Source: an uncultured Actinomycetes bacterium (lineage in GTDB: Bacteria; Actinomycetota; Actinomycetes; Nanopelagicales; Nanopelagicaceae). From it: a stretch of 64,000 bases of DNA. A program made the translations under genes and the position numbers. Positions 1-64,000 of the stretch are shown in pieces. The notes beneath the pieces were generated by a model. The model was not told the origin of the DNA and searched no databases. It worked only from the letters and a program-made list of their open reading frames with translations. The stretch is from positions 62,001 to 126,000 of the forward strand of contig CALEGP010000038.1 in assembly GCA_937876245.1 (NCBI GenBank). Reading direction: 5' to 3'. Numbering within the stretch: the first letter of the stretch is position 1; each line of letters starts with the position of its first letter.

Positions 1-2675
<2,675 letters not shown>

Positions 2676-2684
2676 AGTTCTGTC

Positions 2685-2804
2685 ATGATTTTGTATTCCG
2701 AGAATGTCCGCGAACTCTCAGCCCCACCAATATTTTTTGGCCTCTTTGCTTTTGGAGTTTTATCGCTTCTGCTTTTCTTGACGCTTCGTCTAGACCGGGA
2801 TTAA
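2685..2804 (+). CDS. small single-pass membrane protein upstream of nadD (39 aa)
   Basis: A 39-codon frame from ATG to TAA between ligA and nadD, too short for most ORF calls. It has a short polar N-terminus (MILYSENVRELSAPP) and one hydrophobic helix of about 20 residues (IFFGLFAFGVLSLLLFLTL), and it ends RLDRD. From memory, actinobacteria such as Streptomyces often carry a short protein of this shape, with a proline pair before a single membrane segment, directly upstream of nadD. That position supports a real gene of unknown function. A TAAAGT box 6 nt before the ATG fits the leaderless pattern seen elsewhere in the window. nadD starts at or within a few bases of its stop, so the two are probably translationally coupled. 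Confidence 0.6.
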   Translation: MILYSENVRELSAPPIFFGLFAFGVLSLLLFLTLRLDRD

Positions 2805-2808
2805 TCCC

Positions 2809-3378
2809 ATCTCGAAAGTAGGAATTCTTGGTGGAACTTTTGATCCACTACATCTGGGCCACCTTCACATAATTGAAGCTCTCGCTCAGCGATTCGATCA
2901 AATCATGTTGATTCCAGCTGGCGATCCCTATTTGCGAATCAGTAAGCCGGTTGCAACTCCAGGTGAGCGTCTAGAAATGTGCAGTAAAGCGCTACAAGAT
3001 TTGTCGGAAGAATTACAAGAAAAAGTTATGGTCTTGGATATCGAAACCTCGCGTAAAGGCGCAACATATACCTTCGATACTTTGCAATCTCTTCGGGCTT
3101 TTTTCCCGAAAGATGAATTCACTTTGATTATTGGCAGTGATGCCGCAGCAAGTTTCCCAAAGTGGAAGCGAGCCGAGGATGTAAAGAAGCAGGCTGAGAT
3201 ACTAGTAATTCGCCGGCCAGGAGAGAAGAAGTCAGAGTTCAAAGAAATAGAAATTGCTGCGCTAGATATTAGTGCATCTCAAATCCGTGAAGATTTTGCA
3301 AAGGGAAAAACTCCAGACACAATATCTCCTTCAGTGCTTAACTACATAAAAGATAGAGGCCTATATGGCAGCAGGTAA
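2809..3378 (+). CDS. nadD: nicotinate-nucleotide adenylyltransferase NadD (apparent non-AUG start)
   Basis: Transfers AMP from ATP to nicotinate mononucleotide in NAD synthesis. The nucleotidyltransferase motif GGTFDPLHLGH is encoded from 2827, the ISASQIR motif lies near the C-terminus, and the protein ends NYIKDRGLYG, all typical. The frame is closed by TAG at 2791-2793 and no ATG, GTG or TTG occurs before the essential motif. The first ATG, at 2905, would remove the nucleotide-binding loop. The only plausible starts are ATC at 2809, giving MSKVGILGGTFDP (189 aa, weak GGGA 8 nt upstream), or ATT at 2800, overlapping the upstream stop. ATC is chosen because homologues start a few residues before GILGGTFDP. 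rsfS overlaps the 3' end by 14 nt. Confidence 0.9.
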   Translation: MSKVGILGGTFDPLHLGHLHIIEALAQRFDQIMLIPAGDPYLRISKPVATPGERLEMCSKALQDLSEELQEKVMVLDIETSRKGATYTFDTLQSLRAFFPKDEFTLIIGSDAAASFPKWKRAEDVKKQAEILVIRRPGEKKSEFKEIEIAALDISASQIREDFAKGKTPDTISPSVLNYIKDRGLYGSR

Positions 3379-3727
3379 GAGCGTTATAAATCTGGCACAG
3401 GTTGCCGCCGAAGCAGTAGCAGAAAAACTTGGCGTTGATATTGTGGCAATCGATATGACCGAACAGATGGTCTTATCCGAGGTATTTCTGATCGCCACTG
3501 GCTCGAATGATATTCAGGTGGCTGCCATTGCTGATGGCGTATTTAAAGCCCTGGCTGAGATTGGCGAAAAACCAATTCGTCGCGAAGGTAAAGGGCAATG
3601 GGTTCTGCTTGATTACTCAGATCTTGTCGTTCATATTCAAAGCCAGGAGCTACGAAATTACTACATGCTCGATCAACTTTGGAATGACTGTCCTAGAATC
3701 CCACTTGAAATTTCGGAATCGCGATAG
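3365..3727 (+). CDS. rsfS: ribosome silencing factor RsfS
   Basis: RsfS (Iojap/DUF143 family) binds ribosomal protein L14 and blocks joining of the 30S and 50S subunits when nutrients are short. The 120-residue protein shows the family signatures DIVAIDMTEQ, FLIATGSNDIQVAAIAD, REGKGQWVLLDYSDLVVHI and the late RNYYMLDQLWNDCP. Its start overlaps nadD by 14 nt, the conserved nadD-rsfS pairing. The start gives MAAGKSVINLAQ, a normal N-terminus. The stop codon TAG at 3725 forms the beginning of the -10 box of the next gene. Confidence 0.95.
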   Translation: MAAGKSVINLAQVAAEAVAEKLGVDIVAIDMTEQMVLSEVFLIATGSNDIQVAAIADGVFKALAEIGEKPIRREGKGQWVLLDYSDLVVHIQSQELRNYYMLDQLWNDCPRIPLEISESR

Positions 3728-3730
3728 GTT
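3725..3730 (+). promoter_or_regulatory. -10 box for leaderless phosphatase transcript
   Basis: TAGGTT placed 6 nt before the ATG at 3737. Its first three bases are the rsfS stop codon, so this gene may have its own transcript inside the nadD operon. Confidence 0.5.
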
Positions 3731-3736
3731 TAAGCC

Positions 3737-4390
3737 ATGAGTGAAAATGCGAAACTACGAATAGTTCTCTGGCGCCACGGCCAGACCGATTGGAATGTAG
3801 AAAATCGCTACCAAGGGCATTCTGATATCCCCCTAAACCAAGTTGGTATTTATCAGGCTAATCACGCCGCAAAAATTCTAGCGGGCATGAACCCAAGCAG
3901 AATTATTGCTAGTGATTTGATTCGAACCCAACAGACGGCAAAAGCTCTAGTTGATTTGGTTGGCGTGAAATTAGAGATTGATCCTGACCTTCGCGAAACC
4001 AATGGTGGAAATTGGGAAGGCAAGACTGGATTAGTAAATCGCGAGGAAGATGGCGAGCGCTTTAAGCAGTGGATGTTTGGTGAAGATGTAAAAGCGGGTG
4101 AGATTGGGGAATCTCGCAGTGAAGTGGCGAGGCGTTCGAGAGCTGCAGTAGAGCGCGCTCTTGTTGCAACAACAGGAACGATAATTTTTGTAACCCACGG
4201 TGGAACGGCTCGCTCTCTGCTTGGCTCAATGTTGGATTTACCATTTGAAAAATGGGCGACTCTGGGCGGACTTTCTAATGCATCCTGGTCAGTTCTGGCA
4301 CCTAATACTTATACAAAAACAGGTTGGTCCTTGATCGAACATAATGCGGGCTCGATTCCAGAGCCGGTATTTGGCAATGAGAGCATTTAG
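3737..4390 (+). CDS. gpgP: histidine phosphatase family protein, probable GpgP (glucosyl-3-phosphoglycerate phosphatase)
   Basis: A 217-residue phosphoglycerate-mutase-like phosphatase. The phosphohistidine motif is LWRHGQTDWN near residues 12-21. A DLIRTQQTAKAL segment, the ETNGGNWEG acidic-residue region and the second catalytic histidine in VTHGGTARSLLG follow. In mycobacteria the gene after nadD and rsfS (Rv2419c) encodes GpgP, which dephosphorylates glucosyl-3-phosphoglycerate on the way to glucosylglycerate and methylglucose polysaccharides. The same order here suggests that role, but this is inference from position; fold and catalytic chemistry are read directly. A broad-specificity phosphatase is the alternative. 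Confidence 0.8.
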   Translation: MSENAKLRIVLWRHGQTDWNVENRYQGHSDIPLNQVGIYQANHAAKILAGMNPSRIIASDLIRTQQTAKALVDLVGVKLEIDPDLRETNGGNWEGKTGLVNREEDGERFKQWMFGEDVKAGEIGESRSEVARRSRAAVERALVATTGTIIFVTHGGTARSLLGSMLDLPFEKWATLGGLSNASWSVLAPNTYTKTGWSLIEHNAGSIPEPVFGNESI

Positions 4391-4471
4391 GAGCTAGTTG
4401 GTTCGGGTGAGATTGGGCTGAGATTTTAAGATAAAGTCGGCTTCTCAAGTTAGGAAAAAGTTTTACAAATT

Positions 4472-4544
4472 GGGGCTGTGGCGCAGCTGGTAGCGCACCT
4501 GCATGGCATGCAGGGGGTCAGGGGTTCAAATCCCCTCAGCTCCA
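4472..4544 (+). tRNA. tRNA-Ala (GGC)
   Basis: A complete 73-nt cloverleaf. The acceptor stem GGGGCTG pairs with CAGCTCC, with discriminator A at 4544. The anticodon stem is CCTGC/GCAGG with loop ATGGCAT, giving anticodon GGC (codon GCC). The T arm is AGGGG-TTCAAAT-CCCCT. CCA is not encoded. It sits alone between the phosphatase and leuS; I see no convincing promoter or terminator in the flanking 81 and 60 nt. Confidence 0.97.
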
Positions 4545-4604
4545 CTCGAATAATTAGCTAGATACTGTAAATCGCAAGGGTTATGGCATGGGAGAATTCA
4601 CCTT

Positions 4605-7061
4605 ATGCATGAGGCCTATGACATTGAATATGTCCAAGAAAAATGGTTGCCGATCTGGGATCAATTGCAGCCTTTCAAATCAGGGCATGTCGATGACAAG
4701 CGGCCAAAAAAATATGTTCTAGATATGTTTCCTTATCCTTCTGGGGATTTACACATGGGCCACGCCGAGGCCTATGCACTTGGCGATGTAATTGCACGTT
4801 ATTGGATTCAAAAAGGTTTCAACGTTATGCACCCGATTGGCTGGGATGCTTTTGGGCTACCTGCTGAAAATGCCGCGATTAAACGCAACGAAGATCCTCG
4901 GGCATGGACTTATGAAAATATCGCAGTTCAAAAGGCTTCCATGCGCCGCTTTGCCTGCTCATTTGACTGGGATCGAGTACTACATACCTGCGATCCAGAA
5001 TATTATAAATGGAATCAATGGCTCTTCCTTGAATTGTATAAAAAAGGTTTGGCATATCGAAAAGATTCCGCAGTAAATTGGTGCCCAAGCTGTCAGACAG
5101 TTTTGGCTAACGAGCAAGTTGTTGCAGGACTTTGTGAGCGCTGTGACTCCTCGGTTACCAAGAAGAAGTTAAATCAATGGTATTTAAAGATTACCGATTA
5201 CGCCGATCGGTTGCTCGATGACATGGAACAACTTGAAGGTCAATGGCCAGAAAAAGTTCTGATGATGCAGCGCAATTGGATTGGTAAATCCATTGGAGCC
5301 GAAGTTAAATTTGTAATCGAAAGTCGCACTGAACCAGTGACAATTTATACAACTCGTCCAGACACTCTCTATGGTGCGACATTTATGGTGGTGGCGGCAG
5401 ATTCACCGCTAGCTAGCGAACTTGTTGCTGGCTCGAAGATTGAATCAGAATTTGTGAAGTACTTGGATGGTGTAAAAGCAGCAACGGACATTGATCGTTT
5501 GGCTACCGATAGACCAAAGAGCGGAATTTTTCTGGAGCGATATGCCATTAATCCAGTCAATGGTGCAAAACTTCCAATCTGGGCTAGTGATTATGTTTTG
5601 GCTGACTATGGAACCGGCGCGATTATGGCGGTACCGGCGCATGATCAAAGAGATTTAGATTTTGCCCGAGCCATGAAACTTCCCGTACAAGTTGTCGTTT
5701 CAAGCGACGAGGGCGATCCAAGTGAAACCGGAGTTGCAACAACCGGTGATGGGGTTTTAGTAAATTCGGGTTCCTTAAATGGTCTAGCCAAAGTGGATGC
5801 GATCACCAAAATAATTGAGGAGCTTGCGGAAAAGGACCTCGGTAAGGCGGCAAAAAATTATCGCCTTCGCGATTGGCTAATTTCCCGGCAGCGGTTCTGG
5901 GGAACTCCGATTCCTATCGTGCATTGCGAGAAGTGTGGCGAAGTTCCAGTTCCTGCCGAACAACTTCCAGTTGAACTTCCATCAGCAACCGGCCTTGATC
6001 TAAAGCCAAAAGGAACATCACCACTTGGTGCAGCATCTGATTGGGTTAATGTTGCATGCCCTAAATGTGGTGAAGCGGCAAAGCGAGATGCCGACACTAT
6101 GGATACTTTCTTTGACTCATCTTGGTATTTCTTGCGTTACACAAGTACCGATCGCCACGATGTAGCGTTTGATAAACAAGCAGTCGAAACTTGGTTGCCG
6201 GTGGATCAATATGTCGGCGGAGTTACTCACGCGATTTTGCACCTTCTATACTCCCGTTTTTTCACCAAAGTCCTGCATGATCTTGGGCATCTAAATTTTG
6301 TTGAACCATTTACTCGGTTACTCAATCAAGGAATGGTATTAATGGATGGATCTGCGATGTCAAAATCTCGCGGAAACTTAGTTCGTCTATCGGATGAGTT
6401 GGCCAAGCATGGCGTGGATGCAATTCGAATTGCTCTCGTCTTTGCTGGACCGCCAGAAGATGATGTGGATTGGGCCGATGTTTCAGCTGCCGGTTCCGCC
6501 AAGTTCCTCAATAGAGCATGGCGAATTTCCGGAGATGTAAAAAGTAGTCCTGGGATAGATTTCAACTCTGGCAACCTGGCTTTACGTAAACTAACCCATA
6601 AAGCGCTTCATGATATTGCCTTCGCTGTTGAGTCCTTTAGATTTAATGTTGCAGTAGCTCGAGTAATGGAATTGGTCAATGCAACGCGCAAGGCTATTGA
6701 TTCTGGATGCGGTCCTAATGATCCTGCGGTCCGAGAAGCTGCTGAAGCCATCGCAATCTCGCTCTCACTAGTTGCACCCTTTACTTCAGAAGAGATGTGG
6801 GAGATTTTGGGACACAAGCCTGGAGTAGCGCTAGCTGGTTGGCCAGAAGTTGATCCGGTGCTCTTGGAGGCAGATGCTGTCACAGCCATATTGCAGGTTA
6901 ATGGCAAGATAAAGGATCGAATTGAAGTTTCACCAAATATTTCAGATGCCGAACTAGAAAAATTAGCAATGGTTAATCCGGAGATATCAGCGGCACTTGT
7001 TGGGCAGAGAATCAAGAAGATAATTACTAGGGCGCCAAAATTAGTTAACATCGTTCTATAA
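4605..7061 (+). CDS. leuS: leucyl-tRNA synthetase LeuS
   Basis: Charges tRNA-Leu. An 818-residue class I synthetase with the HIGH-type motif HMGH at about residues 50-53, a zinc-ribbon-like CPSC...CERC segment, and a large CP1 editing domain ([16 protein letters not shown], then the [15 protein letters not shown] threonine-rich pocket region). The KMSKS-type loop AMSKSRGN is at about residue 584, followed by the anticodon-binding and C-terminal domains. The ATG at 4605 follows GGGAG by about 10 nt. No T-box or leucine-rich leader peptide is seen upstream. Confidence 0.97.
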
Positions 7062-7085
7062 TTCACACCCTCAATAACCTTTTCA

Positions 7086-7099
7086 TTCACAGCTGTGAA
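7086..7099. promoter_or_regulatory. perfect 14-bp palindrome at the comEA promoter
   Basis: TTCACAGCTGTGAA is a perfect palindrome centred 27 nt before the comEA ATG. It overlaps where the -35 element belonging to the TAGGTT box at 7107 would lie, as an operator might. The regulator is not identified. Confidence 0.45.
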
Positions 7100-7106
7100 G
7101 GCTGGT

Positions 7107-7112
7107 TAGGTT
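7107..7112 (+). promoter_or_regulatory. -10 box for leaderless comEA transcript
   Basis: TAGGTT with 7 nt to the ATG at 7120. The palindrome at 7086-7099 lies just upstream. Confidence 0.5.
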
Positions 7113-7119
7113 TCGCCCC

Positions 7120-7773
7120 ATGTTTGATGAAATTCGCGAGGTTATCGCAGATAAGTATTTAAATTTTGGTTTTACCACCGAACAGCGCAACGCTGTTCTA
7201 ATTCTTTGCGCAGGGTTTCTCGCCGTAGGTGGAATCTTCTTCGTCTTGGCTCAGGGCTCTGGTGATGGACAAACACTTACTTCCTCAGAAATCTCAGCCC
7301 CACTGGTTCCGACTATTCCTGCAATCCCGGAGATAGTTGAGCTGCTAGTAGTTGATGTTTCTGGGCGCGTTAAGAATCCCGGGGTCTATTCGCTGGATAA
7401 GGGAGCGCGGGCCATTGACGCGATAAATCTCGCTGGGGGCGCGCAATCTGGCGTTGATTTAACAGATATAAATTTAGCGCATCTTTTATTTGACGGCGAA
7501 CAAATAATTGTTGGAACGCCAAAAGTTAGCTACTCAAGTAGTTCGAAAGCAAAAGTAGCGATCAAAGTTCCCACGGTCTCCTCGCCACTCAGTCTCAATT
7601 CCGCCACCTTGGCAGAACTTGATACCTTGCCAGGCATTGGTCCGGTCATGGCTAATCGAATACTTGCTTACCGCAAGAGCAATGGCCCATTTATAACGGT
7701 AGATGATCTCAAAAAAATAAGCGGAATTGGTGATGCCACATTCTCCGAAATTTCCAAGTTGGTCCGAATCTAA
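7120..7773 (+). CDS. comEA: ComEA family DNA-binding competence protein
   Basis: A membrane-anchored DNA receptor that binds incoming double-stranded DNA and hands it to ComEC. The 217-residue protein has a cytoplasmic N-terminus, one membrane segment at about 26-45 (VLILCAGFLAVGGIFFVLA), and a proline-rich linker. An SLBB domain follows (VDVSGRVKNPGVYSL... AINLAGGAQ), then two C-terminal helix-hairpin-helix motifs (LDTLPGIGPVMANRILAYR and LKKISGIGDATFSEI). It is directly followed by comEC, the usual pair. The start is supported by a -10 box 7 nt upstream. Confidence 0.93.
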   Translation: MFDEIREVIADKYLNFGFTTEQRNAVLILCAGFLAVGGIFFVLAQGSGDGQTLTSSEISAPLVPTIPAIPEIVELLVVDVSGRVKNPGVYSLDKGARAIDAINLAGGAQSGVDLTDINLAHLLFDGEQIIVGTPKVSYSSSSKAKVAIKVPTVSSPLSLNSATLAELDTLPGIGPVMANRILAYRKSNGPFITVDDLKKISGIGDATFSEISKLVRI

Positions 7774-7805
7774 GAACAGTTGACACCAGGTTACTGGCAC
7801 TTGGC

Positions 7806-10064
7806 TTGGCAATTTGGCTAGGCGCAGCTATCGCCGGGCTACTGACGGCTCCTTGGTCATATCTAACGATCCTTTTTGCAGTTGGATTAACTCGGATAAA
7901 GAAATCCCTCTCTCTGATCTTAATTGGAGCGCTATTAACCGGCGCTGGTGGCAGTGCGATACGTCAAATTGCGCTTACCCATAATTATCTGGCGGGCGCG
8001 CTGAAAAATTATCCGACAGTTGAGATAGTAGGAACTTTAAGAACCGATCCAGTGTGGACGAAACCAAAAGTCATCGGCTCAACATTTCGAAATAAGTCCA
8101 TGACGGCGCTGGCCTCAATTTCTAGTATTTCCATCGATGGAACTAAAAAGTATCTCAGGCTCCCGGTGCGAATCACTTCACCAAAATTTGTAGATCTAAT
8201 TCCTGGCCAGAAATTTACTGCGACGGGTACCGCTTTTCCTACGGCAGAACGTCGGGTGGCAGCACTGATCGCAGTTCAGGGCTCCTTTAATACGATCGGT
8301 GAGGCAAATATTTTGCAGCGGATATCGGCAAGAATCAGAGATGCTTTTCGCGCCTCTGCGCAATCAATAGGTGGGGCCAGTGGAGCGTTAATCCCGGGGC
8401 TAGTTATCGGTGATACCTCACTTGAGGAATTTACTTTCATCACTGATATGCGAAGAGCTGGGCTCTCACATTTAACAGCTGTAAGTGGTGCGAACTTCGC
8501 CATCATCGCAGCATTCTTATTGTGGTTATCGCAATGGATGTTTAGACGACTGCGGACGCGGTTAATTCTTACCAGCGCAGTATTAGTCGGCTTTATTTTT
8601 CTTGTGCGGCCATCGCCATCGGTGTTGCGGGCTAGCGTTATGAGCGCAGTTATATTGATTGCTCGCTCTAGGGGGGTGAAGGCGGATTCCATTCCATCTC
8701 TGGGTCTAGCCATATCACTACTAGTCTTGATTGACCCATTTCAAGGAATTGACCCGGGCTTTGCGCTTTCGGTTGCCGCAACTGCCGGAATCTTGCTGCT
8801 GGCGCCACTTATTCAAAGTTATCTTTCGAGCCGCTTTGGTCATGAAAAATTAGCGGAAGTTTTATCAATTCCACTATCTGCGACGGTCATGTGCACCCCA
8901 GTTATTCTTGCGATCTCGGGCTTGTTCTCGCTGGTCTCGATCCCAGCCAATGTCCTTGCAGAGCCTGTCGTAGCACCAATAACAATTATCGGATTTATCG
9001 CCGCGATATTTTCGCCAATTTTTCCCGAGATATCTCATCTGCTACTTATGCTGATAAAGCCTTTGGGTCAGATAATTGTTTGGATCTCCGATTTTGCATC
9101 AAGTATTCCTGTACTCATTCTTCCCAAAAGCTTTATAGGAGCTGGTATCGCCATATTGGTTATTTCCCTAATTCGATTTCGCAAGTGGTGGCTGATCGTG
9201 GCTTGCACCTCCTTGGTCTTCGTAATCTTGATCATTCCCGGGCGTTGGCCAGGTTCTTCTTGGGAAGTTGCTAACTGCAATGTCGGACAGGGAGATGGGA
9301 TGGTGATAAATCTAGGAAATCGTGAGGCCATAGTTATCGATACGGGGCCTGATTCAGATTTAATCGATAAATGTTTGCGTGATTTAGGAGTAAATAGAAT
9401 TGCATTACTTGTTCTCTCTCATTTTCACGCCGATCATACGCATGGTTTGGGGGGAGTCTTGGCAGGACGAGTGGTTAGGAGTATCTGGGTAACAAATTAC
9501 GGTGAAGCTAAAAGTGAACGAGATGCTGCATTTCTGCTATTTGGTCAGATTCCGCACTACGAAGTTACTGTGGGCGAGAGGCTCAATTTCCAAAGCGCGA
9601 AGGGACTGGTAGCGATAAGAGTTTTGTGGCCCACAAAAGGTGCTCAAAAATTTGCTGCGATGCCAGGTGATGGTTCAAGTATCAATAATTCGAGCATTGC
9701 CTTGGAGATCAGCGTCGGTAGTTTGCGAATTTTCAGCGCTGGGGATTTAGAACCGCCCGGACAGGAGGCGATGATGGCACAATCTAAAATCGAAGCAGTG
9801 GATATCTATAAAGTTTCGCATCACGGGTCTTCATATCAATATTTGCCATTAATAGCTGCGCTCAAGCCCAAAGTCGCTGTAATTAGCGTTGGAATTGGAA
9901 ATAGCTATGGCCATCCAGCGAGCTCGACAATATCTGCACTTGAATCAGTAGGCGCAAAAGTCATGCGCACCGATTTAGATGGGGCTGTTGCTATCGACGA
10001 TACGCTTGACTCACTTAAGATTAGAACCAAACAGAATGATTGGTGGAATATAAGGTGGGGATAA
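7806..10064 (+). CDS. comEC: ComEC/Rec2 DNA-uptake channel with metallo-beta-lactamase domain
   Basis: The inner-membrane channel for single-stranded DNA in natural transformation. At about 752 residues it has N-terminal membrane segments, a soluble DUF4131-like region, the competence domain (SGALIPGLVIGDTS, AVSGANFAIIAAF, RASVMSAVILIARS) with many helices, and a C-terminal metallo-beta-lactamase domain with HFHADHTHG near residue 538. All three domains are present, so the protein looks intact. The start is uncertain: TTG at 7806 lacks a ribosome site. The frame is open back to 7734 and reads VDTRLLALGLAIWLG, which resembles the N-terminus of homologues but has no standard start codon before the TTG. 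Probably cotranscribed with comEA. Confidence 0.92.
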   Translation: MAIWLGAAIAGLLTAPWSYLTILFAVGLTRIKKSLSLILIGALLTGAGGSAIRQIALTHNYLAGALKNYPTVEIVGTLRTDPVWTKPKVIGSTFRNKSMTALASISSISIDGTKKYLRLPVRITSPKFVDLIPGQKFTATGTAFPTAERRVAALIAVQGSFNTIGEANILQRISARIRDAFRASAQSIGGASGALIPGLVIGDTSLEEFTFITDMRRAGLSHLTAVSGANFAIIAAFLLWLSQWMFRRLRTRLILTSAVLVGFIFLVRPSPSVLRASVMSAVILIARSRGVKADSIPSLGLAISLLVLIDPFQGIDPGFALSVAATAGILLLAPLIQSYLSSRFGHEKLAEVLSIPLSATVMCTPVILAISGLFSLVSIPANVLAEPVVAPITIIGFIAAIFSPIFPEISHLLLMLIKPLGQIIVWISDFASSIPVLILPKSFIGAGIAILVISLIRFRKWWLIVACTSLVFVILIIPGRWPGSSWEVANCNVGQGDGMVINLGNREAIVIDTGPDSDLIDKCLRDLGVNRIALLVLSHFHADHTHGLGGVLAGRVVRSIWVTNYGEAKSERDAAFLLFGQIPHYEVTVGERLNFQSAKGLVAIRVLWPTKGAQKFAAMPGDGSSINNSSIALEISVGSLRIFSAGDLEPPGQEAMMAQSKIEAVDIYKVSHHGSSYQYLPLIAALKPKVAVISVGIGNSYGHPASSTISALESVGAKVMRTDLDGAVAIDDTLDSLKIRTKQNDWWNIRWG

Positions 10065-10990
10065 CCCTGTTGCAGGGCGGCGAGCCGCTTCTTGCTGATC
10101 GTGCAATCTCAAAAATAATTTCGAATTTCCAAGGCGCGACTGTTACCCAACTTATTGCAAGTGAACTGGAGCTTGGCGGCATAACTGATGCTCTTGCACC
10201 CTCCCTTTTTGGTGATACTCGCATTGTTGTAATCAAGGAGATTCAGGATTTGGCAGCCGAACTAGGTGAGGAAATTACTACATATTTAGCTTCAGAAGAT
10301 GAGGGCGTTGAATTAGTTCTTTGGCATAAGGGTGGTGTAAAAGGAAGAGCACTTGTTGAGAAAATTAAGAAGGTAAAGCCGACCCTTATTGCCTGTGATG
10401 TCATAAAAAAAGATGGCGAGAAAGCAGATTTTATTCGAGCCGAATTTAAGCGACTGGGCCGCTCGATATCGACTGAGGCGGTGCAAGCGCTTATTGATGC
10501 CCTTGGCAGTGATATTCGAGAATTAGGTGGTGCCTGTTCGCAACTTGCGGCAGATGTGCTTGCCGGGAAATTAATTGATGAGACAGATGTTGTAAAATTT
10601 CAAAATGGGCGAATAGAAACAACTGGTTTTAACGTTGCAGATGCCGCTCTTGATGGAAAGCGCGAGATTGCACTGATTGCACTTCGAAATGCTTTGGCAA
10701 CTGGAACCGATCCAGTTTTGATCACCAGTGCGCTTGCTGGATCACTTCGCAATTTAGCAAAAGTTTCAGGAGCCTCGCGAGGCATGAAGTCTTTCGACTT
10801 GGCTGGCCCCCTAGGGCTTGCACCTTGGCAGATTGACAAAGCTAGGCGCCAACTCTCCAAGTGGACGCCTGCGAGCTTGGCAGGAGCTGTTGTCGCTGTG
10901 GCACAAGCAGATGCCGACATAAAGGGCGCTGCAGCCGACCCAATTCACTCGTTAGAGCGTGCGATTATCGCCATCACATCCCGGGTTTGA
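10055..10990 (+). CDS. holA: DNA polymerase III delta subunit HolA
   Basis: The clamp-loader subunit that opens the sliding clamp. The 311-residue protein begins MGITLLQGGEPLLADRAI, matching the family N-terminus (a GDEELL-like motif). It then has the AAA+-like region with DALAPSLFGDTRIVVIKE and VLWHKGGVKGRAL, and the C-terminal collar domain (DAALDGKREIALIALRNALATGTDPVLI...). It follows comEC with a short overlap, the usual actinobacterial order comEC-holA-rpsT. GTG at 10055 is preceded by GGTGG at 8 nt; TTG at 10040 and GTG at 10043 are alternatives. Confidence 0.92.
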   Translation: MGITLLQGGEPLLADRAISKIISNFQGATVTQLIASELELGGITDALAPSLFGDTRIVVIKEIQDLAAELGEEITTYLASEDEGVELVLWHKGGVKGRALVEKIKKVKPTLIACDVIKKDGEKADFIRAEFKRLGRSISTEAVQALIDALGSDIRELGGACSQLAADVLAGKLIDETDVVKFQNGRIETTGFNVADAALDGKREIALIALRNALATGTDPVLITSALAGSLRNLAKVSGASRGMKSFDLAGPLGLAPWQIDKARRQLSKWTPASLAGAVVAVAQADADIKGAAADPIHSLERAIIAITSRV

Positions 10991-11076
10991 GCTCTAGCCA
11001 CTGATGCTGGTAATCTGCGCGTCGCACCTGGCAGAAGCCAAGGCTCAGATTTCAACAAGTGAGAAGGTAGTTCGAA

Positions 11077-11346
11077 GTGGCAAATATTAAGTCGCAGATC
11101 AAGAGAATTCGCACAAACGAAAAGGCACAACTACGCAACAAGTCCTCTCGTTCAGTGATCAAGACGGCGATTCGTCGTTTTCGCGAAGCTATTGCTGCTG
11201 GTGATTCCAAGGTAATTGCTGAAGAACTACGTTTAGCTTCAAAGACTCTTGATACCGCAGTAAGCAGCGGGGTTATACATGCAAATGCAGCTGCTAACAG
11301 AAAGTCAGCAATGGCTAAGCAAGCAAACAAAGCTGGCACGCGTTAA
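11077..11346 (+). CDS. rpsT: 30S ribosomal protein S20
   Basis: Binds 16S rRNA in 30S assembly. The 89-residue basic, alanine-rich helical protein begins [23 protein letters not shown] and has the [13 protein letters not shown] and [19 protein letters not shown] segments typical of S20. The start is GTG, preceded by GAGAAGG. It lies 86 nt after holA in the standard holA-rpsT-lepA order. I recognise no terminator or promoter in the gaps on either side. Confidence 0.96.
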
Positions 11347-11405
11347 TTTTTGTTTTGCCCAAAGAAAATTTCAAAGGGATATCGGCTATTAATTTCGGGA
11401 GATAA

Positions 11406-13280
11406 ATGCCTGCCATTAAGTTAGCCAATGCACCACAACCAGCTTCTACCAACCCAGCACAGATTCGAAATTTCGGAATCATCGCGCATATCGATCACGG
11501 TAAATCAACTCTTGCCGATCGGATGCTCGGAATAACTGAGGTTGTTGAGCAACGCAATATGCGCGCCCAATATTTAGATCGCATGGATATTGAACGCGAA
11601 CGTGGCATCACAATCAAAAGCCAAGCAGTTCGACTGCCATGGCGTTCTGGGATTGATGGCCAGGAATATATTCTCAATATGATTGACACCCCGGGTCACG
11701 TTGATTTTACCTACGAGGTTTCAAGATCGCTGGCAGCATGCGAGGGTGCAGTACTCCTCGTTGATTGCGCGCAAGGCATTGAGGCTCAAACTTTAGCTAA
11801 TTTGTATTTGGCAATGGAAAATAACTTAACAATTATCCCGGTACTAAATAAAATTGATTTGCCTGCTGCCCAGCCGGAGAAGTTCGCTGAAGAGCTGGCT
11901 AAATTAATCGGTTGCCAACCAGAAGATTGTTTGCGAGTCTCTGGTAAGACTGGTGAAGGCGTGAGTGAGCTATTAGATCAAATCGTTAAACAAATTCCGC
12001 CGCCAGTTGGTGATGCGAATGCGCCAGCTCGGGCACTTATTTTTGACTCGGTCTATGACACCTATCGTGGTGTAGTTACCTATGTTCGAGTCATTGATGG
12101 ACATTTAACCACCCGTGACCAGATTCAAATGTTTTCTACCGGAGTTCGCCATGAGATGCTTGAAGTCGGCGTTATTTCCCCCGAGCCGGTTGCCAGCAAG
12201 GGTTTAGGCGTCGGCGAAGTTGGTTATGTAATTACTGGCGTTAAAGATGTTCGCCAATCAAGAGTTGGTGACACGATTACCACTTATCACAACCCCACCA
12301 AAGTTGCCCTTGCCGGATACAAAGATCCGAAACCAATGGTCTTCTCTGGCTTGTTTCCTTTAGATGGCGCCGATTATCCATTGCTCCGTGAAGCTCTAGA
12401 TAAATTGCAATTAAATGATGCGGCCCTAGTATATGAACCAGAAACTTCTGCGGCCCTGGGGTTTGGCTTTCGTTGCGGATTCCTTGGACTTTTGCATATG
12501 GAAATTGTTCGTGAACGACTTGAACGAGAAGCTGGGCTTTCGCTAATCTCAACGGCGCCAAGTGTGGTGTATCGAGTAGTCCGCGGGGATGGCAAAGAAC
12601 TTATCGTTACCAATCCTTCGGAATTTCCTGGTGACAAAATTGAAGCAGTATTCGAGCCGATAGTCAGGGCAACAGTTCTCGCCCCTGCTGAATTCATTGG
12701 TTCAATAATGGAACTTTGTCAGGAGCGGCGCGGAAACTTACTGGGCATGGAGTACCTCTCGGAGGATCGCGTTGAAATTCGCTATACGCTTCCACTTGCC
12801 GAAATTGTCTTTGATTTTTTTGACCAACTTAAATCTAAAACCAAGGGATATGCATCGTTAGATTATGAGCCAATTGGTGAAGAAGAAGGCGACCTTGTAA
12901 AGGTCGATATTTTATTGCAGAGCGAGGGAGTCGATGCCTTTAGCGCGATAGTGCACAGAGATAAGGCATACGCTTACGGCGTAATGATGACATCCAAGCT
13001 TCGAGAATTGATTCCCAGACAACAGTTCGAAGTTCCGATTCAGGCGGCAATCGGCTCCCGAATTATTGCCCGCGAGAGTATTCGCGCAATTCGCAAGGAC
13101 GTTCTTGCAAAATGCTATGGTGGCGATATTTCGCGAAAGCGCAAACTTCTAGAAAAGCAAAAGGAAGGCAAGAAGCGCATGAAGATGGTTGGTCGTGTCG
13201 AAGTTCCGCAAGAGGCATTTATTGCCGCGCTTACAACTGATGCTGATATCGATAAGGCAAAGGCTAAGGCCAAGGGTTAA
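11406..13280 (+). CDS. lepA: elongation factor 4 (LepA)
   Basis: A translational GTPase that back-translocates or helps maturation of stalled ribosomes. The 624-residue protein has the G1 motif [17 protein letters not shown] (switch I), DTPGHVDF (G3) and NKIDLP (G4), then the EF-G-like domains II, III and V. The LepA-specific C-terminal domain follows ([19 protein letters not shown] and [14 protein letters not shown]). GGGAG upstream is a clear ribosome site. It lies between rpsT and hemW, as in most actinobacteria. Confidence 0.97.
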
Positions 13281-13286
13281 ATTCCC

Positions 13287-14438
13287 ATGACTCGGCCACT
13301 CTCGTTCTATATTCATATCCCATATTGCCTAAAGCGATGCGGTTACTGTGATTTCAATACCTATACGCCCGGTGAACTAAAGGCTGGCAGTGACATCGCG
13401 CAGGTTTCTAACGGTTACATAGATCTGCTGATCGCAGAGAGCAAAGTTGCCCGTTCTGAAATAGATTCGAACTCACCTATTCCAACGATATTTTTTGGTG
13501 GTGGAACTCCGACTTTGATGGAGCCGGCTGATTTGGGACGAGTTCTTAATTCGCTAGAGTCTGATTTTGGATTTGCCGAAGATATTGAAATTACGATTGA
13601 GGCCAACCCCGATACTGTTTCCAAAGCGAAATTGGCTGCGCTTGTAGCCGCCGGAATAAATAGAGTTTCTTTTGGAATGCAATCGGCTGCTCCCCATGTT
13701 TTGGCGGTTCTGGACAGGACTCACAGCCCAGAAAATGTCACTAAGGCCACAAATTGGGCGCATGAAGTGGGGTTTGAGCAAATTAGCGTTGACTTAATTT
13801 ATGGAACGCCATCCGAATCAATTTCAGACTGGGAACAAACAATTGATTCTGCATTGGAACTGCCGATCAATCATATTTCGGCATATGCATTGATAGTCGA
13901 ATCTGGAACCAAACTTGCCGCTCAAGTTAAGCGCGGGGAGATCCTAATTCCGGATGATGATCAAACGGCTGATAAGTATTTACTCGCTGATGAAAAATTT
14001 TCGAAGGCTGGACTAAATTGGTACGAACTTTCAAATTGGGCCAAGGGGGGCGGGGAGTGCAGGCACAACATTGCATATTGGAAAGGTGAAAATTGGTGGG
14101 GGCTTGGCCCCGGAGCTCATTCTCACATCGATGGAAAAAGATTTTGGAATGTTAAACATCCAAACGCCTATCGGGAGCGGATTGCTGGAAATATTTCTCC
14201 GATAATGGAGAGTGAAATACTCACCGATATACAGAAAGAGAGCGAGAGAGTGATGCTTGAAATTCGCTTAAAATATGGGATCTCAAAGAGTTCGCTCTCT
14301 GCCGAAAGTATTTCGAATCTGACCAGTTATGTGGCAGGAGGCCAGATCTCGCAAGATTTATGGAGCGCAGGAAGAGTGGCTCTGACCCTTTCTGGGCGCT
14401 TAATGGCCGATCGAATCGTGCGCGAAATATTGTTGTAG
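13287..14438 (+). CDS. hemW: HemW-type radical SAM protein (heme chaperone)
   Basis: A radical SAM enzyme of the coproporphyrinogen-dehydrogenase-like family; HemW proteins bind heme and transfer it to target proteins rather than oxidise coproporphyrinogen. The 383-residue protein shows the CxxxCxxC cluster motif at C14, C18 and C21, the GGGTPT motif, IEANPDTVS, RVSFGMQS and the C-terminal HemW region with CRHNIAYWKGENWWGLGPGAHS. It starts 6 nt after lepA, the usual lepA-hemW-hrcA order. Confidence 0.93.
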   Translation: MTRPLSFYIHIPYCLKRCGYCDFNTYTPGELKAGSDIAQVSNGYIDLLIAESKVARSEIDSNSPIPTIFFGGGTPTLMEPADLGRVLNSLESDFGFAEDIEITIEANPDTVSKAKLAALVAAGINRVSFGMQSAAPHVLAVLDRTHSPENVTKATNWAHEVGFEQISVDLIYGTPSESISDWEQTIDSALELPINHISAYALIVESGTKLAAQVKRGEILIPDDDQTADKYLLADEKFSKAGLNWYELSNWAKGGGECRHNIAYWKGENWWGLGPGAHSHIDGKRFWNVKHPNAYRERIAGNISPIMESEILTDIQKESERVMLEIRLKYGISKSSLSAESISNLTSYVAGGQISQDLWSAGRVALTLSGRLMADRIVREILL

Positions 14439-14444
14439 TAGCGT
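14439..14444 (+). promoter_or_regulatory. -10 box for leaderless DoxX-like transcript
   Basis: TAGCGT directly after the hemW stop codon, with 6 nt to the ATG at 14451. Confidence 0.45.
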
Positions 14445-14450
14445 TTAGCC

Positions 14451-14795
14451 ATGCAATTAACTCACAACATCCTTCTCGGGTTATTGGCCGTTCTATTCTT
14501 GGTATCTGGCGCTATGAAGCTGAGTGGAAATCCCAAGGGGCTTACCGGGCTGCGCGAGATAAGCCTTGGTAATCGCAGCGCTCGTTTTTTGGGGCTAATT
14601 GAGGCAGTTTCGGCAATCGGCCTAATTTATGCCATTAGATATCCCGAAGAGTTAACCGGCTGGTTAGCGATCCTCATCCTCTGGATCGAAATGGGCTCCT
14701 TAGTTTATGCTCATTCTCGAGCTAATAAAATGAGAAGTTCGGCCCCTGTGCTTGTTCTACTAATTCTACTTTCCATTGTGCTTGTAATTGCGTAA
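14451..14795 (+). CDS. DoxX-like four-helix membrane protein
   Basis: A 114-residue membrane protein with about four hydrophobic helices (ILLGLLAVLFLVSGAMKL, FLGLIEAVSAIGLIYAI, LTGWLAILILWIEMGSLVYA, VLVLLILLSIVLVIA). The pattern FLVSGAMKLSG with G...GLIEAVSAIGLI resembles the DoxX/SURF4-like family, whose biochemical role is generally unknown. It sits between hemW and hrcA, where actinobacteria sometimes carry a short membrane protein. It may be in the stress operon only by location. Family assignment is from pattern memory. Confidence 0.6.
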   Translation: MQLTHNILLGLLAVLFLVSGAMKLSGNPKGLTGLREISLGNRSARFLGLIEAVSAIGLIYAIRYPEELTGWLAILILWIEMGSLVYAHSRANKMRSSAPVLVLLILLSIVLVIA

Positions 14796-14807
14796 CTAGG
14801 AACCAAT

Positions 14808-15524
14808 ATGCAGAGCCGTCAATTAGAAATTCTCCGCGCCATTGTTGATGAATATGTCGCAACCGAAGAGCCAGTTGGTTCTAAAGTAATTGCCGAGCGA
14901 CATGGCCTTGGCGTTTCACCCGCCACAATTCGCAACGATATGGCGCTACTTGAGGAGGCAGGATTAATTACCCAGCCACATACCAGCGCTGGACGAATTC
15001 CAACAAATACGGGCTATCGATTATTCGTTGATAAGTTGGCCGAAATAAAGCCAATGTCAGCTGCGGAAAGACGAGCTGTAGAGAACTTCATGGCGGGCGC
15101 AGATGATCTGGATGAAGTATTAATTCGAACCGTAAAATTATTATCACAAATTACTAAGCAGGTAGCTGTAATCCAATACCCCTCAGAGGATAAAGTGGTT
15201 CTGGCTGGAACAGCGAATTTGGCACGATCAACCCAAGAAGTTTCGATTGCAATACACCCAATTTTAGAAGCGCTAGAGGAGCAAGTAGTATTGCTTCACT
15301 TACTTTCTGATGCCGGCACTTCGCTGCAAGTTAAGATCGGTGATGAACAGGATGAGAGCGCGCTTCGCACGACAAGTTTGGTCTCGATGAGTTATGGTGC
15401 AAGCGGTCAAAGTCATGGCGCACTTGGCATACTGGGGCCCACTCGAATGAATTACGCGAGTTCAATGACTGCGGTAAATACAGTAGCTAGGTACATCGGA
15501 AAGTTTTTGGGGGAAAAAGAATAG
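14808..15524 (+). CDS. hrcA: heat-inducible transcription repressor HrcA, internally shortened
   Basis: Represses chaperone genes by binding CIRCE operators. The N-terminal winged helix is complete (SRQLEILRAIVDEYV, GLGVSPATIRNDMALLEE, HTSAGRIPTNTGYRLFVD), and so is the C-terminal end (GTANLARS, ILEALEEQVVLLHLL, LGILGPTRMNYASSMTAV). The protein is only 238 residues against about 340 in relatives. The loss is internal: QVAVIQYPS runs straight into EDKVVLAGTANL near 15178-15200, so most of the first half of the GAF-like domain and the inserted dimerisation segment are missing. The frame is intact and the gene is adjacent to dnaJ, so it is probably functional in altered form. No CIRCE sequence is visible upstream. 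Confidence 0.9.
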   Translation: MQSRQLEILRAIVDEYVATEEPVGSKVIAERHGLGVSPATIRNDMALLEEAGLITQPHTSAGRIPTNTGYRLFVDKLAEIKPMSAAERRAVENFMAGADDLDEVLIRTVKLLSQITKQVAVIQYPSEDKVVLAGTANLARSTQEVSIAIHPILEALEEQVVLLHLLSDAGTSLQVKIGDEQDESALRTTSLVSMSYGASGQSHGALGILGPTRMNYASSMTAVNTVARYIGKFLGEKE

Positions 15525-16646
15525 ATGACTGATTATTATGGAATTCTTGGTGTCGATCGAGATACATCTTTTGATGAGATTAAAAAGGTTTATCGAAAAC
15601 TCGCCAGGGAATTTCATCCTGATGTAAATCCTGACCCAAAAGCCTCTGACAAGTTCAAAGAGATTACTACTGCTTATGAAATTTTGAGCGATCCAGAGAA
15701 ACGCCAGCGATATGACCTGGGTGGCGATCCGTTTTCACAATTTAGTGGCGGGCAGAATTTTGGCTTTGGTGACATTATGGATGCATTTTTCGGGGGCGGG
15801 GGTGGCAATCGCGGACCTCGAGCGCGAATGCGTGCCGGGCAAGATGCACTGATAAGAGTCGAATTAGATCTTGCTGAGGCTTGTTTTGGAGCCGAACGTG
15901 AACTTAATTTGGAGACAGCCGTTGCTTGCGAAAAATGTTCCGGTTCGGGCTGCGCCCCGGGTACAAAGCCAAATGTTTGTGCCATTTGTAAAGGCCGTGG
16001 CGAAACCCAGCAAGTGACTCGTTCAATCATTGGTCAAGTTATGACGAGCAGGCCATGCGCGGCCTGCCAAGGTTATGGTTCTGTTATCTCCGATGCGTGC
16101 AATGAATGTGCTGGCGATGGTCGGGTTCGTTCACGAAAGTCAATTCCGATAAAAATTCCAGCTGGCGTAGAAACCGGAAATCGAATTCAGATGAGTGGCG
16201 CCGGGGAAGTGGGACCGGGCGGCGGACCAGCTGGAGATATATATGTGGAAATCGTTGAATTGCCGCATGATTTTCTAGTTCGCGACGGAAATGATCTTCA
16301 TATTTCGATTGTGATCCCAATGACTTCTGCGGCGCTTGGCACGAAAGTTAGCGTTGAAACTTTAGATGGTTCTCGAGAGGTAGCGATTAAGTCTGGTTTC
16401 ATAAGTGGCGAGACAATTATCTTAAAAGATCTGGGGATGAATAAGTTGCGTGGGCATGGCCGTGGCAATTTAATCGTTCATGTCGAAGTTACCACTCCAA
16501 ATAAATTGAACAAGGAGCAGGAAGAGCTCTTGAAATCATTGGCGAAATCTCGCGGCGAAAGTCAGGATGATGTGGAAATTCATCACCGGGGAGGCGCACA
16601 CAGTTCTGGCTTCTTTGGTCGATTTAGAGATGCGTTTAATCGATAA
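15525..16646 (+). CDS. dnaJ: chaperone protein DnaJ
   Basis: Co-chaperone that stimulates the DnaK ATPase and delivers substrates. The J domain has HPD at residues 31-33, followed by a glycine/phenylalanine-rich stretch. The zinc-binding region contains four CxxCxG-type motifs (CEKCSGSGC, CAICKGRG, CAACQGYG, CNECAGDG), and the C-terminal substrate-binding domains complete the 373 residues. It begins on the base after the hrcA stop and ends one base before rsmE, so the three are surely cotranscribed. By position it is the DnaJ2 type of actinobacteria. Confidence 0.96.
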   Translation: MTDYYGILGVDRDTSFDEIKKVYRKLAREFHPDVNPDPKASDKFKEITTAYEILSDPEKRQRYDLGGDPFSQFSGGQNFGFGDIMDAFFGGGGGNRGPRARMRAGQDALIRVELDLAEACFGAERELNLETAVACEKCSGSGCAPGTKPNVCAICKGRGETQQVTRSIIGQVMTSRPCAACQGYGSVISDACNECAGDGRVRSRKSIPIKIPAGVETGNRIQMSGAGEVGPGGGPAGDIYVEIVELPHDFLVRDGNDLHISIVIPMTSAALGTKVSVETLDGSREVAIKSGFISGETIILKDLGMNKLRGHGRGNLIVHVEVTTPNKLNKEQEELLKSLAKSRGESQDDVEIHHRGGAHSSGFFGRFRDAFNR

Positions 16647-17369
16647 ATGCTAACTCTGTTCTTTGTCTCGCAACTTTCTGGCGCAGAAGAAATAGAAATA
16701 ACTGGAGACCAAGCCCACCACGCCATAAAGGTCCTTCGAATGAAATTAGATGAAGCAGTTCTCATCTCTGATGGCAACGGCAGTTGGGTTAAGGCCCGAG
16801 TCAGCAGAATCGAAAAGAATTCATTTCTTTCCCAGGTGCAGGAGCGGGGTATTTCACAGAGCAAATATCCAAAGCTGACCGTAATTCAAGGACTGCCTAA
16901 ATCGGATCGCGTTAAAGAGGCGATCGAAATAATGGTCGAGTCTGGTGTCGACACGATAGTCGCGTGGGAAGCCGAGCGCAGTATCGCAAAATGGAATAAG
17001 GATTTGAAAAATAAATGGGAAGTAGCCGCCCTCGCCGCAGCCAAGCAATCGCGAAGATTTACTATTCCGAAAATTATTGACGGGCGCTCCTTGTCACAAT
17101 TATTACAACAGCAAGGTGATAAGCACGCTTTAATTGTTATGCACGAATCGGGCGAGAAGAAACTATCAAGTGTTGTGAGCCAAGATATGTCAGAATTGAC
17201 AGAAATCACTATCGTTATTGGACCGGAGGGCGGATTGAGTGAGAGCGAATTAGTGCAATTAGCAGGCGCAGGTGGCGAGATTGTTTGCCTCGGGCCGGAA
17301 GTTTTTCGGAGCGCACACGCTGGCGGTGCCGCTCTTTCGGCAATTTCTGCTTTGATTGGGAGATGGTGA
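16647..17369 (+). CDS. rsmE: 16S rRNA m3U1498 methyltransferase RsmE
   Basis: A SPOUT-class methyltransferase that modifies U1498 of 16S rRNA. The 240-residue protein has the N-terminal PUA-like region (GDQAHHAIKVLRMK) and the trefoil-knot AdoMet site (VIGPEGGLSESEL, VCLGPEVFRSAHAGGAAL). The ATG immediately follows the dnaJ stop codon, the standard dnaJ-rsmE arrangement. No unusual features. Confidence 0.95.
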   Translation: MLTLFFVSQLSGAEEIEITGDQAHHAIKVLRMKLDEAVLISDGNGSWVKARVSRIEKNSFLSQVQERGISQSKYPKLTVIQGLPKSDRVKEAIEIMVESGVDTIVAWEAERSIAKWNKDLKNKWEVAALAAAKQSRRFTIPKIIDGRSLSQLLQQQGDKHALIVMHESGEKKLSSVVSQDMSELTEITIVIGPEGGLSESELVQLAGAGGEIVCLGPEVFRSAHAGGAALSAISALIGRW

Positions 17370-17376
17370 TTAGGAA

Positions 17377-17712
17377 ATGAATTGTTTATTTTGCAAGATG
17401 GCTTCAGGTGAAATACCTGTTGAATTCATTTATGAGTCGGAGGCGATCTTTGCGATTAAGGATATTTCTCCGCAAGCTCCGGTCCATGCCTTAATTATTC
17501 CGAAGTCACATTTCGAAAATGGTGTAGAGGTCGCAAGGCAAGCCCCTGAGGTGCTTGCAGAAATGTTCGAAGTGGCATCGAAGATTGCTAATGAAAGTGG
17601 CTTGGATGGATTTAGATCGTTATTCAATACCGGCGCCAGTGCTGGACAGAGCGTGTTTCACGCTCATCTTCACCTCTTGGGTGGCCGGCCATTGGCTTGG
17701 CCGCCCGGTTAA
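17377..17712 (+). CDS. HIT family nucleotide-binding protein (Hint type)
   Basis: A 111-residue histidine-triad protein, probably a purine nucleoside phosphoramidase. It begins MNCLFCKMASGEIPVEFIYES, has the helix-strand core with HALIIPKSH, and ends with the triad HAHLHLLGGRPL. A ribosome site AGGAA lies close to the ATG. It falls between rsmE and phoH, where actinobacteria usually have it. The physiological substrate is unknown. Confidence 0.92.
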   Translation: MNCLFCKMASGEIPVEFIYESEAIFAIKDISPQAPVHALIIPKSHFENGVEVARQAPEVLAEMFEVASKIANESGLDGFRSLFNTGASAGQSVFHAHLHLLGGRPLAWPPG

Positions 17713-17729
17713 AAGTAAGATTTAACCTA

Positions 17730-18737
17730 ATGGAAAAAGCACTTATTACGGTCCCGACCGCAATTCCTATGGTCGCACTTTTAGGTCCGCATGATTCACA
17801 TTTGAGAATTTTTGAAACTACCTTTTCGAATATTTCTATCACTGTGCGTGGGAATGAGATATTTGCTAAGGGTGATTTAGCTGAGATTTCTAAGTTTGAA
17901 GCGCTGATAATTGAATTACTAGTTTTAATTCGTGCTGGTCAGGATCTTAGCGATGATGCCATTTTACGTTCAGTCACGATGATAACTAGCGATCCAGTAG
18001 ATCATCCGGCGGAAGTTCTATCACTAAATATTCTGAGTAATCGTGGGAAAACTATTCGACCTAAGACAGCCAATCAGAAGAGGTATGTTGAGGCGATCGA
18101 TGAAAATACGATCACCTTCGGGGTAGGGCCAGCTGGTACCGGAAAAACCTATTTAGCAATGGCTAAAGCCATTCAAGCACTGCAGAGTAAACAAGTTAAT
18201 AGAATTATTCTTACTCGCCCTGCAGTCGAGGCTGGAGAGCGCCTAGGTTTCCTGCCAGGAACTCTGCAAGAGAAAATTGACCCTTATCTTCGCCCACTTT
18301 TCGATGCTCTTCACGACATGATCGATCAGGAATCCATTCCTCGATTGATGCAAAGTGGAATTATTGAGATTGCTCCACTGGCATATATGCGGGGCCGAAC
18401 CTTAAATGACGCCTTCATTATCTTGGATGAAGCACAAAATACTTCAGCAGAGCAGATGAAGATGTTCTTAACTCGCCTTGGATTTGGTTCAAAAATGGTA
18501 ATTACGGGCGACACAACACAAGTTGATTTGCCGCATGGTTCACAGTCGGGGCTAAAAATTGTTCATGAAATTTTGGACGGTGTCGACGATATCTCCTTCA
18601 TACTCCTGGAGTCTGAAGATGTGGTTCGAAATCGTTTGGTCGGTGAAATCGTGAATGCCTACGGCCGATTCGATGAAGGTAAAATTACGGCAGCGACGAT
18701 TGCGCGTTCGATTCGCTCTGGAAGCGGTGATCGTTAA
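17730..18737 (+). CDS. phoH: PhoH family ATPase
   Basis: A cytoplasmic ATPase of the PhoH family, linked to RNA metabolism and ribosome maturation because it is almost always next to ybeY. The 335-residue protein has a KH-like N-terminal part, Walker A GPAGTGKT at about residue 133, AVEAGERLGFLPG, Walker B FIILDEAQN and MVITGDTTQVDLP. ATG at 17730 is chosen; an upstream TTG frame would overlap the HIT gene. A TAAGAT box 8 nt upstream is close to, but not within, the leaderless spacing seen elsewhere. Confidence 0.94.
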   Translation: MEKALITVPTAIPMVALLGPHDSHLRIFETTFSNISITVRGNEIFAKGDLAEISKFEALIIELLVLIRAGQDLSDDAILRSVTMITSDPVDHPAEVLSLNILSNRGKTIRPKTANQKRYVEAIDENTITFGVGPAGTGKTYLAMAKAIQALQSKQVNRIILTRPAVEAGERLGFLPGTLQEKIDPYLRPLFDALHDMIDQESIPRLMQSGIIEIAPLAYMRGRTLNDAFIILDEAQNTSAEQMKMFLTRLGFGSKMVITGDTTQVDLPHGSQSGLKIVHEILDGVDDISFILLESEDVVRNRLVGEIVNAYGRFDEGKITAATIARSIRSGSGDR

Positions 18738-18742
18738 TTCCT

Positions 18743-19180
18743 ATGGGAATAGAGATTGCAAATAACAGCGGCATTGGCTGTGATGAGGATCAAATTGTGA
18801 GCGTCGCGCAATTTACCTTGCAAAAAATGGGAATTCATCCAGACTCTGATTTGGGAATAACCCTGGTAGATGAAGAGGAAATTACTAAATTACATATTCA
18901 GTGGATGAGTCTGCCAGGGCCAACTGATGTTCTTTCATTTCCCATGGATGAGATCAAGCCATTCTCTGCCAGTGATGGGCCGGGAATTATCGGGGACATC
19001 GTTCTGTGCCCACAATTTGCGGAAAAACAAGTTGTTAATAAATCGGTCGCCGAGGAGATAGCATTGTTAACAGTTCATGGCACTTTGCACTTATTAGGGT
19101 TCGATCATCAGGTACCAGAAGAGCGGAAAATTATGTTTGCACTGCAGGATGTAACTCTAGAAGAATGGCGATCGCAGTAA
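18743..19180 (+). CDS. ybeY: endoribonuclease YbeY (rRNA maturation)
   Basis: A zinc endoribonuclease needed for 3' processing of 16S rRNA and ribosome quality control. The 145-residue protein has the metal motif HGTLHLLGFDH at about residues 111-121, and PTDVLSFPMDE and GDIVLCP upstream of it. It starts 5 nt after phoH, and its stop touches the start of the CorC-like gene, giving the common phoH-ybeY-corC operon. Confidence 0.95.
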   Translation: MGIEIANNSGIGCDEDQIVSVAQFTLQKMGIHPDSDLGITLVDEEEITKLHIQWMSLPGPTDVLSFPMDEIKPFSASDGPGIIGDIVLCPQFAEKQVVNKSVAEEIALLTVHGTLHLLGFDHQVPEERKIMFALQDVTLEEWRSQ

Positions 19181-20164
19181 ATGAAAACCCTAAAGTTTCT
19201 CCTGGATGCGGCTATTTGGCTAGTGATCGGTTTTTATATTGGCCGTACTTTTGGAAAATCTCACAATCTAGACTTCACCAAAATTATTTCAATTATGCCT
19301 AAATCGTTTGTGGAAAGTTTGCGCAGCGTTGGATTCAAACTCAGGTCAGGACATTTTTCAAATGAGGAGGAATTGCGCGACGCGGTTGATCAGGCCAGTG
19401 AACGTGGATTGGTAGAAGAGTCAGAGCGGGAAATGATTCAATCTGTTTTTGAACTCGGCGATACCTTGGTTAGAGAATTAATGGTTCCGCGAACTGACAT
19501 GGTTTGGATTGAGGGAAATAAGACGCTTCGCCAAGGCCTCTCTCTCGCCCTTCGTTCTGGGTTTACTAGGATTCCTGTAATTGATGAGAATTTGGATAAT
19601 GTAGTAGGAATTGCTTATGTCAAGGATCTAGCAAAGCGCACACTTGAACGACATGAGACTGAACAAACCGAGACCGTTGCTGAACATCTTCGAAAAGCGA
19701 CTTTTGTTCCGGAAACCAAGACTGCGGCAGAACTATTAAAAGAGATGCAACGCGATCAAATACATATGGCTATTGTGATTGACGAATATGGCGGCACTGC
19801 AGGCTTGATAACTATCGAGGATATTTTGGAAGAGATAGTTGGTGAAATAGCTGACGAATATGATGACGATGAAGTTGAGATTGAGTGGTTATCTGATACA
19901 AAGGCTAGGGTTTCGGCGAGACTGCATATTGAAGATTTTGCTCAAGGCTTTAAGGTAGAGATTCCAGAACTCGAGCGGGAAGATGTCGACAGCATCGGGG
20001 GACTTCTTGCTAAAACTCTTGGTCGGGTACCAATTCCTGGAAGCACAATTATAATTGCGGGCGTTAAATTGACTGCAGAGCGACCGGTTGGACGTCGACA
20101 CAGAATCGCAACCGTACTTGCAGAACGTGTAATTGATGAACAGGAGTTGCTCGGTGAGCAATAA
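19181..20164 (+). CDS. corC: CorC/HlyC-type CBS-domain protein with a single N-terminal helix
   Basis: A 327-residue member of the CNNM/CorC/hemolysin C family, linked to magnesium homeostasis or efflux. It has a tandem CBS pair (ELMVPRTDMVWIEGNKTLRQGL... and FVPETKTAAELLKEMQ... DEYGGTAGLITIEDILEEIVGEI) and the C-terminal CorC transport-associated domain. Actinobacterial homologues usually begin with a DUF21 domain of three to four membrane helices. Here only one weak helix (LLDAAIWLVIGFYIGRTF) is present, so the channel-like domain is missing. It is better described as a membrane-tethered CorC. Confidence 0.88.
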   Translation: MKTLKFLLDAAIWLVIGFYIGRTFGKSHNLDFTKIISIMPKSFVESLRSVGFKLRSGHFSNEEELRDAVDQASERGLVEESEREMIQSVFELGDTLVRELMVPRTDMVWIEGNKTLRQGLSLALRSGFTRIPVIDENLDNVVGIAYVKDLAKRTLERHETEQTETVAEHLRKATFVPETKTAAELLKEMQRDQIHMAIVIDEYGGTAGLITIEDILEEIVGEIADEYDDDEVEIEWLSDTKARVSARLHIEDFAQGFKVEIPELEREDVDSIGGLLAKTLGRVPIPGSTIIIAGVKLTAERPVGRRHRIATVLAERVIDEQELLGEQ

Positions 20165-20474
20165 CCCTGAAGATTTGAAATTATTAACCCTAGCTAAGGC
20201 AACAATGGCTAGGAGTAATTCAAAATCAGCAGCAGCTCTGAGGGATAACACTGGCAGAACTTATGTAGCAATTCCAGTGAAAAGTGGAACTTTGGAAATC
20301 GATGCACTTCTTGCCGTTCTAGTCGTAGCAAAAGCCAGTCAGATTTCTGGAATTGAGGCAATTGTCATTGCGGGAGAGAGCGTCACTGCCGAAAGTTTAC
20401 AGGTCATTCGAAATGAAGATCCTAATTCCAGTATTTTCTTAATAAATGAGAGCGATCACTTAATTTCGCTTTGA
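20154..20474 (+). CDS. cytidine-deaminase-like fold protein without catalytic residues
   Basis: A 106-residue protein beginning MSNNPEDLKLLTLAKATM and containing RDNTGRTYVAIPVK, an arrangement like the first half of cytidine deaminases. The catalytic HAE and PCxxC motifs are absent and the protein contains no cysteine. From memory, a similar short protein lies between corC and era in mycobacteria (Rv2365c). Here corC is followed by this gene, but era is not next. GTG at 20154 overlaps corC by 11 nt. The role is unknown; it may be structural or regulatory. Confidence 0.7.
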   Translation: MSNNPEDLKLLTLAKATMARSNSKSAAALRDNTGRTYVAIPVKSGTLEIDALLAVLVVAKASQISGIEAIVIAGESVTAESLQVIRNEDPNSSIFLINESDHLISL

Positions 20475-20489
20475 ATTAGTACTTCAATG

Positions 20490-20495
20490 TAGAAT
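20490..20495 (+). promoter_or_regulatory. -10 box for leaderless FAH-family transcript
   Basis: TAGAAT, then 7 nt to the ATG at 20503, in the 28-nt gap after the deaminase-like gene. Confidence 0.5.
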
Positions 20496-20502
20496 CGCCA
20501 CC

Positions 20503-21294
20503 ATGCGGATAGTTAGATTTACCCCGAATCCCAGCGCTGGTATTGGCACAGATCCTCTATTTGGTCTCTTGAATGAAGCAGATCAAATTTTAGTTCTTCG
20601 AGGCGATCCAATTTATAGTGGGATTGTCCCGACGGAAACGAAAGTTGCGTTATCGGAAGTTCGATTATTGGCCCCAGTTATTCCAAGGAGCAAGGTCGTT
20701 TGTGTGGGCAAGAATTATGCAGACCACGCAGCAGAAATGGGATCTGCTGTACCTAAGGATCCAGTTATTTTCTTGAAACCAAATACCTCGGTCATCGGAC
20801 CAGGTGACACCATCCAGTGGCCAAGAATGAGCGAACGCGTGGATTTTGAAGGCGAGCTTGCGATTGTAATTAGCCGGATTTGCAAAGACGTGCCGAGAGA
20901 GAAAGTTTCGGATGTAATTTTTGGTTACACAATTGCAAATGATGTAACGGCAAGGGATTTACAAAAAATCGATGGCCAATGGAATAGGGCTAAGGGCTTT
21001 GATACTTTCTGTCCACTAGGACCTTGGATCGAAACTGATTTTATTCCAGGCAGTCAGAAAATCACCACGACCCTTAATGGTGAAATCAAGCAGTCAGAGC
21101 CGCTCACTTCAATGACGTTCGGAGTTCCTGAAATTATTGAATTCATTTCTTCTGTAATGACCCTCTTGCCGGGCGATGTAATCTTGACGGGCACCCCTGC
21201 CGGGATTGGTCCAATGCCTGCCGGAGCAGAAGTAGTCGTAACGATTGAAGGAATTGGCTCTCTTCGTAATAAGGTATCGCCTCGTGCCAAGTAA
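20503..21294 (+). CDS. fumarylacetoacetate hydrolase family protein
   Basis: A 263-residue FAH-superfamily enzyme with the metal-site motif RVDFEGELAIVI, the VCVGKNYADHAAEMG segment, GYTIANDVTARDLQ, and the C-terminal LLPGDVILTGTPAGIGPM. Members hydrolyse or decarboxylate acylpyruvates and related compounds; the substrate cannot be told from sequence. In mycobacteria the homologue (Rv2993c) also precedes gltX, so the pairing is conserved. The start codon follows a TAGAAT box. Confidence 0.9.
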   Translation: MRIVRFTPNPSAGIGTDPLFGLLNEADQILVLRGDPIYSGIVPTETKVALSEVRLLAPVIPRSKVVCVGKNYADHAAEMGSAVPKDPVIFLKPNTSVIGPGDTIQWPRMSERVDFEGELAIVISRICKDVPREKVSDVIFGYTIANDVTARDLQKIDGQWNRAKGFDTFCPLGPWIETDFIPGSQKITTTLNGEIKQSEPLTSMTFGVPEIIEFISSVMTLLPGDVILTGTPAGIGPMPAGAEVVVTIEGIGSLRNKVSPRAK

Positions 21295-21298
21295 ACCT

Positions 21299-22762
21299 AT
21301 GAATTCAGAGAATAAAGCGGTTCGCGTTCGATTCGCGCCATCGCCGACCGGAGATTTACATGTTGGCAATATCCGCACGGCTCTCTTTGACTGGGCATAT
21401 GCTCGCCACACCGGTGGAGCTTTTATTTTTCGAATTGAAGATACAGATCGCGAACGAGTAACTGATGAATATATAAAGGCGGCACAGGACACTTTAAAGT
21501 GGCTTGGGCTAGATTGGGATGAGGGCCCGGAAGTCGGTGGTCCCTACGGTCCGTATCTACAGAGCCAACGTATGAGAATCTATGACGATTGGGCATCGAA
21601 GTTTTTAGAGCAAGGCGATGCTTATCATTGCTATTGCTCTTCAGAAGAATTAGAAGCCAGGAGAGAGGCGCAGAAAGCAGCGAATATTGCTCCAGGTTAT
21701 GACGGTAAATGTAGGTCAGTAAGTGAAAGTGATTTAGCCAGATATAAGAGCGAAAATCGGCTACCAGTTCTGCGGATGCGGATGCCTGAAGGTTCGACTA
21801 CATTTAAAGATCTCATCCGTGGCGATGTAACTTTCGACCATAATTTTGTCCCTGACTTCGTATTGGTCCGAGGTGATGGCTCACCGCTTTATACGTTGGC
21901 TGTCGCGGTCGATGACATCATGATGAGAATTACTCACGTATTGCGCGGCGAAGATTTACTCTCCTCTACCCCGCGCCAAATTCGGGTCTACCAAGCGATG
22001 GGCGTTGCCGAATCGGACTATCCAGCATTTGCCCATTTGCCATTCGTAATGGGGCAAGACAATGCCAAACTCTCAAAGCGAAATGGCGAAGTTTCAATCG
22101 CCTGGTATCGAGAGCGCGGATTTTTGCCGGAAGCGATCTGTAACTATTTAGCGCTACTTGGTTGGGCTCCCGGTGATGATCGGGAAAATGTAACCATGAA
22201 AGAGTTGACTGAGCTTTTCACTGTAGAACGGGTTCATTCCAGTCCAGCTCGATTTGATATGAAGAAACTTGAGGCAATAAATGGCGACAAAATTCGTGAG
22301 CTTAAAATTGATGAATTTCTAGAACGGGTCACTCCTTTTTTGATTAACGATGGAATCATTTCGGGAAGCAGTGGCGAACTGGCAATAGTAAAGATGGCCT
22401 TGCCGATAATTCAGGAACGAATCGTGAATTTAGCTGAAGTCTCCCAAATGCTTAAGTTCCTCTTCGTTGCGAAATTTGAAGTCGAAGCCGATTCATTGCC
22501 CAAGATCATGGATGAACAGTCACAAGTAGTTCTCAGAGCTTCAATCCAAGCGCTCGAGACTCTTTCTAGTTGGGACCATGGTTCAATTCACTCTGTATTA
22601 CGAACGGCCCTGATAGAGGAGTTAGCGCTGAAACCTCGGATTGCATTTGGAGCGGTTCGAATAGCAGTTACAGGAAGTCATATATCACCGCCACTTTTTG
22701 AATCTATGGAATTGTTGGGTAGAGATCGCTCGCTCGCGAGAATAAAGAAGGCCATTTCGTGA
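21299..22762 (+). CDS. gltX: glutamyl-tRNA synthetase GltX
   Basis: Charges tRNA-Glu and, in actinobacteria lacking GlnRS, probably also tRNA-Gln before amidation by GatCAB; no glnS is seen here. The 487-residue class I enzyme has the HIGH-like motif HVGN in VRFAPSPTGDLHVGN, the EDTDRERV motif, the GEDLLSSTPRQ region and KMSKS-type KLSKRNG. ATG at 21299 is chosen; GTG at 21284 would overlap the FAH gene. tRNA-Gln and tRNA-Glu genes follow. Confidence 0.95.
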   Translation: MNSENKAVRVRFAPSPTGDLHVGNIRTALFDWAYARHTGGAFIFRIEDTDRERVTDEYIKAAQDTLKWLGLDWDEGPEVGGPYGPYLQSQRMRIYDDWASKFLEQGDAYHCYCSSEELEARREAQKAANIAPGYDGKCRSVSESDLARYKSENRLPVLRMRMPEGSTTFKDLIRGDVTFDHNFVPDFVLVRGDGSPLYTLAVAVDDIMMRITHVLRGEDLLSSTPRQIRVYQAMGVAESDYPAFAHLPFVMGQDNAKLSKRNGEVSIAWYRERGFLPEAICNYLALLGWAPGDDRENVTMKELTELFTVERVHSSPARFDMKKLEAINGDKIRELKIDEFLERVTPFLINDGIISGSSGELAIVKMALPIIQERIVNLAEVSQMLKFLFVAKFEVEADSLPKIMDEQSQVVLRASIQALETLSSWDHGSIHSVLRTALIEELALKPRIAFGAVRIAVTGSHISPPLFESMELLGRDRSLARIKKAIS

Positions 22763-22798
22763 TTGGGCGTATCTAGGAGGTAACTTTTGAGTTAAAGG

Positions 22799-22818
22799 GT
22801 CGGGTATCCTTACCCGAC
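22799..22818 (+). terminator. hairpin after gltX, possible terminator
   Basis: GTCGGGTA pairs with TACCCGAC around a TCCT loop, giving an 8-bp stem 36 nt after gltX. It is followed by TAGAAATATTTT and not a clean T run, so termination strength is uncertain. It sits 11 nt before tRNA-Gln. Confidence 0.45.
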
Positions 22819-22829
22819 TAGAAATATTT

Positions 22830-22901
22830 TGGGGTATGGGGTAATTGGCAGCCCTGCTGATTCTGGTTCAGTGAGTCTAGGTTCGAGTCCTGGTACCCCA
22901 G
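22830..22901 (+). tRNA. tRNA-Gln (CTG)
   Basis: A 72-nt cloverleaf. The acceptor stem TGGGGTA pairs with TACCCCA, with discriminator G. The anticodon stem is GCTGA/TCAGT with loop TTCTGGT, giving anticodon CTG. The T arm contains GTTCGAGTC. CCA is not encoded. Confidence 0.96.
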
Positions 22902-22935
22902 CGCCGTAATGAAAAACTTAATAAGCAATAATCTC

Positions 22936-23008
22936 GGCCCCGTCGTCTAGTGGCCTAGGACTCTGGCTTCTCAAGCCAGCTACGCGGGTTCGAATCCCGT
23001 CGGGGCTA
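22936..23008 (+). tRNA. tRNA-Glu (CTC)
   Basis: A 73-nt cloverleaf. The acceptor stem GGCCCCG pairs with CGGGGCT (one G-U pair), with discriminator A. The anticodon loop is TTCTCAA in stem CTGGC/GCCAG, anticodon CTC. The T arm is CGGGTTCGAATCCCG. It lies 34 nt after tRNA-Gln, and its 3' end is 3 nt from the stop codon of the convergent sulfotransferase gene. Confidence 0.97.
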
Positions 23009-23011
23009 CAA

Positions 23012-24118
23012 CTACCTAGGAAATCTAAATTTAGCTTTTAGAAATTTTTTCAGCCTACTGAAGAATTCTTTCGAGATTACTTTTCCGTGCAGCCTGTCGA
23101 GCGAAGACATGTCCGCACCAATAATTGCCCGGGCCGCAGTAGCAATAGATATTTTTTCTACTGGGGTATTTGACCCAACTGGAATAGTGGCGAAATCATT
23201 TCTGTCGATATCTCCCAAAATATTGATCCCAAGAGATTTGATTTTAGCTACATTCGACAAATTGATTTCTATCACTTTCTCCAGCGCCCATTTCGGGGTC
23301 ATTAATTTTTCATCGCCAGGGTCTAAGTTCTCTGAACTTGTAAGTGCACGGATATTTCCCTTTCGAATATTTAATTCGTAAGAGTCCCAATCCCGTTCAG
23401 TTGGAAAGTTTCGGTTGATTTCTAGAAGCAAGGCGGCTTCTGAGGAAGTCAGGGAACGGTTGATTTCCTTTTCCTTCGGCTCGTGAATAATTCCGGCAGG
23501 GATACCAGCCAAATTTGAAAAAGAGTCATAAAGATAATTTGGCTTGGACTCATCGACTGCGATTAAAGAAACGTTCTGAGAACCAAATGCCTCGCACCAA
23601 TTAGAGATTACATCACCGTGGAGATTTCGCTTCCAGAAGGATGGAGTCAATTTAGAGGAGCCGGGAGTTTCTAGTACTGAATGGAGCCACTCTTCATAAG
23701 AGACTTTAATTCCATATTTTAAATATTGCTGATAAGAACTAGCCAGCATCATCGGTAGTGGGCGCCAAGTAAAGATTACTTGAACTTGGAAGTCGGCAAG
23801 GCGATTCTTCAAAGTGAGTAGCTGATCTTCATCTGCTTGCGATAGAAACTCGCTGCTTATTATCGAGGTCTGCTTATTTTTTCGAAGCCTGCGCTCTAAT
23901 TTCTCCCACTCTGCGAAGTCGGTTTTCTTGCCGCCTCTTTTTTCCCATCCCCAGACTTTTTCGGTAACTGCCCAGGCCGCCCTGTGTTGCGCCTTGCCTG
24001 AAGTATTTGGATAGAAAAAACCCTTTTTCCGCAGCGCGGATCGAGACTCGCTTAAGGCCATTTGCAGCGCAGTTGTTCCAGTTTTGTGAAAGCCAGGGTG
24101 AATAATTAATTTCGACAT
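23012..24118 (-). CDS. PAPS-dependent sulfotransferase family protein
   Basis: A 368-residue protein with the 5'-phosphosulfate-binding loop HPGFHKTGTTALQ at residues 7-19 and a 3'-phosphate-binding segment FTWRPLPMMLASSYQQYL. These mark it as a member of the PAPS sulfotransferase superfamily of bacterial carbohydrate/lipid type. No membrane segment or signal peptide is visible, so the enzyme is probably cytoplasmic. It lies 40 nt downstream of cysNC on the same strand, so it can draw directly on PAPS made by CysD/CysNC. The acceptor cannot be predicted; surface polysaccharide or glycolipid is a guess. The gene ends 3 nt from tRNA-Glu. Confidence 0.82.
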   Translation of the reverse strand: MSKLIIHPGFHKTGTTALQMALSESRSALRKKGFFYPNTSGKAQHRAAWAVTEKVWGWEKRGGKKTDFAEWEKLERRLRKNKQTSIISSEFLSQADEDQLLTLKNRLADFQVQVIFTWRPLPMMLASSYQQYLKYGIKVSYEEWLHSVLETPGSSKLTPSFWKRNLHGDVISNWCEAFGSQNVSLIAVDESKPNYLYDSFSNLAGIPAGIIHEPKEKEINRSLTSSEAALLLEINRNFPTERDWDSYELNIRKGNIRALTSSENLDPGDEKLMTPKWALEKVIEINLSNVAKIKSLGINILGDIDRNDFATIPVGSNTPVEKISIATAARAIIGADMSSLDRLHGKVISKEFFSRLKKFLKAKFRFPR

Positions 24119-24158
24119 TTCAGATTCCGATCTTCAGTAGAAGCCAAGAAAAGCTCGC

Positions 24159-25982
24159 TCACTTGGCAATCTCTAGAACAATTTCAGTATTCAATTTAAC
24201 GCCATTTGTGCCATCCAAAATAATTTCTGCTTTAAGGGGCGTCTCATATTCTTGGCCAATGCCGGTCATATTTGGAAGATTTCCGGCAGCTGCCTTCTTA
24301 TATAGACCCTTTGGATCGCGCTGGGCGCAAAGTTCTGGGGGAGTATTGACAAAAATTTCAATGAATTCGCCGGCACCAAATAATTCTCGAGCTTGGTCGC
24401 GATCTGCCCGGAAAGGGCTCACCAAAGCCACAATAACAATTAAGCCGGCATCGGTCATCAGTTTTGCTACTTCAGAAACTCTGCGGACATTCTCGGCACG
24501 ATCTTCTCTGGCAAAACCAAGATCCTTATTTAGGCCAAGTCTTAAATTATCACCGTCCAATACATAAGTATGGCGGCCCAAGGCATAAAGTTCTTTTGCG
24601 ACTTCATTAGCAATTGTAGATTTTCCTGATCCACTTAGTCCGGTGAACCAGAGTACCTTGCCAGTTTGGCCCTTTTGAGCGGCGCGTCTTTGAGCATCAA
24701 TTTCATATGCCTGCTCAGTTATATTCTCAGACCGGCGAAGGGCATGGACAACCATTCCAGCGCCAACTGTATTTAGAGTTTGGCGATCGACAAGAATAAA
24801 ATTTCCAGTCTCGCGAGAATCACTGTAGTTCGAGAGCGCGATTGGTGAATCAGTCGCAATCTCGATAACCCCAATTTCATTCATTTTTAAAGTTCGCGCT
24901 GAGTCGTGTTCACCAGATTCAATATTAACTTTATATTTAATCGTAGTGACAATTGCAGGAGTCGAACTCGAGCCAGAAATCAGCAGGTAAGAGCGGCTAT
25001 GAATTAATTCGGACTCCCCAAGCCAGACGATATTTGCGGTAAATCTATCTGCGGGTGAAACTACATTTGAAGCAAGATGGAGGACATCGCCTCGCGCCGC
25101 ATCTACTTCTGGTTCAAGAACAATATTTAAAGTTTGTTCATGTCCTGCACTTGCTAGTTCGCCATCAAATGTGACCATTTTCGCAATCGTGGCCTTTTTC
25201 TTACTAGGAAAGATTACGACTTCATCGCCAATGTTAAATTTTCCATTTACTAAAGTTCCAGCGAGTCCTCGGAAAGTGTCAATTCTCGAGATATATTGAA
25301 TTCCAAAATGCGGAGTGGTCATGGAATCGATTAGTAAGTCTTGATTTTGAATGTATTCAAGGAGCGTTGGTCCCTGGTACCAATCCAGGTTGTTTCCTTT
25401 GAAAACAACGTTATCGCCAACAAGTGCGCTCACTGGAATTAGGGCATGCTCTTTTATATTTAAACGTTCAAGGGCGGACGCAATTGACTCTGAGATTTCA
25501 TTAAACTTAGCCTCTGAATAGTCGAAAACATCAAGCTTGTTAATCACTATTGCAACGCGAGCAACCCCCATGAGAGAACAAATAGTTAAGTGACGAAGCG
25601 TTTGTGGGCGAATGCCACGAGCTGCATCGAGCAGTACGAGCGCAACGTCAGACCTAGAGGCGGCCACTGCCATATTTCGGGTGTATTGCTCATGACCGGG
25701 GGCATCTGCGATTATCAAACGACTGCCATTTAGTAAGGTCATTGAACGATAGGCAACGTCAATGGTTATTCCTTGTTCGCGCTCGGCTTCTAATCCATCG
25801 GTTAAGAGCGAGAAATCTATTTCTCCTGATGCGATTGTTGATCCACCACGGCGGGTATTTCTTGCACTGGCAATAGTGTCGTGAGGGACGCTATCGGTCT
25901 CAACTAGCAAGCGGCCGATAAGGGTACTTTTCCCATCATCGACGCTTCCGCAAGTTAATAAACGGATTACTGGTTTTGCCAT
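24159..25982 (-). CDS. cysNC: bifunctional sulfate adenylyltransferase subunit 1 / adenylylsulfate kinase (CysN-CysC fusion)
   Basis: A 607-residue fusion. The N-terminal part is the CysN GTPase, with CGSVDDGKST at residues 11-20, DAPGHEQYTRN and NKLD, followed by EF-Tu-like beta-barrel domains. The C-terminal part from about residue 440 is APS kinase, with GLSGSGKST, DGDNLRLGLNKDLGF and DPKGLYKKA. With CysD it converts sulfate and ATP to APS, driven by GTP, and then to PAPS. The start codon overlaps the cysD stop by one base (TAATG), so translation is coupled. Such fusions are common in actinobacteria. The next gene is a sulfotransferase; no APS/PAPS reductase or sulfite reductase is in the window. 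Confidence 0.95.
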   Translation of the reverse strand: MAKPVIRLLTCGSVDDGKSTLIGRLLVETDSVPHDTIASARNTRRGGSTIASGEIDFSLLTDGLEAEREQGITIDVAYRSMTLLNGSRLIIADAPGHEQYTRNMAVAASRSDVALVLLDAARGIRPQTLRHLTICSLMGVARVAIVINKLDVFDYSEAKFNEISESIASALERLNIKEHALIPVSALVGDNVVFKGNNLDWYQGPTLLEYIQNQDLLIDSMTTPHFGIQYISRIDTFRGLAGTLVNGKFNIGDEVVIFPSKKKATIAKMVTFDGELASAGHEQTLNIVLEPEVDAARGDVLHLASNVVSPADRFTANIVWLGESELIHSRSYLLISGSSSTPAIVTTIKYKVNIESGEHDSARTLKMNEIGVIEIATDSPIALSNYSDSRETGNFILVDRQTLNTVGAGMVVHALRRSENITEQAYEIDAQRRAAQKGQTGKVLWFTGLSGSGKSTIANEVAKELYALGRHTYVLDGDNLRLGLNKDLGFAREDRAENVRRVSEVAKLMTDAGLIVIVALVSPFRADRDQARELFGAGEFIEIFVNTPPELCAQRDPKGLYKKAAAGNLPNMTGIGQEYETPLKAEIILDGTNGVKLNTEIVLEIAK

Positions 25983-26887
25983 TAGAAGTAGCCCTCGCTC
26001 TTCTTCTTCTCCATGGAATCTTCTTTATCTCCATCGATTAACCTTGTGGCGCGTTCGCTCAACTTAACTTCAGAAACTTCCCCTAGGACTTCTTGAATAT
26101 TCAGTGCAGTTGATTCGACGGCAGCAGTGAGTGGATAGCAACCTAGAGTGCGGAAGCGAACCATCTTCATCTCTGGCTTTTCATTATTAAGCAGTGGGAA
26201 GCGTTCATCATCGACCATAAGCATCTGGTCACCGCGCCACACTATTGGACGCTCCTTGGCAAAATAAAGTGGGTTGATTGGGATGTCATTTGAGTTGATG
26301 TAATTCCAAACATCCAACTCGGTCCAATCTGAGATTGGGAAGACTCGCATGCTCTGTTCGGGACGAATTCTGGTGTTGTAAGTTCGCCAAAGTTCCGGAC
26401 GTTGCTCCCGTGGATTCCAACGATGCCCTGCTTCGCGCACGCTAAAAATTCTTTCTTTTGCGCGACTCTTCTCCTCATCGCGACGTGAGCCACCGATCGC
26501 TGCATCAAAGCTGTATTTATCAAGGGCTTGTCGAAGACCAAGGGTCTTCATGATGCGCGTGTATTCAGAGATGCCGCTAGTAAAAGGATTTACGCCATCT
26601 TTCACACCCTCTTGGTTCGTATGAACAATTAAATCCAATCCGTACTTAGACGCAATTTCATCGCGAAAAATAATCATTTCTTGGAATTTCCAAGTGGTAT
26701 CAATATGGAGGAGAGGAAAAGGTATTGGCGCTGGATAAAACGCTTTGCGAGCTAGATGCAGGAGGACTGATGAATCTTTGCCGATCGAATAAAGCATGAC
26801 TGGTTTCTGGAAGGCCGCAGCGGTCTCTCGAAGAATCTCAATTGATTCATTTTCGAGAGCTTTTAAAATTTCAGGTGAGCTCTGCAC
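25982..26887 (-). CDS. cysD: sulfate adenylyltransferase subunit 2 (CysD)
   Basis: The catalytic subunit of ATP sulfurylase. The 301-residue PP-loop protein has [13 protein letters not shown] from residue 34, [11 protein letters not shown], the [16 protein letters not shown] segment and the [15 protein letters not shown] motif. The start is GTG at 26887 ([12 protein letters not shown]). On the minus strand TAAGAT lies 6 nt before this GTG, so the cassette seems to have its own leaderless promoter downstream of the IclR gene. It is the first gene of cysD-cysNC-sulfotransferase. Confidence 0.95.
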
Positions 26888-26893
26888 AGGTGA

Positions 26894-26899
26894 ATCTTA
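26894..26899 (-). promoter_or_regulatory. -10 box for leaderless cysD transcript
   Basis: On the minus strand TAAGAT is followed by 6 nt and the GTG start of cysD. It lies in the 53-nt gap after the IclR gene. Confidence 0.5.
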
Positions 26900-26940
26900 G
26901 TAATTCAATGAGCAATTAATGAAAAAAAGAGGCTGTGCCA

Positions 26941-27657
26941 CTATTTTTTAGCTAAATGCTCGGTAAGCCTGGCGGCCGTAGCGACCACTGCTGCTGCATG
27001 AATTCGCCCTGGTTGGCGCCCTAAGCGTTCAACCGGGCCACTGATACTTACGGCAGCGATTACTTTATTATTCGGACCACGAACCGGGGCTGAGACCGAG
27101 GCCACACCGGCTTCGCGTTCGCCAACAGATTGAGCCCATCCTCGGCGGCGGACGGCGGCCAGAGATGCGGCAGTAAATTTAGAGTTCTTAAGGGCGCGAT
27201 GTAATTTATCGGCATCCTCCCAAGCAAGAAGTATTTGGGCGCCCGATCCAGCTTGCATAGTCAGAACAGTTCCAGTTGGGACCGAATCACGTAGCCCTGA
27301 CATGCGTTCTGCTGTAGAGACGCAAATTCTTTGATCTCCTTGGCGGCGATAAAGCTGTGAGCTTTCTCCTGTTGCATCTCGAAGAGCACTGAGAGCAGCT
27401 GCGGCAACGGCCAGTAAACGATCTTCACCAGCCGCTGAAGCCAGTTCCGAGGAGCGTAAGCCCAAGATAAATCGCCCGGCATAATCTCTTGAAACCATTC
27501 GGTGAAATTCCAGAGCAACGGCCAATCGATGCGCGGTCGGGCGAGCAATTGCTGTGGCGGCAACCAGATCAGATAATGAATGTGGGCCAGCTTCTAGGCA
27601 GGCAAGAATTTTTAGGGCTTTGTCTAATACGCCAACTCCGCTATTCTTCTTGTCCAC
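26941..27657 (-). CDS. IclR family transcriptional regulator (NdgR/LtbR-like), divergent from leuCD
   Basis: A 238-residue regulator with the N-terminal winged helix (VLDKALKILACLEAGPHSLSDLVAATAIARPTAHR region) and the C-terminal IclR effector domain (GESSQLYRRQGDQRICVS... VSAPVRGPNNKVIAAVSISGP). In streptomycetes and corynebacteria the IclR gene divergent from leuCD encodes NdgR/LtbR, which controls leucine synthesis. The same arrangement here suggests that role. GTG at 27657 (MDKKNSGVGVLDKALKIL) is preferred because ATG at 27681 would place the coding start inside the palindromic operator. CAGTAT lies 6 nt before the GTG. Confidence 0.88.
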   Translation of the reverse strand: MDKKNSGVGVLDKALKILACLEAGPHSLSDLVAATAIARPTAHRLAVALEFHRMVSRDYAGRFILGLRSSELASAAGEDRLLAVAAAALSALRDATGESSQLYRRQGDQRICVSTAERMSGLRDSVPTGTVLTMQAGSGAQILLAWEDADKLHRALKNSKFTAASLAAVRRRGWAQSVGEREAGVASVSAPVRGPNNKVIAAVSISGPVERLGRQPGRIHAAAVVATAARLTEHLAKK

Positions 27658-27662
27658 GATGC

Positions 27663-27697
27663 AATACTGACATCTCATCATATGAAATGCAAGTATT
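27663..27697. promoter_or_regulatory. imperfect palindrome between the IclR gene and leuC, candidate operator
   Basis: The arm AATACTGACATCT (27663-27675) matches the reverse complement of AAATGCAAGTATT (27685-27697) at 10 of 13 positions across a 9-nt centre. It lies between the divergent starts, where an autoregulating IclR protein would bind. Confidence 0.45.
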
Positions 27698-27721
27698 TGG
27701 GATATAGCTTTAGGAGGCGTT

Positions 27722-29119
27722 ATGGCAAAGACTCTGGCTGAGAAGATTTGGGCTGATCATATTGTTCGTGAACATCAGGGCGAACCCGATCTTCTATATA
27801 TCGACCTGCACCTAATTCACGAGGTCACTAGCCCCCAAGCTTTTGATGGTCTGCGCGCTGCTGGTCGCAAAGTTCGACGCCCGGAGCTAACAATTGCAAC
27901 CGAAGATCACAATGTGCCAACTTTGAATATTGATAAACCAATAGCAGATCCAATTTCCAAACTTCAAGTCGATACCTTGCGTAAAAATTGTGCCGATTTT
28001 GGTGTGCGTATTCATTCGCTCGGCGACGTTGAACAAGGAATTGTTCATGTTGTTGGACCACAACTTGGAATCACGCAACCTGGAATGACAATTGTTTGTG
28101 GAGATTCGCATACTTCTACTCATGGCGCATTTGGTGCGCTGGCATTTGGTATTGGAACTTCAGAAGTAGAACATGTGTTGGCAACTCAGACACTTCCACT
28201 AGTCCGGCCGAAAACTATGGCCATTAATGTTGAGGGCAAATTAAAGCCAGGTGTAACTAGCAAAGATATAATTTTGTCGATTATCGCAAAGATCGGCACA
28301 GGTGGCGGTCAAGGCTATGTACTTGAGTATCGAGGGTCAGCAATTCGTGATTTATCAATGGAATCGCGAATGACAGTGTGCAATATGTCGATTGAGGCTG
28401 GGGCTCGTGCTGGTTTAATCGCACCAGATGAAATTACCTTCGAATACCTAAAAACAAAGCCGCACGCTCCTAAGGGCGCAGATTGGCAAGCAGCTGTCTC
28501 ATATTGGAAAACTTTACAATCTGATCCAGGCGCCAAATTCGATCTTGAAATTAGTATCAATGCAGATGAGTTAGAAGCATTTGTGACTTGGGGAACTAAC
28601 CCAGGACAGGGTTTGCCGCTAAATGCAAAAGTGCCTAATCCAGCAGAAATTAGTGATCCAGAAGAACGTGGCGCTGCTGAACGTGCACTTACCTACATGG
28701 GGCTTGTTGCAGGCACGCCACTTAAAGAGATAAAAGTCGATACGATATTTTTGGGTTCATGCACGAATGGTCGTATCGAAGATTTGCGCTTAGCTGCAGA
28801 CATTCTTAGGGACAGACATATTTCTAAAGAGGTTCGGATGTTGGTGGTTCCTGGTTCTGCCCGCGTAAAATTACAAGCAGAGAGCGAAGGCTTGGATAAG
28901 ATTTTTACTGCAGCCGGTGCTGAATGGCGTACTGCTGGGTGCTCAATGTGTTTAGGCATGAATCCTGATCAACTTGCTGTTGGAGAACGAGCCGCCTCCA
29001 CTTCTAATAGAAATTTCGAAGGACGACAAGGCAAGGGCGGTCGCACTCACTTGGTCAGCCCACTTGTTGCAGCAGCAACTGCAATTCGTGGAACGCTCTC
29101 ATCACCAGCAGATTTGTAA
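27722..29119 (+). CDS. leuC: 3-isopropylmalate dehydratase large subunit LeuC
   Basis: Isomerises 2- to 3-isopropylmalate with LeuD in leucine synthesis. The 465-residue aconitase-family protein carries [25 protein letters not shown], and the 4Fe-4S ligands as Cys in [11 protein letters not shown] (about 346) and the CSMC pair (about 406 and 409). A strong ribosome site AGGAGG sits 4 nt before the ATG. leuD follows 10 nt later. The gene is divergent from the IclR regulator with a palindrome between them. Confidence 0.96.
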
Positions 29120-29129
29120 GGGGATTATT

Positions 29130-29729
29130 ATGGAAAAATATCTAAGCCATACTGGAACTGTACTTCCACTACGCAGAAGCAATGTTGATACCGATCAAAT
29201 AATTCCCGCAGTTTATTTAAAGCGAGTCACCAAGAGTGGATTTGAAGATGGCCTCTTTGGCGCATGGCGCAATGATCCAGAATTTGTACTGAACAGAGCA
29301 GAATATGCCGGAGCAACTATTTTGGTGGCAGGAGCTGATTTCGGCACTGGCTCCTCGCGCGAACATGCGGTTTGGGCGCTTCAGAATTATGGCTTCAGTG
29401 TTGTTTTATCAAGTCGTTTCGCTGATATTTTCCGTGGCAATTCTCAGAAAGCTGGGCTACTAACAGTTGTTGTAGATCAATCTGAAATCGAAGCCATCTG
29501 GGCAGCGGTCGAGAAGGATCCGACAACCAAAGTGACAGTGAACTTAGAATCAAAGAGCGTAAATTATGGCGAAAAATCGATTGCTTTTGCTATCGATGAC
29601 TATACAAGATGGCGATTGATGGAAGGGCTTGATGACATCGGCCTTACGCTTAAAAACATCGATTCTGTAAGCGCTTTTGAGCGATCAAGGCCAAGCTTTA
29701 AGCCTAAAACCCTCCCGATACTTTCATAA
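29130..29729 (+). CDS. leuD: 3-isopropylmalate dehydratase small subunit LeuD
   Basis: The swivel-domain partner of LeuC. At 199 residues it begins [27 protein letters not shown], with the [17 protein letters not shown] motif and [20 protein letters not shown] at 29130 follows GGGG at a normal distance. The longer open frame back to 28974 overlaps leuC and is not coding. An inverted repeat follows the stop codon directly. Confidence 0.96.
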
Positions 29730-29747
29730 TTCACTTTCAGAAGTGAA
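29730..29747 (+). terminator. hairpin immediately after leuD
   Basis: TTCACTT and AAGTGAA form a 7-bp stem with loop TCAG, starting on the first base after the leuD stop. No T run follows, so it may be a weak terminator, an mRNA end protector, or a protein site. Confidence 0.35.
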
Positions 29748-29775
29748 ACTCTAAAGTATCTGTATAGAGTCTTTC

Positions 29776-29910
29776 ACGCGTAAAAGATGTGTTTTTTAGC
29801 TATTTTGGCGCCATAATTAATTTGCGACACGCCACTTTATATGCCGAGAGAAATTTGCTACCACGCGTAGATTCCTAACAACGTTAGGGAATGCCTAACT
29901 TTTACGCATA
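29776..29910. repeat. three ACGC(G/A)TA copies upstream of hup
   Basis: ACGCGTA at 29776-29782 and 29863-29869, and ACGCATA at 29904-29910, in the 196-nt hup leader. The core ACGCGT is palindromic. Function unknown; possible binding sites for a regulator or HU itself. Confidence 0.35.
29874..29899 (+). promoter_or_regulatory. overlapping inverted repeats in the hup leader
   Basis: CCTAAC (29874-29879), GTTAGG (29883-29888) and CCTAAC (29894-29899). The middle arm can pair with either neighbour, giving two mutually exclusive hairpins 27-52 nt before the hup ATG. No T run follows either one. Confidence 0.5.
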
Positions 29911-29925
29911 AATAAGGGGATTTAA

Positions 29926-30372
29926 ATGAACAAGGCCCAGTTCATCGCAGCATTGGCACCTCACTTCGGCGATAATAAGAAGGAAGCTGCTCGTGCAATA
30001 GATGTAGTTTTCGATACCATCGTTCGCAATATTTCTAAGGGCGAAGATGTAATGATTAACGACTTCGGTAAATTTAAAAAAGTTGACCGCAAGGCACGTC
30101 AAGGACGCAACCCATTCACTGGCGAAACAATTCAAATCAAGGCGAGCAAGAAAGTTCGCTTCTTGCCCTCAAAGGCGCTTAAGGAAGTTGTTTCAGGAGC
30201 TCGTAAATTAGCGCCTGCCCCTAAGCCGCCAGTAAAAGTTGTTGCCAAGCCAGTAGTTAAGAAGGCAGCACCAAAGAAGGCAGCTAAGAAAGTAGTTAAG
30301 AAAGCCGCTAAAAAGGCAGCACCAAAAAAAGCCGCTAAAAAGGCAGTTAAAAAAGCAGCCAAGCGCCGCTAA
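29926..30372 (+). CDS. hup: HU-family nucleoid protein with lysine/alanine-rich tail (HupB type)
   Basis: A DNA-bending, nucleoid-compacting protein. The first 90 or so residues are a normal HU domain (MNKAQFIAALAPHF, DVMINDFGKFKKVDRKARQGRNPFTGE, ASKKVRFLPSKALK). The last 50 residues are Lys/Ala/Pro-rich, like the histone H1-like tail of actinobacterial HupB. The tail contains a 17-residue unit in two copies. GGGG lies upstream of the ATG, and a strong terminator follows. It lies after leuD, as in mycobacteria. Confidence 0.96.
   Translation: MNKAQFIAALAPHFGDNKKEAARAIDVVFDTIVRNISKGEDVMINDFGKFKKVDRKARQGRNPFTGETIQIKASKKVRFLPSKALKEVVSGARKLAPAPKPPVKVVAKPVVKKAAPKKAAKKVVKKAAKKAAPKKAAKKAVKKAAKRR
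30259..30360 (+). repeat. two-copy 51-nt tandem repeat in the hup tail
   Basis: In-frame units 30259-30309 and 30310-30360 encode KKAAPKKAAKKVVKKAA and KKAAPKKAAKKAVKKAA. Synonymous differences between the copies argue for selection on the protein and against a very recent duplication. Confidence 0.75.
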
Positions 30373-30388
30373 GTAAAAGAAATTACGC

Positions 30389-30418
30389 GGGGGAGCCAGA
30401 AATGGCTCCTCCTTTTTT
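30389..30418 (+). terminator. Rho-independent terminator after hup
   Basis: A 10-bp stem (GGAGCCA/TGGCTCC extended by a G-T and two G-C pairs) with a GAAA tetraloop, followed by six T residues. It lies 17 nt after the hup stop and is the clearest terminator in the window. Confidence 0.9.
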
Positions 30419-30427
30419 ATTGCGAAT

Positions 30428-30433
30428 TAAGAT
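30428..30433 (+). promoter_or_regulatory. -10 box for leaderless plsC transcript
   Basis: TAAGAT with 6 nt to the ATG at 30440, only 10 nt after the hup terminator. With the terminator upstream, a promoter must lie here. Confidence 0.6.
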
Positions 30434-30439
30434 AGTGAC

Positions 30440-31207
30440 ATGCAATTTCAACCACCTATCGGTGAGCCACTAGGCACAAACCGAAGTTTTAAATATGGCG
30501 CGGGGATTTTGATTCCGATTTTAAATCTACTTACCGAACGCGACTGGCGGGGCGCGGAAAATATTCCAAAATCTGGTCCAGTAATTGTTATCTCTAATCA
30601 TATCTCCTATGTTGATGCCCTAGTTTTTGCGCATTTTTTATTTAGAAATGGTCGGGCAGTTCGGTATTTGGGGAAGGAATCGGTTTTCAAAATTCCAATC
30701 ATCGGCAGGATTATTACAAGCGCGGGTCAAGTCCCCGTTGCTAGAGAATCGGCTCAAGCCTCGCACGCTTTAGATAGCGCCCTCGGGCTACTAGAAGCTG
30801 GACATTGCGTAGGTGTATATCCAGAGGGAACGCTAACGCGTGATGAGAATTTATGGCCAATGGTTGCTAAAACTGGAATCGCACGACTGGCAATATTGAG
30901 CAAGGCGCCAGTAATTCCAGTGGCACAGTGGGGAGATCAGAATTTACTGCCAAGATACTCAAAAAAATTGGTATTTTGGCGGCGAACAAAAGTTACATAT
31001 TTGGCGGGGAGTGCCCTAGATTTCAGTAAGTGGTACGGGAAAGAGGAGGATCAGCAGGCTTTGATTGAGGCTACCGCCTATGCAATGGCGAAAGTCACCG
31101 ACTTATTGGTACAAATTAGGGGAGAATCAGCGCCTCATGAAATATTCGATCCCCATAAATCTGATCTACCTCGAGTTGGAAATTTCACAAAAAAGAAGAA
31201 GGATTAG
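30440..31207 (+). CDS. plsC: 1-acyl-sn-glycerol-3-phosphate acyltransferase family protein (PlsC-like)
   Basis: Acylates lysophosphatidate in phospholipid synthesis at the inner face of the membrane. The 255-residue protein has the HX4D catalytic motif in SNHISYVDAL, the YPEGTLTRDENLWP substrate-binding motif and the VIPVAQWG motif. It sits upstream of gpsA, which makes the glycerol-3-phosphate backbone, so both may serve lipid synthesis. It directly follows the hup terminator. Confidence 0.88.
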   Translation: MQFQPPIGEPLGTNRSFKYGAGILIPILNLLTERDWRGAENIPKSGPVIVISNHISYVDALVFAHFLFRNGRAVRYLGKESVFKIPIIGRIITSAGQVPVARESAQASHALDSALGLLEAGHCVGVYPEGTLTRDENLWPMVAKTGIARLAILSKAPVIPVAQWGDQNLLPRYSKKLVFWRRTKVTYLAGSALDFSKWYGKEEDQQALIEATAYAMAKVTDLLVQIRGESAPHEIFDPHKSDLPRVGNFTKKKKD

Positions 31208-31211
31208 TTAA

Positions 31212-32210
31212 ATGTCGAAAGTTACAGTTCTTGGTTCCGGCGCTTGGGGAACAACCCTGGCTCAGGTTCTTTCTGATGCTGGAAAGGACGTTTTAATCTG
31301 GGGACGAAATACATCCGTTGTTTCTGAGATTAATGAAAAAGCTACAAATGGAAAATATCTTCCTAATATTTTACTTCCCAAAGCCTTAAGGGCTACGACT
31401 GATATTCAGGAAGCATTTAACTTTGGCGACTCGATAGTCTTATCTATTCCAGCTCAATCCCTACGTGAAAATTTAACCGAATGGGTTTCAATTTTTCCGA
31501 GAGGCAAGCCCGTTATAAGCACACTTAAAGGGATTGAGGCAGATACCCAACTTCGGATGACCGATGTTGTTAAAGAAATTTTGGAGATACCTTCTGCGCA
31601 ACTTGGCTTAATCACTGGCCCTAACTTGGCTGGAGAGCTTTCTCTTCGCCAACCTGCTGGGGCAGTTGCGGCTTCACCAAATCCTGAGATGTCAGAGTTG
31701 ATGATTGAAGCTTTCACAACGCCATATTTCCGGGTCTATCCCTCAAAAGACTTAATCGGCTGCGAACTTGCAGGTGCGGCAAAGAGCGTTATCGCACTCG
31801 CTGTCGGAATGGCTATCGGCCTTGGTCTTGGCGAAAATACTCAGGCGATGATTATCACTCGCGGCTTAAGCGAAGTTGCCAAATTTGGAAATGGATATGG
31901 CGCTAATCCGCTAACTTTTCTCGGCTTGGCTGGAATGGGGGACTTGGTAGCTTCATGTGGTTCAGGTTTGTCGCGGAATAGAACTTTCGGCGAGGCGCTA
32001 GGCCGCTTAGGAGAAATGAGTAAGGCGCGAATTGAAGTAGCAAAGACTGTGGAAGGGGTGGCATCAGCTGCCGCAATTCTGGAATTGGCACATGGCGTTG
32101 GTGTGGAAGTTCCAATTATTGAAGTCGTTTCTGAGGTTGTACGTGATCGAATCACCCCAAGCGAAGCGATGGCGAGATTAATGAGCGTAAGTATGGCTGC
32201 TGAATTGTAA
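31212..32210 (+). CDS. gpsA: glycerol-3-phosphate dehydrogenase [NAD(P)+] GpsA
   Basis: Reduces dihydroxyacetone phosphate to sn-glycerol-3-phosphate for phospholipids. The 332-residue protein begins with the dinucleotide-binding GSGAWGTTLAQVL, has STLKGIE, ITGPNLAGEL and the catalytic lysine region AGAAKSVIALAVGMA, and LTFLGLAGMGDLVASC. Its stop codon overlaps the ddl start by one base (TAATG). Confidence 0.96.
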   Translation: MSKVTVLGSGAWGTTLAQVLSDAGKDVLIWGRNTSVVSEINEKATNGKYLPNILLPKALRATTDIQEAFNFGDSIVLSIPAQSLRENLTEWVSIFPRGKPVISTLKGIEADTQLRMTDVVKEILEIPSAQLGLITGPNLAGELSLRQPAGAVAASPNPEMSELMIEAFTTPYFRVYPSKDLIGCELAGAAKSVIALAVGMAIGLGLGENTQAMIITRGLSEVAKFGNGYGANPLTFLGLAGMGDLVASCGSGLSRNRTFGEALGRLGEMSKARIEVAKTVEGVASAAAILELAHGVGVEVPIIEVVSEVVRDRITPSEAMARLMSVSMAAEL

Positions 32211-33247
32211 TGAATAAAATACGAGTCGGTATCGTCTGTGGCGGAAAATCTAGCGAGCATGAAATATCCTGCATTTCAGCGGCCGGAGTGCTATCTGCGA
32301 TAGACCTTGAGAAGTATGAGCCCCATTTAATTGGAATTAGTAAGAGCGGCAAATGGGCGGTGCTGCCAATTGATTACCCGCTTGCCATTGAAGGCGAGCT
32401 CTTGCCGGAAATAAGCGAAGAGTTGCCGGAAACCAATATTAATGAAATAGATGTTGATCTTCTCTTTCCTGTTCTACATGGGCCATATGGTGAGGATGGA
32501 ACCTTCCAGGGGCAATGCGAGATGGCCGGTATAAAGTATGTTGGTTCGGGCGTCTTGGCTAGCGCGACTGGAATGGATAAATCTTTTGCAAAGCCAATTT
32601 TCCAGTCACACGGCCTAGAAGTTGCACCAGGAATGGTGATCCGGGAAAGTGATTGGCAAATTGATGAGGCGAGAATATTGGCGAGCGCAACACAGCTTGG
32701 CAATCCGCTCTTTGTAAAGCCTGCGCGAAGTGGTTCGAGTCGTGGTACTAGCAAAGTAAAGAATATTCGAGAGTTAAAGGCTGCAATTAATTTTGCACTT
32801 CAATTCGACACTAAAGTCCTGGTGGAAAGCGCAATTATGGGGCGAGAAATTGAGTGTGCGGTTCTTCAGATAAATGGCGTTGCCCTAGCTTCTCCGGTCG
32901 GCGAGATTAAAGTTTTGGGAGACCACGAATTTTATGACTTCGAAGCTAAATATCTCGATGCCTCGACTGAAGTAGTTGTCCCTGCACAGTTACCTTTTGG
33001 CGTACAGGAAGAGATCCAAAATTTAGCTACTCAGGCTTTCGACGCACTGGGATGCGAGGGACTGGCTCGAGTTGATTTTTTCTATACTGGTGAAAAAATA
33101 ATAATTAATGAAATTAATACGATGCCTGGGTTTACCGCAGCATCTGTCTTTCCAAAGCTATGGGCGGCCGGTGGGATCGGCTACACCGAATTAATCACAA
33201 ATTTAATCGAAGGTGCCCTAGCGCGTCCCTCAAAGGTAACGCGCTAA
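32210..33247 (+). CDS. ddl: D-alanine--D-alanine ligase Ddl
   Basis: Makes the D-Ala-D-Ala dipeptide of peptidoglycan. The 345-residue ATP-grasp enzyme shows CGGKSSEHEISCISA, LHGPYGEDGTFQG, FVKPARSGSSRGTSKV and the metal-binding end NEINTMPGFTAASVFPKLW. Its translation is coupled to gpsA by the TAATG overlap. It ends 11 nt before the convergent RAM-domain gene. Confidence 0.96.
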   Translation: MNKIRVGIVCGGKSSEHEISCISAAGVLSAIDLEKYEPHLIGISKSGKWAVLPIDYPLAIEGELLPEISEELPETNINEIDVDLLFPVLHGPYGEDGTFQGQCEMAGIKYVGSGVLASATGMDKSFAKPIFQSHGLEVAPGMVIRESDWQIDEARILASATQLGNPLFVKPARSGSSRGTSKVKNIRELKAAINFALQFDTKVLVESAIMGREIECAVLQINGVALASPVGEIKVLGDHEFYDFEAKYLDASTEVVVPAQLPFGVQEEIQNLATQAFDALGCEGLARVDFFYTGEKIIINEINTMPGFTAASVFPKLWAAGGIGYTELITNLIEGALARPSKVTR

Positions 33248-33258
33248 GTGAATTCTTT

Positions 33259-33495
33259 TTAGTATGAAGTAACTGGACAGGTAAGCGTGCGGGTGATTCC
33301 AGGAACTGCTTGGACCTTAGATAAAATTGCTCGACCTAGTTCCTCCATGCTCGGTGATTCAGCCCGCATGATTACATCGTATGGGCCAGTTACGCCCTCG
33401 GCCAAAGTAACTCCGACGATTTTCGAAACGGTTTTGGCAACACTTGATGCCTTGCCTACTTCGGTTTGAATTAGAATGTATACCTGAACTGACAT
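33259..33495 (-). CDS. stand-alone Lrp/AsnC ligand-binding (RAM) domain protein
   Basis: A 78-residue protein that is only the Lrp/AsnC effector domain (VYILIQTEVGKASSVAKTVSKI, GVTGPYDVIMRAESPSMEEL). The DNA-binding helix-turn-helix is absent and the frame is complete from ATG, with AGGAG 7 nt upstream. Such single-domain proteins occur near ddl and thiL in actinobacteria. They probably bind amino acids or partner with full-length regulators. It is convergent with ddl and divergent from thiL. Confidence 0.85.
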   Translation of the reverse strand: MSVQVYILIQTEVGKASSVAKTVSKIVGVTLAEGVTGPYDVIMRAESPSMEELGRAILSKVQAVPGITRTLTCPVTSY

Positions 33496-33603
33496 TTACG
33501 ACTCCTAAATATTTCTGCTCTCCACAGCGTCGTGGTTGCAGAGTTAAAGGCTACCGCCAATAGAGTTGGTTTGGGAATAATTATTTTAAGGAAGGTCGCG
33601 AAA

Positions 33604-34518
33604 ATGGCTTCAGAGTCAGAATTAATTGCAGCCCTTTCGGAGGTCTTCGCGGTTAATGATCCCAATTTATTAATAGGAATCGGGGATGATGGCGCCGTAA
33701 TCAGAGCTAGCCCGCATAATTTGGTTGCTGCAACTGACATGGCTGTTGAAGGTATCCACTTCAATCGAGAGTGGTCTACTCTGGAAGAAATTGGCGGCAA
33801 ATTGGCGGCGGCAAATTTTGCGGATATTTACGCGATGGGGGGGAAGCCAAAATATTTATTAGTGAGCGCTGGCCTAACTAAGGATTTTGGTGTTTCTCAA
33901 ATTAAAGAGTTGGCACAAGGAATCAAAAATGAGGCAGACCTAGTGGGCGCATCGGTGGTTGGAGGGGACTTGTCCAGAGCCGGCGAGCTGGTAATTTCTA
34001 TTACAGTTTTTGGTGAAGTTCAAACTCCCATAACTCGCTCTGGCGCTAGGGCTGGCGACCTGGTGATAATTTCTGGGCTACCTGGTTGGTCTGCAGCTGG
34101 TTTACATCAGCTTATTGCTGGAGTCAAGAGTTCGAAATTTGTTTCGGCGCATAAGAAACCAGTACTTGATTATGCGATGGCTTCCAGATTCAAGGATGTA
34201 AATGCAATGTGCGACGTTAGCGATGGATTACTTTCTGAACTTGGATATATTTCACAAGCATCCAAAGTTGGAATAGAAATTGATTCAAAATTACTTGAAG
34301 GTGCACCCGGATTTGCTGAGCTTGAGAATTTCGCGCAAAAGTCTGGAATTGATATTTGGGAATGGGTTTTAACAGGCGGTGAAGATCATATTTTTCTTGC
34401 AACTACATCTACTCAAATACCAGAAGGCGCGATTCAAATCGGAAAAGTTAATGCAAAATCCGAAGTTACAGTCTCGGGCGATTTAAATATTAAAGATATT
34501 GGTTATCGCCATTTTTAA
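33604..34518 (+). CDS. thiL: thiamine-monophosphate kinase ThiL
   Basis: Phosphorylates thiamine monophosphate to the active diphosphate. The 304-residue protein has GIGDDGAVI, ATDMAVEGIHF, AAANFADIYAMGG, GGDLSRAGELVISITVFG and GGEDHIFLA. ATG at 33604 is preceded by AAGGAAGG at 8 nt; the upstream GTG at 33532 adds a tail that does not look like ThiL. It is divergent from the RAM-domain gene. Confidence 0.94.
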   Translation: MASESELIAALSEVFAVNDPNLLIGIGDDGAVIRASPHNLVAATDMAVEGIHFNREWSTLEEIGGKLAAANFADIYAMGGKPKYLLVSAGLTKDFGVSQIKELAQGIKNEADLVGASVVGGDLSRAGELVISITVFGEVQTPITRSGARAGDLVIISGLPGWSAAGLHQLIAGVKSSKFVSAHKKPVLDYAMASRFKDVNAMCDVSDGLLSELGYISQASKVGIEIDSKLLEGAPGFAELENFAQKSGIDIWEWVLTGGEDHIFLATTSTQIPEGAIQIGKVNAKSEVTVSGDLNIKDIGYRHF

Positions 34519-34521
34519 AGC

Positions 34522-34707
34522 TTAACGAGTAACTTTGCCGGCTTTCAAGCAAGAAGCACAAACATTCTGACGCTTAGGTGTTACGCCTACCAAAGTACGT
34601 ACGCGTTGGATATTTGGATTCCAGCGACGACGTGACTTGCGCATTGAGTGGGAGACCTTGTTACCAAAGCTCGGACCCTTGCCGCAGATATCGCAGTTTG
34701 AGGACAC
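34522..34707 (-). CDS. rpmB: 50S ribosomal protein L28 (zinc-ribbon form)
   Basis: A 61-residue L28 with the cysteine pairs CDIC and CASC of the zinc-binding (C+) form, and VSHSMRKSRRRWNPNIQRVR. GTG at 34707 follows AAGGGAG by 8 nt; a longer in-frame start at 34728 is less likely. It lies on the minus strand between thiL and recG, as in many actinobacteria. Confidence 0.94.
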   Translation of the reverse strand: MSSNCDICGKGPSFGNKVSHSMRKSRRRWNPNIQRVRTLVGVTPKRQNVCASCLKAGKVTR

Positions 34708-34810
34708 AGTGTTACTCCCTTGAATCAATTAAATTACGAGTTTCGCAATAAGTCGCCAAGATTACCCCGTATACGCAGGGATTGGCTAATCCGCACGAGA
34801 AGATAGTCCC

Positions 34811-37027
34811 ATGGCAAGAGTAGAAGATCGGCTGAAGGGGGTCATTGGCGACCGTACGGCAGATGCCCTTCTCAAGATTTTTGGGATGGTCACCATTGAA
34901 GACCTCCTTCGCCATTACCCAAGGCGCTATGTGGTGCGGGGCGAGCTCTCCGATATTTCCGAGCTCCTTGAAGGCGATGAGGTGACGGTTCTAGCAGAAG
35001 TCGCAGCTGTAAAAACTCGCAGGGCAAATGGCCGTCATATTTTGGAGGTGAACCTCACCGATGGCAGCGCAGTAATGGCTCTAACTTTTTTCAATCAACC
35101 TTGGCGGGAAAAGGAATTACGGATTGGCAAGGTTGGAATGTTTGCAGGCAAAGTCGGATCCTTTAATGGCAAACGCCAGCTCTCGCATCCGGACTACCAA
35201 TTGATTCCAGATGGCGATGACGTTGATTCTGCGCTGGCCGGTTTCGCTGGAAAATTTCTGCCAGTTTATCCAGCAGGTGGGAAGATGCCATCTTGGAAAA
35301 TATCCCAATGTATTGAATTAGTTTTGGATTCACTCGATGAAATTAATGACCACCTGCCAGAGAGTGTTATTAAAGAATTTGGCTATCCAACTCTCAAAGA
35401 GGCTCTTATTGCGATTCATAGACCTGAGTCGCTACAGGAAGCTGACCTAGCCAGAATGCGCTTAACCTTTGACGAAGCAATTCTGCTGCAGTTGCTCTTG
35501 GCGCAACGTCGCGCTGAACTCAAGGCGCTTGCAGCTACTCCGAGAGAGATTTCACTTAATGGCTTGGTTAGGACATTTGAATCTCGGCTGCCCTTTATTT
35601 ATACCGAGGGGCAGATAGAGGTTAATAAGGAAATTGAATTGGATATGCAACAGTCTCACCCAATGCATCGTTTGCTGCAAGGAGAAGTTGGATCTGGTAA
35701 GACAGTTTTGGCGCTTCGAGCAATGCTTTCTGTAATTGAATCTGGTGGTCAGGCAGCGCTATTGGCACCGACCGAAGTATTAGCGATGCAACATTTTAAA
35801 ACTATTACCAAATTAATGGGTGATCTCGCAGAAGCCGGAACACTTCAAGGAAACGGCGAAGGCACTCAAATAGCGCTATTAACTGGATCTCTGACTGCTG
35901 GGTTGAAGCGCGAAGCGCTCGGGAAAATCAGCAATGGTGAGGCCGGAATTGTCATCGGAACGCATGCCTTGATCAGCGACGGCGTTGATTTTAGGGATTT
36001 GGCCCTAGTTGTAGTGGACGAGCAGCATAGATTTGGCGTTGAACAACGAGATGCGCTTCGAATGAAAGCAATCGTACCGCCACACTTATTGGTCATGACA
36101 GCAACACCGATTCCTCGAACGGTCGCCATGACTATTTTTGGCGATTTAGATATTTCCACATTGCGCCAACTGCCTTCTGGACGGATACCGATTGAGACAC
36201 ATGTGATTCCGGTATTAGAAAAACCACACTATTTGCAACGTGCCTGGGAACGAGTCAAGGAAGAAGTTGGCAAGGGGCACCAGGCTTACATCGTGGTTCC
36301 ACGTATCTCCGGAGTGGAGAGTTCGGAAACGAATATTAAGATTTCTGAAGGTGATATCGCAATGGCAAAATTAATGGGAGATGAAATTTCAGGCGAAGAA
36401 TTATTCGGAAGTGAAAATATGACGAGCGTAGAAGAGCTTGCTCCAGAGTTGGCGGTTGGCGCTCTAAAAGGTCTCAAGCTGGCGCCGCTACATGGGCGAT
36501 TAAGCGCAGAAGATAAAGATGCAACTATGAGCGCATTCTCCAGCGGTGAAATTGATGTCTTGGTCGCGACCACGGTTATTGAAGTTGGAGTCGATGTGCC
36601 TAACGCTTCGATGATGGTGATTATGGATGCCGATCGGTTCGGAGTTTCACAATTGCACCAATTGCGAGGCCGAGTTGGGCGTGGCGGAATTCCGGGTCTG
36701 TGTTTGTTGGTATCTAGCGCTGCTGATGGTTCGCCGGCGATGGAGCGTATGACGGCAGTGGCTGGAACTCTTGATGGCTTTGAGCTATCGAGAATTGATT
36801 TGGATCAACGTAGGGAAGGTGATGTGCTTGGTCGGGCACAATCTGGAACAAAATCTCACTTGCGGCTCTTGCGCGTATTGCGCGATGAGAAATTAATCGA
36901 AGAATCGCGTCGAGTAGCTCAGGAATTGATTAGAGAAGACCCCAAATTAGAGAAACATACAAGTTTGGCTGCCCAAGTTGCCCTTTTAAAGGAGGAGGAG
37001 GGTTCGGCTTTCTTGGATAAGGGTTAG
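34811..37027 (+). CDS. recG: ATP-dependent DNA helicase RecG
   Basis: Regresses stalled forks and migrates branched DNA. The 738-residue protein has the N-terminal wedge domain (HYPRRYVVRGEL), Walker A GEVGSGKTVLA, VVVDEQHRFGVEQR, TATPIPRTVAM, ATTVIEVGVDVPNA, QLRGRVGRGG and the C-terminal REGDVLGRAQSGTKSHLR. Length and motifs are complete. The weaker box GAAGAT lies 6 nt before the ATG. Confidence 0.96.
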   Translation: MARVEDRLKGVIGDRTADALLKIFGMVTIEDLLRHYPRRYVVRGELSDISELLEGDEVTVLAEVAAVKTRRANGRHILEVNLTDGSAVMALTFFNQPWREKELRIGKVGMFAGKVGSFNGKRQLSHPDYQLIPDGDDVDSALAGFAGKFLPVYPAGGKMPSWKISQCIELVLDSLDEINDHLPESVIKEFGYPTLKEALIAIHRPESLQEADLARMRLTFDEAILLQLLLAQRRAELKALAATPREISLNGLVRTFESRLPFIYTEGQIEVNKEIELDMQQSHPMHRLLQGEVGSGKTVLALRAMLSVIESGGQAALLAPTEVLAMQHFKTITKLMGDLAEAGTLQGNGEGTQIALLTGSLTAGLKREALGKISNGEAGIVIGTHALISDGVDFRDLALVVVDEQHRFGVEQRDALRMKAIVPPHLLVMTATPIPRTVAMTIFGDLDISTLRQLPSGRIPIETHVIPVLEKPHYLQRAWERVKEEVGKGHQAYIVVPRISGVESSETNIKISEGDIAMAKLMGDEISGEELFGSENMTSVEELAPELAVGALKGLKLAPLHGRLSAEDKDATMSAFSSGEIDVLVATTVIEVGVDVPNASMMVIMDADRFGVSQLHQLRGRVGRGGIPGLCLLVSSAADGSPAMERMTAVAGTLDGFELSRIDLDQRREGDVLGRAQSGTKSHLRLLRVLRDEKLIEESRRVAQELIREDPKLEKHTSLAAQVALLKEEEGSAFLDKG

Positions 37028-37044
37028 CGCGTTACCGTAAGCAA

Positions 37045-37620
37045 GTGAGAATTATCGCAGGAAGCAGCAAAGGCAAAGTTCTATTTTCGCCAACCGAGAA
37101 AACCAGACCAACATCCGACCGCGCCCGCGAAGGACTTTTCTCCTCACTTGAATCTGAATTTGGTTCAATGAGCGAATTAAATTTTCTCGATCTTTTTTCT
37201 GGTTCAGGAGCGGTGGGAGTTGAGGCTCTCTCAAGAGGAGCAGCTAATGTCTACTCGATTGAAGACCATCCGCCGACGGCAGCCATAGCAACAAAGAATT
37301 TTGAACTAGTTACGCAAACTTCCGGCAAATTCAGCGTCATAACATCTCCGGTTGAACGCTTTGTAAGTACGCCACATCAATTGGAATTCGATATTATTTT
37401 CCTTGACCCACCATATGAAGCTGCAAATCTCACCATAGAAAATTTATTGGTGGATATCCATTCGAGCCATTTATTGAAGCGCAGTGGAATTGTGGCGATC
37501 GAACGCGGGTCTAAGAAGACACCATTCACATGGCCAGAGCCCTTTGTGGGAGAGAAAGTCCGTTCATATGGGCAGGGAAGTATCTTCTATGGCGGCTATT
37601 CTGCTAGCGTCTTGCCGTGA
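37045..37620 (+). CDS. rsmD: 16S rRNA m2G966 methyltransferase RsmD
   Basis: Methylates G966 of 16S rRNA. The 191-residue Rossmann methyltransferase starts at GTG (MRIIAGSSKGKVL), with FLDLFSGSGAVGVEALSRGA and the catalytic DPPY in FLDPPYEAANL. It lies 17 nt after recG and overlaps coaD by 4 nt (GTGA), the standard recG-rsmD-coaD order. Confidence 0.94.
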   Translation: MRIIAGSSKGKVLFSPTEKTRPTSDRAREGLFSSLESEFGSMSELNFLDLFSGSGAVGVEALSRGAANVYSIEDHPPTAAIATKNFELVTQTSGKFSVITSPVERFVSTPHQLEFDIIFLDPPYEAANLTIENLLVDIHSSHLLKRSGIVAIERGSKKTPFTWPEPFVGEKVRSYGQGSIFYGGYSASVLP

Positions 37621-38096
37621 AACGCGTCGTATGTCCCGGATCCTTTGATCCCATAACTTTCGGACACCTAGACATTATCGAGCGCGCAAGTTCGATTTTT
37701 GACGAAGTCGTCATCGCAGTAATGGTTAATCAAACCAAAAAGACTCTTTTTACTGTGGCAGAAAGAATTGAAATGACCAAAGAGGTGACGGCCCGATATC
37801 CAAATGTAAAGGTCGATTCTTGGTCAGGACTCTTAGTTGACTATTGTAAGAGAAACGAGATCGCGATCATCGTTAAAGGACTGCGAGCAGTTACGGACTT
37901 TGATTATGAATTGCAAATGTCACAAATAAATTTGCAACTCCAGGGAGTTGAAACTCTCTTCATTTCAACGGCTCCCGCCCACTCCTTTTTGTCTTCATCA
38001 CTTGTTAAAGAAATTGCTAGTCATGGTGGCGATGTTTCAAGTTACATCCCTGCAGTACTTTTAGAGCGATTGAAAGATCGCCTGGCTGGAAAATAG
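37617..38096 (+). CDS. coaD: phosphopantetheine adenylyltransferase CoaD
   Basis: The fourth step of coenzyme A synthesis. The 159-residue protein begins MKRVVCPGSFDPITFGHLDII, with the TxxH-like nucleotide motif TFGH, KGLRAVTDFDYELQM and the C-terminal SSSLVKEIASHGGDVSSYIP. The GTG start overlaps the rsmD stop. Confidence 0.96.
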   Translation: MKRVVCPGSFDPITFGHLDIIERASSIFDEVVIAVMVNQTKKTLFTVAERIEMTKEVTARYPNVKVDSWSGLLVDYCKRNEIAIIVKGLRAVTDFDYELQMSQINLQLQGVETLFISTAPAHSFLSSSLVKEIASHGGDVSSYIPAVLLERLKDRLAGK

Positions 38097-38107
38097 AGGA
38101 GAGCTTT

Positions 38108-38587
38108 ATGGAAGTTGTTGAGCGTATTGAAAGTGCAATTGCCCTAGTCGAGGAGGCACGGGGAGTACCACTTTCGGCTAGCTGTGTTCTTCATCGCGGC
38201 GAAATGCTGGAATTGTTGGATAGTGCCCGCGTGGCTTTCCCAGCAGACCTTGCGAAGGCACAACAGATTTTGCAAAACCAAGATTCAGTTTTGGAAGGTG
38301 CTCAACTTCAAGCCGACCGTATCATCGAGCATGCGCGGGAGGAAGTTGAATCAATGATTGCAGAGACAGAGATAGTTGCTGCAGCGAAAAAAGAAGCTCA
38401 AAGAATTTTGGCTGAAGTTGCTGAAGAGGCTCGTGCTCAGCAAGACGAAATAGATGCTTATGTTGATTCTCGGCTTGCAACTCTGGAAGTTATATTAAAT
38501 AAGACGATGGAAGTTGTGAGTCGTGGGCGTGATCAATTGGCGGGCGTTGATGCTCGTTCGGCGCTTTCAGAGTTGGGCGATAAATAA
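38108..38587 (+). CDS. SepIVA/DivIVA-like coiled-coil protein (shortened)
   Basis: A 159-residue mostly helical protein. The start (VERIESAIALVEEARGVPLSASCVLHRGEMLELLDSARVAFPADL, read in parts) and the end (DAYVDSRLATLEVILNKTMEVVSRGRDQLAG) resemble mycobacterial Rv2927c/SepIVA, a septum-associated DivIVA-family protein. The position between coaD and DUF177 is also the same. As I recall, SepIVA is about 245 residues, so this version has lost most of the repeated middle coiled coil. GGAGAG precedes the ATG. A role in cell division or envelope growth is inferred. Confidence 0.7.
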   Translation: MEVVERIESAIALVEEARGVPLSASCVLHRGEMLELLDSARVAFPADLAKAQQILQNQDSVLEGAQLQADRIIEHAREEVESMIAETEIVAAAKKEAQRILAEVAEEARAQQDEIDAYVDSRLATLEVILNKTMEVVSRGRDQLAGVDARSALSELGDK

Positions 38588-38594
38588 ATAGTAA

Positions 38595-39188
38595 ATGAAT
38601 AAGAACCCCTTCCTTTTTGATGCTCATGATCTGCCTCGACGACCGGGCGAGATGCGCGAGTATGAATTAACAATTGACACCCATGAAGCGATGGGATTTG
38701 AAGTACTTTCTATTGCCGCAGATGAACCCATTGATATTGACTTGCGTATCGAATCGGTTTCCGAGGGAATACTTGCGACTGCAACGGTACGAACTCAGGC
38801 ATTGGGAGAGTGTGGTCGCTGCCTAGATCCGGTCTCCTACGATATTGAAGAGAGTTTTCAAGAGTTGTATGAGTATGTCGAAGATCCCAGGCAAGCCCGA
38901 AAGAAATCTAAAGCTGGTAAAAAAAAGCCCGCCAAAAGCGAGGAAGATGAAGATTTGGATGAAGATTTATTGCGCCAAATGGATGGCGAAATGATGGATT
39001 TAGATGGGCCTATTCGTGATGCAATAATCCTAAATTTGCCGATTAATCCGCTCTGCTCGCATGGCTGTGCTGGGCTCTGTCCGGATTGTGGGGTTAAGAG
39101 GTCTGAGCTTCCAGCTGACCACGAACACGCCCCATCAAATATTCGCTGGGCTGGATTGGAAAATTGGGAAGGCCCAACAGGGGATTAA
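38595..39188 (+). CDS. DUF177 family protein (YceD-like)
   Basis: A 197-residue protein with LGECGRCLDPVSYDIEESFQELY and the C-terminal NPLCSHGCAGLCPDCG zinc-type segment, typical of DUF177/YceD proteins. These are encoded next to rpmF and are linked to 23S rRNA or large-subunit metabolism. A charged insert of about 30 residues (RKKSKAGKKKPAKSEEDEDL) sits between the two halves. It starts 7 nt after the SepIVA-like gene. Confidence 0.9.
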   Translation: MNKNPFLFDAHDLPRRPGEMREYELTIDTHEAMGFEVLSIAADEPIDIDLRIESVSEGILATATVRTQALGECGRCLDPVSYDIEESFQELYEYVEDPRQARKKSKAGKKKPAKSEEDEDLDEDLLRQMDGEMMDLDGPIRDAIILNLPINPLCSHGCAGLCPDCGVKRSELPADHEHAPSNIRWAGLENWEGPTGD

Positions 39189-39264
39189 CCTCGTTTTTGA
39201 TTATCGAAGGGTTTGAGGGATACTTAACCCTTCAATTAATAATTAGCAAAAAGGGGTGCCTAAA

Positions 39265-39438
39265 GTGCCAGTACCAAAGCGAAAGATGTCTCGCTCCCGC
39301 ACTCGTCATCGTCGTAGCTCATGGAAGACAACACCTGCGGCAATTGCGAGTTGCTCACAGTGTCAACAGCCAAAGCTTCAACATACAGCTTGCCCAACGT
39401 GCGGTACTTACAATTCCCGCCAAGTAGTAGAGGTTTGA
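39265..39438 (+). CDS. rpmF: 50S ribosomal protein L32
   Basis: A 57-residue L32 (MPVPKRKMSRSRTRHRRSSWKTT) with a four-cysteine zinc ribbon (CSQCQQP and CPTCG). GTG at 39265 is chosen because AAGGGG lies 8 nt upstream; GTG at 39256 falls within that site. It is followed by rnc in the DUF177-rpmF-rnc order. Confidence 0.94.
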   Translation: MPVPKRKMSRSRTRHRRSSWKTTPAAIASCSQCQQPKLQHTACPTCGTYNSRQVVEV

Positions 39439-39439
39439 T

Positions 39440-40120
39440 CTGTACGATCGTTTAATCGCGTCACTTGGAACTTCGGTTTCAAGTGAATTGCTAGTACTTG
39501 CATTAACCCATCGCTCTTATGCTTATGAGTTTGGTGGCTTGCCAACAAATGAACGCCTTGAATTTTTAGGCGATAGCGTTCTTGGTCTAGTCGTTACCGA
39601 GGAGTTATATACAAAATTTCCGGATCTTGATGAATCAAAACTCTCACCCCTTCGCTCAGGGGTTGTCAATATGCGAGCACTTGCGCAAATTGCACGCGAG
39701 TTAAATCTCGGTGAGTATTTACGAATTGGAAAAGGCGAAGAGAGAACGGGCGGGCGTGATAAAAATTCAATTTTGGCGGATTCACTTGAGGCGCTTATTG
39801 GTGCTATTTATCTTGACTTGGGTTTCAAAAAGACCCAAGAAATAATTCTCAAGTGGTTAAGGCCAGCAATTGAATCTGCAAATGCCCAAGGTTTCGGTCT
39901 GGATGCAAAGACAGCACTCCAGGAATTATGCGCAGCGCAAGCTTTGAGCACTCCTGAATATGAGATCGCTGAATCCGGACCAGATCATGATAAAAGTTTT
40001 ACTGCAGTTGTAGTTATATCGAGTGAGAAATTTGAAGCTGGCGAAGGAAAATCAAAAAGAGAAGCCGAGCAGGCCGCGGCAAAATTGGCTTATGACAAAA
40101 TAGATGCCAGAACTACCTGA
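39440..40120 (+). CDS. rnc: ribonuclease III (apparent non-AUG start)
   Basis: Cleaves double-stranded RNA in rRNA and mRNA processing. The RNase III domain has ALTHRSYAYEFGGLPTNERLEFLGDSVLG and DSLEALIGAIYLD; the C-terminal dsRNA-binding domain has AKTALQELC and KREAEQAAAKLAY. The frame opens at 39431 after a TAG and reads LYDRLIASLGTSVSSELLVLALTHRSY, a normal RNase III N-terminus, but has no ATG, GTG or TTG before TTG at 39488. CTG at 39440 has AGAGG 6 nt upstream and gives 226 residues. ATC at 39455 has TACGAT 6 nt upstream, fitting the leaderless pattern. mutM overlaps the 3' end by 17 nt. Confidence 0.92.
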   Translation: MYDRLIASLGTSVSSELLVLALTHRSYAYEFGGLPTNERLEFLGDSVLGLVVTEELYTKFPDLDESKLSPLRSGVVNMRALAQIARELNLGEYLRIGKGEERTGGRDKNSILADSLEALIGAIYLDLGFKKTQEIILKWLRPAIESANAQGFGLDAKTALQELCAAQALSTPEYEIAESGPDHDKSFTAVVVISSEKFEAGEGKSKREAEQAAAKLAYDKIDARTT

Positions 40121-40946
40121 AGTTGAAACCGTAAGGCGTGGCCTGAGCGAACACGTAGTTGGTAAAAAATTCAAGAAAATTGAAGTTTTGCATCATCGAG
40201 CAACAGCGGCAAAATCGATAGCATCTCTAGATTCACTTAAACGAGCTAGAGTGATTGAAGTTAAGCGCCGTGGAAAATTTCTTTGGTTTGTTTTAGATCG
40301 GCCAGAAGTTTTGGTTGGGCATTTGGGAATGAGTGGGCAGTTAGTAATTCGAAGAAGAGGCGCTCCAGATGAGCGACATTTGCGGGCTCGCTTCGTACTT
40401 GGCAAAGAAGAACTTCGTTTTATTGATCAACGCACTTTTGGTTGGCTTGGTGTTGAGTCCACAAGGGAGGGGATCCCAATGTGCGTTCAACACATTGCGC
40501 CAGATCCATTTGATCCGAAATTTGATCTAGCAGTAACGGTTTCCAGAATTAGAGCAAAGAAGAGTGAAATTAAAAGGGTTTTGCTGGATCAGAGCGTAAT
40601 GAGTGGAGTCGGAAATATTTATGCCGATGAGGCTCTTTGGCGAAGCAAAGTTCATCCAGAGACTAGAGCTGAAAATATGAGAAGCTCGAAAGTCATATCC
40701 TTAATTAGCAGCGCGGCAGAAGTGATGTCAGAGGCGCTGAGTGCAGGAGGAACATCTTTCGATGACCTATATATAAATGTAAACGGGCAGAGTGGATACT
40801 TCGAGAGGTCGCTGGCGGTATATGGTCGCGAGGGCGAAGGATGCCTGCGCTGTGGCCAGCAAATCCGAAGAATCACTTTTTCCAATAGATCCTCACATTT
40901 TTGCCCAAAATGTCAGCCCACGCCGCGTACAACGGGAAATCAGTAA
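40104..40946 (+). CDS. mutM: formamidopyrimidine-DNA glycosylase MutM
   Basis: Removes 8-oxoguanine from DNA. The 280-residue protein starts MPELPEVETVRRGL, so the catalytic proline is residue 2 and glutamate residue 3. It has GHLGMSGQL and a C-terminal zinc finger with CLRCGQQIRRI and FCPKCQ. It overlaps rnc by 17 nt, a conserved rnc-mutM-smc layout. All catalytic residues are present. Confidence 0.96.
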   Translation: MPELPEVETVRRGLSEHVVGKKFKKIEVLHHRATAAKSIASLDSLKRARVIEVKRRGKFLWFVLDRPEVLVGHLGMSGQLVIRRRGAPDERHLRARFVLGKEELRFIDQRTFGWLGVESTREGIPMCVQHIAPDPFDPKFDLAVTVSRIRAKKSEIKRVLLDQSVMSGVGNIYADEALWRSKVHPETRAENMRSSKVISLISSAAEVMSEALSAGGTSFDDLYINVNGQSGYFERSLAVYGREGEGCLRCGQQIRRITFSNRSSHFCPKCQPTPRTTGNQ

Positions 40947-40958
40947 CCCCTTTTCCGA

Positions 40959-40964
40959 TAGGTT
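40959..40964 (+). promoter_or_regulatory. -10 box for leaderless smc transcript
   Basis: TAGGTT, then 6 nt to the GTG at 40971, in the 24-nt gap after mutM. Confidence 0.5.
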
Positions 40965-40970
40965 GCGCCT

Positions 40971-43900
40971 GTGTATTTAAAGAGCATGACCCTCAAAGGA
41001 TTTAAGTCCTTTGCTTCGGCAACCTCACTCAACTTTGAGCGGGGAATAACCTGTGTTGTGGGTCCCAACGGCTCTGGGAAATCCAATGTTGTGGACGCCC
41101 TCTCCTGGGTGCTGGGCGAGCAAGGCGCGAAGTCTTTGCGCGGCGGAAAAATGGAAGATGTAATTTTCGCTGGAACCTCTGCCAGGGCGCCACTTGGTCG
41201 AGCTGAAGTTTCGGTAACTATCGATAATTCTGACGGTGCGCTACCGATCGAATTTGCTGAAGTGAGGATTTCTAGAATTCTCTTCAGAAATGGCGCAAGT
41301 GAGTATCAACTTAACGGCGATACTACGAGACTTTTAGATATCCAGGAACTTTTGAGCGATTCTGGAATCGGGCGCGAGATGCATGTGATTGTTGGCCAGG
41401 GTCAGCTTGATGCAATTTTGCTTGCCAATCCTGAAGAGCGACGTGCATTTATCGAAGAAGCAGCTGGCGTACTAAAACATCGCAAGCGAAAAGAAAAAGC
41501 GCTTCGTAAATTAGATTCTATGACTGCTAACTTGGCGCGTATTCAAGACCTAACGGTTGAACTTAGACGCCAATTGAAACCACTTGGCAAGCAGGCTGAA
41601 GTGGCAAGAAAAGCTTCGACTATTCAATCTGATGTTCGGGATTCAAAACTTCGGTTATTGGCGGATGATCTTATTCAATTGCGATCAACGGTAGATGCCG
41701 AGGTTGCGGATGAGTCTGCTCTTCGAGCTAGGCGTGATGATGTTGAATCCGCTCTAAATAGAGCAAGAGCGCGGGAAGAAGAAATTGATTCTATTGCTCT
41801 GAATGAGAATCCACTTTTAGTAAGCGCCCAAGAAAATTACTATCAACTAACGGCTCAGCGTGAAAAGTTTCGCGGCATCCAAAATTTGGCCTCAGAGCGA
41901 GCGAGGTTCTTATCCGAAGAAGCTGATGAAGCGCGGGCAAGTGGTCGCGATCCCGAAGGAATGGATCTTGAAGCAGCAGCTCTACGTCGAGAAGAACTGA
42001 GGCTTCGAAGCGAAGTCGCTGCCGCATCACTGGCTTTGGAAAATCACTCAAGTGAACTCAAAACTTTGGAAGCTAAGTTAACTAATGAAGAGAATAGCGT
42101 TTCAGCCGCTCTTCGAGCTATTGCAGATCAGCGCGAAGGTACGGCGCGACAAGAAGGACATATCAATGGTTTAAAGTCTCGAATCGAGGCAACTAATGCC
42201 GAGATTACAAGATTAACTAAAACTAAAGATGAGGCAACTAGCCGACTCAAGAGTTTCCAAGAAGAGTTCGCATTATTAGAAACACAAATTGCCTCAGTCG
42301 ATGCAAGTGAACCAGGTTTGGACTCAGAATTCGAAGCTGCAAAAAATGCGTTGACAAGTGCGCAAAGTGATTTGGATCTGCTTGAGGTAAAGGGTAGCGA
42401 AGCAGAAAGAACTCGCTCTGGACTCGATGGGCGCCTGCGCGCTCTTCAAGAAAGTTTGGTTCATCGCGATGGTTCAGGAGCGGTTTTAGCAAGTGCTACT
42501 AAAAATCGTGGTCGACTTTCATCTCTTATTACAGTTGCTAGTGGGTGGGAAGCTGCAGTATCGGCTGCGCTTGGACCGCTGGCTGAATCGGTAGTTGTTT
42601 CAGATCTTTCATCCGCAGTTTCTGCCCTTACGATGCTGAAACGTGAGAGCGCCGGTCAATCTGAATTATTAGTAATCGATACAGCAAGTAGCTTTACATC
42701 TTCAACGCGCTCCATACCAAATGGCTTCACCTCACTTGCCAGCTTGGTCTCCTCGAGCGAGGTCTCGGAGGCAATCTCATCGCTATTGTCCGGATTTGTC
42801 GCAGTTGAGGATTTGACTGAGGCCGAGAACGCGCTTCGTGCGGATTCTTCAGTTATAGCAATTACCCGGGCTGGGGATGTAATTAGTCGATTGCGAGTGC
42901 GCGGTGGTTCAAGTTCCCAGAGCTCGGCAATTGAAATTTCAGCGCTCATCGAAAAGAGTGAGGGCGAGCTCCAGGAAGTTACTAACAATTGTGATCGCAT
43001 TAAGTTTGAGTTGGTTCGTGCTACCGAGAAACTTGCATCACAAAAAAATACCTTTGATTTGGCGCTCTCTAAATTAAATGAATCTGATGCAAAAATGTCA
43101 GGTCTTGCTGAACAAATGGCCGTTGCCGGACAAAATGTTAAGAACGCTCAAGGCGAGTTAGAACGAATTTTGGCCTCATTGATTGAAGCCAATAAACAAC
43201 TGGAATCTGATGACGCTGACTTGCGGGCGGCCATTTTACAATTCGAATCACATCAGGAGCCAGCTGCGCCCGATTTAACTCATTTAGAGGATTTGCGCTC
43301 CAGGGTCTCGGCCGCACGTTCTGCAGAAGTTGAAGCGCGATTAAATTTACGAACATTAGAAGAGCGAGTAACGGCACTGACTGCCCGTGCCAGCGCGCTT
43401 GAAGTTGCTGCAGAAAATGAGAGAGAATCTGCAGTTCGCGCCGTAAGTCGTCGCGAGCAACGAGGCCTAGCCGCGGTAACTGCTCAAGGTGTTGCTGATG
43501 CGGCGTACGAAGCGCTAATCCAAATTGAATCTTCTATTTCAAAGGCGGCCACGGAGCGGGCTCGCCTAGAGAGTGCTAGATCAGAGCGAGAGAGTGAAGT
43601 ACTTGCCATTCGCGTAAAAAACCGCGAATTAACAACAGAATTGGATGCGCTTACTTCGAGCGTTCATAGAGATGAAATTGCTCGCGCTGAACAGCGACTT
43701 CGTATTGAGGGCCTAGAACAGAAGGCTATTGAAGAGCTTGGTGTCGATGTAAATACCTTGATGAATGAATACGGCCCCGTGAATGATGTTCCGACGTTTG
43801 TGGAAGATGAAGAAGGCAATTTTGTTCCTGGCGATCTCATACCGTATCGCAGAGATCAGCAACAGAAGCGTTTGGCACAGGCCGAACGCTCGCTAACTTT

Positions 43901-44513
43901 ACTTGGAAAAATTAACCCGTTGGCTTTGGAAGAATATTCTTCGCTAGAAGAGCGTCTGCGTTATCTGGCAGAACAGCTCGAAGATTTAAAGAAGACTAAG
44001 CGCGATCTACTGGATATCATTAAAGAAGTTGATGACAAAGTGCAGCAAATATTTAAGGAAGCTTACGAAGACACTGCTCGAGAATTTGAAATAATCTTCG
44101 CGCGCTTATTTCCTGGCGGTGACGGTCGCTTAATTCTGACAAATGCCGAAGATATGGCGAATTCAGGAGTGGATGTTGAGGCCCGGCCACCTGGTAAGCG
44201 TATCAAACGACTATCACTGCTCTCTGGTGGTGAGCGCTCACTTGTAGCCGTTGCTCTGCTCGTTGCTATCTTCAAAGCCCGCCCAAGTCCGTTTTATGTA
44301 ATGGATGAAGTCGAGGCAGCGCTGGATGATACAAACCTCGGGCGTTTACTCGGAATCTTCGAGGAGCTTCGCGAGAAATCCCAATTAATTATTATTACTC
44401 ACCAGAAGCGCACGATGGAGATTGCAGATTCACTTTACGGAGTCACGATGCGTGGCGATGGCGTCTCTGAAGTTATTTCCCAACGTATTCGGGAATCTGA
44501 AAGCTCAAACTAG
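40971..44513 (+). CDS. smc: chromosome segregation protein SMC
   Basis: The ATPase that folds and segregates the chromosome with ScpA/ScpB. The 1180-residue protein has an N-terminal Walker A (VVGPNGSGKSNVVDAL), coiled coils, a hinge (LSSLITVASGWEAAVSAALG), a second coiled-coil arm, the ABC signature LSLLSGGERSLVAV, and Walker B with FYVMDEVEAALDD. The GTG start gives MYLKSMTLKGFKSFA, the usual SMC N-terminus. ftsY follows 19 nt later. Confidence 0.96.
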   Translation: MYLKSMTLKGFKSFASATSLNFERGITCVVGPNGSGKSNVVDALSWVLGEQGAKSLRGGKMEDVIFAGTSARAPLGRAEVSVTIDNSDGALPIEFAEVRISRILFRNGASEYQLNGDTTRLLDIQELLSDSGIGREMHVIVGQGQLDAILLANPEERRAFIEEAAGVLKHRKRKEKALRKLDSMTANLARIQDLTVELRRQLKPLGKQAEVARKASTIQSDVRDSKLRLLADDLIQLRSTVDAEVADESALRARRDDVESALNRARAREEEIDSIALNENPLLVSAQENYYQLTAQREKFRGIQNLASERARFLSEEADEARASGRDPEGMDLEAAALRREELRLRSEVAAASLALENHSSELKTLEAKLTNEENSVSAALRAIADQREGTARQEGHINGLKSRIEATNAEITRLTKTKDEATSRLKSFQEEFALLETQIASVDASEPGLDSEFEAAKNALTSAQSDLDLLEVKGSEAERTRSGLDGRLRALQESLVHRDGSGAVLASATKNRGRLSSLITVASGWEAAVSAALGPLAESVVVSDLSSAVSALTMLKRESAGQSELLVIDTASSFTSSTRSIPNGFTSLASLVSSSEVSEAISSLLSGFVAVEDLTEAENALRADSSVIAITRAGDVISRLRVRGGSSSQSSAIEISALIEKSEGELQEVTNNCDRIKFELVRATEKLASQKNTFDLALSKLNESDAKMSGLAEQMAVAGQNVKNAQGELERILASLIEANKQLESDDADLRAAILQFESHQEPAAPDLTHLEDLRSRVSAARSAEVEARLNLRTLEERVTALTARASALEVAAENERESAVRAVSRREQRGLAAVTAQGVADAAYEALIQIESSISKAATERARLESARSERESEVLAIRVKNRELTTELDALTSSVHRDEIARAEQRLRIEGLEQKAIEELGVDVNTLMNEYGPVNDVPTFVEDEEGNFVPGDLIPYRRDQQQKRLAQAERSLTLLGKINPLALEEYSSLEERLRYLAEQLEDLKKTKRDLLDIIKEVDDKVQQIFKEAYEDTAREFEIIFARLFPGGDGRLILTNAEDMANSGVDVEARPPGKRIKRLSLLSGGERSLVAVALLVAIFKARPSPFYVMDEVEAALDDTNLGRLLGIFEELREKSQLIIITHQKRTMEIADSLYGVTMRGDGVSEVISQRIRESESSN

Positions 44514-44532
44514 TTTTAACTAGGCACTCACT

Positions 44533-45369
44533 ATGGCTCTCTTCAGCAAGCTCCTCGCAAAAATTCGTAGCAGTTCAACTTCTGAGAGTGACTGGGCGGA
44601 AATTGAACAGGCTTTAATTGAATCCGATTTGGGTGCAAAGAACGCACGAGAAATTATCGATCTTGCCAAGAAAAGCAAGGGCGATCAGATTGATGTGACA
44701 ATTGCTGATTCCTTGGCTAGTTGGTTAAGTTCTAGCCCGCGTGAATTAGCTAAACATACTGAGCGTCCGACAACGGTAATGATCGTTGGAGTAAATGGCA
44801 CAGGAAAAACAACATCGACAGCAAAACTTGTTTCGCACTTGCAAAGCGAAAAAAGATCTGTACTTTTGGCTGCCGCAGACACCTTTCGAGCAGCTGCAGT
44901 TGAACAACTGCAGACTTGGGGAAGTCGACTTGGCGTGGAAGTAATTACTGGCCCAGCGAATGGCGATGCAGCCTCTGTTGCATTTGATGCTGCGACTAGG
45001 GCGCAGGAGTTAAAGATTGACTATCTAATTATCGATACTGCGGGCCGGTTACATACGAAATCTGGTCTCATGGATGAACTTGGCAAGGTGCGAAGAGTTG
45101 TTGAGAAAGTGCTACCAGTAGATGAAGTGTTGTTAGTCGTCGATGCAACGACCGGGCAAAATGGAATCGTCCAAGCCAAAATGTTTATGTCGAGCGTCTC
45201 GGTGACTGGATTAATTCTCACGAAGATGGATGGTTCCGCTAAAGGCGGCGTGGCCCTTGCAATTGAGCGCGAAACTGGAACCCCAATAAAATTCATTGGA
45301 ACCGGGGAGAGCGCCAAAGATCTCCAGGTATTCGATGCTGAGCGTTACTTGGACGGGCTTTTTCATTAG
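44533..45369 (+). CDS. ftsY: signal recognition particle receptor FtsY (NG domain only)
   Basis: The receptor that docks SRP-ribosome complexes at the membrane. The 278-residue protein is essentially the NG GTPase: GVNGTGKTTSTAKL near residue 85, ADTFRAAAVEQL, DTAGR, TKMDGSAKGG and GTGESAKDLQVFDAERYL. The acidic A domain or N-terminal membrane helix found in many actinobacterial FtsY proteins is absent, leaving only a short N helix region. TAGGCA lies near the leaderless position but lacks the final T. Confidence 0.95.
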   Translation: MALFSKLLAKIRSSSTSESDWAEIEQALIESDLGAKNAREIIDLAKKSKGDQIDVTIADSLASWLSSSPRELAKHTERPTTVMIVGVNGTGKTTSTAKLVSHLQSEKRSVLLAAADTFRAAAVEQLQTWGSRLGVEVITGPANGDAASVAFDAATRAQELKIDYLIIDTAGRLHTKSGLMDELGKVRRVVEKVLPVDEVLLVVDATTGQNGIVQAKMFMSSVSVTGLILTKMDGSAKGGVALAIERETGTPIKFIGTGESAKDLQVFDAERYLDGLFH

Positions 45370-45371
45370 CC

Positions 45372-45440
45372 GTAACCAATCCGTAACACAATCGGTGAAA
45401 CTTTCACCATTTTGTAACCTGCCAAGAGGTCATATGTAAC
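45372..45440 (+). promoter_or_regulatory. GlnR-like GTAAC boxes upstream of amt
   Basis: GTAAC occurs at 45372, 45383, 45414 and 45436. The first pair is GTAAC-N6-GTAAC (11-nt period), and GAAAC lies at 45397. The last two are 22 nt apart, two such periods. Actinobacterial GlnR sites follow GTNAC-N6-GNAAC, and amt is a classic GlnR target. The assignment is by motif only. Confidence 0.55.
45394..45408. promoter_or_regulatory. 15-bp palindrome between ftsY and amt
   Basis: GGTGAAA-C-TTTCACC is a perfect inverted repeat with a one-base centre. As RNA it could form a 5-bp stem with loop AACTT, followed by ATTTTG. It is either a weak ftsY terminator or an operator. Confidence 0.4.
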
Positions 45441-45510
45441 TAAAGGCTAGGAATCTATCCCCATCTCAACGGCGAGGCATATTCGCGAAAGAGTGGGAAA
45501 GAGGTTTGTG

Positions 45511-47120
<1,610 letters not shown>

Positions 47121-47130
47121 GCTGACTAGA

Positions 47131-47136
47131 TAAACT
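47131..47136 (+). promoter_or_regulatory. -10 box for leaderless glnD transcript
   Basis: TAAACT with 6 nt to the ATG at 47143. glnD may have its own transcript apart from amt-glnB. Confidence 0.45.
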
Positions 47137-47142
47137 ACTTAA

Positions 47143-49398
47143 ATGGGAACCCGTGAGCGACGTGAGAGATCAGATCGGATTGATCACACGCTCCGGGTCT
47201 CTTTTTTGCAATCTGCCGCAGAGCATCTAAATAGGCCAAGCCAAGTAGCTCTTGCTGCCGTTGGCGGTTATGGCCGTGGTGAATTGGCACCAGCCTCTGA
47301 CCTAGATCTATTGATTCTGCACAGTGGAAAAGAGAAACACGAGGCAATAACTAAATTTGTAAATGCATTTCTTTACCCGCTATGGGATACAGGAACTTCG
47401 ATAGATCACTCAGTTCGCACTCGAAGTGAAACAAGGCAGATCGCTTATGAAGATATTCGGGTGGCACTTGGCCTCTTAGATCTTCGCTTTCTGGCTGGTG
47501 ATCGAGAACTTTGTAGCGCAGTTAAAATTGATTCGATAGAGAATTGGCGAAAAAACAAAGATTATTATCTGCCAAAACTAAAGCAATCTATCAAGGAACG
47601 AGCTAATCGATTTGGCGAACTGGCTTTTCTATTAGAACCCGATTTAAAGCAGGCGCGCGGGGGACTACGAGATATAAATGCACTTCGAGCGATCGAAAGA
47701 TCTGGAATAGTCAATGTTTCACTTCCCAGAGTTGCAGAATCTGAGTCGTTGCTTTCTAACGTCAGAGATATGCTGCATGGCGAAAATCAAAAATCTAGGG
47801 ACCAACTTTTACTGAGCGAACAAGATCGAATTGCATCCGCAATGAAATTCCAGAACGCTGATGAACTAATGTTGGAGGTTGCAAAATCAGCCAGGGCAGT
47901 CGATTACTTGATGGATTTAACTTGGCATCGGATTGAAACAACTGCGACTAAAGGTTGGTTTCCAAAGGGCAGAACAGTCCAGGTTGATAAGGGTCTGATT
48001 ATTTCAAGTTCGGAAATTGCGATTAGTAGCGGTTATGACATTTCCAAGGACCCGGGTTTAGGTTTACGAGCGGCAGCGATGGCCGCCCAACGAGGCTTGC
48101 CTTTATCAATTGAATCTTGCGTCGAGATGGCGCAGAACTTTGCTCCACTATCTAAGCCATGGCCAAAGAGCGCTCTTGATCATTTGGTCTCACTTATTGG
48201 TGCTGGAAGTTCAATGATTAGAGTTTTCGAAGCCTTGGACCAGGAGGGCCTAATTGAAAAATGGATTCCTGAGTGGTCCCAAGTTCGATTCTTACCTCAG
48301 CGAAATGTCTTGCATCGCCATACCGTCGATCGACATATGCTGGAAACTGCGATTCGTGCAGCAGCTTTGACACGTACTGTTAAACGCCCGGATATTTTGT
48401 TGGTGGCGGCCTTGTTTCATGACATTGGCAAGGGCTTTGTAAATAAGGATCACTCAGAATATGGGAGTGAACTTATTGAACCATTGGCTATGAGACTTGG
48501 CTTCGATGATTCTGATGCAAACCAGATCGCCTTACTAGTGCGCGAGCATCTTCTACTCTCGGCTATTGCCACGCGTCGTGATCTCAGCGATCCGGCAACA
48601 ATTCAATTTGTTGTTGGAAAGATTAAGGATCCCGAATCTATTCAGCTATTACATGCACTTAGCATTGCTGATGGTGAGGCGACGGGAGGCAGCGCGTGGA
48701 GCAAATGGAAAGCGGAATTAGTTTCAGAATTAGTTTCTAGGTGTTTAACTGCAATGTCAGGGGTAAAGCCGGTCTCTGAACCAGATTTGATGCCGACTGG
48801 ACCATTGACCCAGGAGCTAACTGTTTCAATGCTTACAAAGGAGGAGGGCATAGAAATTGAAATTGTTGCGAAAGATCAGAATGGTTTGCTCTCTGCAGTG
48901 GCAGGCATCATGACAATTTCTAGATTAAATGTTAGGTCGGCTCGAACACGGACCACGAATGAAATTGCAGTTATGCGATTGGTAGTAGAACTAGATGCTA
49001 ACGCTGTGATGCCTTCTGTCGAAAAACTTACCGAAGCACTGAAGCGGGCTTTGAATGGGGAGCTGGACCTGAACCGCAAAATAGATGAGCGAATTGAAAA
49101 TTATCGAAAATATCCTGGGATTCCAACGCCACCTCCGGTGGTTTTTGCAGCCAACGATTTAGCCACAAATGCGACGATAATCGAGGTTCGCATGCATGAT
49201 CGACCAGGAATACTTTTCAGTGTGACTAGGGCTATCTCTCGATTTGGCGTAGATATTCAATCTGCAATTGTTTCAACCCTTGGCGCTGAGGCATTCGACA
49301 CCTTATATGTAACAGATCTAGCGGGTAAGCCCTTATCTGGTGAGAGAGCTCAATTGCTGGCTACTAAAGTTGAAAATATTTTAATCACGCACCTTTAA
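47143..49398 (+). CDS. glnD: PII (uridylyl/adenylyl)transferase GlnD
   Basis: Modifies and demodifies the PII protein according to glutamine. The 751-residue protein has the nucleotidyltransferase motif GGYGRGELAPASDLDLL, a GlnD linker region (LEPDLKQARGGLRDINAL), an HD domain (LLVAALFHDIGKGFVNKDH) for demodification, and two C-terminal ACT domains (EIEIVAKDQNGLLSAVAGI and EVRMHDRPGILFSVTRAI). All domains appear complete. It completes the amt-glnB-glnD set. Confidence 0.95.
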   Translation: MGTRERRERSDRIDHTLRVSFLQSAAEHLNRPSQVALAAVGGYGRGELAPASDLDLLILHSGKEKHEAITKFVNAFLYPLWDTGTSIDHSVRTRSETRQIAYEDIRVALGLLDLRFLAGDRELCSAVKIDSIENWRKNKDYYLPKLKQSIKERANRFGELAFLLEPDLKQARGGLRDINALRAIERSGIVNVSLPRVAESESLLSNVRDMLHGENQKSRDQLLLSEQDRIASAMKFQNADELMLEVAKSARAVDYLMDLTWHRIETTATKGWFPKGRTVQVDKGLIISSSEIAISSGYDISKDPGLGLRAAAMAAQRGLPLSIESCVEMAQNFAPLSKPWPKSALDHLVSLIGAGSSMIRVFEALDQEGLIEKWIPEWSQVRFLPQRNVLHRHTVDRHMLETAIRAAALTRTVKRPDILLVAALFHDIGKGFVNKDHSEYGSELIEPLAMRLGFDDSDANQIALLVREHLLLSAIATRRDLSDPATIQFVVGKIKDPESIQLLHALSIADGEATGGSAWSKWKAELVSELVSRCLTAMSGVKPVSEPDLMPTGPLTQELTVSMLTKEEGIEIEIVAKDQNGLLSAVAGIMTISRLNVRSARTRTTNEIAVMRLVVELDANAVMPSVEKLTEALKRALNGELDLNRKIDERIENYRKYPGIPTPPPVVFAANDLATNATIIEVRMHDRPGILFSVTRAISRFGVDIQSAIVSTLGAEAFDTLYVTDLAGKPLSGERAQLLATKVENILITHL

Positions 49399-49402
49399 CT
49401 AG

Positions 49403-49408
49403 TAATCT
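49403..49408 (+). promoter_or_regulatory. -10 box for leaderless ffh transcript
   Basis: TAATCT with 6 nt to the ATG at 49415, right after the glnD stop. Confidence 0.45.
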
Positions 49409-49414
49409 GCGCTC

Positions 49415-50848
49415 ATGTTCGAATCCCTCTCCTCAAAATTTCAAGGCGCATTCGCCTCTTTGCGAAGTAAGGGAAGGCTTAAATCTGGCGATATAGATGA
49501 AATAGCGGCCGAAATCAGAGAAGCACTTTTAGATTCCGACGTTGCTGTGACCGTCGTTGATCACTTTCTCGAACGGATAAAATCGCGATCCACCGAAGCG
49601 CTTGCAGAGCTAAACAAGTCGACCAACCCAGCGAATGCAGTTTTCGAAATCGTTAGTTCAGAGCTAATCGAAATCCTTGGTGGAAGTGCCCGTCGGATTC
49701 GATTTGCAAAAAAAGCGCCAACCGTAATTTTATTAACTGGCCTACAAGGTGCAGGTAAAACTTCACTTGCTGGCAAACTAGCAAAGTATTTAAAAGATCA
49801 GGGAAATACTCCACTTTTGGTTGCATCTGATTTACAGCGACCAAATGCGGTTACACAGTTACAGTTCATCGGAGAGAGCGTTGGTGTCCCAGTGTTTGCG
49901 CCAGAAGTTGGCAATGGCGTCGGAGACCCGGTAAAAGTTGCAAAGAATGGCCTTATTTTTGCGCAGGACAAATTACATAACATAGTGATTGTAGATACAG
50001 CCGGTCGCCTTGGTGTTGATTCCCAATTAATGCAAGAAGCGAAGCAAATCCGAGACGCGATAACACCGGATGAAATTCTCTATGTTCTCGATGCCATGGT
50101 TGGTCAAGATGCTGTCCGCACAGCACTAGCTTTTCAAGAAGGCGTGGGCTTTGATGCCCTTGTATTAACAAAGCTGGATGGCGATGCTCGGGGCGGTGCC
50201 GCACTTTCTATTACGCAGGTTACAGGCAAGCCAATTATGTTTGCAGCGACAGGAGAGAAGATTTCAGACTTTGATCTCTTCTACCCAGATCGTATGGCTT
50301 CTCGAATTCTTGGTCTTGGAGATATTCAAACTCTTGCTGAGCAGGCAAAGGGCGCCTTCGATTCAGATACGGCAGCTAAATTAGAGAGCAAATTTGCAAG
50401 CGGCGAGGACTTCACGCTAGATGATTTCTTATCGCAATTAGAAGCCATGAAGAAAATGGGCTCTATGAGTAAATTGCTCGGCATGCTTCCAGGTGCGAAT
50501 TCTGGTGCGATGAAGAAGCAGCTCGAACAATTTGATGAAGGAGAGCTCGTTAAGACGCAATCAATAGTGCAATCTATGACGCCTATCGAACGCTCAGAAC
50601 CGAAAATATTGAATGGATCTAGACGATCACGAATTGCAAAGGGCTCGGGTCGCCAGGTCTCAGATGTAAATTCTCTTGTTGAACGATTTAGTCAGGCGCA
50701 GAAGGCAATGAAACAGATGCGAGGCGGCAAGGGCGGCGGGCAACTGCCACCTGGAATGGGAGCCCTTCCTAATATTGCAAAGAAGATAGCGCCGGCAAAG
50801 AAGAAATCTCGCTCAGGAAACCCAGCCAAGCGCGCCTTGGAGAGCTAA
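49415..50848 (+). CDS. ffh: signal recognition particle protein Ffh
   Basis: The GTPase that binds signal peptides and 4.5S RNA. The 477-residue protein has the N domain, GLQGAGKTSLAGKLAKYL (G1, near 108), ASDLQRPNAVTQL, DTAGRLGVD and TKLDGDARGG. The methionine-rich M domain from about residue 300 includes SMTPIERSEPKILNGSRRSRIAKGSG read in parts and MKQMRGGKGGG. No SRP RNA gene is recognised nearby. Confidence 0.96.
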   Translation: MFESLSSKFQGAFASLRSKGRLKSGDIDEIAAEIREALLDSDVAVTVVDHFLERIKSRSTEALAELNKSTNPANAVFEIVSSELIEILGGSARRIRFAKKAPTVILLTGLQGAGKTSLAGKLAKYLKDQGNTPLLVASDLQRPNAVTQLQFIGESVGVPVFAPEVGNGVGDPVKVAKNGLIFAQDKLHNIVIVDTAGRLGVDSQLMQEAKQIRDAITPDEILYVLDAMVGQDAVRTALAFQEGVGFDALVLTKLDGDARGGAALSITQVTGKPIMFAATGEKISDFDLFYPDRMASRILGLGDIQTLAEQAKGAFDSDTAAKLESKFASGEDFTLDDFLSQLEAMKKMGSMSKLLGMLPGANSGAMKKQLEQFDEGELVKTQSIVQSMTPIERSEPKILNGSRRSRIAKGSGRQVSDVNSLVERFSQAQKAMKQMRGGKGGGQLPPGMGALPNIAKKIAPAKKKSRSGNPAKRALES

Positions 50849-50875
50849 TTTCCTGAGCGACTTGAATCTGGCCAT

Positions 50876-50893
50876 ATTTGGCCCAAATTTGGG
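50876..50893. repeat. overlapping palindromes between ffh and rpsP
   Basis: ATTTGG-C-CCAAAT (50876-50888) overlaps the perfect palindrome CCCAAATTTGGG (50882-50893); the middle arm can pair either way. They lie 28 nt after ffh in the 211-nt gap. The rest of that gap holds only a weak GTGAC/GTCAC inverted repeat before rpsP. Confidence 0.4.
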
Positions 50894-51059
50894 TTCTGCG
50901 CTGATGGCTGGCAAGATTGGGACCCTGCAAGGGGCCCTCTACCCCCAAGCGATCTTCACCAAGAGGTGTGAGATATTTTGCAAACAGGAATTAGTTTTTG
51001 AGTGACGCTCCCACTGTCACAAGAAAGTTAGCGCCGATTAAAACAAGGAGAAAGCCTTC

Positions 51060-51644
51060 GTGGCCGTAAAAATTAGATTAATGCGCATGGGCAAAATTCA
51101 TAGCCCACATTTTCGTATCGTAGTTTCTGACTCTCGCGCAGCTCGTAACTCTCGCGCAATTGAAGAGATTGGTCGTTATTCACCAGGCTCTGAACCATCG
51201 CTGATAGAAGTTACATCTGACCGGGCTCAGTATTGGTTATCTGTTGGTGCGCAACCAACTGAACCAGTAACAGCACTTCTGAAAATTACTGGTGATTGGC
51301 AAAAGTTCAAGGGTCTTCCTGGAACCGAGGGAACTCTAAGAACGATTGCAGAAAAGCCACACAAGCGCATTGCTTATGAAGCCGCGGTAAAAGAGGCAAT
51401 GAACGAACCGGCAGATGGTGCAACGACTATGAAGAAGAAAGCTGCGGAAAAATTAGCCGCTAAGTTAGCTCCAGTTGAGGCAGTTGTTGAAGCTCCTGCA
51501 GAAACAGTAGTTGAGGCAGTTGTCGAAGCTCCTGCAGAAACAGTAGTTGAGGCAGTTATCGAAGCTCCTGCAGAAACAGTGGCGGAAGTTGCTACCGAGG
51601 TTGTAGCAGAAGCAACCCCAGTTGCCGAAGAAGTTACCGAATAA
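51060..51644 (+). CDS. rpsP: 30S ribosomal protein S16 with long acidic C-terminal extension
   Basis: The first 80 or so residues are a normal S16 ([35 protein letters not shown]). The protein then continues to 194 residues, much longer than the usual 80-150, with a Glu/Ala/Val-rich tail built from a 12-residue unit ([12 protein letters not shown]). A ribosome site AAGGAG lies upstream of the GTG. It opens the rpsP-khpA-rimM-trmD operon. The extension is probably disordered and acidic. Confidence 0.95.
51474..51581 (+). repeat. three-copy 36-nt tandem repeat in the rpsP tail
   Basis: Units 51474-51509, 51510-51545 and 51546-51581 differ by only a few bases and encode [12 protein letters not shown]-type repeats in frame. 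Near identity suggests a recent expansion. Confidence 0.85.
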
Positions 51645-51646
51645 CA

Positions 51647-51886
51647 ATGATTGATGAAGCGCTAGAACATCTAGTTAAGGGGATTGTTGATAATCCCGAT
51701 GATGTAGTTATCACGACTAAAGATCATCGTCGTGGGACAACGCTAGAAGTTAGAGTCAATCCAGATGACATTGGCAAAGTAATTGGCCGCAATGGACGTA
51801 CTGCTCGTGCCCTTCGCACTGTGGTTAGTGCAATCGCAGGTCGCTCAGTTCGCGTCGATCTCATCGAGGCTGACGAGGCTCGTTAA
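51647..51886 (+). CDS. khpA: KH-domain RNA-binding protein KhpA
   Basis: A 79-residue single KH domain with the GXXG-type loop GKVIGRNGRTARALR. KhpA-like proteins bind RNA and are always near rpsP-rimM in Gram-positive genomes. It starts 2 nt after rpsP and ends 2 nt before rimM. Confidence 0.94.
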   Translation: MIDEALEHLVKGIVDNPDDVVITTKDHRRGTTLEVRVNPDDIGKVIGRNGRTARALRTVVSAIAGRSVRVDLIEADEAR

Positions 51887-51888
51887 AA

Positions 51889-52392
51889 GTGCAACTTGTC
51901 GTTGCCAGAATTGGTCGCGCACATGGCGTACTAGGTGAAGCGACAATAGAAGTTCGTACTGATCAACCCGAAGATCGTTTTTATGTTGGCTCTGTCTTAG
52001 CGACGGAGCCAACTTCTTTTGGCCCCTTAACTATTTCCTCTGTCAGAGATCACAATGGAATTTTGCTTCTAGGTTTTCAAGGCGTTTCCGACCGAAATCA
52101 AGTCGAAATACTTCGGAATGTACTGCTCGTCGCCGAGGTAGATATTGAAGCTGATTCAACAGAAGATGACTTTCATGTCCAACAATTACTGGAGTGCCTG
52201 GTTTCTACTGACGAGGGAGTCCAAATTGGGCTCGTTACAGATGTAATAAATTTGCCTGGCCAAGACCTTCTGGCTGTTGACTACAACGGTCGGGAAATCT
52301 TAATTCCCTTTGTAAAGGCCATAGTGCCAATTGTTGATGTGAAGGCTCGCAAAATTACGATTGCTCCTCCAGCTGGGTTGCTAGATGAATAG
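51889..52392 (+). CDS. rimM: ribosome maturation factor RimM
   Basis: Binds S19 and helps 30S head maturation. The 167-residue protein begins with GTG (MQLVVARIGRAHGVLGEATIEVRTD), followed by the PRC-barrel domain (GLVTDVINLPGQDLLAVDYNGREILIPFVKAIVPIVD read in parts). Its end overlaps trmD by 8 nt. Confidence 0.94.
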   Translation: MQLVVARIGRAHGVLGEATIEVRTDQPEDRFYVGSVLATEPTSFGPLTISSVRDHNGILLLGFQGVSDRNQVEILRNVLLVAEVDIEADSTEDDFHVQQLLECLVSTDEGVQIGLVTDVINLPGQDLLAVDYNGREILIPFVKAIVPIVDVKARKITIAPPAGLLDE

Positions 52393-53095
52393 CGCCAATA
52401 GATTCGACATAATCACAATCTTTCCCGATTATTTAGCACCGCTAAAACTTTCTCTTATCGGCAAGGCTGAGGCCGCCGGAATTATTGAAATTGGTATTCA
52501 TGATCTACGAGAACAAACCAGTGATCTTCATGGCTCGGTGGATGACACTCCTTATGGCGGCGGTGCTGGGATGGTTATGTCACCTGAACCGTGGGGCAAA
52601 GCAATCGATTCTGTTATCGAATTAGCACCAGACGAGTTGCATGAATTGATCGTGTTAACTCCAGCTGGCGAAAAATTGACACAGGAGATGGCAAGTGAGC
52701 TTACAAAATCCAGGCATTTGATCTTCGCCTGTGGCCGTTACGAGGGAATTGATATCCGAGTAAGTGATTTTTATGCTAGTGAAAAGAATTTCAAGGTTCG
52801 CGAAATATCAATTGGTGACTATGTCTTGGGCGGCGGGGAAGTCGCAACTCTTGTAATTATGGAAGCAATAATTCGTCTTCTTCCCGGAGTTATCGGAAAC
52901 CCTGCCTCGTTGGACGAGGAATCTCATACTCTTAAATCAACAAGGGGCGCTCTAGTCGAATATCCGAGTTACACCAAACCGCAAGAATGGCGCGGTTTAA
53001 GCGTCCCCAACGTCTTGCTTTCTGGGAATCATGGCGAGATAGCGAAGTGGCGAATGCAACAAGCGCTAATTCGTACCAAGAAATTGGCGGATTAA
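52385..53095 (+). CDS. trmD: tRNA (guanine-37-N1)-methyltransferase TrmD
   Basis: Methylates G37 next to the anticodon to prevent frameshifting. The 236-residue SPOUT enzyme has DIITIFPDYLAPL, VDDTPYGGGAGMVM, FACGRYEGIDIRV and SIGDYVLGGGEVA. Unlike the usual order, rplS does not follow; the next gene is an acyl-ACP desaturase on its own promoter. Confidence 0.96.
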   Translation: MNSANRFDIITIFPDYLAPLKLSLIGKAEAAGIIEIGIHDLREQTSDLHGSVDDTPYGGGAGMVMSPEPWGKAIDSVIELAPDELHELIVLTPAGEKLTQEMASELTKSRHLIFACGRYEGIDIRVSDFYASEKNFKVREISIGDYVLGGGEVATLVIMEAIIRLLPGVIGNPASLDEESHTLKSTRGALVEYPSYTKPQEWRGLSVPNVLLSGNHGEIAKWRMQQALIRTKKLAD

Positions 53096-53120
53096 CTCGC
53101 GAGTAGATAGTTCAATGCGC

Positions 53121-53126
53121 TAAGTT
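53121..53126 (+). promoter_or_regulatory. -10 box for leaderless desaturase transcript
   Basis: TAAGTT then six C residues and the ATG at 53133. Confidence 0.5.
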
Positions 53127-53132
53127 CCCCCC

Positions 53133-54101
53133 ATGGCTTCAATCGATCCGAACGTTCAGCTGCGCTTAATTCGCGACCTTGAGCCCGCTGTAGAAAAAGA
53201 GCTGGAAAGACATATTGCAACGACTAAAGACTGGTATCCCCATGAGTATGTCCCATGGAGTGAGGGCAGAACTTTTGCCGGTCCACTAAATGGCGATGCA
53301 TGGGAAGCAAAAGATTCTAAATTAACTGCGATCGCACAGGATTCTTTAGTTTTAAATTTACTTACAGAAGATAATCTTCCTAGCTATCACACAGAAATTG
53401 CAATTTCCATGAGTCGCGATGGGGCTTGGAATAGTTGGATTAACCGCTGGACTGCCGAAGAGGCGCGCCACGGCATTGTCATTAGAGATTATTTGATGGC
53501 TACTCGAGGTGTTGATCCAAGGGAATTGGAAGATTTGCGCATGGCTCACATGGTGGCTGGATATCAAACCCCATATGACAATGACATGCTGCACACAGTT
53601 TCTTATGTAACATTCCAAGAGCTTGCCACCCGGATCTCGCACCGAAATACTGGACGGATTTCGAGTGATGAAATTTGTGAAGGCATGCTCACTCGCGTGG
53701 CTCTAGATGAGAACTTGCATATGTTGTTTTATCGCAATTTATTGGGAGCGGCGTTAGATCTTGAGCCAAATGCTGCAATGGTCGCTATCAAAGATGTCGT
53801 GACCAACTTCCAGATGCCCGGCGCAGGGATGCCTGGTTGGGGACGTAAATCTGTCCAAATAGCGCTCGCTGGAATTTATGATCCAAAATCCCACCTGGAA
53901 GATGTCGTAGCGCCGGTATTAAGAGCCTGGAATATCTTCGGACGTGAGGATTTTACAAGCGAGGGAGCAGCTGCGCGAGATGAATTGGGCGCATATCTTG
54001 CCAGCGCTGAGGTTGATGTTTCGAAATTTGTGGAAAAACGCGATGCACACTTCGAGCGATTAATTGCCCGGGGTAAGAACCCCATTCGACTGGAAAACTA
54101 A
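53133..54101 (+). CDS. acyl-ACP desaturase (DesA-type, di-iron)
   Basis: Introduces a double bond into fatty acyl chains. The 322-residue soluble di-iron protein has the ENLPSYH motif, EEARHG near residues 109-114, a FQELATRISHRN glutamate, and DENLH near residue 193, which supply the iron ligands of the stearoyl-ACP desaturase family. It stands alone after trmD. It would tune membrane unsaturation, for instance in cold water. Confidence 0.92.
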   Translation: MASIDPNVQLRLIRDLEPAVEKELERHIATTKDWYPHEYVPWSEGRTFAGPLNGDAWEAKDSKLTAIAQDSLVLNLLTEDNLPSYHTEIAISMSRDGAWNSWINRWTAEEARHGIVIRDYLMATRGVDPRELEDLRMAHMVAGYQTPYDNDMLHTVSYVTFQELATRISHRNTGRISSDEICEGMLTRVALDENLHMLFYRNLLGAALDLEPNAAMVAIKDVVTNFQMPGAGMPGWGRKSVQIALAGIYDPKSHLEDVVAPVLRAWNIFGREDFTSEGAAARDELGAYLASAEVDVSKFVEKRDAHFERLIARGKNPIRLEN

Positions 54102-54145
54102 AGAAGCCCTTCAGCAAGCGGGGAATATTCTCGACACGCCGAGAG

Positions 54146-54173
54146 TTGATTAGGTATGCAGGGCACTTATAAG
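54146..54173 (+). promoter_or_regulatory. -35/-10 promoter for the DUF4193 gene
   Basis: TTGATT and TATAAG separated by 16 nt, about 80 nt before the DUF4193 start. This gene has a leader with a strong ribosome site (GGGAGG), unlike the leaderless neighbours. Confidence 0.5.
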
Positions 54174-54255
54174 ACACTATCCGCTCTGTTGGTTGTTGAT
54201 TTACTTCAAGAACCAGTTTTAAAAAGCAAAATTAGAGGAATAAGAGGGAGGTGCC

Positions 54256-54552
54256 ATGGCAACGGATTACGACACACCACGAAAGCAAGACGAAGAGCTT
54301 CATGAAGAATCACTTGAAGAACTGAAATCTCGCACATCGGATGCACAATCTGGTCAAGTTGATATCGACGAAGAAGAAGCTGCTGCAAATCTTGAACTTC
54401 CGGGTGCCGATCTTTCGGGGGAAGAGCTAACGGTTCGCGTAGTTCCTAAACAAGTTGATGAATTTACTTGCTCAAGATGTTATTTAGTACACCATTCTTC
54501 TCAACTTACAAAAGGCAGTGGCGCTAGTTCAATCTGCAAAGACTGTATTTAG
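54256..54552 (+). CDS. DUF4193 family protein
   Basis: A 98-residue actinobacteria-specific acidic protein. It begins MATDYDTPRKQDEE and ends with a zinc-ribbon-like pair FTCSRCYLVHH and SICKDCI, the DUF4193 pattern. GGGAGG lies 7 nt before the ATG. Function unknown. It overlaps the convergent DUF3093 gene by 4 nt. Confidence 0.88.
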   Translation: MATDYDTPRKQDEELHEESLEELKSRTSDAQSGQVDIDEEEAAANLELPGADLSGEELTVRVVPKQVDEFTCSRCYLVHHSSQLTKGSGASSICKDCI

Positions 54553-55022
54553 TGATCTGCTAAGTTTAAAATTTTAGCGAGTTCCTTGGCCCTATTGGTT
54601 GTAATAAGCCAATAGGGCGTTTTATCTTTAGGATCGCGCAGATCAATTTTGATCGCCGAGCTGACCCAAAATCGAAGTTCTAAGTAAGAAGCTGGATCGG
54701 CATCGATGCCACGAGTTCGTTTAAGCTCGGAAAATTCCAGTGGCGCAAAATTGTGGATGAAAGCCCGCTCGATTGCGGCAGGTCCCACTAGTAGCCATCC
54801 CTTAGTAACCGTGATTGTTAGTGCAGTTTTCTGTGATGCAAATACCAGAAGAGCGAACTCAATTATCGATACCAATATTGTTGGGCCATTGCCTATTGCT
54901 ACCCAGACGGCCAGGGATAGCGAAGCGGCCATAGCGAACATAAATAGCCATAGCCACCAACTCCAGGTTACTTTCTCCTGGTAAATCGGAACGCCATAGT
55001 TTAAATCACGGTGTCGGTTCAT
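54549..55022 (-). CDS. DUF3093 family membrane protein
   Basis: A 157-residue protein with two N-terminal membrane helices (WSWWLWLFMFAMAASLSLAVWVA and TILVSIIEFALLVFAS) and a soluble part with LRFWVSSAIKIDLRDPKDKTPYWLITTN, matching DUF3093. ATG at 55022 is preferred to TTG at 55031. The neighbourhood DUF4193-DUF3093-dut is conserved in actinobacteria. Function unknown. Confidence 0.85.
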   Translation of the reverse strand: MNRHRDLNYGVPIYQEKVTWSWWLWLFMFAMAASLSLAVWVAIGNGPTILVSIIEFALLVFASQKTALTITVTKGWLLVGPAAIERAFIHNFAPLEFSELKRTRGIDADPASYLELRFWVSSAIKIDLRDPKDKTPYWLITTNRAKELAKILNLADH

Positions 55023-55125
55023 TTTTGCCAACGCAATTCACGATATTTAGAGTTTCTTCCAGCATTTCTCATAGGGTCACGCTACGCCATTACTTGAAAT
55101 CAGTTGCAAGAAATGGATCACAGGT

Positions 55126-55131
55126 TAGGCT
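55126..55131 (+). promoter_or_regulatory. -10 box (with -35) for leaderless thioesterase transcript
   Basis: TAGGCT with 6 nt to the ATG at 55138, and a TTGCAA -35 element at 55104-55109, 16 nt upstream. It is one of the best-formed promoters in the set. Confidence 0.6.
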
Positions 55132-55137
55132 TAATAG

Positions 55138-55722
55138 ATGAGTCGTGTTGCTAGCACTATACCGCCAGAGGGTTCGGCAATCCCACCTAGACATCCAAAA
55201 GCTCCAGGGCCTGGAACAAAAATTCCTTCACACTTCGGACATTGTTTTGGATGCGGTGAATTGCACCCAACTGGCTTGCATTTGGTTGCTCATGCTGGAG
55301 AAGATCAAAATTTAACGGCAACATTTACTGTTACTGAAGATCACCAGGGCGCACCAGGCCTTGCACATGGAGGATTGTTATCGCTTGCCTTTGATGAAGC
55401 GCTCGGCAAATTGATGTGGCTAATTCGCTCTCCTGCGGTCACTGCAAGACTTGAAACAGATTTTATACTTCCAGTGCCGATGGGAACTACGCTCCATATT
55501 TCAGCCGAAATAACCGGCCAAGTTAATCGCAAAGTGTATTGCAGCGCAGTAGGCCGTATTGGATCAGCCGATGGGCCGATTGCTGTTCGGGCATCATCTC
55601 TCTATGTCATAGTTCCGATGCAGCACTTTTTGGATAATGCGCCTAAGGAATATTTAGCTCACGTAACTGCCCATCCAGAGTTACTGGCATTTGTTGATCC
55701 AGAATTTGAAATTAATCCATGA
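55138..55722 (+). CDS. PaaI-like hotdog thioesterase
   Basis: A 194-residue hotdog-fold protein with FGCGELHPTGLHL, the HQGAPGLAHGGLLSLAFDEALG helix region and RLETDFILPVPMGTTLHI. These fit the PaaI/4HBT acyl-CoA thioesterase group; the substrate is unknown. Its stop overlaps dut by 4 nt (ATGA). Confidence 0.87.
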   Translation: MSRVASTIPPEGSAIPPRHPKAPGPGTKIPSHFGHCFGCGELHPTGLHLVAHAGEDQNLTATFTVTEDHQGAPGLAHGGLLSLAFDEALGKLMWLIRSPAVTARLETDFILPVPMGTTLHISAEITGQVNRKVYCSAVGRIGSADGPIAVRASSLYVIVPMQHFLDNAPKEYLAHVTAHPELLAFVDPEFEINP

Positions 55723-56162
55723 CCGTAAATGTGCTAATTACTCGACTCGACGATTCGGTTCCGATTCCAAGTTATGCAAAGCCAGGAGATGCTGGAGCTG
55801 ACCTAACTTGCCGCGTAGATGTAACCCTTGAGCCGGGGGAGCGCAAACTAGTACCCACCGGGATATCGATCGCACTGCCAAATGGTTTTGTTGCTCTAGT
55901 CCATCCAAGATCTGGACTCGCAATTAAACATGGCGTAACGATGGTTAATTCGCCTGGAACCGTTGATGCCGGATTTCGAGGTGAGCTGCAAATCATCATG
56001 ATAAATCACGACCCTAGTGAGGCCATTTCTTTTAAGAAGGGCGACCGGATTGCCCAATTAGTTATCCAACGCGTTGAATATGCAGAATTTATCGAGGTGG
56101 ATTCACTTCCGGGCTCAGATCGTGGCGCTGGTGGTTTTGGTTCAACAGGAGGAAAGAGCTGA
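55719..56162 (+). CDS. dut: dUTP diphosphatase Dut
   Basis: Hydrolyses dUTP to dUMP, keeping uracil out of DNA and supplying dTMP synthesis. The 147-residue trimeric enzyme has all five motifs: PGDAGADL, HPRSGLAIKHG, PGTVDAGFRGE, KGDRIAQLVI and RGAGGFGSTG. It overlaps genes on both sides by 1-4 nt. Confidence 0.96.
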   Translation: MTVNVLITRLDDSVPIPSYAKPGDAGADLTCRVDVTLEPGERKLVPTGISIALPNGFVALVHPRSGLAIKHGVTMVNSPGTVDAGFRGELQIIMINHDPSEAISFKKGDRIAQLVIQRVEYAEFIEVDSLPGSDRGAGGFGSTGGKS

Positions 56163-56770
56163 TGCAAGAAGAAGATAAGGCAAAGGTTTTAACAGCCCTG
56201 GGCGGAAAAAAGGGAATTATAGATTCAACCATCCCATCACTTATTTTTTTGCTTGCCTATAACGTGACCCACAATCTTCGCGTCTGTCTCTATATTTCCA
56301 TAGCAACTGCTGCAGTTCTTATGATTTTGCGTTTAATCAAACGCGATACATTAATGCATTCCATTTCAGGGTTCATCGGAGTAGCTTTCTGCGGCTGGTT
56401 TGCATGGAAAACTGGAACTGCGAAAAGTTACTATGCTCCAAGCCTCTGGAAAAATTCAGCGTTCATGTTGGTTTATCTTGCTTCTATCTTGTTGAAGTGG
56501 CCGCTCATTGGAGTTCTGCTTGGGCCAATCCTCGGCGAGAATTTAAATTGGCGAAAAAATCCACAACGAATGGCGGCCTACATAAAGGCTACATGGATTT
56601 GGTTTGCACTATTTGCAATTCGGTTAGCGGTTCAGTATCCACTTTTTAAGACCAACCAAATTAATGCGCTTGGTATCGCAAATATATTCCTAGGCTTCCC
56701 ACTCTACCTAGTGACGCTATGGGGCACTTGGCTAGCTATTCGTTCGGTCCCAATCGCTAAAAACGATTAA
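56162..56770 (+). CDS. DUF3159 family membrane protein
   Basis: A 202-residue protein with about five to six membrane helices (SLIFLLAYNVTHNLRVCLYIS, AFMLVYLASILLKWPLIGVLLGPI, YKATWIWFALFAIRLAVQY-like stretch, and a C-terminal helix pair). It matches DUF3159, found next to dut in actinobacteria. Function unknown. It is convergent with the TrkA pair and overlaps it by 4 nt. Confidence 0.85.
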   Translation: MQEEDKAKVLTALGGKKGIIDSTIPSLIFLLAYNVTHNLRVCLYISIATAAVLMILRLIKRDTLMHSISGFIGVAFCGWFAWKTGTAKSYYAPSLWKNSAFMLVYLASILLKWPLIGVLLGPILGENLNWRKNPQRMAAYIKATWIWFALFAIRLAVQYPLFKTNQINALGIANIFLGFPLYLVTLWGTWLAIRSVPIAKND

Positions 56771-57429
56771 CTACCAGAGACAAAACAGCTCTTAAGAAGT
56801 TCCTCAGCCGCCTCAGTAGCAATAAAAAGGAGTTCATCTCCAGCGGAGTATGCATCATGAGGATGTGGCGTTATAACTTGGCCATCCCTCACGATCGCCG
56901 CGAGTGTTGCATTCTCAGGAAGTTTCACTTCCCCGACAGTACGTCCTAAACATTTTGCGTCATCCGGCAATGTGATTTCAACCAGACTGGCTTCACCTTT
57001 TTTGAGTGAGAAGAGTCGGACCACATCGCCCACAGATACTGCCTCTTCAACGATGGCAGAAATAATTCTAGGCGTCGAAACTGCAACATCCACGCCCCAT
57101 GAAGAATCGAAAAGCCACTCATTTTTAGGGTGGTTTACGCGTGCCACAACCCGCGGGACGCCATACTCAGTTTTAGCAAGGAGTGATGCAACCAGGTTAA
57201 CTTTGTCATCACCGGTCGCCGCAACCAATACCTGGCAGGTATCTAGCTTTGCATGGTCGAGTGAAGATATTTCACAGACATCTGCCATTAGCCACTCAGC
57301 GTTTGGAACACTTTCTAATTTTAATGCTTTGAGATCTCGATCAATGAGTAAAACATGGTGGCCATTACCGATGAGTTCGCGCGCGATTGAACGTCCAACA
57401 TTGCCGGCGCCTGCGATTGCAATTTTCAT
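56767..57429 (-). CDS. TrkA-type potassium channel/transporter regulatory protein (second of pair)
   Basis: A 220-residue KTN/RCK protein with NAD-binding GAGNVGRSIARELIGNGHHVLLID, acidic ribose ligand and a C-terminal TrkA-C domain (GRTVGEVKLPENATLAAIVRDGQV). It regulates potassium uptake in response to nucleotides. It is cotranscribed with the preceding TrkA gene, the CeoB/CeoC arrangement of mycobacteria. No membrane channel is in the window. Confidence 0.9.
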   Translation of the reverse strand: MKIAIAGAGNVGRSIARELIGNGHHVLLIDRDLKALKLESVPNAEWLMADVCEISSLDHAKLDTCQVLVAATGDDKVNLVASLLAKTEYGVPRVVARVNHPKNEWLFDSSWGVDVAVSTPRIISAIVEEAVSVGDVVRLFSLKKGEASLVEITLPDDAKCLGRTVGEVKLPENATLAAIVRDGQVITPHPHDAYSAGDELLFIATEAAEELLKSCFVSGS

Positions 57430-57434
57430 TGTAA

Positions 57435-58097
57435 TTACGCCTCTTCCGGTGATTTTGCTAGTGCGGTTTCAACGTTCGGAAGGTCAGAATCGGAAACCAT
57501 GACGTGCACCAAGTCGCCCTCTTGGAGCGCAGTATTTTCGGTCGGAATCATTGCTTCACCAAGACGGGTAATGAATGCGACTCGAGCATTTGTAGAGGCC
57601 TCGATAAGAGAGACAGGTTGTCCAAACCACTCACGATGTAAATGAACTTCACAAAGTTGTAGCGCTCCACTGGCATCGCGCCATTCAGACCTCGAACCTT
57701 GTGGAGCTAGGCGACGAATGATTTGGTCAATTGTCCAAATTACTGTTGCCACGGTTGGGATTCCAAGGCGCTGATAAATTTCGGCACGATCCGAGTCGTA
57801 AATTCTTGCAACAACTTTTTCGACACCGTAAGTTTCGCGAGCAACTCGTGCTGCGAGAATATTTGAATTATCACCATTTGAAACAGCAGCGAATGCATCT
57901 GCTTTCTCAATTCCAGCTTCAAGTAAAATATCTCGATCAAAACCAACGCCAGCAACTGTCTGACCCTTGAAATCCGAGCCCAAGCGACGAAATGCTTCTC
58001 GATTTTGGTCGATAATTGATACGGAATGTCCGGCAGCCTCTAAATCATTGGCTAGACCAGCTCCGACCCGACCGCATCCCATAATCACAACGTGCAC
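57435..58097 (-). CDS. TrkA-type potassium channel/transporter regulatory protein (first of pair)
   Basis: A 220-residue KTN/RCK protein with MGCGRVGAGLANDLEAAGH and the C-terminal TrkA-C segment (GQPVSLIEASTNARVAFITRLG). GTG at 58097 (MHVVIMGCGRVG) is chosen over TTG at 58106 because TAAGTT lies 7 nt upstream on the minus strand, so TTG would be outside a leaderless transcript. It is divergent from the RNA methyltransferase. Confidence 0.9.
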   Translation of the reverse strand: MHVVIMGCGRVGAGLANDLEAAGHSVSIIDQNREAFRRLGSDFKGQTVAGVGFDRDILLEAGIEKADAFAAVSNGDNSNILAARVARETYGVEKVVARIYDSDRAEIYQRLGIPTVATVIWTIDQIIRRLAPQGSRSEWRDASGALQLCEVHLHREWFGQPVSLIEASTNARVAFITRLGEAMIPTENTALQEGDLVHVMVSDSDLPNVETALAKSPEEA

Positions 58098-58104
58098 GAA
58101 GTAC

Positions 58105-58110
58105 AACTTA
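58105..58110 (-). promoter_or_regulatory. -10 box for leaderless TrkA-pair transcript
   Basis: TAAGTT on the minus strand, 7 nt from the GTG at 58097. It lies back to back with the methyltransferase box at 58117. Confidence 0.5.
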
Positions 58111-58116
58111 CACCCT

Positions 58117-58122
58117 TAAGGT
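58117..58122 (+). promoter_or_regulatory. -10 box for leaderless RNA methyltransferase transcript
   Basis: TAAGGT, then 6 nt to the ATG at 58129. The divergent TrkA -10 lies 6 nt away, so polymerase could not occupy both at once. Confidence 0.5.
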
Positions 58123-58128
58123 AGACCC

Positions 58129-59319
58129 ATGGAATCAAACGCCGAAAGTTCATTGAAAGTCGGCGATCGAGTAACCGTCGAAATAGGGCCCGTCGCACAT
58201 GGAGGCCATTTTATCGCCCGCCATAAAGGTCAAGTGATTTTCGTCAGGTATGGAATAACTGGCGAAGAGGCTGTAGTTGAGATAACTTCAGTTTCATCGA
58301 AGTTAGCCAGAGGCGACGCAGTCGAAATCCTTAAAGCATCTAAAGATCGAGTGGTCCCGCCGTGTAAGTACGCAGTCCCAGGAGGATGTGGTGGTTGTGA
58401 CTTCCAACATATAGAGATTTCAGCCCAGGCTGAATTAAAGCGGTCTGTGATTCGCGAACAGTTCTCGCGGCTGGGCAGAATCGAGATAGACCTCGATGTT
58501 ATTTCGGTTGAACCAAAGAATGGCTTGCATTGGCGAAGTCGGATGGACTTTGCGATTTCAAAAAATGGTAAGCCAGGTCTTTATTCGGCCCGAAGTAAAG
58601 AAGTAACGGAAATTGATAAATGCTTAATTGCGGTAGAAGCAGTTAATGATCCAGCAATGTTTTCCAGAACCTGGAAGGGGCAGGATCGTCTTGAAGTTGC
58701 CGTATCTAATTCTGGTGAGAAAAATGTTTCCAGAGGCGGACGCAGTATCTCGGGCCCAACTCAATTACATGAAGTTGTGGGAGAGCACACATATGAAATC
58801 TCGCCTACCTCTTTTTGGCAGAGCCATGTAGCTGCGCCTGCCACGCTAACCAAACTGGCTTTAGATTTAATGGCACTTCGTCCAGGGGATCAGGTATGTG
58901 ATCTTTATGGGGGCGTGGGGTTATTTACAGCACCAATAGCTGAGGATGTTGGTGATATTGGCAAAGTTCATTTGATTGAATCTAGCCATCGTGCCACACA
59001 AGATGCGCTAAAGATTTTCGCGAAGCAGAAAAATGTAGTTGTCCACTCCGGTCGGGTAGAGCAAAAATTGCCACTGATTAACCGAGTCGATGTCATCTTG
59101 CTTGATCCGCCACGAACCGGAGCCGGTGAGATGGTAGTGAAACATATGCTCGCTAAGAAACCTAGAACAATTGTCTACATATCGTGTGATCCTGCGTCTC
59201 TAGCGCGTGATGCTAGACAGCTGGAAGCGGGCGGGTATCACCTAAATCACATAGTTGGGTTCGATCTATTCCCGATGACCCACCACATGGAATGTGTGGC
59301 GCGCTTTACCCTCAGTTAA
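58129..59319 (+). CDS. class I SAM-dependent RNA methyltransferase (TrmA/RlmD family)
   Basis: A 396-residue RNA m5U methyltransferase-like enzyme. An N-terminal TRAM domain (GDRVTVEIGPVAHGGHFIARH) is followed by a 4Fe-4S motif (CKYAVPGGCGGC and a later KCL), the AdoMet site DLYGGVGLFTAPIA, LLDPPRTGAGEMVV and the catalytic cysteine in YISCDPASLARD. The target (tRNA or 23S uridine) is not determined. Mycobacterial Rv2689c has the same neighbours. Confidence 0.9.
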   Translation: MESNAESSLKVGDRVTVEIGPVAHGGHFIARHKGQVIFVRYGITGEEAVVEITSVSSKLARGDAVEILKASKDRVVPPCKYAVPGGCGGCDFQHIEISAQAELKRSVIREQFSRLGRIEIDLDVISVEPKNGLHWRSRMDFAISKNGKPGLYSARSKEVTEIDKCLIAVEAVNDPAMFSRTWKGQDRLEVAVSNSGEKNVSRGGRSISGPTQLHEVVGEHTYEISPTSFWQSHVAAPATLTKLALDLMALRPGDQVCDLYGGVGLFTAPIAEDVGDIGKVHLIESSHRATQDALKIFAKQKNVVVHSGRVEQKLPLINRVDVILLDPPRTGAGEMVVKHMLAKKPRTIVYISCDPASLARDARQLEAGGYHLNHIVGFDLFPMTHHMECVARFTLS

Positions 59320-59322
59320 GAT
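59317..59322 (+). promoter_or_regulatory. -10 box for leaderless acnA transcript
   Basis: TAAGAT using the stop codon of the upstream methyltransferase gene (59317-59319), with 6 nt to the ATG at 59329. Confidence 0.55.
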
Positions 59323-59328
59323 GCAGCC

Positions 59329-61983
59329 ATGAGTATAAATTCTTTTGGGTCGAAAAGTGAGATAGAAGTTGCTGGTAAGAGGTATGAGATATTCGATATT
59401 ACAAAATTGCCGGCCGCTAGGACGCTTCCATTCAGTTTAAAAGTTTTATTGGAAAATTTGCTCCGAACTGAAGATGGTAAGAATATAACTGCTGCACAGA
59501 TTGAAGCGCTAGCTAATTGGAAGCCAGAAGCTGAGCCAGATACTGAAATTCAATTCACGCCAGCACGCGTAATTATGCAGGACTTTACCGGCGTTCCGTG
59601 CATAGTTGATCTGGCAACAATGCGGGAAGCGATTGCCGAACTAGGTGGAGATCCAACGAAGGTAAATCCGCTAGCGCCGGCGGAATTAGTTATTGATCAC
59701 TCAGTTATTGCGGACAAATTTGGAACCAAAGATTCATTTGAAGAGAACACCGACATTGAATATCAGCGCAACCGAGAGCGTTATCGTTTTTTGCGCTGGG
59801 GTCAGAGCGCTTTCGATGAATTTAAAGTAGTTCCACCGGGTACAGGAATTGTTCACCAGGTAAATATTGAATATTTGGCTCGAGTTGTGATGGTACGAAA
59901 CTCCGATGGAGTTTCCCGCGCCTATCCCGATACTGTAGTTGGAACTGATTCACATACGACTATGGTCAACGGGCTTGGAGTTCTAGGTTGGGGAGTAGGC
60001 GGAATTGAAGCCGAAGCGGCGCTACTTGGCCAACCGGTATCAATGCTCATCCCTCGCGTGGTTGGATTTAAATTAAGTGGTCAGCTACCTATCGGAACTA
60101 CTGCAACAGATTTAGTTTTAACTATTACCGAGGTATTGAGAAAACACGGCGTAGTTGGCAAATTTGTCGAATTCTTTGGTCCAGGGGTGAGCGCTCTGCC
60201 AATGGCGAATCGCACAACAATTGGGAATATGTCTCCCGAGTATGGATCTACCTGCGCAATTTTCCCAATCGATGAAGAGACAATTCATTATCTTTCACTT
60301 ACGGGGCGCAGTACAGATCAGTTGGCGCTTGTCGAAGAGTATGCAAAACGTGTAGGTCTGTGGCATGACCCAGATCTAGTTCCTCGCTTCTCTGAAACAT
60401 TGGAACTCGATCTCTCGACTATTGTTCCCTCAATTGCGGGGCCAAAACGACCTCAGGACCGAATTGAACTTTCTAGTTCTAAATCTTCATTCGAAAAGAT
60501 CCTGCCAACATATTTCACTGAGAAGAGCAGAAAGAGCCCTGTTCAAATTTCGCTCAATGGCGAAAAAACTAGCTTCTCAAATGGAGCTGTAGTGATCGCT
60601 TCAATCACTTCGTGTACAAACACCTCAAATCCAAGTGTGATGATAGGAGCTGCGCTACTAGCTAAAAAAGCGGTAGAAAAAGGGATTCGTAGCAAGCCCT
60701 GGGTTAAAACAACTCTTGCTCCGGGTTCAAAAGTTGTCACCGACTATTATGATCGAGCTGGATTGACAACTTATATGGAACAACTTGGCTTCAACCTCGT
60801 TGGCTATGGTTGCGTTACATGTATTGGAAACTCTGGACCACTTCCAGAGGAAGTAAGCAAGGCAATTAATGAAAATGATTTAGCAGTAACAGCAGTCTTG
60901 TCAGGTAACCGTAACTTTGAAGGCCGTATCAGCCCAGATGTAAAAATGAACTATTTGGCTTCGCCTCCACTCGTAGTTGCCTATGCTCTGGCCGGAACTA
61001 TGGACCATGATTTTGAAAAGGATTCACTCGGAACTGATTCCAATGGAAATTCAGTATTCCTGCGTGATATCTGGCCGAGTATCGAGGAGATTCAGGATGT
61101 TATCGATAGCTCGATTTCATCTGAAATGTTCACCAAGGATTATGCGACTGTATTTGAGGGGGATCATCGTTGGAAGTCGCTAGAGACACCAAGTGGCAAG
61201 ACTTTTGAATGGGATCTTGAATCAACCTATGTTAGAAAACCACCATATTTTGATGGCATGCCTCGTCAGCCCAAACCAGTCAAAGATATTTTAAAAGCTC
61301 GAGTTCTTGCAGTGCTTGGTGATTCTGTGACTACCGATCATATTTCACCAGCTGGGAATATTAAAGCAGACTCACCCGCAGGTAAATATTTGGCTGATCA
61401 TGGAATCGAGCGAATTGATTTCAATTCTTATGGTTCACGCCGTGGAAACCACGAAGTAATGATTCGCGGAACTTTTGCCAATATCAGATTGAAGAATATG
61501 TTGCTGGATGGCGTCGAGGGTGGTTTCACAAAAAACTTCCTTGACAATGGCGCGCAATCAACAATTTACGATGCATCGATTTCCTATCAAGAGAAAAATA
61601 TTCCACTAGTAATTCTTGCTGGAAAAGAATATGGATCCGGGTCATCTCGTGACTGGGCGGCAAAGGGAACAGCGCTACTCGGTGTAAAAGTGGTAATCGC
61701 AGAGTCATTTGAGAGAATTCACCGTTCGAATTTAATTGGCATGGGAGTTCTACCTTTGCAATTCCCGATTGGAGAGAGCGCAGCGTCACTTGGCTTAACC
61801 GGAGAAGAGGAGTTCTCGATCCTGGGAATTGAGTCATTGAATAACGGACAAACTCCTAGGACGGTGAAGGTTTCGGTTGGTGATAAGAGTTTTGACGCTG
61901 TGGTCCGGATAGATACCCCAGGCGAAGCTGATTATTTCCGTCACGGTGGCATCATGCAATTTGTCCTTCGTTCACTTCTCTAA
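59329..61983 (+). CDS. acnA: aconitate hydratase AcnA
   Basis: Isomerises citrate to isocitrate in the TCA cycle; aconitases may also bind RNA when iron is low. The 884-residue protein has [23 protein letters not shown], the cluster ligands in SCTNTSNPS and the CVTC pair in [12 protein letters not shown], and the swivel domain with [16 protein letters not shown]. Length and motifs are normal. Confidence 0.96.
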
Positions 61984-61999
61984 TTAATTAGCGCTGCTC

Positions 62000-62005
62000 T
62001 AGACT
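62000..62005 (+). promoter_or_regulatory. -10 box for leaderless dxs transcript
   Basis: TAGACT, then 6 nt to the ATG at 62012, in the 28-nt gap after acnA. Confidence 0.5.
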
Positions 62006-62011
62006 ACGAAT

Positions 62012-63964
62012 ATGTCGAATTATCTTGGCGGTATTGGTGCTCCTGCCGACCTAGCCGAGCTTTCATATTCGCAACTCTCTGAGTTGAGCGCTGAAATTAG
62101 GAATTTTTTAATCGAGAAAGTTTCAAAGAGCGGTGGTCATCTCGGGCCTAATTTAGGTGTTGTTGAGTTAACAATTGCGATCCATCGGGTATTTGAATCA
62201 CCTAAGGACACGATTGTGTTTGATACTGGTCATCAAAGTTATGTTCATAAACTTTTGACAGGGCGAATTTCTGGTTTTGATAAGTTGCGCCAGAGAGGCG
62301 GTCTTGCCGGTTATCCAAACCGCGCAGAAAGTGAACACGATGTGATAGAAAATTCGCATGCATCGACTGCGCTTTCTTGGGCCGATGGAATCGCGCGAGG
62401 AAACTTGATTAAAGGCGATAGAGAGAAAGTTGTTGCATGTGTAGTGGGGGATGGCGCGCTAACTGGCGGAATGTCTTGGGAGGCGCTCAATAACATTGCC
62501 TCTAGTGAAAATCTTAAACTTGTGGTGATAGTAAATGACAATGAACGTTCCTATTCTCCGACAATCGGTGGACTTGCAACTTATCTCTCGACTCTGCGGA
62601 CTACGAGTGGTTATGAAAAATTTTTGGACTGGGGTAAAGGAATTCTCGAAAAGACCCCTGTTGTAGGAGCGCCAATATATGAAACTCTTCACGGAGTTAA
62701 AAAAGGGATTAAGGACATTGTCGCGCCACAAGGAATGTTTGAGGATCTAGGGCTGAAATATATTGGACCGGTCGATGGTCACGATATTGAAGCGATGGAG
62801 AAGGCGTTTGAACAAGCTAAGAATTTTGGTGCTCCAGTGCTGGTACACGTCATCACCGAGAAAGGCCGGGGCCACGCACCTGCCCTTAATGATGCAGCGG
62901 AAAAATTTCATGCTGTTGGAGTCGTAGACCCAGAAACAGGAATTCCAATCTCTAAGCCTGAACCAAGTTGGACGAGCGTGTTTGCCGATGAAATTTGTGA
63001 AATCGGAAGCCAACGGCAGGATGTAGTGGTTCTTACAGCGGCAATGCTTGGACCAACTGGACTAGATAAATTTGCTGAAAGCTTTCCAAATCGAGTGTTC
63101 GATGTCGGTATCGCAGAACAACATGCGGCTACGAGCGCGGCGGGAATGGCATTTACAGGGCTTCATCCAGTTGTTGCGATTTATTCGACATTCTTGAATC
63201 GTGCCTTCGACCAGTTGCTATTGGATGTCGCACTTCATAAGGCTGGGGTAACTTTCGTACTGGATCGCGCCGGAGTTACTGGGGATGATGGCCCTTCACA
63301 CCATGGAATTTGGGATCTTGCCTTAACCGGAATTGTTCCAAGGTTATGGGTAGCAGCGCCAAGAGATGGCGCAACACTTAGAGAAGCGCTAGGAGAAGCT
63401 TTGGAAATTTCTGACGCCCCATCTTTAATTCGCTTCCCAAAAGGAGCCGTCGGGGCAGATATTCCAGCCTTTGAACGACGAGATGGAATGGATGTTCTCT
63501 ACCGTGGCGAAAGCGCGGATATCCTTCTCGTGAGCGTAGGAGCAATGGCAAAAATTTGCGTGGAAGCGGCTTCGCAGGCATACCGCGAGGGTGTTGGAGT
63601 GACAGTAATCGATCCGCGATGGGTTAAACCAATATCTGAAAGTTTACTTACTATGGCACGAAGATATAAATGCGTTGTTGTAGTTGAGGATGGAATTCGC
63701 CATGGTGGTATTGCTAGCACAATTTCTGAAATGTTTAGAGATGCTGACTTGAACCTTCCGATTCACTCAATTGGGGTCCCACTTGAATTCATTGAGCATG
63801 CCAAACGGAGCGAAGTTTTAGCAGATCTTGGATTGACCGCGCAGAACATCACGCGACAATTGGTGACTTGGAGCAGTTTGCTGAAAGATGAAATAACGAG
63901 TGGAGTTATGCCAGAGAAGCAACACCTGGTTGATGAAAGCGCTGACTACAAACCTCTTCACTAA
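62012..63964 (+). CDS. dxs: 1-deoxy-D-xylulose-5-phosphate synthase Dxs
   Basis: The first enzyme of the MEP pathway to isoprenoids; condenses pyruvate and glyceraldehyde-3-phosphate with thiamine diphosphate. The 650-residue protein has [16 protein letters not shown], the TPP motif [49 protein letters not shown] and [18 protein letters not shown]. The frame ends 36 nt before the window edge; that remainder shows no gene. The TPP dependence ties it loosely to thiL at 33604. Confidence 0.96.
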
Positions 63965-64000
63965 TTCCAGTTCTATCTAGATAAGGCAGGATCCCCCCCA

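Follow-up and report, generated by a model that had tools for sequence, protein, structure and literature searches.

A conserved near-cognate ATC codon as the inferred start of nadD, beside the stop of a small upstream ORF

The nadD locus and its reading frame

The stretch of DNA analysed here, 64,000 nucleotides from an uncultured actinobacterium and hereafter called the window, carries near its beginning a small ORF followed directly by nadD (Table 1). NadD is an enzyme of NAD synthesis and is generally essential in bacteria. The assignment of the gene is supported on two counts, a score of 128.4 bits against the family model TIGR00482 (cut-off 112.45) and the presence of the GGTFDPxHxGH signature, which begins at 2830 and not, as the earlier note had it, at 2827. 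Only one other match to nadD was found in the source genome, a weak one at C38:99629 that falls within the gene at window 37608-38096, taken for coaD, and nadD therefore looks like a single-copy gene.

Table 1. Features of the nadD start region, in window coordinates
Feature	Position	Strand	Basis
Small ORF of 39 aa with one predicted membrane helix and C-terminal LRLDRD; stop TAA 2802-2804	2685..2804	+	conserved before nadD
In-frame stop TAG, upstream bound of the nadD reading frame	2791..2793	+	sequence
ATT, rejected candidate for the nadD start	2800..2802	+	ACT/AGT in L013, L015, L021, L023; missing in L027, L123
ATC, predicted start of nadD, 4 nt past the small ORF stop	2809..2811	+	ATC/ATT in 33/33 aligned g1/g7/g8 genes
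nadD, nicotinate-nucleotide adenylyltransferase, 189 aa from ATC	2809..3378	+	TIGR00482 and PDB NadD matches from residue 1
GGTFDPLHLGH catalytic motif	2830..2862	+	translation

Read in the nadD frame, positions 2791-2829 are TAG ACC GGG ATT AAT CCC ATC TCG AAA GTA GGA ATT CTT, after which the sequence continues with GGT GGA ACT TTT GAT CCA. It had been claimed from this sequence that ATG, GTG and TTG are all absent between the stop codon and the motif, and this is borne out; the list of codons given with the claim, from ACC to GTA, is correct as far as it goes but ends before GGA ATT CTT. The first in-frame ATG lies at 2905, downstream of the catalytic motif. Gene finders restricted to ATG, GTG and TTG would hence either begin NadD at this ATG, deprived of its catalytic motif, or miss the gene.

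The small ORF precedes nadD directly in nearly all sampled genera of the family, and no match to its 39-residue product was found in Pfam or NCBIfam. Its frame relative to nadD is 0, -1 or -2 depending on the genome, and in some genomes the two share a frame with a TAA between them. In the window the nadD start lies 4 nt past the small ORF stop. The corresponding distance ranges from -1 to +15 nt in most other genomes with a near-cognate start and is about +20 nt in one ambiguous case (L017), such that a start within a few nucleotides of an upstream stop, the spacing of a coupled gene pair, is conserved.

Choice and conservation of the start codon

Relatives were drawn from two collections and the DNA upstream of nadD was read, a usable canonical start being defined as an ATG, GTG or TTG at least 5 codons before the motif in an open frame. 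No such start exists in 67 of the 96 sampled family genomes, closed ones included. By genus, the canonical start is lacking in 18/19 genomes of g1 (the genus of the window), 14/17 of g2, 3/3 of g7, 27/27 of g8, 3/3 of g10 and 2/2 of g13, and some nadD frames open 42-55 codons upstream still contain no ATG, GTG or TTG. Almost all genomes of g1, g7 and g8 carry ATC at the start position; the ATT variant occurs in two g1 genomes. The frames of g2, g10 and g13 likewise hold no canonical start, with an ATT (or ATC) sitting directly at the small ORF stop; a TTG or GTG is available in 3 of the 17 g2 genomes. Other genera use TTG (g3, g5, g11, g16 and g17), GTG (g9), ATG or TTG (g4) or ATG (g6), and in g12 and g14, represented by one genome each, the choice between TTG and an Ile codon is ambiguous. 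Outside the family, every sampled genome of the class has an ATG, GTG or TTG available. One relative, a metagenome-assembled genome whose record is titled Bifidobacterium breve (L042), has a nadD locus 87% identical to that of the window and is probably mislabelled.

About 4 changes are needed to place the near-cognate state on a 26-genome LeuS tree (bootstrap range 3-4; shuffled mean 7.0). The state forms one large block (g1, g7, g8, and g2 except for a TTG branch) with g10 and g13 standing separately; the tree gives the number of changes and no direction of gain or loss.

The alignment of nadD starts in relatives, proposed in the earlier note, thus reveals a conserved near-cognate start, and it also indicates which codon is used. 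Across 33 full genes of g1, g7 and g8 the start column holds 31 ATC and 2 ATT. No conserved internal Ile column of the same alignment exceeds 16 ATC of 33, and Ile codons as a whole number 212 ATT, 206 ATC and 76 ATA; the start codon is therefore conserved beyond ordinary codon conservation. In one of the 33 genes (L017) the script picked a start too far upstream, and its true start is likely ATC as well. The codon after ATC encodes Ser or Ala with a free third base (TCT, TCA, TCC, TCG, GCA), a coding-like pattern, while the amino acid encoded before it varies freely (CCC, CTC, GCC, CAG, ACC, ACA). Stops lie 1-3 codons upstream in L027, L123, L020 and L022, leaving ATC as the only conserved near-cognate codon. 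The protein tells a consistent story: NadD read from ATC, MSKVGILGGTFDP, matches the N-termini of solved NadD structures residue for residue, with residue 1 aligning to residue 1 of 2qtm.

It had been proposed that nadD starts at either ATC or ATT. The near-cognate part of this proposal holds, and the persistence of ATC in relatives, where the ATT at 2800 is replaced or absent, leads us to infer ATC 2809-2811 as the start in the window. Initiation at ATT 2800 or at ATT 2824 is very improbable, although both codons do read ATT in the window. The former is ACT or AGT in four relatives, and in two more a stop removes it from the open frame (TAA GCC ATC TCC AAG in L027 and TAG CTC ATC GCA CAT in L123), on which grounds it is rejected; the latter varies among ATT, ATA, ATC and CTT, and a start there would cut into the first beta strand. 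From the ATC, the predicted N-terminal peptide is (M)SKVGILGGTFDPLHLGHLHIIEALAQR. That the locus reflects a sequencing or assembly error, or a decaying gene, carries a vanishingly small probability. The relatives are mostly metagenome assemblies; however, the same state recurs in dozens of independent assemblies as well as in closed genomes, the frame is intact with its motif conserved, and no second nadD is seen in the source genome. The single-contig genomes G027, G043, G054 and G035 share the near-cognate state, which argues against assembly error in particular. The earlier note had judged a real start likelier than decay, and this breadth of conservation backs that judgement, while the sequencing error that it had named as a possible refutation is contradicted by the relatives.

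Further, the state of nadD is unusual on its contig. Among 157 conserved genes scanned along about 212 kb of it, nadD and rnc alone clearly have no canonical start, so that start codons have not been relaxed in general; the idea that the family as a whole has moved to odd start codons finds no support in this one-contig scan. The rnc gene (RNase III, 39431-40120) lies directly after rpmF and has no ATG, GTG or TTG before its conserved region. It appears to start at the CTG at 39440-39442, which is preceded by GAGG 6 nt upstream and is conserved before rnc in g1, g7, g8 and g2, with TTG in one genome. In a comEC-like gene (7734-10064), no canonical start precedes a TTG at codon 24 of the open frame, and the gene may begin either there or at a near-cognate codon.

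Putative coupling to the upstream ORF

How a ribosome would select an ATC with so weak a leader is suggested by the position of the codon. We consider it likely that nadD is translated from ATC 2809-2811 by re-initiation coupled to the small ORF: ribosomes terminating on the membrane ORF at TAA 2802-2804 would re-initiate 4 nt downstream at ATC, giving (f)MSKVGILGGTFDP..., with coupling taking the place of a strong Shine-Dalgarno sequence and a canonical start. It is the spacing, together with the lack of a strong Shine-Dalgarno sequence, that points to such coupling. For nadD in the window the predicted anti-Shine-Dalgarno pairing, to which bases outside the core contribute, is -5.1 kcal/mol; infC reaches -11.6, and the medians are -3.6 for 38 canonical genes and -3.0 for random positions. 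Since many canonical genes here are also weakly paired, the weak Shine-Dalgarno of nadD is not special in itself. The initiator tRNA shows a normal stem. An intact anti-Shine-Dalgarno is present in G027, G043 and G035 but was not found in the assemblies G000 and G058, where the 16S itself may be missing.

Ordinary de novo initiation at the same ATC, independent of the small ORF and comparable to that of infC, is a less favoured alternative, and we regard it as unlikely. A GGGA does lie 8 nt before ATC in the window and an AAGGA 6 nt before ATT in g10 and g13, and de novo starts led by strong Shine-Dalgarno sequences are exemplified by infC and the Staphylococcus aureus cases discussed below. 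Yet the window and several g8 genomes show weak pairing (-2.5 in L023), and nearly all genomes of the near-cognate kind keep the nadD start next to the small ORF stop. Given that the small ORF directly adjoins nadD and is conserved there, one could imagine frameshifting or stop readthrough joining the two products into a fusion protein. This is barely credible, because all three relative frames occur, and with the stop and its sequence context also varying, no single recoding event fits; the fusion was rejected on this account.

Coupled re-initiation at ATC, if it operates, would be expected to hold NadD at a low level and to make it IF3-sensitive. The sensitivity is probable by analogy with Escherichia coli, where an excess of IF3 reduces initiation at non-canonical codons and also, when no Shine-Dalgarno sequence is present, re-initiation (PMC2268962). 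A bolder and distinctly tentative proposal is that nadD constitutes a second IF3-sensed gene of the family alongside infC, with NAD synthesis set by ATC/ATT re-initiation after a small membrane protein. Were this so, NAD supply would be tied to the state of the translation machinery.

Relation to known near-cognate starts

To our knowledge, conserved AUU, AUC or AUA starts are known for few bacterial genes, and nadD would add to these an enzyme of NAD synthesis across several genera. No account of a rare nadD start turned up in literature searches, which is weak evidence given that most subscription papers lay outside their reach. Moreover, relatives with ATC, ATT, TTG, GTG or ATG near the same site constitute a natural series on start-codon change.

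AUU, AUC and AUA are rare non-canonical bacterial starts against which IF3 discriminates (PMC4611024). In E. coli, infC and pcnB have AUU starts, the latter gene being described as nonessential (PMC9410913), and the S. aureus starts are AUA for infC and, as shown by ribosome profiling, AUU for cvfC1 and AUA for ccpN, with non-canonical sites reaching about 10% of the AUG reporter level in minimal medium (PMC13009471). Judged from its sequence, nadD joins these genes (infC, pcnB, cvfC1 and ccpN) and differs from them in having no strong Shine-Dalgarno and in being located at an upstream stop.

The parallel with infC, drawn in the earlier note, is apt. In the source genome infC begins ATC AGC (L161, G000:C26), a precedent for ATC initiation in the same cell, and these two codons also open infC in almost every relative sampled from the class (L092-L121); both nadD and infC are important and carry a conserved Ile-type start (AUU/AUC/AUA). 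The two differ in that infC, with its strong Shine-Dalgarno, codes for the very factor that does the sensing, whereas nadD is a metabolic gene with a weak leader, positioned next to an upstream stop. Like pcnB of E. coli, nadD is a gene other than infC with an AUU-type start, though a different gene from pcnB, which is described as nonessential (PMC9410913). It shares with cvfC1 and ccpN a near-cognate start conserved among relatives, but those genes have extended Shine-Dalgarno sequences and the support of ribosome profiling (PMC13009471), while the nadD start is predicted from sequence. Finally, the E. coli re-initiation system (PMC2268962) resembles nadD in placing a start with a weak Shine-Dalgarno next to an upstream stop; its reporter used AUG, whereas the putative coupling of nadD would operate at ATC or ATT.
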